DNA of 35,506 nucleotides from Lachnospiraceae bacterium (GTDB lineage: Bacteria > Bacillota > Clostridia > Lachnospirales > Lachnospiraceae). A program made the translations under genes and the position numbers. The stretch lies in assembly GCA_017478245.1 (NCBI GenBank), contig JAFVDW010000096.1, positions 1 through 35,506 on the forward strand. Reading direction: 5' to 3'. The notes beneath the pieces are model-generated. The model worked only from the letters and a program-made list of their open reading frames with translations. It was not told the origin of the DNA and ran no database searches. This document shows positions 1 through 35,506 of the stretch, in pieces; position 1 is the first letter of the stretch; every line of letters begins with the position of its first letter.

Positions 1-1
1 C

Positions 2-1396
2 AGGCGCCAGTCTGAGAAGCAGAACGGTAACTGGGTGCAGTCGTGTATGATGACGGCTTTTGGCGGAGGAAGTGCCTGTATGAGCGGTGGCCATCTGGGC
101 AACAGCCGTGTGAGTCCGGACTATGAGACAGACCTGATCGTGGAATACACGCCCTACAGCTACGAACCTGTTTATCTCAAGGCATTTCTGGGACTTGCAT
201 ATGACGGAGAGAGATGGATACCGCCGGAGGAGCTTGGCGTGGAGGCGGATCTGCTTACTTCTGAGACGTTGGACGGGCTGCAAGATTTGACAGCATATGG
301 TGGTACGGGTAAGATGTCTGTGACCAATGTGGGAGCGGATGCGAATTATTCCTATTACCCTTATTATACAGACCCGGAGGCTACAGGCAAGAATGACGCA
401 GGCGGGGAGTTGTATACCTTTTATCCTTATCGGAAGCTTGTACAGGCAGATACAAAGGGCGTTTCTGAACAGTATTTGGAGGTGTCGCAACGGTGTCTGG
501 AAGCTGTGGCAGATATTTGTGCAGAGCAAAGCTTTGTAGGGGATGAGGAGACGATTGCAGCTCAGGTGGTAGAATTTTTTGAAGAAAATTATTTTTACAC
601 GCTAAACCCCGGATATATCTGGAATGGAGAAGATTATATTGTACATTTTTTGAAGAACAGTAAGCGCGGTTATTGTATGCACTTTGCTTCTGCAGCAACC
701 ATGATGTTCCGCTATCTGGGCATACCTGCGCGTTATGTGGAGGGTTATGTCTTCTCTTATGGTGATGTACTGGTAGATGGTAAATTGGTGGAGGATGCCG
801 ATTATGCCGATTATTATTCCGGTTATTCTGAATTGGGAGAGACAGGTGTGATTCGCTTGGAGATACCGGATGCCAACGCCCATGCCTGGGTGGAAATCTA
901 TGTGGAAGGTAAAGGGTGGATTGTGGTAGACCCTACGCCTGCCTCATCCGAAGAGGAAGAGAGCGAAAACTTCTGGGACGCTTTTCAGCAGAGAAATCGA
1001 GAGCTGAGTGCAGAGGGGGGCTTATTAGGTGGAAATGCGACCGTCTATCTGGGGCGGGTTGTTGACAGTGCAGTATGGATATTGACGGCAATCGCGGTAT
1101 TTTTTATGCTCATATTGGTCGTTCGGTATCTGTATGGTGTGCACAGGGAGAGAAAACTGCCGCCCAGAGAGCGTGTGTGCAATCTTTATCGAAAGATTGT
1201 GGCAAAGCAGGCAAGGAAGCTTCCAGAGCTTAGCAAGGCTCAAACGATTGGGCAGCAGCTAACGGTCTTAGATGCCTCATCCGTCGGCAATGAGTCGTGG
1301 AAGGCATTGGAAGCAGCGCTGTACCGTACCTTCTATGGAACGGAAATGACAACAGAGGAATACGAAAAGCTGTATGAGACATTGAAACGTTTATAG
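2..1396 (+). CDS. Transglutaminase-like domain membrane protein, 5' end outside window
   Basis: The reading frame is open to the left edge, so the N-terminus is missing. A GTG at 35 is only an internal codon. The visible part has a transglutaminase/protease-like core: the candidate nucleophile Cys lies in GYCMHFASAA (codon at 674), the His in AHAWVEIY (codon at 881) and the Asp in VDPTP shortly after. One hydrophobic segment (ILTAIAVFFMLILVVRYLY, about 1078-1134) follows, then a basic cytoplasmic tail of about 85 residues. This is the usual layout of TgpA-like or DUF4129-type proteins, whose missing N-terminal half normally holds several membrane helices. The core probably faces the outside, acting on peptide or wall substrates (inference). 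The following hydrolase begins 42 nt after the stop. Confidence 0.85.
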   Translation, partial: RRQSEKQNGNWVQSCMMTAFGGGSACMSGGHLGNSRVSPDYETDLIVEYTPYSYEPVYLKAFLGLAYDGERWIPPEELGVEADLLTSETLDGLQDLTAYGGTGKMSVTNVGADANYSYYPYYTDPEATGKNDAGGELYTFYPYRKLVQADTKGVSEQYLEVSQRCLEAVADICAEQSFVGDEETIAAQVVEFFEENYFYTLNPGYIWNGEDYIVHFLKNSKRGYCMHFASAATMMFRYLGIPARYVEGYVFSYGDVLVDGKLVEDADYADYYSGYSELGETGVIRLEIPDANAHAWVEIYVEGKGWIVVDPTPASSEEEESENFWDAFQQRNRELSAEGGLLGGNATVYLGRVVDSAVWILTAIAVFFMLILVVRYLYGVHRERKLPPRERVCNLYRKIVAKQARKLPELSKAQTIGQQLTVLDASSVGNESWKALEAALYRTFYGTEMTTEEYEKLYETLKRL

Positions 1397-1438
1397 TTGA
1401 GAGGATAATGAATGTAGAGTAAGCAGAGAAAGGCAGGG

Positions 1439-2347
1439 ATGAATATGTCGCAGGCGAGTGATATGGTGAGGAAGACCTTTAGCGAGGGGGATGACAAAAG
1501 GGACGCGGGACTCTTTACGCCGCAGGATGTGGAACGGTTTGATGATATAGTATATGGTGAGGACACGGCATGGCAGGTATTGGACGTGTATCGCCCCAAA
1601 GCCCTGAAGGGCAAAAAACTGCCGGTGATTGTAAGTGTGCACGGCGGTGGATGGGTTTACGGAGATAAGGAACGATATCAATATTATTGTATGAATCTGG
1701 CACAGAGGGGCTTTGCTGTGGTAAATTTTACTTATCGGCTGGCACCGGAGTATAAATATCCGGCATCCCTGGAGGATACCAATCTGGTTTTTGCCTGGGT
1801 ACTTGCCCATGGGGAGCAGTATGGGTTTGACACCAGGTATGTGTTTGGTGTGGGGGATTCAGCAGGCGCGCATAATTTGGGACTGTATGCTGCAATCTGC
1901 ACCAATCCACAGTATGCACAGTCCTATGATTTTCAGGTGCCGGGGGGATTCGTGCCCACTGCTATCGCGTTGAATTGCGGAGCGTATAAAATCGTACTAA
2001 ACGGAGATGAGCAAGATCTCACACAGCTTCTGATGGCGGATTATCTGCCGGAGAAGGGAAGTGCCAGAGAAGTGGCATTGATCAATGTGGTGAATCATAT
2101 AACAGAACAATATCCCCCTACCTTTTTCATGACTTGCACAGGTGACTTTCTGAAAGTACAGGCGCCGATTCTGGCGCAACGTCTGATGGAGTGTAATGTT
2201 CCTTTTGTGTATCGACTTTATGGAGATATCCAAAATAAGTTGCCGCATGTGTTCCATTGTGATGTCAGATCGACAGATGCAAGATTGTGCAATGATGAAG
2301 AATGTGATTTCTTTAAAAGCTTTTTACCGCAGGGGGATAGAGAATGA
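1439..2347 (+). CDS. Alpha/beta hydrolase, esterase/lipase type
   Basis: A 302-residue cytoplasmic protein without signal peptide. It shows the oxyanion-hole motif HGGGW (residues 68-72) and the nucleophile elbow GDSAG (139-143, Ser141), as in the HSL/carboxylesterase branch of alpha/beta hydrolases. A His near the C-terminus (LPHVFHCDV) fits the third catalytic position. Two ATGs two codons apart (1439, 1445) are possible starts; a weak purine-rich site precedes the first. The stop overlaps the next start by 4 nt (ATGA), suggesting translational coupling with the methyltransferase/MTHFR gene. The substrate cannot be read from the sequence. Confidence 0.85.
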   Translation: MNMSQASDMVRKTFSEGDDKRDAGLFTPQDVERFDDIVYGEDTAWQVLDVYRPKALKGKKLPVIVSVHGGGWVYGDKERYQYYCMNLAQRGFAVVNFTYRLAPEYKYPASLEDTNLVFAWVLAHGEQYGFDTRYVFGVGDSAGAHNLGLYAAICTNPQYAQSYDFQVPGGFVPTAIALNCGAYKIVLNGDEQDLTQLLMADYLPEKGSAREVALINVVNHITEQYPPTFFMTCTGDFLKVQAPILAQRLMECNVPFVYRLYGDIQNKLPHVFHCDVRSTDARLCNDEECDFFKSFLPQGDRE

Positions 2348-4143
2348 GCGTGGAGAAATTGAGTGAGGTGTTGTCGCGGGAAAAATTGCTCTGTGATGGT
2401 GCCTTTGGGACGTATTATGCTTTGAAATATGATACGGAGGAGCTGCCGGAGCGGGCAAATGTAGCGCATCCGGAGAGAGTGGTGCAGATCCATCGGGAAT
2501 ACATAGAGGCGGGAGCGCAAATTCTCCGCACGAATACCTATGCTTCCAATACGGTGATGCTGCATGAGGATATGCAAAGGGTGCGTGAAAATCTAAGGTG
2601 CGGTTATGCTTGCGCAAAAGAAGCTAGAAACAACAATCAAACAGTCCATGTGGCGGCAGATATCGGTCCCATTCCTTGTGACACTCCCGCAGAAAAAGAA
2701 CTGGCAAGGAGAGAGTATATTGCCATTTGTGAGACGTTTCTCGCGGAGGGTGCCACGCTGTTTATCTTTGAGACGTTTGCCTCACTGGAGGATATTCTTC
2801 CGGCAATAGAGGTCATCGGAGAAAATGCCTTTGTGATCGTACAGTTTGCGGTGAATCAGTTTGGCTATAGTAATGCCGGATTGAGCGCACGCAGACTGGT
2901 GGAGGAGGCGGGGGCATGTCCGCATATCGATGCCGCCGGATTTAACTGTGGCGTGGGACCCGGACATATGCAGCGTATTTTGCGAGGAATCCAGCCTAGA
3001 GAGGGAATGTTTGTGACAGCCCTTCCCAATGCAGGTTATCCGCAGAATCTCAGTAATCGTATGATTTTCTCTAATCAGAATGTGGAATATTTTGCGGGGA
3101 AGGTCAGCGATATAGCGGCGGAGGGTGTTGATATTGTAGGAGGGTGTTGTGGAACGACTCCGGAATATATCCGCAGTGTCAATGGACGACTGGCGCGAAG
3201 GGCATCCGCACATACATGGAAGGCGGCGGTAAAGGAGACGCTTGCTGCCGGGAGAGAGGATCATGCTTTTTATCATCAGCCTACCAACAAGGGGAAGCTG
3301 ATTGCAGTGGAGCTTGCCCATCCCTTGGGCAGTGATGATGAAAAACTGATGGATGCGGCGCATCTGCTTAAAAAGAGCGGTGTGGATGTGCTGACCTTTC
3401 CCGACTCACCATCAGGTCGAACCAGAGCGGATTCGATTTTGATGGCGGAAAAGGTGTGGAGAGAGACTGGTATCTGCGTGATGCCTCATATCTGTTGTCG
3501 GGACAAGAATGCCATTGCTATGCGTTCCCAGCTGTTGGGAGCCCATATCAATCATATTCATAATTTTTTAATCATTACCGGAGACCCTATTCCATCCATG
3601 GTGCGCTCTACGGTGAAGAGTGTATTTAATTTTGACTCGGTGGGACTGATGCACATTATGGCAGACATGAACGAGGAACAGTTTGCCCATGCACCTATTT
3701 GTTATGGCGGAGCTATCAATCAGGGAAGGCGGAATCTGGATGTGGAGATTGGCAGAGTGCGTAAGAAAATGGAAGCAGGCGCAACCTTTTTTCTGACACA
3801 GCCGGTGTCTACCCGTGAGGGGGCGGGGGTGCTTCGACGGATTAAGGAGGAGACCGGTGCAAGGATTCTCTGTGGAGTAATGCCCTTTGTAAGTCTCAAA
3901 AATGCCCTTTTTATGAAAAATGAGATGACAGGCATTGAAGTGACAGAAGAAGTGCTGGCGCGTTACAGGGAGGATATGACCAGAGAGGAAGGGGAGGCTG
4001 CCGGCGTGGCACTGGCAAAGGATGTCATAGCGTGGACAGAGGATTTTGTGGATGGCTACTATTTCTCATTTCCTTTTAATAGAGTACATATGTTGGAGAA
4101 AATTTTGAAAGATGTTGCATGGTTGACCATAAAAGATGAATAA
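2344..4143 (+). CDS. Bifunctional homocysteine S-methyltransferase / methylenetetrahydrofolate reductase
   Basis: A 599-residue fusion. Residues 1 to about 285 are a homocysteine S-methyltransferase (BHMT/MetH N-terminal type) with zinc-ligand segments GFNCGVGPG and GGCCGTTPEYI. From about 310 to the end it is a MetF-type TIM barrel, with HNFLIITGDP and the substrate-site segment TFFLTQPVS. The same fusion is known as YitJ of Bacillus. It would reduce methylene-THF and transfer methyl groups to homocysteine in methionine synthesis and one-carbon recycling. No separate MetH is visible here. I see no SAM riboswitch or T-box in front, because the gene is coupled to the upstream hydrolase. Confidence 0.92.
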   Translation: MSVEKLSEVLSREKLLCDGAFGTYYALKYDTEELPERANVAHPERVVQIHREYIEAGAQILRTNTYASNTVMLHEDMQRVRENLRCGYACAKEARNNNQTVHVAADIGPIPCDTPAEKELARREYIAICETFLAEGATLFIFETFASLEDILPAIEVIGENAFVIVQFAVNQFGYSNAGLSARRLVEEAGACPHIDAAGFNCGVGPGHMQRILRGIQPREGMFVTALPNAGYPQNLSNRMIFSNQNVEYFAGKVSDIAAEGVDIVGGCCGTTPEYIRSVNGRLARRASAHTWKAAVKETLAAGREDHAFYHQPTNKGKLIAVELAHPLGSDDEKLMDAAHLLKKSGVDVLTFPDSPSGRTRADSILMAEKVWRETGICVMPHICCRDKNAIAMRSQLLGAHINHIHNFLIITGDPIPSMVRSTVKSVFNFDSVGLMHIMADMNEEQFAHAPICYGGAINQGRRNLDVEIGRVRKKMEAGATFFLTQPVSTREGAGVLRRIKEETGARILCGVMPFVSLKNALFMKNEMTGIEVTEEVLARYREDMTREEGEAAGVALAKDVIAWTEDFVDGYYFSFPFNRVHMLEKILKDVAWLTIKDE

Positions 4144-4176
4144 ATATTCGACATATATTATTTATGCAGATATAAA

Positions 4177-4221
4177 TGTATATTTATTCATAAAATGCAA
4201 AAATACATGAATAAAAATTAA
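4177..4221. promoter_or_regulatory. Two ARG-box-like sites (ArgR/AhrC operators)
   Basis: TGTATATTTATTCA (4177-4190) and TGAATAAAAATTAA (4208-4221) each match the known ArgR/AhrC half-site palindrome TGAAT-N4-ATTCA with one mismatch. Their starts are 31 bp apart, about three helical turns. The second box ends just before the candidate -35 of the argC promoter, a good place for arginine-dependent repression. ArgR itself is not in the window. Confidence 0.62.
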
Positions 4222-4228
4222 AAAACAG

Positions 4229-4256
4229 TGGACATTTGTTAAAAAAGTGGTATGAT
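4229..4256 (+). promoter_or_regulatory. Candidate argC operon promoter
   Basis: TGGACA (4229-4234), 16 bp, then TATGAT (4251-4256): a sigma-A-like pair placed between the ARG boxes and the argC ribosome site AAAGGAGGAG (about 4281-4290). Confidence 0.6.
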
Positions 4257-4299
4257 AACATAAGATGTCTCGGATTTTGGAAAAGGAGGAGAGAGAAGC

Positions 4300-5358
4300 A
4301 TGATTAAGGTGGGTATCATCGGCGCGACCGGATATGCCGGCGCGGAGCTGGTAAGAATATTGATGAATCACAGGGAGGCAAAGATTGTATGGTACGGCTC
4401 CAGAAGTTACATAGATAAGAAGTACAGTGAAGTATATCAGAATATGTTTCAGATCGTAGAGGATGTCTGCAGGGACGATAATCTGGCGGAACTGGCAGAA
4501 CAGGTGGATGTGATTTTCACCGCTACGCCCCAGGGCTTTCTGGCAGGTGTGTTGACAGAGGAGATTCTATCCAAGGTCAAGGTCGTAGATTTGTCCGCAG
4601 ATTATCGTATCAAGGATGTGGCAGTCTATGAGAAGTGGTATGGGATTGAACACAAGTCTCCGCAGTTTATTGAAGAGGCAGTGTATGGACTCTGCGAGAT
4701 TAATCGCGATAAGATTACAGGGGATACCCGTCTGGTGGCGAATCCGGGCTGTTACACCACCTGTTCTATCCTGACAGCTTATCCGTTGGTAAAGGAAGGG
4801 CTGATTGATGTGAATACCCTGATCGTAGATGCTGCGTCAGGAACCTCCGGCGCCGGTCGTGGCGCAAAGGTAGCTAACCTGTTCTGCGAGGTCAATGAGA
4901 ATATGAAAGCATATGGTGTGACAAGCCACCGTCATACACCGGAGATTGAAGAGCAGCTAGGTTACGCGGGAGACTGTCAGGTAACCATTAATTTCACTCC
5001 GCATCTGGCACCCATGAACAGAGGGATTCTGGCTACAGAGTATGCTTCACTTAAGAGAAAAGCTGACGGCAGCCTGCCCACCTATGAGGAAGTCAAGGCA
5101 GTGTATGACAAATATTACCAGGAAGAGAAGTTTGTTCGCGTGTTGGAGAAGGGTGTCTGCCCCGAGACGAAATGGGTGGAAGGCAGCAACTATGTGGACA
5201 TCAATTTCGTGATTGATGAGCGCACCGGTCGTATTATTATGATGGGCGCCTTGGATAATCTGGTGAAGGGGGCGGCAGGACAGGCTGTGCAGAATATGAA
5301 TCTGCTGTTTGGCTTGGAGGAGAGCGAGGGCTTGAACCTGGTTCCCTGCTTCCCGTAG
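4300..5358 (+). CDS. argC: N-acetyl-gamma-glutamyl-phosphate reductase
   Basis: A 352-residue cytoplasmic enzyme that reduces N-acetylglutamyl-5-phosphate to the semialdehyde with NADPH, the third step of arginine synthesis. The Rossmann motif GIIGATGYAGAELVRIL is at residues 5-21. The catalytic Cys151 sits in VANPGCYTT, and the active-site His lies in TSHRHTPEI. Length is typical of the long ArgC type. A strong AAAGGAGGAG site precedes the ATG. First gene of the argC-GNAT-argJ-argB-argD cluster. Confidence 0.97.
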   Translation: MIKVGIIGATGYAGAELVRILMNHREAKIVWYGSRSYIDKKYSEVYQNMFQIVEDVCRDDNLAELAEQVDVIFTATPQGFLAGVLTEEILSKVKVVDLSADYRIKDVAVYEKWYGIEHKSPQFIEEAVYGLCEINRDKITGDTRLVANPGCYTTCSILTAYPLVKEGLIDVNTLIVDAASGTSGAGRGAKVANLFCEVNENMKAYGVTSHRHTPEIEEQLGYAGDCQVTINFTPHLAPMNRGILATEYASLKRKADGSLPTYEEVKAVYDKYYQEEKFVRVLEKGVCPETKWVEGSNYVDINFVIDERTGRIIMMGALDNLVKGAAGQAVQNMNLLFGLEESEGLNLVPCFP

Positions 5359-5499
5359 GAGTGCCGTTTGCATTCTGCTTTTGCTTGAGCCGGAGAGAAT
5401 GCTGAAGGAAGTGGATAAGGCTTATAAGGGATATAAAGTGAATATAATTGCTTCCTAAAAAGAGAAAGTCAAATAGGTATGGGCAAGAAAGGAAATAAG

Positions 5500-5964
5500 A
5501 TGGAAGGTAAGCAGTTTACCATACGAAGCATGACAATCGAAGATTACGAAGGGCTGCATGCCCTGTGGATGACCATTCACGGCTTTGGAATTCGCAGTAT
5601 TGACGATTCCAAAGAAGGGGTGGAGCGATTCTTAAAAAGGAATCCGACCACCAGTGTTGTTGCCGTATCAGAAAACGGAGAGATTGTGGGTGGAATTCTC
5701 TGTGGGCATGACGGAAGACGGGGCTGTCTGTATCATGTATGTGTGCGGGAGGATTATCGCAGACATGGTATTGGCAAGGAGATGGTCGTGTTCTGCATGA
5801 ATGCCTTAAAGGACGAAGGAATCAATAAAGTAAGCCTAATCGCTTTCACGGTGAACGATATCGGCAACGCATTTTGGAACTGTATCGGATGGACCCGGAG
5901 AGAGGATCTCAATTACTATGATTTTACTTTGAATGAAGCGAATATTACAGCGTTTAATAAGTGA
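5500..5964 (+). CDS. GNAT-family N-acetyltransferase within the arginine cluster
   Basis: About 154 residues. The acetyl-CoA binding motif A is readable in VCVREDYRRHGIGKEMV (R/Q-x-x-G-x-G/A type), and a C-terminal ...GNAFWNCIGWTRRED segment is typical of RimI/YpeA-like GNATs. The ATG at 5500 is preferred over the in-frame ATG at 5479 because GAAAGGA lies 6-7 nt before it. It sits between argC and argJ, 120 nt or more after argC, with no clear promoter of its own. It could supply extra N-acetylglutamate, acetylate another amino acid, or be unrelated to arginine. The substrate is unknown. Confidence 0.85.
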   Translation: MEGKQFTIRSMTIEDYEGLHALWMTIHGFGIRSIDDSKEGVERFLKRNPTTSVVAVSENGEIVGGILCGHDGRRGCLYHVCVREDYRRHGIGKEMVVFCMNALKDEGINKVSLIAFTVNDIGNAFWNCIGWTRREDLNYYDFTLNEANITAFNK

Positions 5965-6003
5965 CCGCGCGAAAGTCACCGAAACGGATAAGGAGGTATC
6001 AGT

Positions 6004-7227
6004 TTGAAACAGATAGAAGGTGGAGTGACCGCTCCCAAAGGATTTAAGGCGGCTGTTGCGGCAGCAGGAATTAAATATCAGGGAAGATGCGATATGGCAA
6101 TGCTAACCTGCGAGGTGCCCTGCGAGTGCGCCGGGACTTTTACCAGCAATGTGGTAAAGGCTGCATGTGTACAGTGGGATCAGAAACTGGTTTATTCAGG
6201 AAAGCCTATGCAGGCGGTGGTTATCAATTCCGGAATTGCCAATGCGTGCACCGGACAGGAGGGGTGGAATGCCTGTGAGGCGACTGCGAAAGCAGTGGAA
6301 GAGGCGTTGGGGATTCCATATGATACCGTAGCTGTTGCCTCCACTGGTGTAATTGGAATGCAGCTTCCGGTGGAGAAGCTGGTCGGCGGTGTGCAGAGCA
6401 TGAGCACCGACCTTTCCGCCTCCGGGGAGGCGGCGACTGCTGCTTCCAGGGCGATCATGACCACAGACACTGTAAACAAAGAGATCGCTGTATGCTTTGA
6501 AGTGGGAGGCAAGACCGTAACCCTTGGTGGAATGAGCAAGGGCTCAGGTATGATTCATCCCAATATGTGTACCATGCTGGGATTTCTTACAACAGATCTG
6601 GCAATCGATAAAGCGCTGATGCAGGAGGCACTTGGCGAGGTTGTCAAAGATACCTTTAATATGATTACGGTGGACGGTGACACCTCCACCAACGATACAT
6701 TGCTCCTGATGGCGGATGGACTTGCGGGAAATGAACAGATTAGCGAGAAAAATAAGGACTACGATGCTTTCAAAGAAGCCCTTTTCTATGTATGCCGGTA
6801 TCTTGCAAGACGGATGGCGAGCGATGGAGAAGGAGCCACCAAGCTCTTTGAGGCGAAGGTGGTCAATGCCAGAAGCAAGGAGGATGCCAGAACATTATCC
6901 AGAGCGATTGTAGCCTCCAATCTCTCCAAGGCAGCTATTTATGGCTGTGATGCGAATTTTGGAAGATTCCTGTGTGCAATGGGATACTCCGGTGCACAGT
7001 TTGACCAGAATGATGTGGAGCTCTTCTTTGAGAGCAGCGAGGGAAGACTTCAGGTATTTGACAGGGGCACACCACTTTCGTTTGACGAAGAGGTGGCGGC
7101 AAAGCTTCTGGCTGCTAAGGAGGTCACGATTTTTGTTGATATGCACGAGGGAGATGCAGAGGCGACAGCATGGGGCTGTGATCTTACCTACGATTATGTT
7201 AAGATTAATGCCGATTATCGCTCTTAA
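6004..7227 (+). CDS. argJ: Bifunctional glutamate N-acetyltransferase / amino-acid acetyltransferase
   Basis: A 407-residue ArgJ, which recycles the acetyl group from N-acetylornithine to glutamate and in many Firmicutes can also use acetyl-CoA. The self-cleavage region KGSGMIHPNMCTMLGFL is present with the conserved nucleophile Thr190. The residue before it is Cys189 where most family members have Ala. The start is a TTG with AGGAGG at 5991-5996, 7 nt upstream; no ATG fits. It is about 40 nt after the GNAT gene. Confidence 0.96.
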   Translation: MKQIEGGVTAPKGFKAAVAAAGIKYQGRCDMAMLTCEVPCECAGTFTSNVVKAACVQWDQKLVYSGKPMQAVVINSGIANACTGQEGWNACEATAKAVEEALGIPYDTVAVASTGVIGMQLPVEKLVGGVQSMSTDLSASGEAATAASRAIMTTDTVNKEIAVCFEVGGKTVTLGGMSKGSGMIHPNMCTMLGFLTTDLAIDKALMQEALGEVVKDTFNMITVDGDTSTNDTLLLMADGLAGNEQISEKNKDYDAFKEALFYVCRYLARRMASDGEGATKLFEAKVVNARSKEDARTLSRAIVASNLSKAAIYGCDANFGRFLCAMGYSGAQFDQNDVELFFESSEGRLQVFDRGTPLSFDEEVAAKLLAAKEVTIFVDMHEGDAEATAWGCDLTYDYVKINADYRS

Positions 7228-7296
7228 CAGTAAAGCATATAGAAATACACGTTCACATTTGGTGACAAAGAGGATGATTTGACAAGGGAGGTCATT

Positions 7297-8211
7297 ATGG
7301 AAAAGGATATGCAGGAAGTATTACGCAAAGCAGAGGTGCTCATTGAAGCGCTTCCCTACATACAGAAATTCAATCGCAAGATCATTGTGGTAAAATACGG
7401 CGGTAGCGCTATGAGCAACGAGGAATTGCAGAAGAACGTCATTAAGGATGTGACACTTTTAAAGCTGGTAGGCTTCAAGCCTATCATCGTCCATGGCGGC
7501 GGCAAGGAGATCAGCCGTTGGGTGGGCAAGGTTGGCAAGGAGGCAAAGTTCATTAACGGACTGCGTGTCACCGATGAAGAGACCATGGAAATCGCGGAGA
7601 TGGTGTTGGGCAAGGTGAACAAGAGCCTGGTGACCATGGTGCAGGAGTTGGGAGTCAATGCAGTGGGTGTCAGCGGCAAGGACGGCGGATTGCTCACTGT
7701 GGAGAAAAAATATTCTGACGGTCAGGATATTGGCTTCGTGGGTGAGATTACAGATGTCAATCCCAAGGTGCTTTATGACATGTTGGAGAAAGATTTTCTT
7801 CCCATCGTGGCACCCATTGGTCTGGATGAGCATTTTCAGACCTACAATATCAACGCGGATGATGCAGCCTGCGCTATTGCCAAAGCAGTGGGTGCGGATA
7901 AGCTGGTGTTCCTGACAGATATAGAGGGTCTCTACAAAGATATTAACGATAAGTCTTCCTTTATCTCCAGATTGACTGCAAGCGAAGCAGACGAACTGAT
8001 TCAGGGTGGCTTCATCGGTGGTGGCATGCTACCCAAGCTGGGCAACTGTACTTCGGCAGTAAGAAATGGTGTAAACCGTGTGCATATTCTGGACGGACGG
8101 ATTCTCCACTGTCTGCTGTTGGAGATTTTCACCAATCAAGGTATCGGTACAGCCATCATCCGTGATGAAGATAAGGACAATATGACGGAGCATCAAAGCT
8201 TGCAATCGTAA
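7297..8211 (+). CDS. argB: Acetylglutamate kinase
   Basis: 304 residues of the amino-acid kinase fold. It phosphorylates N-acetylglutamate, usually the arginine-feedback step. Visible motifs are [10 protein letters not shown] (phosphate-binding Lys), [10 protein letters not shown] (substrate loop), VSGKDGG and the C-terminal GGMLPKL segment. An extended N-terminal helix ([20 protein letters not shown]) resembles the arginine-sensitive hexameric form (inference). The ATG at 7297 follows a GGGAGG site at 7286-7291. The in-frame TTG at 7279 has no such site and is rejected as start. Confidence 0.96.
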
Positions 8212-8270
8212 GCGTTTGCGAAGCTTCGTAATGACCTGATGAAAAGTGGGACAGAAAGGAAGAAATGACA

Positions 8271-9467
8271 ATGAGTATGCAGGAATATATTGATGAGGCG
8301 GAAAGTGCGCTGCTTCACACCTACAATCGTTACCAGATGGTGCTCGACCACGGCGAGGGTGTCTACCTCTATGACATGGATGGGAAAAAATATTTGGACT
8401 TCGTATCGGGTATTGCCGTATTCGCTTTGGGGTATCATAATAAGGAGTACGATGATGCGCTGAAGGGGCAGATTGATAAGGTGATTCACACCTCCAATTA
8501 TTATTATAACGTACCTGCCATCGAGGCTGCCAAGAAACTAAAAAAGGCATCCCGGATGGACAGAGTGTTCTTCACCAACTCCGGTGCAGAGGCTATCGAG
8601 GGTGCCATCAAGGCGGCGAGAAAATATGCTTACCTTAAGGATGGTTCCACAGACCATGAGATTATCGCAATGAATCATTCCTTCCACGGCAGAACCATGG
8701 GAGCATTGGCTGTGACGGGCAATCCCAAGTACCGTGAGGCGTTTGAGCCTTTGATTGGCAATATCAAATTCGCCGATTTGAATGATTTTGATTCTGTTCT
8801 GGCACAGGTTACGGACAAAACTTGCGCCATTCTTATGGAGACTGTACAGGGCGAAGGCGGACTTTATCCCGCCACAGAAGAATTTTTGACTAAGGTGCGT
8901 GCACTCTGTGATGAGAAGGATATTCTGCTGATTCTGGATGAAATTCAGTGTGGCATGGGCAGAACTGGTTATATGTATGCGTGGCAGCGCTATGACATCA
9001 AGCCGGACATCATGACTACGGCGAAGGCATTAGGTTGCGGCGTGCCAGTAGGTGCATTTTTGTTGACTGAAAAAGTAGGTCAGCACTCTTTAACCAGCGG
9101 AGATCACGGTACGACTTACGGTGGAAATCCGCTTGCCTGCGCAGCAGTGGACAAAGTATTGGAGCTGTTTGAGAAGGAACAGATTGTGGAGCATGTGCGT
9201 AAGGTATCGCCTTACCTGGAGGAACGCCTGCAGGAGCTGGTAGAAAAATATGACTGCATTCAGTGCAGACGCGGTGCAGGTCTGATGCAGGGATTGGTAT
9301 TTGACAGACCTGTGGGTCCCATCATCAACAAGGCATTGGAGAAGGGATTGATGCTGATCAATGCGGGGACAGACATTATCCGTTTTGTTCCACCTCTGAT
9401 TATCACTAAGGAACATATAGACGACATGATGAAAATTTTGGATGAAAGTATTGGAGCTTGTTTATGA
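8271..9467 (+). CDS. argD: Acetylornithine aminotransferase
   Basis: A class-III PLP aminotransferase of about 398 residues, converting N-acetylglutamate semialdehyde to N-acetylornithine. PLP-binding features are FTNSGAEAIEGAIKAAR, the LILDEIQCGMGRTG segment and the Schiff-base Lys in TTAKALGCGVPVGAF (codon at 9024, about residue 252). The ATG at 8271 has AGGAAG at 8257-8262 with an 8-nt gap. An ATG at 8265 would have only 2 nt. The last gene of the arginine cluster; its stop overlaps the next start (ATGA). The enzyme could also serve succinyl-diaminopimelate (DapC) activity. Confidence 0.95.
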   Translation: MSMQEYIDEAESALLHTYNRYQMVLDHGEGVYLYDMDGKKYLDFVSGIAVFALGYHNKEYDDALKGQIDKVIHTSNYYYNVPAIEAAKKLKKASRMDRVFFTNSGAEAIEGAIKAARKYAYLKDGSTDHEIIAMNHSFHGRTMGALAVTGNPKYREAFEPLIGNIKFADLNDFDSVLAQVTDKTCAILMETVQGEGGLYPATEEFLTKVRALCDEKDILLILDEIQCGMGRTGYMYAWQRYDIKPDIMTTAKALGCGVPVGAFLLTEKVGQHSLTSGDHGTTYGGNPLACAAVDKVLELFEKEQIVEHVRKVSPYLEERLQELVEKYDCIQCRRGAGLMQGLVFDRPVGPIINKALEKGLMLINAGTDIIRFVPPLIITKEHIDDMMKILDESIGACL

Positions 9468-10930
9468 GTTTAAAAAAGAGATTGATTGCAACAGCAGCCG
9501 TGATCGCCATGGCTGCTGCCGCAATGTATGGAAGTACCTTTGAAATGAGGTCGGAAGCAGAGGTAGAAGAGAAATATTCCCTGTTTGGAGACAAGGAAAC
9601 CATTTACTTTTGGTATGCAGATGATACACTGACGAATTACTTGAACAGTGCAGCGGTATCCTTTGGGGAACAGGAGGGGGTTCGCGTGCTTCCTGTGCTG
9701 ACCTCCGAGAGCGAGTATCTGGAGGCAATCAACGATGCGTCTCTGCGCACGGATCAGATACCGGATGTGTATCTTCTGACCAACGATTCGCTGGGGAAGG
9801 CGTATCTGGCAGGATTGGCAAGCGAGATCATTGATGAAGCTGGGGTGTGCAGCGAAACGAATTTTCCGAAGGCAGCATTGTCAGCGGTATCCTATAAGGA
9901 TAAATATATAGCATATCCATTGTCTTATGAGACCAGTGTACTGGTGTATAATGAGACCTATCTGGCGGAATGGGCGAGACAGCAGGCTGTAAAAGCGTTG
10001 GAGGAAGAAGAGATTCCGGAAGATATGGAGGACGCCTTGACAGATGATATCGCAGCAAATGACGCGTCGGAAAATGATACACCGGAGAATGACGCTGCCG
10101 CGCAGGAAGAGCCGGGTAATGATAATCGTTTGTCTAAGTTGACGGAGGAAGAATATTTGGAGGCTGCGGTTCCTGCTACGGTGGATGACATTCTATATTT
10201 TGCGGATACCTTTGATGTGCCGGAAAATGTAGAGGGTGTTCTGAAATGGGATGTCTCGGACATCTTTTACAATTACTGGTTTGTAGGAGAATATATGATT
10301 GTAGGCGGTGATAAGGGAGATGATACAAAGCTCCTTGACATCAGTAACCAGGAAACCATACAATGCCTTGAGGCTTATAAGGGGATGAATCAATTCTTTT
10401 CTATTGAGCCGGACACGATTACCTATGATTCGGTGGTGGATGATTTTGTGAACGGAAGGACTGTGTTCACCATTGCGACTACGGATATTGTGAAGCGTCT
10501 GGAGGAGGCTAAGGAAGAAGGAAATTTTGCTTATGACTACGGTATTGCCACATTGCCGGATGTCAATGCGGAGCTTGACAGCAGATCCATGTCAGTGACC
10601 AATACAGTGGTGGTCAATGGCTATTCTGCCCATAAGGAGCTTGCCAATCGGTTTGCGCAATACCTGACCGGTGAGTTTTCGTCAGATATGTACGAGAGAA
10701 CAGGAAAAGTCCCGGCTCTGCTGAAAGGATGTCAGTCAGGAGCTTTGCAAATCATGATGCTTGCATACGAGGACAGTGTACCTCTTCCCAAAATGATGGA
10801 GACAGAGAATTTCTGGATGTATCTGGAGGTGCTTTTTTCCAAGATATGGAATGGTGCTGATGTGGCGGAGGCTTTGGGAGAGTTAGATGCTCAGATGCGC
10901 GTGCAGTTGGGGCACATTGAATTACAGTAA
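9464..10930 (+). CDS. Extracellular solute-binding protein, ABC type, with acidic insertion
   Basis: About 488 residues. The N-terminus has a Lys-rich start and a hydrophobic core (RLIATAAVIAMAAAAMYG), so it is exported or anchored, but it has no lipobox Cys, unlike most Gram-positive binding proteins. The middle and C-terminal parts read like family-1 (sugar-type) binding proteins, for example YSAHKELANRFAQYLTG. A low-complexity block rich in Asp, Glu, Asn and Ala occupies roughly 10000-10130. The start ATG overlaps the argD stop, so it is probably translationally coupled. No permease or ATPase gene lies nearby. The ligand is unknown. Confidence 0.75.
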   Translation: MSLKKRLIATAAVIAMAAAAMYGSTFEMRSEAEVEEKYSLFGDKETIYFWYADDTLTNYLNSAAVSFGEQEGVRVLPVLTSESEYLEAINDASLRTDQIPDVYLLTNDSLGKAYLAGLASEIIDEAGVCSETNFPKAALSAVSYKDKYIAYPLSYETSVLVYNETYLAEWARQQAVKALEEEEIPEDMEDALTDDIAANDASENDTPENDAAAQEEPGNDNRLSKLTEEEYLEAAVPATVDDILYFADTFDVPENVEGVLKWDVSDIFYNYWFVGEYMIVGGDKGDDTKLLDISNQETIQCLEAYKGMNQFFSIEPDTITYDSVVDDFVNGRTVFTIATTDIVKRLEEAKEEGNFAYDYGIATLPDVNAELDSRSMSVTNTVVVNGYSAHKELANRFAQYLTGEFSSDMYERTGKVPALLKGCQSGALQIMMLAYEDSVPLPKMMETENFWMYLEVLFSKIWNGADVAEALGELDAQMRVQLGHIELQ

Positions 10931-10940
10931 GTATAATTTG

Positions 10941-11007
10941 CCAATCATGGGACAAACTATCATCAGATAAAGCTCTGGAAAGGTGGTATTCCCATGATTG
11001 GTTTTTT
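10941..11007 (+). promoter_or_regulatory. Terminator-like hairpin overlapping the next gene's start
   Basis: CCAATCATGGGA (10941-10952) is the exact reverse complement of TCCCATGATTGG (10990-11001), and six T follow (11002-11007). The 37-nt loop carries the AAAGGTGG ribosome site. The 3' arm contains the ATG (10994) of the YdcZ-type gene. It can act as a terminator for the upstream operon, as a translation-blocking fold, or both. Confidence 0.6.
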
Positions 11008-11428
11008 GATTGCATTACTATCAGGAGCTCTGATGAGCGTGCAAGGTGTTTTCAATACACAGGTGACGAAGGCATCCAGTATTTGGGCTGCCAGTGCATT
11101 TGTGCAGTTTACTGCGCTGTTGGTTTGTCTGGGGGCGTGGATGTTCTCTGATAGGAGTTCGTTGCTGAAGGTATTTGCGGTGCAACCCAAATTTATGCTT
11201 CTAGGCGGTGCAATCGGTGCCTTTATCACCTACACTGTCATTAAAAGTATGGATTTGTTGGGACCGGCTAAGGCAGTGATGCTGATTGTGGTAGCGCAGC
11301 TTTTGGTGGCGTATCTGATAGAACTGGCAGGGTGGTTCGGAGTGGAAAAGCAGCCATGGGAGTGGAGAAAAGCGCTCGGCATGGCAATAGCGATTGTGGG
11401 AATTATTCTATTTAAATGGCAGAAGTAG
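10994..11428 (+). CDS. DMT-superfamily membrane protein, YdcZ (DUF606) type
   Basis: 144 residues with four or five hydrophobic helices (starting MIGFLIALLSGALMSVQGVF) and a short cytoplasmic KWQK tail. The N-terminal helix with the Gln-Gly-x-x-Asn pattern (SVQGVFNTQV) is characteristic of the YdcZ family, half-size relatives of EamA transporters that usually work as dimers. The substrate is unknown. A ribosome site AAAGGTGG lies 6 nt before the ATG, inside the hairpin loop described separately. Confidence 0.85.
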   Translation: MIGFLIALLSGALMSVQGVFNTQVTKASSIWAASAFVQFTALLVCLGAWMFSDRSSLLKVFAVQPKFMLLGGAIGAFITYTVIKSMDLLGPAKAVMLIVVAQLLVAYLIELAGWFGVEKQPWEWRKALGMAIAIVGIILFKWQK

Positions 11429-11455
11429 ATTGATAAAAAATAAACAAAAAGTCTC

Positions 11456-11484
11456 TTGTGAATTGTCCGCAATTATATTACAAT
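11456..11484 (+). promoter_or_regulatory. Candidate comEA promoter
   Basis: TTGTGA (11456-11461), 17 bp, TACAAT (11479-11484), in the gap before comEA. Confidence 0.55.
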
Positions 11485-11520
11485 AAAAATCACCAGCATA
11501 GAGAGGCACCCTTGCGTGAT

Positions 11521-11537
11521 ATCCGGTGGAACCGGAT
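11521..11537 (+). other. Short hairpin in comEA leader
   Basis: ATCCGGT-GGA-ACCGGAT forms a perfect 7-bp stem with a 3-nt loop, ending 7 nt before the GAGGG ribosome site of comEA. There is no T-run, so it is not a terminator. It may stabilise the mRNA or bind a protein. I see no known riboswitch in this leader. Confidence 0.5.
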
Positions 11538-11552
11538 GGAAAGTGAGGGACT

Positions 11553-12218
11553 ATGAGGAACAGGAAATACAATAAAATCGTATCTGCTATATGTGGACTT
11601 TTTTTAGGAGTGCTTTGTCTGGCGTCAGGCTGTACCCATCATGATGCAACGTTAGTCATACCGCAGACTGTAGAAACAGGGAATGATGTGCTCTCTGTGC
11701 CTGCGGATGTGGGAACAGTTGCAGAGACATACAAAGAGTCATACCGGGAGGCAGAGGAAGCTTTTGAGCAAGGAAGCAAAGAGTCTGAGCAGAAGAGGAT
11801 TTGTGTGTATGTCTGCGGTGCAGTGGAGCATCCCGGCGTGGTGGAGCTTCCGGAGGGAAGCAGAGTGGCAGATGCGCTGCGGGCAGCAGGCGGTTTTGCG
11901 CCGGATGCAAGAGAGGATCTTGTGAATCTGGCGGAATGGATACAGGATGGGCAGATGCTGCGCTTTCCCGGAGTGGATGAGGTGTGGATAGCGGAAGGGG
12001 AAGGGAAGTCGGACGTTAATGGAAGGATAGACATTAACACGGCGGACATCGCACAGTTGACAGCCCTGAACGGAATCGGTAATGCGAGAGCGCAGGATAT
12101 TGTTACATATAGAGAGGCTCATGGACGCTTTGAAACCATTGAAGACATCAAAAAGGTGCCGGGAATCAAGGACAGCATTTTTGAAAAAATAAGTGATCAG
12201 ATTACCGTACGGGAATAA
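11553..12218 (+). CDS. comEA: ComEA-like DNA-binding competence lipoprotein
   Basis: 221 residues. The signal sequence ends in a lipobox (CLASGC), so the protein is probably a lipoprotein on the outer face of the membrane, whereas classical ComEA has an uncleaved membrane anchor. A spacer of about 60 residues leads to an SLBB domain (RICVYVCGAVEHPGVVELP) and then a helix-hairpin-helix DNA-binding pair (INTADIAQLTALNGIGNARA and KKVPGIKDSIFEKI). ComEA binds incoming DNA and delivers it to the ComEC channel. comEC lies about 3.5 kb downstream, separated by three genes. Confidence 0.9.
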   Translation: MRNRKYNKIVSAICGLFLGVLCLASGCTHHDATLVIPQTVETGNDVLSVPADVGTVAETYKESYREAEEAFEQGSKESEQKRICVYVCGAVEHPGVVELPEGSRVADALRAAGGFAPDAREDLVNLAEWIQDGQMLRFPGVDEVWIAEGEGKSDVNGRIDINTADIAQLTALNGIGNARAQDIVTYREAHGRFETIEDIKKVPGIKDSIFEKISDQITVRE

Positions 12219-12252
12219 AAGGAATGAAGCGATAGAAGGAGAGGAGATAGGA

Positions 12253-12948
12253 ATGGCAGCGAGAAAAGCCCTGGTGGTGGACGATGAGAAATTAATTGTA
12301 AAAGGAATCCGTTTCAGCCTGGAACAGGATAATATGGAGGTAGATTGCGCGTATGATGGTGAAGAGGCACTGGAATATGTGCGCAACAACCATTATGACA
12401 TTATTCTGTTGGATGTGATGCTCCCCAAGCTTACAGGCTTTGAAGTGTGTCAGCAGATCAGAGAATTCTCTAATGTGCCTATTATTATGCTGACAGCTAA
12501 GGGTGATGACATGGATAAGATTCTGGGGCTGGATTATGGTGCGGATGATTATATTACGAAGCCCTTTAATATTCTGGAGGTAAAAGCGCGTATCAAGGCG
12601 ATTATGAGACGGATTGAACCCAAAAAGACCCCCGGTGAGGCGGCGAAGATCATCGAAAGTGGAGATATGCGTCTGGATTGTGAGGGTAGACGAACCTTTA
12701 TTGCAGGCAAGGAGATTGGGCTGACCGCCAAGGAGTTCGAGGTGTTGGAGCTTTTGATGCTCAATCCCAACAAGGTCTACAGCAGGGAGAGTCTTCTAAA
12801 GTTGGTATGGGGAGAAGATTACCCCGGCGATGTCCGCACGGTGGATGTACATATCAGACGCCTGCGTGAGAAGGTGGAGGAGAATCCCAGTGAGCCAAAG
12901 TACGTTCACACAAAATGGGGAGTGGGCTATTATTTTCGCAATGAATAG
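12253..12948 (+). CDS. OmpR/PhoB-family response regulator
   Basis: 232 residues. The receiver domain has the acidic pair in VVDDEK, phospho-acceptor Asp54 in IILLDVMLP, Thr in MLTAKG and Lys in ITKPF. The C-terminal winged-helix DNA-binding domain ends in RTVDVHIRRLREKVEENP and KWGVGYYF. The ATG at 12253 follows GAGGAGATAG. An earlier in-frame GTG (12193) overlaps comEA and has no ribosome site. It is 9 nt from the histidine kinase gene, forming a two-component pair. The overall pattern resembles WalR/PhoP-type regulators, but targets cannot be named. Confidence 0.93.
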   Translation: MAARKALVVDDEKLIVKGIRFSLEQDNMEVDCAYDGEEALEYVRNNHYDIILLDVMLPKLTGFEVCQQIREFSNVPIIMLTAKGDDMDKILGLDYGADDYITKPFNILEVKARIKAIMRRIEPKKTPGEAAKIIESGDMRLDCEGRRTFIAGKEIGLTAKEFEVLELLMLNPNKVYSRESLLKLVWGEDYPGDVRTVDVHIRRLREKVEENPSEPKYVHTKWGVGYYFRNE

Positions 12949-12957
12949 GTTTGAAAG

Positions 12958-14466
12958 ATGATATCAAAGATAAAAGAACGAATGCTACATATACTGACGC
13001 TGCGAAGTCTTCGTGCCAGAATTTTCGTGCTCATGCTGGTGATCGGTATTGTTCCCAGTGTTCTGATGCGCCATGGAATCGTGAACAATTATGAGGAACG
13101 CGCGGTAGAGCAGCGTACGACAGCCGTGCAGAATCAGCTAATGATTATTGCCAATCATTTGATCAGTAACAATTACATCACGAACTACCGGTCACAGGAA
13201 CAGACATTTATCAATTCCAGAGAGGTTATCAATGCGGAGCTGGATATGCTCTCCAGTCTTTATGAGGGGCGTGTTATGATTATTGACAGCAACCTCAAGA
13301 TCGTGAAAGATACCTATGGAATCAGTGAGGGAAAAATCATGATCTCGGAGGAGGTTATCAAATGCTTCAGAGGAGATAACACATCTCACTATGATCCGGA
13401 GCATGGTTATATTGAGATGACGACGCCGATCATGGATACCACATCCACCACCTCCGGAGATGGAAATAGCGATGCAAATGCGGTGAGAGGTGTGATGCTT
13501 ACCAGTATTTCCACAGATAGTATTGTGACGACCATGGAGATTTTGTACCGGAATTCTATTATTTTGGAGGTGCTGATGATCTTGGCAATCGTGGTGCTTG
13601 CCATGATATTGTCCAATATATTAATCAAGCCCTTCAATCGTGTGACAGAAGCCTTTATGAATGTGAAGGCAGGTTATAGCGATGAGAAGATTTCGGTGCC
13701 GGATTATGTGGAGACAGTACATATTGTAGACGCGTTCAACCAAGTGTTGAAGCGTATGAAGGTATTGGACGATTCCAGACAGGAATTTGTTGCCAATGTG
13801 TCTCATGAACTGAAAACACCTATGACTTCTATAAAGGTCTTGGCGGATTCTCTTCTGATGCAGGAAAATGCACCGGCAGAGCTCTATCGGGAGTTCATGG
13901 AAGATATCGTGTCGGAAATTGATAGAGAGAATCAGATTATTACAGATTTGCTGGCTCTGGTGAAGATGGACAAAAAGGTTCAGGATCTCAATATCGTTGC
14001 CCTGAATATCAACGATTTGACAGAATTAATCTTAAAGAGACTCCGTCCCATCGCCCGTAAAAAGGACGTGGAGGTGGTTTTTGAGAGTGTTCGTCCTGTA
14101 GTGGCAGAGGTGGATGAGGTCAAGATGACATTGATCATGACCAATCTGGTGGAGAATGCAATCAAGTACAATAAGGAGCACGGTTGGGTCAAGGTGGTGT
14201 TGGATGCGGACCATCAGTATTTTATGTTTTCGGTAAGTGATTCGGGTTTGGGTATCCCCGAAGAATCCATCGCGCATATCTATGAACGATTCTACCGTGT
14301 AGATAAATCTCATTCCCGTGAGATAGGCGGTACCGGTCTGGGGCTGGCGATTACCAAGAGTGCAGTGCTGATGCACAGAGGCTCTATCACAGTCACCAGT
14401 ACGGAAGGAGAGGGGACAAGTTTTCTTGTGAAAATACCGCTTACCTATATGGGAAATAAAAGTTGA
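12958..14466 (+). CDS. Membrane sensor histidine kinase, HAMP-HisKA-HATPase
   Basis: 502 residues. A first membrane helix near residues 20-38 (IFVLMLVIGIVPSVLM), an extracytoplasmic sensor of about 160 residues and a second helix near 197-222 are followed by a HAMP-like linker (NILIKPFNRVTEAFMNVKAG). The H-box FVANVSHELKTPMTSIKVL contains His283. The N-box is NLVENAIKYN, and the G-boxes are SDSGLGIPEE and GGTGLGLAI. The layout is that of a PhoR/WalK-like kinase without a PAS domain. It is co-transcribed with the upstream regulator and followed 23 nt later by the GerMN lipoprotein, possibly an accessory of the same system. Confidence 0.93.
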   Translation: MISKIKERMLHILTLRSLRARIFVLMLVIGIVPSVLMRHGIVNNYEERAVEQRTTAVQNQLMIIANHLISNNYITNYRSQEQTFINSREVINAELDMLSSLYEGRVMIIDSNLKIVKDTYGISEGKIMISEEVIKCFRGDNTSHYDPEHGYIEMTTPIMDTTSTTSGDGNSDANAVRGVMLTSISTDSIVTTMEILYRNSIILEVLMILAIVVLAMILSNILIKPFNRVTEAFMNVKAGYSDEKISVPDYVETVHIVDAFNQVLKRMKVLDDSRQEFVANVSHELKTPMTSIKVLADSLLMQENAPAELYREFMEDIVSEIDRENQIITDLLALVKMDKKVQDLNIVALNINDLTELILKRLRPIARKKDVEVVFESVRPVVAEVDEVKMTLIMTNLVENAIKYNKEHGWVKVVLDADHQYFMFSVSDSGLGIPEESIAHIYERFYRVDKSHSREIGGTGLGLAITKSAVLMHRGSITVTSTEGEGTSFLVKIPLTYMGNKS

Positions 14467-14489
14467 GTGTAACGATAAGGACTTAGCGT

Positions 14490-15410
14490 ATGAAGAAGAT
14501 AGTTTGTTTGTTGGAATTGAGTTTACTGCTGTTTTTTTGCATGGTACAGACAGCCTGCAGCAGGGAGCATCTGGATCCGGAGAAGACCTTTCAGATATAC
14601 AGTGTCAGTAACTCTGAGACCAAGGTGGAGGCGCATCCTGTGGAGATACAGTCGGAGAATACGTCGGAACAGTTGGAGGAATTGATTGCGTGTCTGTCTA
14701 CGATGCCGGAAAAGCTGGAGTACAAGCCGCCTTTTACGTTTGGATTTGAGGCACAGCAGGTGGAACTGAAGGATGGGATGCTGCGAATTGATGTGGATAC
14801 TGCTTATTTGAATCTGACGGGAACTACGGAGGTGTTGGTGCGCGCGGCGATTGTACGAACCCTGACCCAGTTGGATGATGTGAAATATGTGGAAATCACA
14901 GTAAACGGAAGTCAGTTATATGACAATAATGATGAGCTTGTAGGATGGATGAATGCAGAAATGTTCATCAATAATGATGGCAATGCGATCAACACCTACG
15001 AGCTCACTCGTGTGATGCTATATTTTGCCAATGAAAATGGGGATAAACTGATTCCGAATTATCGCGAAAAACATTATTCTACCAATACGCCCCTGGAGCG
15101 GTTTGTGGTGGAGGAATTGATTGCGGGACCCAGCGGACAGGTGGATGGGATCTATCCTTCTATCAATCCGGAGACCAAAATTGTCAGTATCTCCACAAAG
15201 GATGGGATATGTTATGTGAATCTGGATTCTGCATTCCTGACAGTGACAGGTAATGTATCCACGGATATTTCTATTTATTCCATTGTCAATTCATTGGTGG
15301 AACTGAATAATATCAACAAGGTGCAGATTTTGATAAACGGCGAAGTACCGACGTCGTTTCAGTCCACCTATGAGCGCAATCTGGACTATGTGACAACTTT
15401 GGATATGTGA
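14490..15410 (+). CDS. Lipoprotein with two GerMN domains
   Basis: 306 residues with a lipoprotein signal (hydrophobic core then MVQTACSRE). Two GerMN repeats are visible: about residues 75-165 (LRIDVDTAYLNLTGTTE... VEITVNGSQLYD) and 200-300 (CYVNLDSAFLTVTGN... VQILINGEVP). GerMN domains occur in spore-germination GerM and in LpqB/YcdA-like lipoproteins. The gene follows a histidine kinase, as LpqB follows MtrB in actinobacteria, so a link to envelope signalling is plausible (inference). Confidence 0.87.
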   Translation: MKKIVCLLELSLLLFFCMVQTACSREHLDPEKTFQIYSVSNSETKVEAHPVEIQSENTSEQLEELIACLSTMPEKLEYKPPFTFGFEAQQVELKDGMLRIDVDTAYLNLTGTTEVLVRAAIVRTLTQLDDVKYVEITVNGSQLYDNNDELVGWMNAEMFINNDGNAINTYELTRVMLYFANENGDKLIPNYREKHYSTNTPLERFVVEELIAGPSGQVDGIYPSINPETKIVSISTKDGICYVNLDSAFLTVTGNVSTDISIYSIVNSLVELNNINKVQILINGEVPTSFQSTYERNLDYVTTLDM

Positions 15411-15413
15411 TAG

Positions 15414-15665
15414 ACCTATTCATGTTATCAGGGGATTGCGAAACATCTATAATTGTTCATAAAATTGTGCAAATCGTACAATTCCATAGCAGACGCGCTT
15501 TCGCTCCGACCTCTCCGTAGCGGCACATAAGGTGCCTGGCACTTACAGTGTCGTAGTACGTCACCTAAGTGCCGACGGCTCGCTAGGGTCTGCGTATGGA
15601 AATGTACGTCTTGCACAATTACGATAACATTCTAAGTGAGTTTCGCAAATACCTATTCATATTAT
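15414..15665. repeat. MITE-like imperfect inverted repeat flanked by direct repeats
   Basis: Left and right arms of about 60 bp (about 15436-15496 and 15588-15648) pair as reverse complements with few gaps. Matching blocks include TTGCGAAAC/GTTTCGCAA, AATTGTGCAA/TTGCACAATT and GTACA/TGTAC. The centre adds smaller hairpins such as GGCAC/GTGCC and GGCACTTA/TAAGTGCC. ACCTATTCATGTTAT (15414-15428) and ACCTATTCATATTAT (15651-15665) flank the palindrome, 14 of 15 identical, like a target duplication. There is no ORF inside. It lies between the GerMN gene and comEC. Confidence 0.7.
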
Positions 15666-15685
15666 AAGAGAAAGGGGGATGGGAC

Positions 15686-17977
15686 ATGAGGCGACCGCTT
15701 TTTGCGGTATGCCTGTGTATTGTGATGCTGATTGCCTTGTGGGAAGGCTGGCATGGTGAAGCTTTGCGTGGAGCAGATGATCCTATGCAGTCTGAAAGCG
15801 GCAATGTGATTACGGTCACAGGACAGGTATATCAGAGAGACAGCCAATCATTTATCATAAAATCTGTAAGCATTTATCAAGAAGCTCAGGAGGCTGCAGT
15901 ATCGCAGCAGAATATTCCGTATCATAACATTGAAAGTAAATACAATATCATCTGTGAATCGACACAGGAGCAGTGTGACCGTATTCGTTTGGGCTGCACT
16001 GTTTTTCTGGAAGGAACATACTATGATTACCCTATCGCTACCAATCCGGGTGAGTTTGATGCGCGGGCGTATTACCGTACCCTTGGTATTTCGGGGACAT
16101 TGCGTGAGGTGAACATTCTTGCGGTTGGAGAGGATGCTTCTACACTTCTGGAGTCTTTATATGCCCTTCGTGTACATTGGCGACAGCGTCTGTATCAAGT
16201 ATTTCCGGAGCGGGAGGCATCTATTATGTCAACAATGCTCTTGGGGGAAAAAGAAGGGTTGGATCCCGATGTGAAAGCATTGTATCGCAGAAATGGAATG
16301 CTCCATATACTCAGTATTTCGGGACTGCATATTTCAATTATAGGAATGGGTCTCTTCAGGCTACTTAGAAAATTAGGATTGCCGCCCTGGGCGGCGGCAG
16401 TCACAGGCAGTGTGATACTGGTGTTATATGGTTTGTTGACTGGCATGAGCGTGTCGGCGTGTCGTGCCATCGGAATGTATGTGATCCGGATGTTGGCAGA
16501 GGTGGCAGGGCGCACCTATGATATGCTGACTTCACTAGGGATATTGGCAGTTGTGATGCTGGTCGGCAATCCAGCATATTTGCATCATCAGGGGTTTCTG
16601 CTTTCCTTCGGGGCGGTTCTGGGAATTACCGTACTGGAACCCGGCTTGCTATTGCAAATAGAGAAGGGGGAAGCGAAACGCTATGAAGCAAAGACTTGGA
16701 AACTGTTTTGTAAGAGTGCAGTAAATGGATTTTGCCAAAAGAGTGTGCAGGCATTATGCAGTGGACTTGCTGTCAGTCTCGCCACATTGCCGATACAGCT
16801 TTGGTTTTATTATGAAGTGCCGGTCTATTCTCTTTTTCTGAATTTTATGATTCTTCCCTTCATGAGTGCTGTCATGATTTGTGGCTTGTTGGTAATGTTG
16901 GTGCCGGGCACAGGTGGGGTGGGAACGATTAATGTGTTGATTCTCACGGGATATGAAAAGCTTTGCAGATGGTTTGACTTATTTCCGTTCCACACATGGA
17001 ATCCCGGACGACCGACAGTATGGCAGCTTGGATTGTATTATGGCTCGCTGTTGGCGTTTGCATGGCTTGGGCAGAGACAAACCCGGAAGAAAAGCTTTGC
17101 AGTGGAGAGATTGCTGCCGGTATTGTCGATTCTGCTGCTGTGCCTTCGCTTTCCGGAAGAGAATCGGGTTACTATTTTAGATGTGGGGCAGGGAGATGGC
17201 ATCGTGTTAGAGACGGCTGCAGGAGAGGTTTATCTGGTGGATTGTGGCAGTAGTAGCAGAAGCAAGGTGGGCAAATATGTGCTGTTGCCCTATCTGAAAT
17301 ATAGAGGGATTCAAAGAATCGATGCGGTATTTCTGACCCATGGGGATTTTGACCATTATGGAGGAATTGTTGAGCTTTTACAAAGCGCAGAAGAAGCAGG
17401 TATCGAAATTGGTGAACTGGTATTTCCCGACATTGCACTTCAACAGAGACAGGAGGCATTTGCGCCCCTTTTTCAGGTGCTTGGGGAGATGGAGCACCCG
17501 ATTCCTGTGGGATATCTGAAGGCGGGAGACAGATGGGAGACGAAGACGGCGACGTTTACCTGCCTTCATCCACCGGAGCAATTTGTCGGGGAGCGTAATG
17601 CGTCATCCCAGTGCCTGGTGGCAGAGTTTGGTAAGAATGGGGCAAAGGGTTCGATTTTGCTTACGGGGGATGTGGAGGAGATGGGAGAAGCATTACTGCT
17701 TGAGGAGCTGCAGAGACGAAACATACGAGCGCTTTCTGTTTTGAAGGTTGCACATCATGGCTCTCGTTATTCCACCGGGGAGGCTTTCTTAAATCAGATT
17801 GATATGAAGCTTGCGGTCATATCCTGCGGAAGCAATAATCGCTACGGTCATCCCCATCAGGAGCTCATGGAGAGACTGGAAAAAGAAAACGCCCCTATCC
17901 TGAAAACATCGGATACGGGCGCGATTACGATTTTGTTTCAACGGGATAGGCTCGTAGTTACAACACAGATAAAATAA
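15686..17977 (+). CDS. comEC: DNA internalisation competence protein ComEC/Rec2
   Basis: A 763-residue polytopic protein, complete by family standards. An N-terminal OB/DUF4131 region is followed by the competence domain with many helices, including the conserved LHILSISGLHISIIGMGLFR and LYGLLTGMSVSACRA segments. The C-terminal metallo-beta-lactamase domain contains FLTHGDFDHYGGI, LLTGDVEE and VAHHGSRYS. ComEC forms the channel for single-stranded DNA in transformation, and the MBL part probably degrades the other strand. The ATG at 15686 follows GAAAGGGGGAT. The 3' end overlaps the 3' end of holA by 20 nt on the other strand. Confidence 0.94.
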   Translation: MRRPLFAVCLCIVMLIALWEGWHGEALRGADDPMQSESGNVITVTGQVYQRDSQSFIIKSVSIYQEAQEAAVSQQNIPYHNIESKYNIICESTQEQCDRIRLGCTVFLEGTYYDYPIATNPGEFDARAYYRTLGISGTLREVNILAVGEDASTLLESLYALRVHWRQRLYQVFPEREASIMSTMLLGEKEGLDPDVKALYRRNGMLHILSISGLHISIIGMGLFRLLRKLGLPPWAAAVTGSVILVLYGLLTGMSVSACRAIGMYVIRMLAEVAGRTYDMLTSLGILAVVMLVGNPAYLHHQGFLLSFGAVLGITVLEPGLLLQIEKGEAKRYEAKTWKLFCKSAVNGFCQKSVQALCSGLAVSLATLPIQLWFYYEVPVYSLFLNFMILPFMSAVMICGLLVMLVPGTGGVGTINVLILTGYEKLCRWFDLFPFHTWNPGRPTVWQLGLYYGSLLAFAWLGQRQTRKKSFAVERLLPVLSILLLCLRFPEENRVTILDVGQGDGIVLETAAGEVYLVDCGSSSRSKVGKYVLLPYLKYRGIQRIDAVFLTHGDFDHYGGIVELLQSAEEAGIEIGELVFPDIALQQRQEAFAPLFQVLGEMEHPIPVGYLKAGDRWETKTATFTCLHPPEQFVGERNASSQCLVAEFGKNGAKGSILLTGDVEEMGEALLLEELQRRNIRALSVLKVAHHGSRYSTGEAFLNQIDMKLAVISCGSNNRYGHPHQELMERLEKENAPILKTSDTGAITILFQRDRLVVTTQIK

Positions 17978-18929
17978 GAATTTCTACGCTCATCATGTCG
18001 TTCATACGCCCGTTTTTGATAGCTTCCTCAGCTTCTACGCATTGAGCGACGGCAGCCTTCAATTTGGAGGTTTTGAAGCGCTCAGACTGTGTTACATACT
18101 TTCCGGCAATGAAGGGCGGGATGCCGAGCTTGGAGCCGATGGCTTTGTTGTCAAAACCACGGGAGCGCATTTCTTTTACCTGTAGCAGCATATTGCATTG
18201 TCTGGCAATCAGAAACAGGATACGCATGGGCGGTTCCTTTAGAGCCAAAAGATCATAGTACAACTGCAGCGCTTTCTGTTGGTGTTTATCCGCAATGGCA
18301 TTTATCATATCAAAGATGTGATTGCTGATGCGGGTGGTACAGATTGCTTCTACATCCTGGGCAGTCACTACATCACGGTCCAGGCAGTAGCAGACAAGCT
18401 TCTCTAACTCCATACGGATATTCTCCATGTCAGTACCGGTTTTGGTAAGCAAAAGCTGTACAGTCTGTTCGGAGACTTTTTTCCCTTCCTTGCCTAAAAT
18501 ACCTGCAATCCAACGCTTTAAGGTATTTTCGTCCTGAACGGCAAACTCTACTGCACAACCATCGGACTGCACGGTTTTGAAGAGCTTACAACGCTTGTCC
18601 ACTTCGTTTTCTGTGAAGACAAAAAAGGTGGTTTCGTTGGGAGAGGAGAGGTATTCTGCCATTTTCTCGCCGCCGGATTTGAATAGCCCGCTTCCACTGA
18701 TGAAGATGACTCGTCTATCGGCAAGAAATGGCAAGGTTTCTGCCAGATCGATGATCTCTCCCACGGGAACATCCTTGCCCTCATAGAAGTGAGTGTTCAT
18801 CTGGTCGTCGCCGGACAGAGCCTTGCGCAGGCGCTCCGTATATTGTTTACATAGATAACGTTCCTCCCCATATAAGAGATAAATCTGGTGAAATGTGCCC
18901 TGTTTGATATCATTGTTTATTCGCTGCAT
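17958..18929 (-). CDS. holA: DNA polymerase III subunit delta
   Basis: 323 residues, the clamp-loader subunit that opens the beta clamp. Family features include the N-terminal HQIYLLYGEERYLCKQY, ETLPFLADRRVIFISG, and the C-terminal MRILFLIARQCNMLLQVKEM with LGIPPFIAGKY. It is convergent with comEC, ending inside its last codons. In many Firmicutes holA lies next to comEC, which supports the call. The other neighbour in this arrangement, rpsT, is not seen. Confidence 0.93.
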   Translation of the reverse strand: MQRINNDIKQGTFHQIYLLYGEERYLCKQYTERLRKALSGDDQMNTHFYEGKDVPVGEIIDLAETLPFLADRRVIFISGSGLFKSGGEKMAEYLSSPNETTFFVFTENEVDKRCKLFKTVQSDGCAVEFAVQDENTLKRWIAGILGKEGKKVSEQTVQLLLTKTGTDMENIRMELEKLVCYCLDRDVVTAQDVEAICTTRISNHIFDMINAIADKHQQKALQLYYDLLALKEPPMRILFLIARQCNMLLQVKEMRSRGFDNKAIGSKLGIPPFIAGKYVTQSERFKTSKLKAAVAQCVEAEEAIKNGRMNDMMSVEILILSVL

Positions 18930-19014
18930 TTTACATATGCCTTTCTATACTGTTACTCTTATCTTATCCCAAAAGTAAGGATTCAACAAGTACAAAAAGC
19001 CGTAAAAAGTGCTA

Positions 19015-19043
19015 TTGTGGTTTGTGAATAGTTATGCTATACT
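19015..19043 (+). promoter_or_regulatory. Candidate mscL promoter
   Basis: TTGTGG (19015-19020), 17 bp, TATACT (19038-19043), about 50 nt before the mscL start. Confidence 0.6.
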
Positions 19044-19091
19044 GTGAATATTGGGTTTACTACAATAATTCTAACTATGGAGGAGAAAGTG

Positions 19092-19526
19092 ATGAGTAAA
19101 GGCAAAGGGTTAGTGAAGGAGTTCAAAGAGTTTATCATGCGCGGTAATGTGCTGGACATGGCAGTCGGTGTTATCATCGGTGGTGCATTTACAGCGATTG
19201 TTACTTCGCTGAATGAAGACATTATCACTCCTATTCTGGGTATTTTTGGAGGTACTGATTTCAGTAATCTTCTTGTTAAGATGGGAAGCGGAGAGAATGC
19301 ACCGATTTTGACTTATGGTAACTTTATTACTGCAGTAATTAATTTCCTGATTACCGCGTTGGTTATTTTCTGTATTGTAAAGACCATCAACACTGCTACC
19401 AGCAAGTTCAAGAAGGAGGAAGCTCCGGCAGCACCTACTACTAAGAAATGTAATTTCTGTAAGAGTGAGATTGATATTGAAGCTACCAGATGTCCTCATT
19501 GTACTTCTGTATTGACTGAGGAGTAA
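19092..19526 (+). CDS. mscL: Large-conductance mechanosensitive channel with C-terminal zinc ribbon
   Basis: 144 residues. The N-terminal MSKGKGLVKEFKEFIMRGNV and the first helix LDMAVGVIIGGAFTAIV are the MscL signature, and the second helix is near ITAVINFLITALVIFCIV. MscL opens under membrane tension to release solutes. The C-terminus carries a CxxC...CxxC zinc ribbon (CNFCKSEIDIEATRCPHC). The ATG at 19092 follows GGAGGAG (19079-19085); the in-frame ATG at 19044 lies on the -10 region and is rejected. Confidence 0.95.
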   Translation: MSKGKGLVKEFKEFIMRGNVLDMAVGVIIGGAFTAIVTSLNEDIITPILGIFGGTDFSNLLVKMGSGENAPILTYGNFITAVINFLITALVIFCIVKTINTATSKFKKEEAPAAPTTKKCNFCKSEIDIEATRCPHCTSVLTEE

Positions 19527-19558
19527 TTGGATTTTACGAAATTGCCAGAGGTGAAGCA

Positions 19559-20611
19559 ATGTTTATGCGTGGCAGGAAGAGGATCAGTGTTGCAGTGGCA
19601 GGACTGTTGCTTGCAAGTGTGCTTGCCGGATGCGGTGGGCAGGAAAAAATAGATAATGGCATGCAGCTCATCAGGGAACTGGACTATGACGGAGCGCTGC
19701 AACAGTTTGAGGAAGCACAAAGCGCGGGAGAAAATGCGCGGTTGATTGCCAGAGGGCAGGGAATTGCTTATATGGGGCTGACAGAATATGAACAGGCGAT
19801 TGCGTGTTTTCAGGAATCGCTGTCTGGAAGCGATGGATGGGTGCAGGATATTGATTTTGATGTGAACTATTATCTTGCGGCAGCCTATACAAAGAATGGG
19901 CAGTATCAGGAGGCAAAGGAGGTCTATGATGCGATCCTGGCACTGCGTCCCGGACAGGAAGACGCATATCTTCTCAGAGGCAATGTGTTGTTGGCACTGG
20001 CGGATTATGATCATGCCAAGAATGATTTTGACCATGTGATAGCTATGGATACCAGGAACTATGACCGGCTGCTTGATATCTATCAGGTGTTGGAGGCATA
20101 TGGTTATCGGGAGGTCGGTTTAGAATATCTGCAGAGAGCGTTGGACGCATCCGACAGCAGTAAAATGGATAGCTATGACAAAGGGCGTATCTATTATTAC
20201 ATGGGTGATTATCAGAAAGCATATATCGCTTTGGAGGAAGCAAAGGAGAAGGGTGGCGCACAAAGCTACTTGTATTTAGGCAAAGCTTACGAAGCGACGG
20301 GGGATTATAACTACGCATCCAGTGTTTATAACAATTACATCAGCAAGGACACTACGAATGCGGAGGTATATAATCAGCTTGGACTGTGCGAGATGGCAAA
20401 GCAGGACTATGCAAGAGCACTGGAAGCATTTCAGACGGCCATGCAGATTGAGAATAATGGCATGATGCAGACGTTATCCTTTAATGAAATTGTAGCTTAT
20501 GAGTATTTGGGTGAGTATCAGAGGGCATCTGTGCTGCTTTCCAATTACCTTAAGGCATACCCGGATGATGAAAAAGCAAAAAGAGAACAGATTTTTCTCA
20601 GTACCAGATGA
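19559..20611 (+). CDS. TPR-repeat lipoprotein
   Basis: 350 residues. A signal sequence with lipobox (LLASVLAGCGG) indicates a membrane-anchored protein outside the cell membrane. Several tetratricopeptide repeats follow, for example ARGQGIAYMGLTEYEQAIAC, YLLRGNVLLALADYDHAKND and YNQLGLCEMAKQDYARALEA. These are protein-interaction helices; partner and role are unknown. It is 33 nt after mscL and may share its promoter. Confidence 0.88.
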   Translation: MFMRGRKRISVAVAGLLLASVLAGCGGQEKIDNGMQLIRELDYDGALQQFEEAQSAGENARLIARGQGIAYMGLTEYEQAIACFQESLSGSDGWVQDIDFDVNYYLAAAYTKNGQYQEAKEVYDAILALRPGQEDAYLLRGNVLLALADYDHAKNDFDHVIAMDTRNYDRLLDIYQVLEAYGYREVGLEYLQRALDASDSSKMDSYDKGRIYYYMGDYQKAYIALEEAKEKGGAQSYLYLGKAYEATGDYNYASSVYNNYISKDTTNAEVYNQLGLCEMAKQDYARALEAFQTAMQIENNGMMQTLSFNEIVAYEYLGEYQRASVLLSNYLKAYPDDEKAKREQIFLSTR

Positions 20612-20624
20612 GGATATCATACAG

Positions 20625-20654
20625 TAGGGCGTTGCCTCAGGGAGCAACGCCCTA
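20625..20654 (+). other. Strong hairpin between TPR gene and pyrF
   Basis: TAGGGCGTTGC and GCAACGCCCTA form an 11-bp perfect stem with an 8-nt loop (CTCAGGGA). No T-run follows, so a classical intrinsic terminator is not supported. It may protect mRNA ends or act with Rho. Confidence 0.6.
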
Positions 20655-20694
20655 GTTGCGCAAATAACGGAACATACACAGAAAGGAGATTGTT

Positions 20695-21624
20695 ATGATC
20701 AACAAATTGATTGCAAAGATTCAGAAGACGAATGCACCTATTGTAGTGGGACTGGACCCTATGATGAAATATGTTCCCCAATGGATTCAGGATAAGGCAT
20801 TTGCCGAGTACGGTGAGACACTGGAGGGAGCAGCGGAAGCAATCTGGCAGTACAATAAGGGGATTGTGGATGCAATCTATGACTTGGTTCCGGCTGTAAA
20901 ACCCCAGATTGCCATGTACGAGCAATTTGGTATTCCCGGGTTGATTGCTTTCAAAAAGACCGTGGACTACTGTAAGGAGAAGGAGCTGGTCGTGATCGGT
21001 GATATTAAGCGTGGCGATATCGGTTCTACTTCCGAGGCATATGCAGTGGGACATTTAGGTAAGGTCAGCGTGGGAAGCAACAGCTTCTATGGTTTTGATG
21101 AGGATTTTGTGACGGTAAATCCCTATCTCGGCTCTGATGGTGTGACCCCCTTCACCAAGGTTTGTAAGGAAGAGGGAAAGGGGATTTTTGTGCTGGTTAA
21201 GACCTCTAACCCTAGCAGCGGCGAGTTTCAGGATCGTGCGCTGGACGGCAGACCGCTCTATGAACTGGTAGGCGAAAAGGTAAAGGAGTGGGGGGCTGAC
21301 TGTATGCCGGGGGAAGGTAATTACAGCTATGTAGGCGCTGTGGTAGGAGCTACTTATCCGGAGCAGGGTAAGATTTTGCGCGAGCTAATGCCTAACACTT
21401 TTATTCTGGTGCCCGGTTACGGTGCGCAGGGAGGGAAAGGCGCTGATTTGGTTCATTTCTTCAATGAGGATGGATTGGGCGCTATCATCAATTCCTCCCG
21501 CGGAATCATTGCGGCATATCAGCAGGAGAAGTATGCGCGGTTTGGAGAGCAGGCGTATGCGGAGGCATCCAGAGCTGCGGTGATCGATATGAGAGAGGAT
21601 ATTGCACAGGCATTACAGAAATAA
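20695..21624 (+). CDS. pyrF: Orotidine 5'-phosphate decarboxylase
   Basis: 309 residues, the longer subfamily-2 type of OMP decarboxylase, which makes UMP in the last step of pyrimidine synthesis. Visible elements are the N-terminal IVVGLDPMM, the catalytic DIKRGDIGST segment, VNPYLGSDGV and ILVPGYGAQGG with NSSRGI near the phosphate site. AGAAAGGAG lies 8 nt before the ATG. Other pyr genes are not in the window. Confidence 0.95.
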   Translation: MINKLIAKIQKTNAPIVVGLDPMMKYVPQWIQDKAFAEYGETLEGAAEAIWQYNKGIVDAIYDLVPAVKPQIAMYEQFGIPGLIAFKKTVDYCKEKELVVIGDIKRGDIGSTSEAYAVGHLGKVSVGSNSFYGFDEDFVTVNPYLGSDGVTPFTKVCKEEGKGIFVLVKTSNPSSGEFQDRALDGRPLYELVGEKVKEWGADCMPGEGNYSYVGAVVGATYPEQGKILRELMPNTFILVPGYGAQGGKGADLVHFFNEDGLGAIINSSRGIIAAYQQEKYARFGEQAYAEASRAAVIDMREDIAQALQK

Positions 21625-21688
21625 GAAGCCCTTAGTGGAATCATAATAGTCGAAATTGGATTCGAACAGTACATAGAGGTTTGCAGAT

Positions 21689-23038
21689 ATGAATACAAAA
21701 AATATTACAGATATGACCACCGGAAGTACGACCAGGCATTTGTTGCATTTTGCGCTTCCGCTGTTGGTGGGCAATCTATTCCAACAATTTTATAACATGG
21801 TGGATTCCCTTGTGGTGGGGAACTATGTGGGAGCAAATGCGCTGGCAGCAGTAGGCAACTGTGGTTCCATGAATTTCCTGTTCTTTTCGCTGAGCCTGGG
21901 ACTTTCAATGGGAATCGGTATTATTGTGGCACAGTATTTTGGCGCAAAGAATGAGGAAAAGATCCGGACGACCATAGCCAATTCCATCTATGTGCTTTTG
22001 TCGGTGGCTGTGGCAGTCAGCGTGATTGGTATCCTGATCTCCCCGGCACTGCTTAGATTGCTTGGGACGCCGGCTACGATCATTGGAGATTCCATTATCT
22101 ATCTGAGAGTAACCTGTGCGGGAATCATTGGTATTGCACTTTATAATGGTGTGGCTGCAATCCTGCGTGCGCTTGGAGATTCCAAGACACCGTTATATTT
22201 TTTGATTGTGGCATGTTTGATCAATATCGTGTTGGATCTGCTCTTTGTATTGCAATTTAACTGGGGTGTGTTTGGAGTGGCATTTGCAACCATTATCGCG
22301 CAGGCGGTATCCGGCATTACCTGCGTGATCTATGCTTATCGGAAGGTGCCGTATTTTCACCTGACGAAGGAGCAGCTTCGCCCGGATATGGATATCATCA
22401 AGAAATCGTTTGTGCTGGGGATACCCATGGCGCTGCAAAATTCCATGATTGCCATTTCCTGCATGGTATTACAGGGTGTGGTGAATTCTTTCGGAGAGAC
22501 GATTATGGCGGCGTATACAATCATTGGACGTATTGAGCAGGTGGTACAGCAGCCCTATAGCTCGTTAGGTATGGCGATTACTACCTATACTGGTCAGAAT
22601 GTGGGAGCGGGCAAGCAGGAGAGAGTGGAGGAAGGCTTCCGCAAGTCTACCGTGATTGCATTGATTTTCAGCTTACTGCTTATTCCTATCGCGTATTTGC
22701 TTGGACATCAGATTATCGGTGCTTTTGTGAAGGAACCGGAGGTGATAGCCATCGGCGTGAAAGCACTGCGGATTAACAGTCTGTTTTATTTTGCGTTGGG
22801 TATGATTTATGTGCCGAGAGCGTTGTTGAATGGGGCAGGAGACACTGGCTTTGCAATGATTAACGGACTTACAGAGGTAGCAGGACGTATTGGCTATTCT
22901 CAGATTTTGACCAGAATCCCCGCTCTGGGCTATTGGGGCATCTGGTTGACCACTGGAGCGACATGGGCGACGACGGCAATCGTTTGTGTGATTCGTTATA
23001 AGAGGGGAAAATGGAGAACAAAGTCTACGGTGAAATAG
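21689..23038 (+). CDS. MATE-family efflux transporter
   Basis: 449 residues with about 12 hydrophobic helices in two similar halves. The first half starts LLHFALPLLVGNLFQQFYNMVDSL, typical of the DinF/NorM-like MATE families, with ILRALGDSKTPL after the sixth helix. It exports cationic drugs or metabolites using a sodium or proton gradient. The substrate is unknown. An AGAGGT site precedes the ATG by 8 nt. Confidence 0.92.
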   Translation: MNTKNITDMTTGSTTRHLLHFALPLLVGNLFQQFYNMVDSLVVGNYVGANALAAVGNCGSMNFLFFSLSLGLSMGIGIIVAQYFGAKNEEKIRTTIANSIYVLLSVAVAVSVIGILISPALLRLLGTPATIIGDSIIYLRVTCAGIIGIALYNGVAAILRALGDSKTPLYFLIVACLINIVLDLLFVLQFNWGVFGVAFATIIAQAVSGITCVIYAYRKVPYFHLTKEQLRPDMDIIKKSFVLGIPMALQNSMIAISCMVLQGVVNSFGETIMAAYTIIGRIEQVVQQPYSSLGMAITTYTGQNVGAGKQERVEEGFRKSTVIALIFSLLLIPIAYLLGHQIIGAFVKEPEVIAIGVKALRINSLFYFALGMIYVPRALLNGAGDTGFAMINGLTEVAGRIGYSQILTRIPALGYWGIWLTTGATWATTAIVCVIRYKRGKWRTKSTVK

Positions 23039-23118
23039 TTGATGCTTGCAAAATGCACAAAAAATACCGGGTAGAATATTGGCAAAACACCGAAATTCCT
23101 TGATTCTGCAAGAAAATA

Positions 23119-23148
23119 CTGACATTTTTTTAAAAAAGCGGTTACAAT
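23119..23148 (+). promoter_or_regulatory. Candidate promoter of the CarD-type gene
   Basis: CTGACA (23119-23124), 18 bp, TACAAT (23143-23148). The spacer contains a self-complementary TTTTTTTAAAAAAG. Confidence 0.5.
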
Positions 23149-23209
23149 AATAATATGGTTACTGTAGTATTGTGGATGATTTGCGTTGTGAGAAGAAAGG
23201 AAGATTTGC

Positions 23210-23719
23210 GTGTTTGAAAAAGGTGAATATTTAGTTGCTGGCAACAAGGGCGTATGTCTGGTGGATGATGTCACTACGCTCAACATCTCCGGTGTGAATA
23301 AGGAGAGGGAGTATTACATTTTGAAACCGGTGTATATGCCGGGAAGTACGGTTTATGTGCCGGTGGACACGGCGGAGGATTCTCTGCGGAGAGTGCTGAC
23401 CCATGAGGAAGCAGATGTGTTGATTCACGAGATTCCGGAGATTCCGCTTTTGGATACCTCTAATGACAAATTGTTGGAGCAAGAATATCGGGATTGCCTT
23501 AAGACAAATAATTGTGAAGAATGGGTACGAATCATAAAGACCATCTATCTGCGTAAGCAAAAGAGACAGGCAGCCGGCCGCAAGGAGACAGCAGTGGATG
23601 CCAAATATTTCCGTATGGCAGAGGAGAGCCTGTACGGAGAGCTGGCGATTGCACTGGATATCCCCAAGGCAGATGTGGCAACATATATCACCAGCGAGAT
23701 GGATAAGCAGGCAGGATAA
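23210..23719 (+). CDS. CarD/CdnL-family transcription regulator
   Basis: 169 residues. The N-terminal CarD/TRCF RNA-polymerase-interaction domain begins FEKGEYLVAGNKGVCLVDDV and runs to about residue 60 (YVPVDTAEDSLRRVLT). The helical C-terminal half (EWVRIIKTIYLRKQKR... MAEESLYGELAIALDI) matches the CdnL-type DNA-binding helices. Such proteins bind the polymerase beta subunit and alter open-complex stability. The start is GTG with AAAGGAAG 6 nt upstream. A strong terminator follows. Confidence 0.88.
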   Translation: MFEKGEYLVAGNKGVCLVDDVTTLNISGVNKEREYYILKPVYMPGSTVYVPVDTAEDSLRRVLTHEEADVLIHEIPEIPLLDTSNDKLLEQEYRDCLKTNNCEEWVRIIKTIYLRKQKRQAAGRKETAVDAKYFRMAEESLYGELAIALDIPKADVATYITSEMDKQAG

Positions 23720-23733
23720 AATTGAGAAAGACG

Positions 23734-23777
23734 GCTTCTTTGATAAATGAAAAGTTTATCAAAGAAGCTGTTTTTTT
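23734..23777 (+). terminator. Intrinsic terminator after the CarD-type gene
   Basis: GCTTCTTTGATAAA and TTTATCAAAGAAGC form a perfect 14-bp stem with a 7-nt loop, followed by TG and seven T. Confidence 0.93.
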
Positions 23778-23882
23778 ATATGACAATAAAATGGTCCTGA
23801 ATAGTTGCATGCAAACAGGGAAAACTATTTCTGTGACTATCAATGGAAAATGATATGTATGACGAGATAGAAGGAGGATTTT

Positions 23883-24203
23883 ATGGCAGATTTAAAATGC
23901 GGTGTGGAAAACTGTACCTACAATATGGAACATCTGTGCAGTAAAGGAGATATCATGGTGGGAGGCGTGCATGCCTGTGACTGTGACGGAACCTGTTGTG
24001 AAAGCTTTATACAAAGAGCATCAGGTCACGATTCCTTTACCAGTTCCATCACTCATCCCAGTCATATGATCAGTATTGACTGTGAGGCTGTGAAATGTAT
24101 TTATAACAGCAATTACAAATGTATTGCCGACCATGTGGATATCAGAGGAAATGGAGCTGGTGAACACAGAGATACCTTGTGCGCAACTTTTACAGAGAAG
24201 TAG
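23883..24203 (+). CDS. Protein with two DUF1540 domains
   Basis: 106 residues with two Cys-rich units: LKCGVENCTYNMEHLCSKGD...CESF near the N-terminus and IDCEAVKCIYNSNYKCIADH...CATF near the C-terminus. DUF1540 modules are small presumed metal-binding domains common in Clostridia; the function is unknown. GAAGGAGG precedes the ATG by 6 nt. It lies between a strong terminator and the MarR region. Confidence 0.88.
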   Translation: MADLKCGVENCTYNMEHLCSKGDIMVGGVHACDCDGTCCESFIQRASGHDSFTSSITHPSHMISIDCEAVKCIYNSNYKCIADHVDIRGNGAGEHRDTLCATFTEK

Positions 24204-24218
24204 ACAAAAGAGCTTGAC

Positions 24219-24345
24219 TTTCATAAGAGGCTATGTTAATGTCAATACAGGTTGAAAAATCAATAATATACTAACGTAGCTTTGCCGACATGGATTCTAT
24301 TCAGGTCGGCAATTTACTTAGATACTTTCATAGCTGGCTATGAAA
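24219..24345. promoter_or_regulatory. Two related palindromic boxes before the MarR gene
   Basis: TTTCATAGCTGGCTATGAAA (24326-24345) is a 9-bp inverted repeat with a 2-nt centre. TTTCATAAGAGGCTATG (24219-24235) matches 14 of its first 17 bases. The upstream copy starts at a TTGACT (24214-24219) that could be a -35 element. The downstream copy touches the ribosome site of the 33-codon ORF. The spacing and symmetry fit operators for MarR autoregulation. Between them lies a GCCGAC/GTCGGC stem (24283-24309). Confidence 0.5.
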
Positions 24346-24360
24346 AAGGAGGAATCGACT

Positions 24361-24462
24361 ATGCTTATATTTAAAGAACAAAGGGGTAGAAATATTACCA
24401 TTTTCCAGGATAGCAATGTAAGGAAGGAGCCTGTGTATTTACAGAGAGCGCGGGATGTATGA
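24361..24462 (+). CDS. 33-residue small ORF overlapping the MarR start
   Basis: A strong AAGGAGG (24346-24352) lies 8 nt before the ATG. The peptide starts MLIFKEQRGRNITIFQDSN and ends in LQRARDV. Its stop (24460-24462) lies just inside the MarR gene, whose ATG is at 24455. MarR itself has no good ribosome site, so translation of this ORF probably feeds MarR by coupling. I do not recognise the peptide; it may be a leader peptide or a small functional protein. Confidence 0.6.
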   Translation: MLIFKEQRGRNITIFQDSNVRKEPVYLQRARDV

Positions 24463-24898
24463 TATAGTAGTAGGTGACAGTATATCAATTATGCTCAAGA
24501 GAGCGAATATTGAAATTGACCGTATAGCCAATCAGCTCTTGATTCCATATGGATTGACATACAGTCAGTTTAAGATTTTGAAATTTACTTTAATGAATAA
24601 GAACAGGAATATTCGTCAGATTGATATTGAGCAGTTCTTTTATATGACAAACCCGACGGTAACCGGGCTTTTGCAGACACTTGAGAAGAAAATGATCTGT
24701 AGAACTACAAATCCGGAGGATAAGCGCAGTAAGCTGATTCATCCGACGGATGATGCGTTGCAGTTGGAGGAGGAGCTGCAGTGTGTGGCGGCGACGCTTG
24801 AGAAGCATTTTACGACGGCACTAAGTGGAGAACAGGAGAAACAGTTGAAAGGCTTATTACAGAGTATGCTTGGAAATATTGTAGAAACACAAAAATAA
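24455..24898 (+). CDS. MarR-family transcription regulator
   Basis: 147 residues with a winged helix-turn-helix core: LLIPYGLTYSQFKILKFTL, IRQIDIEQFFYMTNPTVTG (recognition helix), LLQTLEKKMICRTTNPEDKR (wing), then a dimerisation helix. MarR proteins usually repress their own and neighbouring genes and respond to small phenolic or oxidative ligands. No obvious target gene such as an efflux pump is adjacent downstream; the next unit is infC with its own promoter. Confidence 0.88.
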   Translation: MYDIVVGDSISIMLKRANIEIDRIANQLLIPYGLTYSQFKILKFTLMNKNRNIRQIDIEQFFYMTNPTVTGLLQTLEKKMICRTTNPEDKRSKLIHPTDDALQLEEELQCVAATLEKHFTTALSGEQEKQLKGLLQSMLGNIVETQK

Positions 24899-24917
24899 TA
24901 AAAATTTATAATTATAA

Positions 24918-24946
24918 TTGACATCTGGAAAAAGATATGGTATAGT
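24918..24946 (+). promoter_or_regulatory. Promoter of the infC-rpmI-rplT operon
   Basis: TTGACA (24918-24923), 17 bp, TATAGT (24941-24946): close to sigma-A consensus, with no other candidate nearby. Confidence 0.85.
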
Positions 24947-24950
24947 AACC

Positions 24951-25124
24951 AAGTGTGTGATAGATAGCGCACACTGAGAAGCAAGCAGAGTATCCACTCT
25001 CACCTTACAGCTAGCGGGCTAGTAAGCGTTCATATCTTATCTAGATACAGCGGACATTTATGGATTGTTGTGTTTTGGTAACAGATAGTGGTGGATAGCG
25101 ATGCTATCCATTTTTTATTATTTT
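24951..25124 (+). ncRNA. L20-type ribosomal leader with attenuator
   Basis: A 5' leader before infC. It contains a GTGTG/CACAC stem and, at its end, a terminator: TGGATAGC (25092-25099), GAT loop, GCTATCCA (25103-25110) and a T-run. TATCCAC at 24991-24997 can pair instead with GTGGATA (25091-25097), giving an antiterminator. In Bacillus the same operon has a leader where excess L20 favours termination. The location and alternative pairing support the same control here. Assignment to the Rfam L20_leader family is inferred, not searched. Confidence 0.75.
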
Positions 25125-25144
25125 CTTTCATGGAGGGTAAAGCC

Positions 25145-25651
25145 ATTAGCGATTTAATGATTAACGAACAGATCAGGGACAAGGAAGTACGTTTGATTGG
25201 GGAGAACGGAGAGCAGCTCGGTATTATGTCTGCAAGGGAAGCGTTAAAGCTTGCCGAGGAAGCAGAGCTGGATCTGGTGAAGATTGCTCCCACTGCGAAG
25301 CCGCCGGTGTGCAAGATTGTGGATTACGGCAAGTTTAAGTACGAACAGGTTCGCAAGGAGAAGGAAGCCAAGAAAAAGCAGCGTACCATCGAGATCAAGG
25401 AGATCAGACTTTCTCCTAACATCGATACCAATGACTTGAATACCAAGGTCAATGCCGCCAGAAAGTTCCTTTCCAAGGGCGACAGAGTGAAGATCACACT
25501 TCGTTTCCGTGGACGTGAGATGGCACATATGAACAACAGCAAACACATTTTGGATGATTTTGCTGAGAGTCTGTCTGATATTGCAGTGATTGAGAAGGCA
25601 CCTAAGGTGGAAGGCAGAAGTATGACAATGTTTTTAACTGAGAAGCGTTAG
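25145..25651 (+). CDS. infC: Translation initiation factor IF-3, AUU start
   Basis: 168 residues. The N-domain begins INEQIRDKEVRLIGENGEQL, and the C-domain includes RLSPNIDTNDLNTKVNAARK and KITLRFRGREMAH. The only start with a proper ribosome site is ATT at 25145, with GGAGGG at 25132-25137 and a 7-nt gap. ATG at 25130 overlaps that site, and ATG at 25157 is 19 nt away. AUU starts on infC are known and let IF-3 limit its own synthesis by start-codon discrimination. First gene of the operon with L35 and L20. Confidence 0.95.
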   Translation: MSDLMINEQIRDKEVRLIGENGEQLGIMSAREALKLAEEAELDLVKIAPTAKPPVCKIVDYGKFKYEQVRKEKEAKKKQRTIEIKEIRLSPNIDTNDLNTKVNAARKFLSKGDRVKITLRFRGREMAHMNNSKHILDDFAESLSDIAVIEKAPKVEGRSMTMFLTEKR

Positions 25652-25696
25652 TTTGTACAGTTAAAATAGATTAAGGAAAATTAGGAGGAACTCGTT

Positions 25697-25894
25697 ATGC
25701 CAAAAATGAAGACAAGCAGAGCAGCAGCGAAGCGTTTTAAACTGACCGGAACAGGTAAATTGAAGAGAGCAAAAGCTTATAAGAGCCATATCTTGACCAA
25801 GAAGTCTACTAAGAGAAAACGTAATCTTAGAAAGCCCGCAATTACCGATGCGACCAACGTTAAGAACATGAAGAAGATTTTGCCCTATTTATAA
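25697..25894 (+). CDS. rpmI: 50S ribosomal protein L35
   Basis: 65 residues, strongly basic, with the family start [20 protein letters not shown] and the end [10 protein letters not shown]. It is 45 nt after infC with a TAGGAGGA ribosome site, and 23 nt before rplT. A standard member of the infC operon. Confidence 0.97.
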
Positions 25895-25917
25895 TCAGGT
25901 AAGGAGGAGAAGAAGAC

Positions 25918-26274
25918 ATGGCAAGAATTAAAGGTGGCTTGAATGCCAAGAAGAAACATAATAGAGTATTAAAGCTTGCAAAGGGATACAGAGGAGCCAG
26001 AAGCAACCAGTACAGAGTTGCTAAGCAGTCTGTTATGAGAGCTCTGACCAGCTCCTATGCAGGTAGAAAAGAGAGAAAGCGTCAGTTTAGACAGCTTTGG
26101 ATTGCTCGTATCAATGCAGCATCAAGATTGAATGGTCTTTCTTACAGCAAGTTTATGTATGGCTTGAAGCTGGCTGGTGTTGATATGAACAGAAAGATGC
26201 TGGCTGAGCTTGTCGTAAACGATGCAGAGGGCTTTAAGACGCTCGCTGAGTTGGCTAAGTCCAAGATTGCATAA
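25918..26274 (+). CDS. rplT: 50S ribosomal protein L20
   Basis: 118 residues, the normal length: [20 protein letters not shown], then the basic helical region and the C-terminal [19 protein letters not shown]. It binds 23S rRNA early in assembly and is the expected repressor acting on the operon leader. A terminator follows. Confidence 0.97.
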
Positions 26275-26291
26275 ATACTTAACAGGAATCT

Positions 26292-26323
26292 ACGCCTGGC
26301 CGCAGTTGCGGTCAGGCGTTTTG
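26292..26323 (+). terminator. Terminator after rplT
   Basis: ACGCCTG and CCGCA pair with TGCGG and CAGGCGT, with one mismatch between the two stem parts and a 2-nt loop. A short T-run (TTTTG) follows. Confidence 0.82.
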
Positions 26324-26386
26324 TGTAGGCGAAAGCCCATTATTGAGAGCGAAGCTTGAGATGTTTCGGGCGATGAGGACAGGATA

Positions 26387-27190
26387 ATGAACAGGAAGCT
26401 AATATTTTTTGATATTGACGGGACACTAATTGGCGGGGGCAGTCAAAAGATGTCGGACAGTACCATCAGGGCGATTAAGAGAGCCAGACAGAACGGTCAT
26501 GTCTGTGTGATCAACACGGGACGTACCCAACCGATTGTAGGAGAAGAGATTACCGGACAGGTAGAATTTGATGGGATACTGATGGGATGTGGCACGCAGA
26601 TTTACTACCACGGGGAGGAATTGTTACACCATACCTTTTCAGTGGAAATGGCAAAAAGAATTATAGAGGGTTTGAAAAGGCATCGTATTGATGCGCTGTT
26701 AGAGGGGGCTGATGATATTTTTTGCCAGGCGGAGGAGGATTTATACACAAATGGATTTCGAAAATATATGAAGTTTTTGCGAACAATATATCAGTTTGGA
26801 ACACAGGCGGAGGCACCCGGAAACTTCGATAAGTTTTACGCTTATGTAGACAAAAGAGAAACGATGGAGGCATTTGCAGAGGAGTTTCAGGAAGAACTGA
26901 CTTTTATTGACAGGGAAAAAGGATTCTACGAAATTGTCCCTAAAGAGTGTTCCAAGGCAAGCGCAATGCGTTTTCTTTCTGACAGGTTGCAGATACCTAT
27001 GGAGGATACAGTGGCGATTGGTGATAGCAACAATGATATACCTATGTTAGATTGTGCAGGAGTAGGTATTGCCATGGGCAATTCATCCGGGGAATTGATT
27101 GCGATGGCGGATTATGTGACCACGGATGTGGGGCAGGATGGTATCTGGAATGCACTAAAATGGTTGGGGGTACTGGACACACATGCCTGA
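26387..27190 (+). CDS. HAD-superfamily phosphatase, Cof type
   Basis: 267 residues. Motif I is FFDIDGTL (Asp8 and Asp10 as nucleophile and acid/base), and motif IV is VAIGDSNNDIPMLDCAG, with KASAMRFL supplying the conserved Lys. A large C2-type cap lies between. These enzymes dephosphorylate sugar phosphates or similar metabolites; the exact substrate cannot be read. The last codons overlap the SpoU gene by 8 nt. Confidence 0.92.
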   Translation: MNRKLIFFDIDGTLIGGGSQKMSDSTIRAIKRARQNGHVCVINTGRTQPIVGEEITGQVEFDGILMGCGTQIYYHGEELLHHTFSVEMAKRIIEGLKRHRIDALLEGADDIFCQAEEDLYTNGFRKYMKFLRTIYQFGTQAEAPGNFDKFYAYVDKRETMEAFAEEFQEELTFIDREKGFYEIVPKECSKASAMRFLSDRLQIPMEDTVAIGDSNNDIPMLDCAGVGIAMGNSSGELIAMADYVTTDVGQDGIWNALKWLGVLDTHA

Positions 27191-28007
27191 TAGAACTCAA
27201 ATGATTGAAATAACTGATTTTACAGCACCGGAGCTTGATATTTATGCCAGACTTTCGGAAAACGAATTAAGACATTTTTACGAGCCGCATGGCGGTTTAT
27301 TCCTAGCGGAGAGTGCCAAGGTCATTGAGCGGGCTTTGCATGCCGGATATGAGCCCATATCGCTGTTGCTGGAGCCAAGGCACATTGAGGGCGAAGCAGC
27401 AGAGATTATTGCCCGTTGTGGGGAAATCCCTATTTACATTGCAGATTATAAGGTATTAAGAGAACTCACCGGGTTTCAACTGACAAGAGGTGTATTGTGC
27501 GCTATGCGACGGAAGGCACTTTGGGGTGTGGAGGAGGTGTGCGATGGGGCAAGGCGCATTGCCGTGTTAGAGAATGTGATGAATCCGACCAATGTGGGAG
27601 CAATTTTTCGTTCTGCAGCAGCGTTGAATATAGATGCTGTATTGCTGACTTCTTCCTGTAGTGATCCTCTGTATCGGCGAGCCATCAGAGTGAGCATGGG
27701 AACCGTATTCCAAGTGCCGTGGACCTATCTGGCAACGGCGAAAACAGATATTGACTTGCTGAAGAACCTGGGATTTCGGACAGCAGCCATGGCGTTATCG
27801 GATGATTCTGTCAGTATTGCGGATGAGCGTCTGCAAAGAGAGGAGCGCCTGGCTGTGGTACTTGGGACAGAAGGTGATGGGCTGGCAGCAGCTACGATAG
27901 AAGCGTGTGATTATACTGTGCGGATTCCTATGGCGCATGGAGTGGATTCGTTGAATGTGGCGGCAGCAAGTGCGGTCGCTTTTTGGCAGCTAGGGGTTCG
28001 TTCATAG
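27183..28007 (+). CDS. SpoU/TrmH-family RNA 2'-O-methyltransferase
   Basis: 274 residues. An N-terminal substrate-binding part (LAESAKVIERALHAGYEP) precedes the knotted SPOUT domain. Motif 1 is NVMNPTNVGAIFRSAAAL, motif 2 VVLGTEGDGL and motif 3 IPMAHGVDSLNVAAASAVAF. The enzyme uses SAM to methylate a ribose in rRNA or tRNA; the target is unknown. It overlaps the HAD gene, so it is co-translated. A tRNA-Gly lies on the opposite strand just after. Confidence 0.93.
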   Translation: MPDRTQMIEITDFTAPELDIYARLSENELRHFYEPHGGLFLAESAKVIERALHAGYEPISLLLEPRHIEGEAAEIIARCGEIPIYIADYKVLRELTGFQLTRGVLCAMRRKALWGVEEVCDGARRIAVLENVMNPTNVGAIFRSAAALNIDAVLLTSSCSDPLYRRAIRVSMGTVFQVPWTYLATAKTDIDLLKNLGFRTAAMALSDDSVSIADERLQREERLAVVLGTEGDGLAAATIEACDYTVRIPMAHGVDSLNVAAASAVAFWQLGVRS

Positions 28008-28026
28008 TAAAAGAGAAAAAGAAAAA

Positions 28027-28096
28027 GCAGGATACGGGAGTCGAACCCGCCTCCTCGGCTTGGGAAGCCGATGTACTACCGATGTACTAATCCTGC
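28027..28096 (-). tRNA. tRNA-Gly (anticodon CCC)
   Basis: 70 nt. The acceptor GCAGGAT pairs with ATCCTGC. The D arm is GTAC/GTAC, the anticodon stem TCGGC/GCCGA with loop TTCCCAA, and the T arm GCGGG-TTCGACT-CCCGT. CCA is not encoded. Confidence 0.93.
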
Positions 28097-28122
28097 AAAC
28101 AAATATATTATCAACAAAATCT

Positions 28123-28151
28123 ATTATACACGAAAAGTGTTTGGATTTCAA
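28123..28151 (-). promoter_or_regulatory. Promoter of tRNA-Gly
   Basis: On the minus strand TTGAAA, 17 bp, TATAAT, ending 27 nt before the tRNA. Confidence 0.75.
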
Positions 28152-28231
28152 TGTATAATTTTTGAAATTGCCAGAAATAATAAGACGAGTATTAGATTTA
28201 GAAAAACGTTTAGAAAAATTGTGGCATTGTA

Positions 28232-28260
28232 TTGACATTATTTGGATAAATCACTATACT
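28232..28260 (+). promoter_or_regulatory. Promoter of tRNA-Asn
   Basis: TTGACA (28232-28237), 17 bp, TATACT (28255-28260), 16 nt before the tRNA. Confidence 0.85.
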
Positions 28261-28276
28261 TAAATATAGCTAATAT

Positions 28277-28348
28277 TCCTCGATAGCTCAATGGTAGAGC
28301 ACTCGGCTGTTAACCGAGTTGTTGTAGGTTCGAGCCCTACTCGGGGAG
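28277..28348 (+). tRNA. tRNA-Asn (anticodon GTT)
   Basis: 72 nt. The acceptor TCCTCGA pairs with TCGGGGA (one G-U). The D arm is GCTC/GAGC, the anticodon stem CTCGG/CCGAG with loop CTGTTAA, and the T loop TTCGAGC. No encoded CCA. Confidence 0.94.
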
Positions 28349-28456
28349 CTGATATCAGAGGGAGTCTTAGGACTTCCTTTTATCGTGGAGAACCTGACAG
28401 GAGATTGCCTGGGGGAGCTTGCAATCACTGTAATAGAACAGAAGGGAGTTGAAAGA

Positions 28457-29968
28457 ATGGGTGTTTTGTCTGGTTTGGAACCCGAAAGCGTGTTTTATTA
28501 TTTTGAGGAGATCACGAAGATTCCTCATGGATCGGGTAATGTCGAGAGAATCAGTGACTATCTTGCAGACTTTGCGAAACAAAGAGGGTTGTTTTGCATT
28601 CAGGATGCGTGGAAAAATATTATTATTGTCAAGCATGCAACGCCCGGATATGAGAAGGAGCCTCCTCTGATCTTGCAGGGGCATATGGATATGGTTGCGG
28701 TGTGCGAGCCGGGATGTACTATGGACATGAAAAAGGAGGGGCTGAAGGTTGCTGTTGCAGGAGATAACATCTATGCGGAACAGACCAGTCTGGGAGGAGA
28801 CGATGGTATTGCTGTAGCTTATGCGTTGGCGATTCTTGACTCTCAGACATTGAAGCATCCTCGTCTGGAAGTAGTTATCACGGTGGACGAAGAAGTGGGT
28901 ATGGACGGTGCTCGCGAAATTGATTTATCTATGCTGCGTGCCAATAGAATGATTAATCTGGATTCGGAGGAAGAGGGGATTTTTCTCACAAGCTGTGCAG
29001 GTGGAGCCAGAGTTAGTTGTATTTTTGACGTAGAACAGGAGGAACGCAGAGGAATTCTCTGTGGAATCAATGTCGGGGGTCTGCAGGGAGGGCATTCCGG
29101 TACAGAGATACATAGGGAGCGTGCCAATTCCAACTGTTTGTTTGCGCGTGTGCTGAAAAGGCTTACGGATGAGCTGCCTATACAGTTAGTGGAGATAAAG
29201 GGTGGACATGCGGATAATGCGATTTCCCGTGAGACCAAAGCCATTGTATTATTACCCGGTGAGTCAGGAGAGCCGGATAATATGCAGAGCATGACGGAGC
29301 AGGCGAATCGTTTGGATGCCATTATGACCGTGCTGCAAAAGGATATTGCGGCGGAGTTGGCTGTCCGCGATCCCGGATTTACGTTAAATTGGAATATCAA
29401 TTGGAAAATAAATGTTCAGAAAATGCCCGCATTGCAAGTGTTGACCGAGGATTCAACGCGCAAGATCGCAGTGGCTTTGAATGCACTGCCCAATGGAGTA
29501 CAGGCGATGAGCCAGGAACTGAGGGGAATGGTGGAAACCTCCCTCAATTTTGGAATGCTTCGCTTGAAAAACAATAAGATTGTCGCTGAGTTTGCGGTTC
29601 GAAGCAGTGTGGAAAGTGCGAAGAAGGCATTGATTGATCGCATGGCTTCCGTGGTGGAATTAGCAGATGGTACTTATATCGTTTCGGGTGATTATCCGGG
29701 ATGGCAATTTCGGACCAATTCTCCACTCAGGGATAAGATGGTGGCAGTGTATCAGCAAATGTATGGCGTGAAGCCTAAAGTAGAGGCAGTACATGCAGGT
29801 CTGGAATGTGGTTTGCTGGGAAGCAAGATTCAGGATTTGGATTGCGTATCCATCGGTCCGGATATGAAAGATATCCATACGACAGAAGAGACCTTAAGCA
29901 TATCTTCTACTGCGAGAGTATGGAATTATTTGGTGAAATTGTTAGAAACAAAAGATAATTTCGCTTAA
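28457..29968 (+). CDS. Aminoacyl-histidine dipeptidase (PepD type)
   Basis: 503 residues of the M20 metallopeptidase group. Metal-site segments are QGHMDMVAVC (His and Asp), SLGGDDGIAVAY (bridging Asp), TVDEEVGMDGA (catalytic Glu) and LECGLLGSK near the C-terminus. The enzyme cuts Xaa-His dipeptides such as carnosine. The ATG at 28457 follows AAGGGAG; an open frame extends upstream to 28385 without a ribosome site. Confidence 0.92.
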   Translation: MGVLSGLEPESVFYYFEEITKIPHGSGNVERISDYLADFAKQRGLFCIQDAWKNIIIVKHATPGYEKEPPLILQGHMDMVAVCEPGCTMDMKKEGLKVAVAGDNIYAEQTSLGGDDGIAVAYALAILDSQTLKHPRLEVVITVDEEVGMDGAREIDLSMLRANRMINLDSEEEGIFLTSCAGGARVSCIFDVEQEERRGILCGINVGGLQGGHSGTEIHRERANSNCLFARVLKRLTDELPIQLVEIKGGHADNAISRETKAIVLLPGESGEPDNMQSMTEQANRLDAIMTVLQKDIAAELAVRDPGFTLNWNINWKINVQKMPALQVLTEDSTRKIAVALNALPNGVQAMSQELRGMVETSLNFGMLRLKNNKIVAEFAVRSSVESAKKALIDRMASVVELADGTYIVSGDYPGWQFRTNSPLRDKMVAVYQQMYGVKPKVEAVHAGLECGLLGSKIQDLDCVSIGPDMKDIHTTEETLSISSTARVWNYLVKLLETKDNFA

Positions 29969-30011
29969 ATTTATACAATTCAACAAATTTCTAAGAAATC
30001 AAAAAAAGGTA

Positions 30012-30040
30012 TTGCATTTTTTTTTAGGCTGCGGTATAAT
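30012..30040 (+). promoter_or_regulatory. Promoter of tRNA-Pro
   Basis: TTGCAT (30012-30017), 17 bp including a T-run, TATAAT (30035-30040). Confidence 0.82.
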
Positions 30041-30053
30041 CTTATTGTTGTCA

Positions 30054-30128
30054 CGGGGTGTGGCTCAGCTTGGTTAGAGCGCCGTCTTAGGGAGGCGGAG
30101 GTCGCGAGTTCGAATCCCGCCACTCCGA
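30054..30128 (+). tRNA. tRNA-Pro (anticodon AGG)
   Basis: 75 nt. The acceptor CGGGGTG pairs with CACTCCG. The D arm is GCTC/GAGC, the anticodon stem CCGTC/GGCGG with loop TTAGGGA (A34 G35 G36, then G37 as expected for tRNA-Pro). The T stem GCGAG/CCCGC has one A-C mismatch. Confidence 0.9.
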
Positions 30129-30137
30129 TAAATGAAA

Positions 30138-30181
30138 AGTGCCAAAACCTTGAATTTACAAGGTTTTGGTACTTCTTTTTT
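30138..30181 (+). terminator. Terminator after tRNA-Pro
   Basis: AGTGCCAAAACCTT pairs with AAGGTTTTGGTACT (14 positions, one G-T pair), followed by C and a seven-T run. Confidence 0.9.
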
Positions 30182-30278
30182 GTCTGACATTCAAGCGGTA
30201 ATCAAAAAGGGAAACATAGAAATCAAGAAAAAGGGCGTGAAATATCGGTGAAGTCAGGTATTTTTCAGCAATAAAAAA

Positions 30279-30325
30279 TGGAAGCAAGGGGGCTCGAACC
30301 CCACGTACATTCTCTGAAAGTGGCG
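30279..30325 (-). pseudogene. tRNA 3'-half remnant, possible attachment-site scar
   Basis: Read on the minus strand, a T arm (TGGGG-TTCGAGC-CCCCT) is followed by a 3' acceptor-like TGCTTCC and an A at the discriminator position. No matching 5' half, D arm or clear anticodon stem is found. Such 3' halves remain where phages or integrative elements entered tRNA genes. It marks the approximate left limit of the element-like region. The rest of 30182-30411 shows no supported gene. Confidence 0.4.
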
Positions 30326-30411
30326 TATTTACTGGGAAAAATCCTTTGAGGTAATTAAAAAAGGTAATCAAGACAAAGGAAAGGAGAAATCCTGCACAAG
30401 TGCTACAAAAG

Positions 30412-30442
30412 ATAAATCGACCAGAAATCGGTTTATTTTTTT
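30412..30442 (+). terminator. Intrinsic terminator in the left part of the element
   Basis: ATAAATCG and CGGTTTAT form an 8-bp stem with a 9-nt loop and then six T. There is no gene directly upstream, so it may be left from a lost gene. 30443-30585 holds nothing that I can support. Confidence 0.7.
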
Positions 30443-30585
30443 GCCTAAAATTATTTTCTTATTCGAATCAATTATTTTGTGCCTGTGGCTTTCTGTGGGG
30501 CTCATTTTTGAAGTTTTGGGCTTTCAGTGTGTAAATCTGCCATTTTATCTTAAAATCCGTTTAATGAGTTTATTTCAGATTATAA

Positions 30586-30613
30586 AAAGAAAACCCCGCC
30601 TTTTTTGACGGGG
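30586..30613 (-). terminator. Terminator of the leftward small gene
   Basis: On the minus strand CCCCGTC, AAAAAA loop, GGCGGGG, then a T-rich run. It is located 11 nt after the stop of the 30624-30848 gene. Confidence 0.82.
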
Positions 30614-30623
30614 AGTTAATGTA

Positions 30624-30848
30624 TTATAGTGTGGAGATTTCGATTTGCTCGATTTCATCCCAGGTAAAACCTAACTTATGTAGATCGTTGGCTGCATCGC
30701 TCATAACCGAAGATGCTTCCATTGTCATGTCCCTGTTGAAGAGTTCACAGAAAATCCTGTATGCCTTTACAACTCCCTCATATGTGAAAACCTGTAAGTT
30801 GCCAACCTTTGCGCCGTATTTATTGTTAATTTTGATTGTTCCCTTCAT
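30624..30848 (-). CDS. Small phage-type protein of unknown function
   Basis: 74 residues starting MKGTIKINNKYGAKVGNLQV, acidic C-terminal half (LGFTWDEIEQIEISTL). No family is recognised. The ATG at 30848 follows GGGAG with an 8-nt gap; an in-frame ATG at 30908 lies upstream of the promoter and is rejected. It has its own promoter with an operator in the spacer and its own terminator, and diverges from the toxin unit. A small regulatory protein is possible by position only. Confidence 0.72.
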   Translation of the reverse strand: MKGTIKINNKYGAKVGNLQVFTYEGVVKAYRIFCELFNRDMTMEASSVMSDAANDLHKLGFTWDEIEQIEISTL

Positions 30849-30879
30849 GTTCTTGTACTCCCTTTCATTTGATAAATTA

Positions 30880-30908
30880 ATTATAGTACATGTGTACACA
30901 TTTATCAA
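30880..30908 (-). promoter_or_regulatory. Leftward promoter with operator in spacer
   Basis: On the minus strand TTGATA, 17 bp, TATAAT. The spacer consists almost entirely of the palindrome ATGTGTACACAT. Confidence 0.8.
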
Positions 30909-30965
30909 TAGATATATTTACCAAAATGTACACATACATTTTGTATATTTTATATGTGTACACAT
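30890..30965. promoter_or_regulatory. Three-operator cluster, ATGTGTACACAT type
   Basis: Two perfect 12-bp palindromes ATGTGTACACAT lie at 30890-30901 and 30954-30965, 64 bp apart. A variant, AAAATGTACACATACATTTT, lies between them (30923-30942). The outer copies sit on the leftward and rightward promoters. This is the layout of a phage or integrative-element repressor switch. No repressor gene is recognised in the window. Confidence 0.72.
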
Positions 30966-30985
30966 GTCGCGGGATGTGATATTAT
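30957..30985 (+). promoter_or_regulatory. Rightward promoter overlapping an operator
   Basis: TGTACA (30957-30962), 17 bp, TATTAT (30980-30985). The -35 lies inside the right-hand operator. Confidence 0.55.
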
Positions 30986-31033
30986 TATTTCAGCGGGAAC
31001 GGTGCCCCTTGAGATTACAAGGGGGTGATGCCT

Positions 31034-31129
31034 ATGTACGTTACATATAGCGATTTGATACAAATTGGTATATTTATCGTTGCTCTGATAGGTCTTGTTT
31101 ACAAGATAAGTCACAAAGACAAAAAATAA
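31034..31129 (+). CDS. Candidate type I toxin, small hydrophobic peptide
   Basis: 31 residues: a short polar start, one membrane helix (LIQIGIFIVALIGLVY) and a charged end (KISHKDKK). Length and pattern match the holin-like toxin family of Firmicutes (TxpA/BsrG-like group). The ribosome site AAGGGGGTGAT is unusually strong but sits in a hairpin: CCCCTTG (31005-31011) with CAAGGGG (31018-31024). The 3' end overlaps a bidirectional terminator, and a convergent promoter lies beyond. These are usual signs of a toxin controlled by antisense RNA. Confidence 0.7.
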   Translation: MYVTYSDLIQIGIFIVALIGLVYKISHKDKK

Positions 31130-31204
31130 CCGCCCCAGATTTGGCAGTCTAAGCGGTTATTTTTAACGGTTATTCTTCCAAGGGGCAACCAAGTACCGCC
31201 TTGT
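31120..31204 (-). ncRNA. Candidate antisense antitoxin RNA
   Basis: The predicted transcript starts near 31204 from the minus promoter at 31211-31239. It crosses the stem AATAACCGC/GCGGTTATT (31125-31133 with 31153-31161) and ends in TTTT inside the toxin's last codons. It contains GCCCCTTGG (complement of 31178-31186), complementary to the toxin ribosome site. About 85 nt. Ends are inferred. Confidence 0.5.
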
Positions 31205-31210
31205 AAATAA

Positions 31211-31239
31211 ATAGTATCACATATCAGAAATTTTTTCAA
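31211..31239 (-). promoter_or_regulatory. Promoter of the antisense RNA
   Basis: On the minus strand TTGAAA, 17 bp, TACTAT. Confidence 0.7.
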
Positions 31240-31250
31240 GGGGCGATATT

Positions 31251-31448
31251 ATGGGAATGGCAGAAAGCAGATTAAAAGCCGATTACAAATATTAGGCGAA
31301 ACATATTAAGCGAGTACCTGTGGACATGCAGATAACGGAATATGAGGAACTAAAGGCGGCGGCAACCGCCAGTGGTCAGACTGTCAATGGATATATAAAG
31401 GCAGCGATCAGGGAGAAGATGGAGAGGGAACCGGCGGATACTAACTGA
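31251..31448 (+). pseudogene. Ribbon-helix-helix gene with in-frame amber codon
   Basis: The frame reads MGMAESRLKADYKY, TAG (31293-31295), then AKHIKRVPVDMQITEYEELK... TVNGYIKAAIREKM to a TGA at 31446. The part after TAG is a full Arc/CopG-like ribbon-helix-helix pattern and resembles the next gene (shared TVNGYI). The codon before the Ala is probably a former CAG (Gln). A ribosome site AAGGGGC precedes the ATG. Either a dead copy or a gene needing amber readthrough. Confidence 0.65.
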
Positions 31449-31466
31449 AATATGATCGATATAGGC

Positions 31467-31507
31467 AAATAACCGTTTGGAAGTTGAATATCTAAGCGGT
31501 TATTTTT
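31467..31507 (+). terminator. Terminator after the amber-interrupted gene
   Basis: AAATAACCG pairs with CGGTTATTT, followed by TT. The 3' arm with its flank (TCTAAGCGGTTATTTTT, 31491-31507) is identical to 31148-31164 in the toxin terminator, so the two arose by duplication. Confidence 0.72.
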
Positions 31508-31520
31508 GGGTGTAAATTTC

Positions 31521-31689
31521 GTATTACATAAATGATATTTATGCAATACGGCTAACACGTATTTATGTAATATACCAATGAATGTATTTATGTAATACGC
31601 AATATTTAATATTTATGTAATACGCTAAAAATCGTATTTATGTAATATATTGCATAAATACGCCATTCATGATAGTATTTGTGTAATAC
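31521..31689. repeat. Iteron array, TATTTATGTAATAC
   Basis: Direct copies start at 31536, 31560, 31585, 31610, 31635 and 31676. Inverted copies lie at 31521-31533 and about 31651-31661. The five left copies are spaced 24-25 bp; individual copies differ by 0-2 bases. The array ends a few bases before the ribbon-helix-helix gene. Such arrays serve as operators, centromere-like partition sites or replication iterons. Confidence 0.85.
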
Positions 31690-31707
31690 AATTATATGGG
31701 GTATGAT

Positions 31708-31968
31708 ATGGCAATGAACAAGAAAGCTAAAGTGCATTTAGAGAAGCAATACAAACGCCAAAATGAACATATAAAAGAAAAATATGACAGAATATCTATA
31801 ACGCTGCCAAAGGGCACCAAAGAGCGAATAAAAGCCAAGGGGGAAACTGTCAACGGATATATCACCAGACTTGTTTTGGCTGATCTGGGAGAGAAGCAGG
31901 GAGCAGAACCGGAACCGGTAGTAGCGGTTCATAGGAGCAGCGATTTTCCAGATGTACCATTCTTGTGA
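31708..31968 (+). CDS. Small ribbon-helix-helix DNA-binding protein
   Basis: About 86 residues. A basic N-terminal third (KKAKVHLEKQYKRQNEHIKE) is followed by a strand RISITLPKG, a helix TKERIKAKG and ETVNGYITRLVLADLGE, the Arc/CopG pattern. The ATG at 31708 has GGGG 6 nt upstream; ATG at 31696 or 31714 is possible. It directly follows the iteron array, its likely binding site (inference from position). Roles in similar loci are autorepression, partition or copy control. Confidence 0.8.
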   Translation: MAMNKKAKVHLEKQYKRQNEHIKEKYDRISITLPKGTKERIKAKGETVNGYITRLVLADLGEKQGAEPEPVVAVHRSSDFPDVPFL

Positions 31969-31977
31969 AACTTGTCC

Positions 31978-32008
31978 TTGACAGATTTATTTTATTATGC
32001 TTTATAAT
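31978..32008 (+). promoter_or_regulatory. Candidate promoter before the structured leader
   Basis: TTGACA (31978-31983) and TATAAT (32003-32008) with a 19-bp spacer, slightly long. TTATAA one base earlier gives 18. Confidence 0.5.
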
Positions 32009-32045
32009 ATAACCATAGGGCAGTGAATGTTTAATTATATATTAT

Positions 32046-32137
32046 AGCCGCTGGGACTCGGTTCCCTTAACCGGCTTGAGATGACGTGAAAAGCATCCAG
32101 TACGCAGATCATAGCGTGTTGGGTGCTTATTTTATTT
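32046..32137 (+). ncRNA. Structured leader or attenuator RNA
   Basis: Two stems are visible: GCCG/CGGC enclosing GGGA/TCCC (32047-32075), and a longer hairpin AAGCATCC/GGGTGCTT with inner ACGC/GCGT (32091-32128), followed by ATTTTATTT. It lies between a promoter and the 49-codon Cys-rich ORF. The second hairpin could terminate transcription. I do not recognise a known class. Confidence 0.5.
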
Positions 32138-32152
32138 CTGGGAGGTATAACA

Positions 32153-32302
32153 ATGCAGTGCAGAGATTTTAAATGTGTTTATGAGATAGACGGAGAATGT
32201 GATCAGATCGGCGGCGAATGCATCGGTGACATGTGCGAAAATTTCGGCGAGTGTATAGGCTGCCAAGATCAGGAGCGCGAAGAGTGCGACGGAATCCAGT
32301 AA
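32153..32302 (+). CDS. Cysteine-rich 49-residue protein
   Basis: Starts MQCRDFKCVYEIDGECDQIG and has eight Cys spread over 49 residues with many Asp and Glu, so metal binding or disulfides are plausible. TGGGAGGT lies 6 nt before the ATG. The CxxxxC spacing recalls DUF1540-like modules, but I cannot assign the family. It starts a run of small element genes. Confidence 0.68.
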   Translation: MQCRDFKCVYEIDGECDQIGGECIGDMCENFGECIGCQDQEREECDGIQ

Positions 32303-32339
32303 CTAATTTATTTATAACCCAAGGAGGTGTATATAATAC

Positions 32340-33011
32340 ATGAAAAATAATGCTGTAGTAACTGATACAGGTGTAGAAATATACACCAGTAATATATTGG
32401 CTTATGCTGATGAGTATATCGAGCATGAGCTTGACGAGGAGCGCAGAAAAGAGATCTACACCAACAACAGTATATTTACAGCTATGCTCCTTTATATCTC
32501 TGACAGAATACCTAAACCAGATAACAATGATATACAACTCTTAGATAATATATTTAATATATATATACGTCTTTGTACTAAATATGATAAATTACCCAGC
32601 TTAGAAAAGTTTAGTGTATTAATAAATATTAATCCTGGTACTTTATCTGATTGGAGTAGTGGAGTATGTAGAAATAATATATATTATGATTCCAATGGTA
32701 AGTATATTAAAGACTTCCCTGCATGGCAGTTGAACCATAAAGGGGAACAATACAGGGTAGAACCCAGTACAGCACACGCCGAAGCGGTCAAAAAATGGAA
32801 GAATATTTGCAAAAATTTTTTGGTGGATTCATTGCAAAATTCGCCCGGAAGGGACATAAATAAAATTTTTATTGCCAAAGCTGCCTATGGCATGGTGGAG
32901 ACAGCACCGGTTCCAGTGATCAACCATGAGCAACACCGGACAGCGGAGCAGATCGCTGCAGATTATGGGCAGCAGGCGACGCTTCCTGGGGATGTGGTGC
33001 CAGATTTCTAG
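32340..33011 (+). CDS. Phage-type protein, possibly small-terminase-like
   Basis: 223 residues. The N-terminal half is acidic and helical. The middle has a helix-turn-helix-like stretch (LPSLEKFSVLININPGTLSD), then WKNICKNFLVDSLQNSPGRD and IFIAKAAYGMVET. This order (HTH, charged helix, short K/A-rich helix) is seen in phage small-terminase-type proteins, but resemblance is weak and the function open. A strong AAGGAGGTG precedes the ATG by 10 nt. Codon use is far more AT-rich (many ATA and TTA) in the first half than in chromosomal neighbours. Confidence 0.75.
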   Translation: MKNNAVVTDTGVEIYTSNILAYADEYIEHELDEERRKEIYTNNSIFTAMLLYISDRIPKPDNNDIQLLDNIFNIYIRLCTKYDKLPSLEKFSVLININPGTLSDWSSGVCRNNIYYDSNGKYIKDFPAWQLNHKGEQYRVEPSTAHAEAVKKWKNICKNFLVDSLQNSPGRDINKIFIAKAAYGMVETAPVPVINHEQHRTAEQIAADYGQQATLPGDVVPDF

Positions 33012-33106
33012 GCAAATTGCACAACAGAAAATTGCATAGTATTTGCAGACAAGAGGCAAGAAACACAGTATTTACAAGGGTTTAAAGGTATTTGAGATAA
33101 CAAAAT

Positions 33107-33140
33107 AACTCTTCGCAAAATTAAGGTTTTGCGAAGAGTT
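33107..33140. other. Perfect 14-bp inverted repeat
   Basis: AACTCTTCGCAAAA, loop TTAAGG, TTTTGCGAAGAGTT. No T-run follows on the plus strand; TTATTTTG follows on the minus strand. It may be a weak terminator or a protein-binding site. The rest of 33012-33307 has a CCCCCAG/CTGGGGG stem (about 33225-33276) and no convincing gene. Confidence 0.65.
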
Positions 33141-33307
33141 GAACCCCAAAAGGCAAATCAAAGTCAAATTGAGCAGGGCAGAGCGGAAATGATGTGAGAA
33201 TTGAAACAAATTTCCGGAGACCTCCCCCAGGGGTCTGTGGGGATACTGGGGGGCGGTGCAACTGAGCAGGGTAAATAGTGAAAAAAATAAAAAACGAGGT
33301 CCAATGC

Positions 33308-33880
33308 ATGAAATACGGGGTAGGGTATCATTCAAAACCTTCAAAACGATATGGTGATACAAATGATAAATGCTTTTTAACATGGAGAAACATGTTGAAA
33401 AGGTGTTATTCTTTAGAGGATAAATATAAAAACTATAGAGACCTTGGAATTACCGTATGTGAAGAATGGCATGATTTTTGTGTTTTTGAAAAGTGGTTTG
33501 ATAGAAACTATTATGAGGTGCAAAATGAGGAAATGCAGTTGGACAAGGATATATTAAACCATGGGAATACAATTTATTGTCCAGAAAACTGCATCTTTGT
33601 TCCAAGGAATATAAATGCATTATTCATCAAAAGCAGAAACAGGAGGGGTGATTTACCAATAGGTGTCAGCTACAGTGAAAAACATCGATGCTACATTTCC
33701 TGTTGCAGTGTGTATGGTAAAAATATTAAGGGTCTTCATAAAGATATAATTTCTGCATTTGAAAGATATAAGTCGGTGAAGGAAGATTATATTCACACTG
33801 TGGCGGAATCATATGCAGGTAGGATACCACATAGGTTATATGTCGCAATGATGACATATGAGGTGAAAATCACAGATTAA
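33308..33880 (+). CDS. HNH/AP2-type phage endonuclease-like protein
   Basis: 190 residues. The N-terminal part (TWRNMLKRCYSLEDKYKNYR, ITVCEEWHDFCVFEKWFDRN) and the core LDKDILNHGNTIYCPENCIF match the many phage-borne HNH proteins with NUMOD/AP2 DNA-binding parts. The usual LDRIDNNGNY is replaced by LDKDILNHGN, so the catalytic His-Asn arrangement may differ. A C-terminal AP2-like segment is GDLPIGVSYSEKHRCYIS. The ATG at 33308 has GAGGT 7 nt upstream; an in-frame GTG at 33278 does not. Possibly a free-standing homing endonuclease. Confidence 0.78.
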   Translation: MKYGVGYHSKPSKRYGDTNDKCFLTWRNMLKRCYSLEDKYKNYRDLGITVCEEWHDFCVFEKWFDRNYYEVQNEEMQLDKDILNHGNTIYCPENCIFVPRNINALFIKSRNRRGDLPIGVSYSEKHRCYISCCSVYGKNIKGLHKDIISAFERYKSVKEDYIHTVAESYAGRIPHRLYVAMMTYEVKITD

Positions 33881-33976
33881 AATTCTAAAACACATCCGAT
33901 AAACTTACAAGTTACTGTCGATAACGGTATTCCAAAATTTTTAAAATAACAAAAAGCATTTATGAGGTGATAATAC

Positions 33977-34210
33977 ATGGATAAACCAGAGACAAAGAGA
34001 ACCATATTTTTTAATAACACGTTCTTCGAGGCAGGAGATATCGTGGTGATTAAAAAACGCAATGGTAGTGAGTTCAAAGGACGTATTTGCTTCATAGACA
34101 TTTTATTTTTTGATTTGGACATGTCAGAGCAATACAACAAGGTAGAGCAAAGGTTTTATCTTGAAGATGTGTTATCCATACGATATCTGTCGGAGGAAAA
34201 AACGGAATGA
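33977..34210 (+). CDS. Small phage-type protein of unknown function
   Basis: 77 residues starting MDKPETKRTIFFNNTFFEAG and rich in beta-strand residues (GDIVVIKKRNGSEFKGRICF), compatible with a small SH3- or Sm-like barrel. GAGGTGAT precedes the ATG. It overlaps the next gene by 4 nt (ATGA), so the two form a coupled pair. No family assigned. Confidence 0.75.
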   Translation: MDKPETKRTIFFNNTFFEAGDIVVIKKRNGSEFKGRICFIDILFFDLDMSEQYNKVEQRFYLEDVLSIRYLSEEKTE

Positions 34211-34535
34211 GAATCGTATCACAGGATCGTAAGCTTTCAGTGGATTTTGACCGCTGCGAAATATGGATGCAGGGCAATACCATTTACCGCAGGATTGGCA
34301 ATGACAACCAGTTACTCGGAGTATATGAATCGCCGGAGCGCGCGGTGGAAGTTTTGAGGACATCCATAAGGCCTATGCACCGGTGTATAGCATATCTGGT
34401 AATTTCAGCGAGGAAGAGATCAGAGAAATGCTTGTAAAATCACCAAACATAGTTGCAAACAACGTGATCGGCGTATCAGACGCGCAGTTTGTGACCACAT
34501 ACAGCGATTATGTGTATTATATGCCAGAGAGATAA
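34207..34535 (+). pseudogene. Frameshifted phage-type gene
   Basis: The first frame reads MRIVSQDRKLSVDFDRCEIW through SPERAVEV (to about 34353), then loses sense. The frame one base back continues EDIHKAYAPVYSISGNFSEE and ends ...YYMPER with a TAA at 34533-34535. Adding one T to the TTTT at 34352-34355 restores one protein of about 109 residues with F-E-D at the junction. Short proteins with this MRIVSQ...DFD start are common in Clostridia phages; their function is unknown. A recent deletion, an assembly error or frameshifting could explain it. Confidence 0.72.
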
Positions 34536-34537
34536 AA

Positions 34538-34611
34538 GCTCCCTTAGCTCAGTTGGTTAGAGCATCCGGCTCATAACCGGACGGTCCCGGGTTCAAGTCC
34601 CGGAGGGAGCA
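34538..34611 (+). tRNA. tRNA with anticodon CAT (Met type)
   Basis: 74 nt. The acceptor GCTCCCT pairs with AGGGAGC. The D arm is GCTC/GAGC, the anticodon stem TCCGG/CCGGA with loop CTCATAA, and the T arm CCGGG-TTCAAGT-CCCGG. The first acceptor pair is matched (G-C), so it is not the initiator type. Elongator Met, or Ile with a lysidine at C34. It begins 2 nt after the frameshifted gene. Confidence 0.93.
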
Positions 34612-35067
34612 TTTCATTCAACCACAGATGTGTGATAGGGCAGGCGTGGGGTCTATTGCATGATAAGGTTGTCTAAGAATCACGTCGGAAAGAAAGTGCT
34701 TACTTGCTTTCCATGTTTTGCATTACTCCTTTTCAGCCACTAGGACGATTCTGTAATGGGCGGTGCGAGACCGCCCGGTGGCTTTTCGGATGAGCAATTA
34801 AATACGACGTAAGAGACGGTAGCGGAATAAGGTTGTAATTCCTTGCCATAGAGCATGAGACAAGTCAGATAAATATCCGGGAGCAGCCCTGCCGATAAAC
34901 AACAGAAAATCATAACGTCTATCCTCATTCGTGAGTGCTGACTAACTGTTGCATAATCTCATTTGCTCATTCAATTCAATATTCAAAGCCGGTGCGTGGT
35001 CGTACAGGTAGCCGAATGGCAGATATTGAGCAACCCTGCACAGTCCTTGCAGACATAAGATGGAGGG

Positions 35068-35114
35068 TCTCCGAGATACGGTCTTTTTAGTAGGGTTCGA
35101 GTCCCTACCGGAGA
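35068..35114 (+). other. tRNA-like fold lacking D and anticodon arms
   Basis: TCTCCGA pairs with CCGGAGA (six of seven pairs). A perfect T arm follows (TAGGG-TTCGAGT-CCCTA). Only 16 nt (35075-35090) stand where D and anticodon arms belong. It lies inside the structured region. TCTCC can also pair with the GGAG just upstream, so two folds compete. Confidence 0.5.
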
Positions 35115-35272
35115 TAGCAAGGTTTGAGAGCAAATGAAACGATTTCCTAGTTGCAAAAACCAATAACGCCGATTCAGAAGCAGGCACTTAGTCGACAGGT
35201 GTTTGTAAGACGTTGGTAAAAAGCAAGGCCAAAATCAAGATGTGCTGTTTTCGGTGAACATGAAACCGACAA

Positions 35273-35356
35273 CGGAAAGTAGCTCAACGGTAAGAGCAGC
35301 GGTGCGCATCATAAAACAGGGAGAGCAAGATTGACGTTCGAATCGTCACTTTCCGA
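35273..35356 (+). other. tRNA-like element with unpaired anticodon region
   Basis: The acceptor CGGAAAG/CTTTCCG is perfect. The D arm is GCTC-AACGGTAA-GAGC, and the T arm TGACG-TTCGAAT-CGTCA. The 34 nt between D and T arms (35298-35331) are purine-rich and form no anticodon stem that I can find. TTTTT follows the discriminator A. A decayed tRNA, or the 3' domain of the structured RNA. Confidence 0.6.
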
Positions 35357-35409
35357 TTTTTGTGAACGCTAGTGTAAAATTTTTGTAGGAAAAATAAATA
35401 GACATAAGA

Positions 35410-35477
35410 AGAAAGCACCAACTTTGTGTTAAGATTGAGTTGACAAGACAAAATCCAAACAAAGGAAGGTGCTTTCT
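35410..35477. repeat. Inverted repeat around the upstream region of the last gene
   Basis: AGAAAGCACC (35410-35419) and GGTGCTTTCT (35468-35477) are exact reverse complements. TTTG and CAAA continue the pairing after a short gap. The right arm touches the ATG at 35478. Possibly the edge of an insertion sequence or an operator. Confidence 0.6.
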
Positions 35478-35506
35478 ATGATTAATAGTATACAACAGTT
35501 TTGTCA
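35478..35506 (+). CDS. Start of a gene cut by the window edge, possible transposase
   Basis: Only MINSIQQFC is visible. AAAGGAAGG lies 8 nt before the ATG, and the inverted repeat adjoins it. The setting at the border of an element suggests a transposase, but nine residues are not enough to tell. Confidence 0.35.

What the first reader, a model, noticed from the sequence alone, without database searches (positions are those of the whole stretch)
34612..35361. About 750 nt of non-coding, heavily structured sequence after tRNA-Met: candidate large ornate RNA
The stretch has no credible ORF but at least eight strong local or nested stems, two tRNA-like folds and a 3' T-run. Known large phage-associated RNAs (GOLLD, ROOL) are of similar size and lie near tRNAs in Firmicutes phages and prophages. 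The sequence could be a divergent member or a new class ending in a tRNA-like domain. The stems are seen directly; the class is a hypothesis.
Basis: partly seen in the sequence, partly recalled or inferred. Interest (0 to 1): 0.82.

Follow-up and report, generated by a model that had tools for sequence, protein, structure and literature searches.

The report
Phage array of anticodon-less tRNA mimics
Next to a phage tRNA gene lies a chain of small folded RNAs, including tRNA look-alikes that have lost the part that reads the genetic code; relatives occur in other gut-bacterial phages and, for one element, in soil-bacterial phages, so it is a real RNA feature whose job is unknown.

Summary
In detail: 34612-35361 lies after tRNA-Met, looks non-coding and holds RNA folds that covary. 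It is neither ROOL nor GOLLD by Rfam, and probably not one ornate RNA but a mosaic array. I read 13 other related loci, four of them in Lachnospiraceae or this genome's family (the other hosts are unnamed), and 3 Gordonia phages. Modules recur in different combinations: a head hairpin (34630-34661), a three-way-junction module A (34736-34782), a sequence-conserved leader B (core 35036-35064), a minimal tRNA-like fold (35067-35115) and a 3' tRNA-like element E (35273-35356). E keeps acceptor, D and T arms, but its anticodon loop is cut to 2-4 nt and a conserved single strand follows. E's core is identical at 25-27 of 31 aligned positions between these arrays and Gordonia phages, while acceptor columns are 17% identical yet still pair.

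Best explanation: one tRNA-island transcript, cut by RNase P and RNase Z at real and anticodon-less tRNA folds, releasing small RNAs, some perhaps acting on translation (an anti-Shine-Dalgarno-like stretch precedes module A). Transcription, processing and function are inferred. Whole-length fold energy is only mildly unusual (z -1.30).

The parts
34538..34611 (+). canonical tRNA-Met (CAU), first element of the island
   Evidence: ARAGORN; Rfam tRNA 73.9 bits; also in C55 and L048
34630..34661 (+). head hairpin: 10-bp helix (34630-34639 with 34652-34661), loop unchanged in the 3 sequences aligned
   Evidence: 30 of 30 cells paired, 5 pairs vary on one side, none on both; alignment; energy alone not unusual (z -0.52)
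34683..34715 (+). hairpin just upstream of the pyrimidine stretch; sequence variable in relatives
   Evidence: fold z -2.87 (the piece of C55 folded there was cut too short to test its counterpart); alignment
34726..34733 (+). CTCCTTTT, anti-Shine-Dalgarno-like strand before module A (CTCCTTTC in several relatives)
   Evidence: the 16S 3'-end form was found in 3 of 21 genomes searched, not in this assembly
34736..34782 (+). module A: three-way-junction fold with 5-bp closing stem, 3-bp hairpin, 6-bp stem with 7-nt loop
   Evidence: covariation; model R1 74.5 bits (built from it); weaker variants in L026, L050, L020
34978..35064 (+). module B region; core 35036-35064, a likely 5' leader of the next tRNA-like fold
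   Evidence: 86.5% to phage Dulem virus 39; core in 8 loci, 6 of them found with the core itself as bait
35067..35115 (+). minimal tRNA-like fold (acceptor, one small hairpin, T arm; no anticodon arm); its 3' half matches a larger Leu-like element of L048
   Evidence: 29 nt at 96.6%; fold z -2.17; sub-threshold mascRNA-menRNA match E 1.7
35273..35356 (+). element E: tRNA-like, acceptor, D and T arms kept, anticodon arm shortened, followed by a conserved single strand
35299..35329 (+). conserved core of E (shortened anticodon arm plus expanded variable region)
   Evidence: 25-27 of 31 aligned positions identical between 6 copies of these arrays and 3 Gordonia copies; pattern searches

Best explanation
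This is a phage tRNA-island array. One transcript carries a real tRNA-Met, several small structured RNA modules and tRNA-like folds that cannot read codons. The tRNA-like folds keep the acceptor and T arm (E also the D arm), the parts that RNase P and RNase Z recognise, and act as punctuation: their excision sets the ends of the modules between them and yields a set of stable small RNAs. E itself is a further product, a tRNA-shaped RNA whose anticodon loop is gone and whose variable region carries a conserved single strand. The likely target is the host translation machinery during infection, suggested by the tRNA shape and the anti-Shine-Dalgarno-like strand before module A. Shown: modules, covariation in A and E, different module combinations, shortened anticodon loop, conservation of E between phages of two host phyla. 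Inferred: single transcript, processing, stable products and target.
For: Homologous arrays. Covariation in A and E. Different module combinations in the 16 regions anchored. E core 25-27 of 31 identical between these arrays and Gordonia phages, the Gordonia copies having been found by BLAST and not by the core pattern, although acceptor columns are 17% identical; host phyla Bacillota (L048, an Acetatifactor MAG) and Actinomycetota. E pattern in 6 contigs of the viral collection and in 1 of 392 genomes of the order, this one, at two places, reversed control 0. Other tRNA-like folds without a normal anticodon loop: Val-like with 5-nt loop in L048 and, by eye, L026 and L028; by eye UUCG-capped in L026 and L028 and GACG-capped in two Gordonia phages, where ARAGORN gives no amino acid. 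The B core ends about 2-4 nt before a tRNA-like fold in 6 of 8 loci (L050 and L027 by eye only, the other four with ARAGORN or a fold). mascRNA shows that a tRNA-like fold without a normal anticodon arm is cut by RNase P and RNase Z through its elbow (PMC11693755, passages).
Against: No expression or processing data. Whole-length fold energy is only mildly unusual (z -1.30). The anti-SD-like stretch is weak in 2 of 11 module A copies (C55 5 nt, L028a 4 nt), and the copies are related, so the shuffle test overstates it. In 2 of 8 loci (Dulem, L049) no tRNA-like fold was recognised right after B. The window copy sits beside a frame-broken phage gene and is cut off downstream by a repeated sequence, so this copy may be dying. 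About 34786-34965 and 35119-35268 have no BLAST match at E up to 0.05 in the other 15 regions. Relatives are rare: R1 rang only in the own genome among 100 of the family.
Confidence: 0.5

Rival explanations
1. tRNA decoys: the anticodon-less folds bind and occupy host enzymes that attack or modify tRNA in phage defence, without offering a cleavable anticodon.
For: Elbow and acceptor kept while the anticodon loop is cut down; a gene annotated rtcB lies near the array in Dulem virus 39; a RelE-like gene lies in the C55 prophage.
Against: Does not explain modules A, B, C and the head hairpin; rtcB seen in one locus only; no search for defence enzymes of the host was made.
Confidence: 0.2
2. One large ornate RNA of the ROOL or GOLLD style, with the tRNA-like fold as its 3' domain.
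For: Size and phage tRNA-island setting; GOLLD is reported near tRNA islands, with phage tRNAs sometimes in its linker (PMC12286853, passages).
Against: No Rfam match. Modules combine differently between loci: A-B-E here, A-C-E in C55, C-D-E in L032 and L033, A-B-V-A2-R in L026. Pairing between distant modules was not tested across the relatives.
Confidence: 0.15
3. Decaying tRNA gene cluster: pseudo-tRNAs and spacer debris with no function.
For: The neighbouring phage gene is frame-broken; many tRNA-like pieces; poor conservation between modules.
Against: Compensatory changes in A and E; the non-tRNA core of E is more conserved than its acceptor stem across host phyla; E also occurs in complete Gordonia phage genomes.
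Confidence: 0.1
4. DNA-level role: the conserved blocks are recombination or homing targets that reshuffle tRNA cassettes.
For: Mosaic order; HNH endonuclease gene at 33278-33880 and genes annotated HNH in the Gordonia islands; B core nearly invariant.
Against: Compensatory base-pair changes are an RNA-level signature. B core invariance is partly by selection of the bait.
Confidence: 0.05

Closest known systems
GOLLD RNA (Rfam RF02032)
   Same: Phage or prophage RNA of unknown function near tRNA islands, sometimes with tRNAs in a linker (passages of PMC12286853)
   Different: No Rfam match here; recombining modules instead of one conserved 3' region; an anticodon-less tRNA-like element is the most widely shared part
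ROOL RNA (Rfam RF03087)
   Same: Similar length, phage, often near tRNA islands (passages of PMC12286853)
   Different: No Rfam match in the window, and none listed in the relatives scanned; none in this genome
mascRNA / menRNA (Rfam RF01684)
   Same: tRNA-like fold with acceptor, elbow and T arm but no normal anticodon arm, cut out of a longer RNA by RNase P and RNase Z (PMC11693755, passages)
   Different: Come from human nuclear long RNAs; only a sub-threshold match of the minimal fold (E 1.7); analogy, not kinship
Transfer RNA (Rfam RF00005)
   Same: E scores 44.1 bits, above the gathering score of 29
   Different: Anticodon arm skipped by the model; loop of 2-4 nt; long conserved variable region
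Phage T4 stable RNAs C and D (recalled; one search found no paper)
   Same: Stable non-tRNA RNAs inside a phage tRNA cluster, function unknown (recalled)
   Different: No sequence comparison made

Membership tests
ROOL (RF03087) | reaches the curated Rfam score (99.1 bits) | tested here: not met
   No match in window at E up to 10; 0 in own genome, the search rang in 1 of 150 family genomes
GOLLD (RF02032) | reaches the curated Rfam score (150 bits) | tested here: not met
   No match in window at E up to 10; own genome 0, but nothing rang anywhere in that search, so it has no positive control
GOLLD / ROOL | expression rises on lysis (GOLLD); cage-like homo-oligomer | not testable with these tools
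   needs RNA and cryo-EM
tRNA (RF00005), element E | curated Rfam score (29 bits) | tested here: met
   44.1 bits, E 5.1e-08
tRNA, element E | anticodon arm with 7-nt loop | tested here: not met
   the model skips the arm or loop; alignment shows a 3-bp stem with 4- or 2-nt loop; ARAGORN at 90% gives an undetermined type for L022, L031, L032, L048 and two Gordonia copies, Ala (cgc) for the third Gordonia copy, and no gene at E for window, C55 and L033; at 85% it gives Phe (aaa) on shorter, shifted pieces of window and C55
tRNA, element E | aminoacylation and decoding | not testable with these tools
   needs biochemistry
mascRNA-menRNA (RF01684), fold 35067-35115 | curated Rfam score (42.5 bits) | tested here: not met
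   16.9 bits, E 1.7

The most novel reading that the evidence does not exclude
Phages of Bacillota and Actinomycetota share a dedicated non-decoding tRNA-shaped RNA (element E) that is released from tRNA islands, in the Bacillota case together with an anti-Shine-Dalgarno-bearing module, and the set acts directly on ribosomes or tRNA enzymes to take over translation: a tRNA island that is in part an island of translation-control RNAs.
Probability: 0.2. Interest if true: 0.85.

Novelty: new variant of a known kind. Interest (0 to 1): 0.6.

Why it matters
Phage tRNA islands are usually read as codon-supply devices (established view, recalled). Here a tRNA-like element without a normal anticodon loop keeps its odd core across phages of two host phyla while its stems turn over, so something other than decoding is under selection. 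It adds a compact, testable set of RNA modules to the phage tRNA-island RNAs of unknown function (GOLLD, ROOL) and gives annotators a reason for tRNA calls of undetermined type in phages.

Tried and rejected
Rfam for the window and relatives: besides tRNA, only flanking, sub-threshold or plainly spurious matches were listed. ORF explanation: rejected. T-run as terminator: rejected, not conserved. Plasmid collection: no match to the array nor to the E core. Model R1 across 100 family genomes: only the own genome. R1 with default filters over 11 sources found the six sequences it was built from and one match at E 3.8, not the variants. The link between module A and its variants was first seen by eye; with filters off on short stretches R1 puts the L026, L050 and L020 variants first at the same coordinates (E 0.006, 0.001, 0.017). 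The second L028 copy and the L027 form were not scored that way. Likeness of the E core to the 16S 530 loop was thought of and dropped without a test. Palindromic anticodon loop of E as a kissing site: left open, since a short hairpin is palindromic by nature. Eight of the ten genome hits are 23-41 nt at E 5e-4 to 7e-3; not followed, probably chance. Counts of relatives are limited by bait: L026, L027, L028, L048, L049 and L050 were found with the B core itself. R. gnavus phages (L034, L036) and two human-gut phage records (L035, L055) were fetched; L034, L035 and L055 were read and showed by eye ordinary tRNAs or no clear module; L036 was seen only as an annotation table. Pfam was never searched with success (one search failed); gene names rest on PHROGs and record annotation. 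Fold searches and structure prediction were not used.

Mistakes: one search used a wrong accession recalled for GOLLD (it was a group II intron family). One search had two hand-typed rows (Dulem, L027) that did not match the loci; they were not used for counts. MAFFT placed gaps badly in the E variable region, so understates its identity (0.65, and 0.55 for the single strand); realigns the core.

Literature: ten searches, seen as listings with the starts of abstracts; three of them found nothing. No listing named anticodon-less tRNA-like elements in phage arrays; that is all that is claimed about print. Passages were read of PMC12286853, PMC5559632 on Gordonia phages, whose passages name no odd tRNA, and PMC11693755.

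Full report
What was checked. The stretch 34612-35361 follows tRNA-Met 34538-34611. By eye no ORF in it is shared with its closest relative beyond a few residues over one conserved block, and no Rfam family other than tRNA is convincing. Its fold energy alone is only mildly unusual: z -1.30 against -3.25 for relative L048 and +0.78 for one coding control. Comparison with relatives decides the matter.

Relatives. The same genome holds a second array on contig C55: tRNA-Met plus the 5' part at 90% and the 3' element at 89%, with a different middle. In 299 genomes of the family, 10 had a hit at E up to 0.01; apart from the own genome only G214 was strong. Phage Dulem virus 39 matches 34978-35064 at 86.5%. 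Pattern scans of the viral collection gave L026-L033 and L050; the one scan of genome contigs gave two contigs titled Acetatifactor, L048 and L049, a genus of Lachnospiraceae. L022, L029, L032 and L033 are near copies of one another (91-97% where BLASTed; L029 by reading), and L030 has the contig length of G214:C86, from which L022 was taken. I read 13 loci besides the window: C55, L020, L022, L026-L029, L031-L033, L048-L050. L048 is the closest full-length relative.

Element E. Window 35273-35356 folds as a tRNA with acceptor, D arm, T arm and canonical T loop, but the tRNA model skips the anticodon arm. In its place are GCGGU, a loop of 4 or 2 nt, a short 3' strand, then AAAACAGGGAGAGCAAG. 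The same element is in 18 Gordonia phage records (14 distinct names), annotated as tRNA-OTHER in 11, Ala in 2 and nothing in 5 (sequence read in three). In an alignment of 9 copies (6 of these arrays, 3 of the 18 Gordonia records; L029, L030 and L032 left out as near copies) 98.8% of cells pair and 10 of 19 pairs have changes on both sides, against 29-53% of cells when slid. Between the two groups the acceptor columns are 17% identical and the T stem 45%, while the core is identical at 25-27 of 31 aligned positions; one core pair (L048 against a Gordonia copy) scored 22.5 against a maximum of 14.5 in 2000 shuffles. The Gordonia copies were found by BLAST with L048, not by the core pattern. The core pattern occurs in 6 contigs of the viral collection, one of them with the length of Gordonia phage Cucurbita, and in 1 of 392 genomes of the order, this one, at two places, with the reversed control at 0. 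Gordonia terrae is Actinomycetota, Acetatifactor is Bacillota.

Module A and neighbours. 34736-34782 is a three-way junction. In 6 sequences all 14 pairs hold in every row, with 3 double-changed pairs; 1 of 500 shuffles reaches the covariation score, 35 of 500 the number of double-changed pairs, and all 500 the number of pair types. More distant copies in L026, L050 and L020 are the top places of model R1 with filters off, though not with default filters; the L027 form is by eye only. A short pyrimidine strand before it resembles the 16S 3' end: mean longest match 6.8 nt over 11 copies against 4.4 (sd 0.27) in 2000 shuffles, none as high, but the copies are related and two are weak, at 4 and 5 nt. 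The 16S-end form was found in 3 of 21 genomes searched, one of the same genus, and not in this assembly. A head hairpin at 34630-34661 keeps all 10 pairs in 3 sequences with five one-sided changes and no double change. The B core is shared by 8 loci, six of them found with it as bait; it ends 2-4 nt before a tRNA-like fold in 6 of 8, two of the six by eye only.

Other tRNA-like folds without a normal anticodon loop. The minimal fold 35067-35115 corresponds by its 3' half to a larger Leu-like element in L048. A Val-like element has a 5-nt loop in L048 and by eye in L026 and L028. By eye a UUCG-capped one lies in L026 and L028 and a GACG-capped one in Gordonia Bachita and PhinkBoden, where ARAGORN names no amino acid.

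Why an array. Anchors of the modules occur in different combinations in the 16 regions examined: A-B-E here, A-C-E in C55, A-B-V-H-E in L048, C-D-E in L032 and L033, A-B-V-A2-R in L026; the three Gordonia regions show E alone. Anchors are simple patterns and miss divergent copies. A single co-folded RNA would not be expected to tolerate such exchange. Conserved pairing between distant modules was not tested.

How it may work. RNase P and RNase Z read the elbow of tRNA. The human mascRNA, without a conserved anticodon loop, is cut in this way and is not charged (PMC11693755, passages). The folds here keep the acceptor and the T arm, and E also keeps the D arm, so cutting at their ends is the most economical reading. 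Function on translation is a guess from the tRNA shape and the anti-SD-like strand. GOLLD is said to bind ribosomes in pull-downs (PMC12286853, passages), which fits but proves nothing here.

State of this copy. The small phage gene upstream (34207 onward) is frame-broken in the window, while C55 and L048 carry it whole. The bases after 35368 recur near the ends of four contigs of this assembly, probably an insertion sequence. C55 lies in a fuller prophage with a terminase large-subunit gene downstream.

Verdict. A real, phage-borne, structured RNA array that is not in Rfam 15 apart from its tRNA-like folds; new variant of the phage tRNA-island RNAs. Confidence in the array-with-processing reading is 0.5; in any particular function it is low.

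Noticed in passing
window 33278-33880: HNH endonuclease gene (PHROG 953, E 8.1e-50) upstream of the array; genes annotated HNH also lie in the Gordonia tRNA islands, a possible agent of the mosaic.
   Followed up: partly
window 34207 to about 34535: Small conserved phage gene upstream of tRNA-Met is frame-broken here and whole in C55 and L048; only weak PHROGs of unknown function.
   Followed up: partly
window 35368-35506: Start of a repeat shared with the ends of contigs C98, C100, C94 and C74 (only 35368-35400 was compared): probably an insertion sequence that cut off the downstream flank and broke the assembly.
   Followed up: no
L020 2149-2232 and 4576-5781: Dulem virus 39 carries a RAGATH-27 RNA (77.2 bits) and a gene annotated as rtcB tRNA ligase beside its array.
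   Followed up: no
L021 7007-7066: Sub-threshold type-P1 twister ribozyme match (56.3 bits, cut-off 67.2, E 2.3e-10) in the C55 prophage contig.
   Followed up: no
window 24977-25125: Sub-threshold L20 leader match (30.2 bits, E 0.034) in front of what look like the IF3, L35 and L20 genes (translations, recognised from memory); an ordinary ribosomal autoregulation site.
   Followed up: no
L048 about 2920-2990; similar in L026, L028, L031, L049: Similar sequence downstream of the array looks by eye like a sigma-70 promoter for the next gene; cut off in the window.
   Followed up: no
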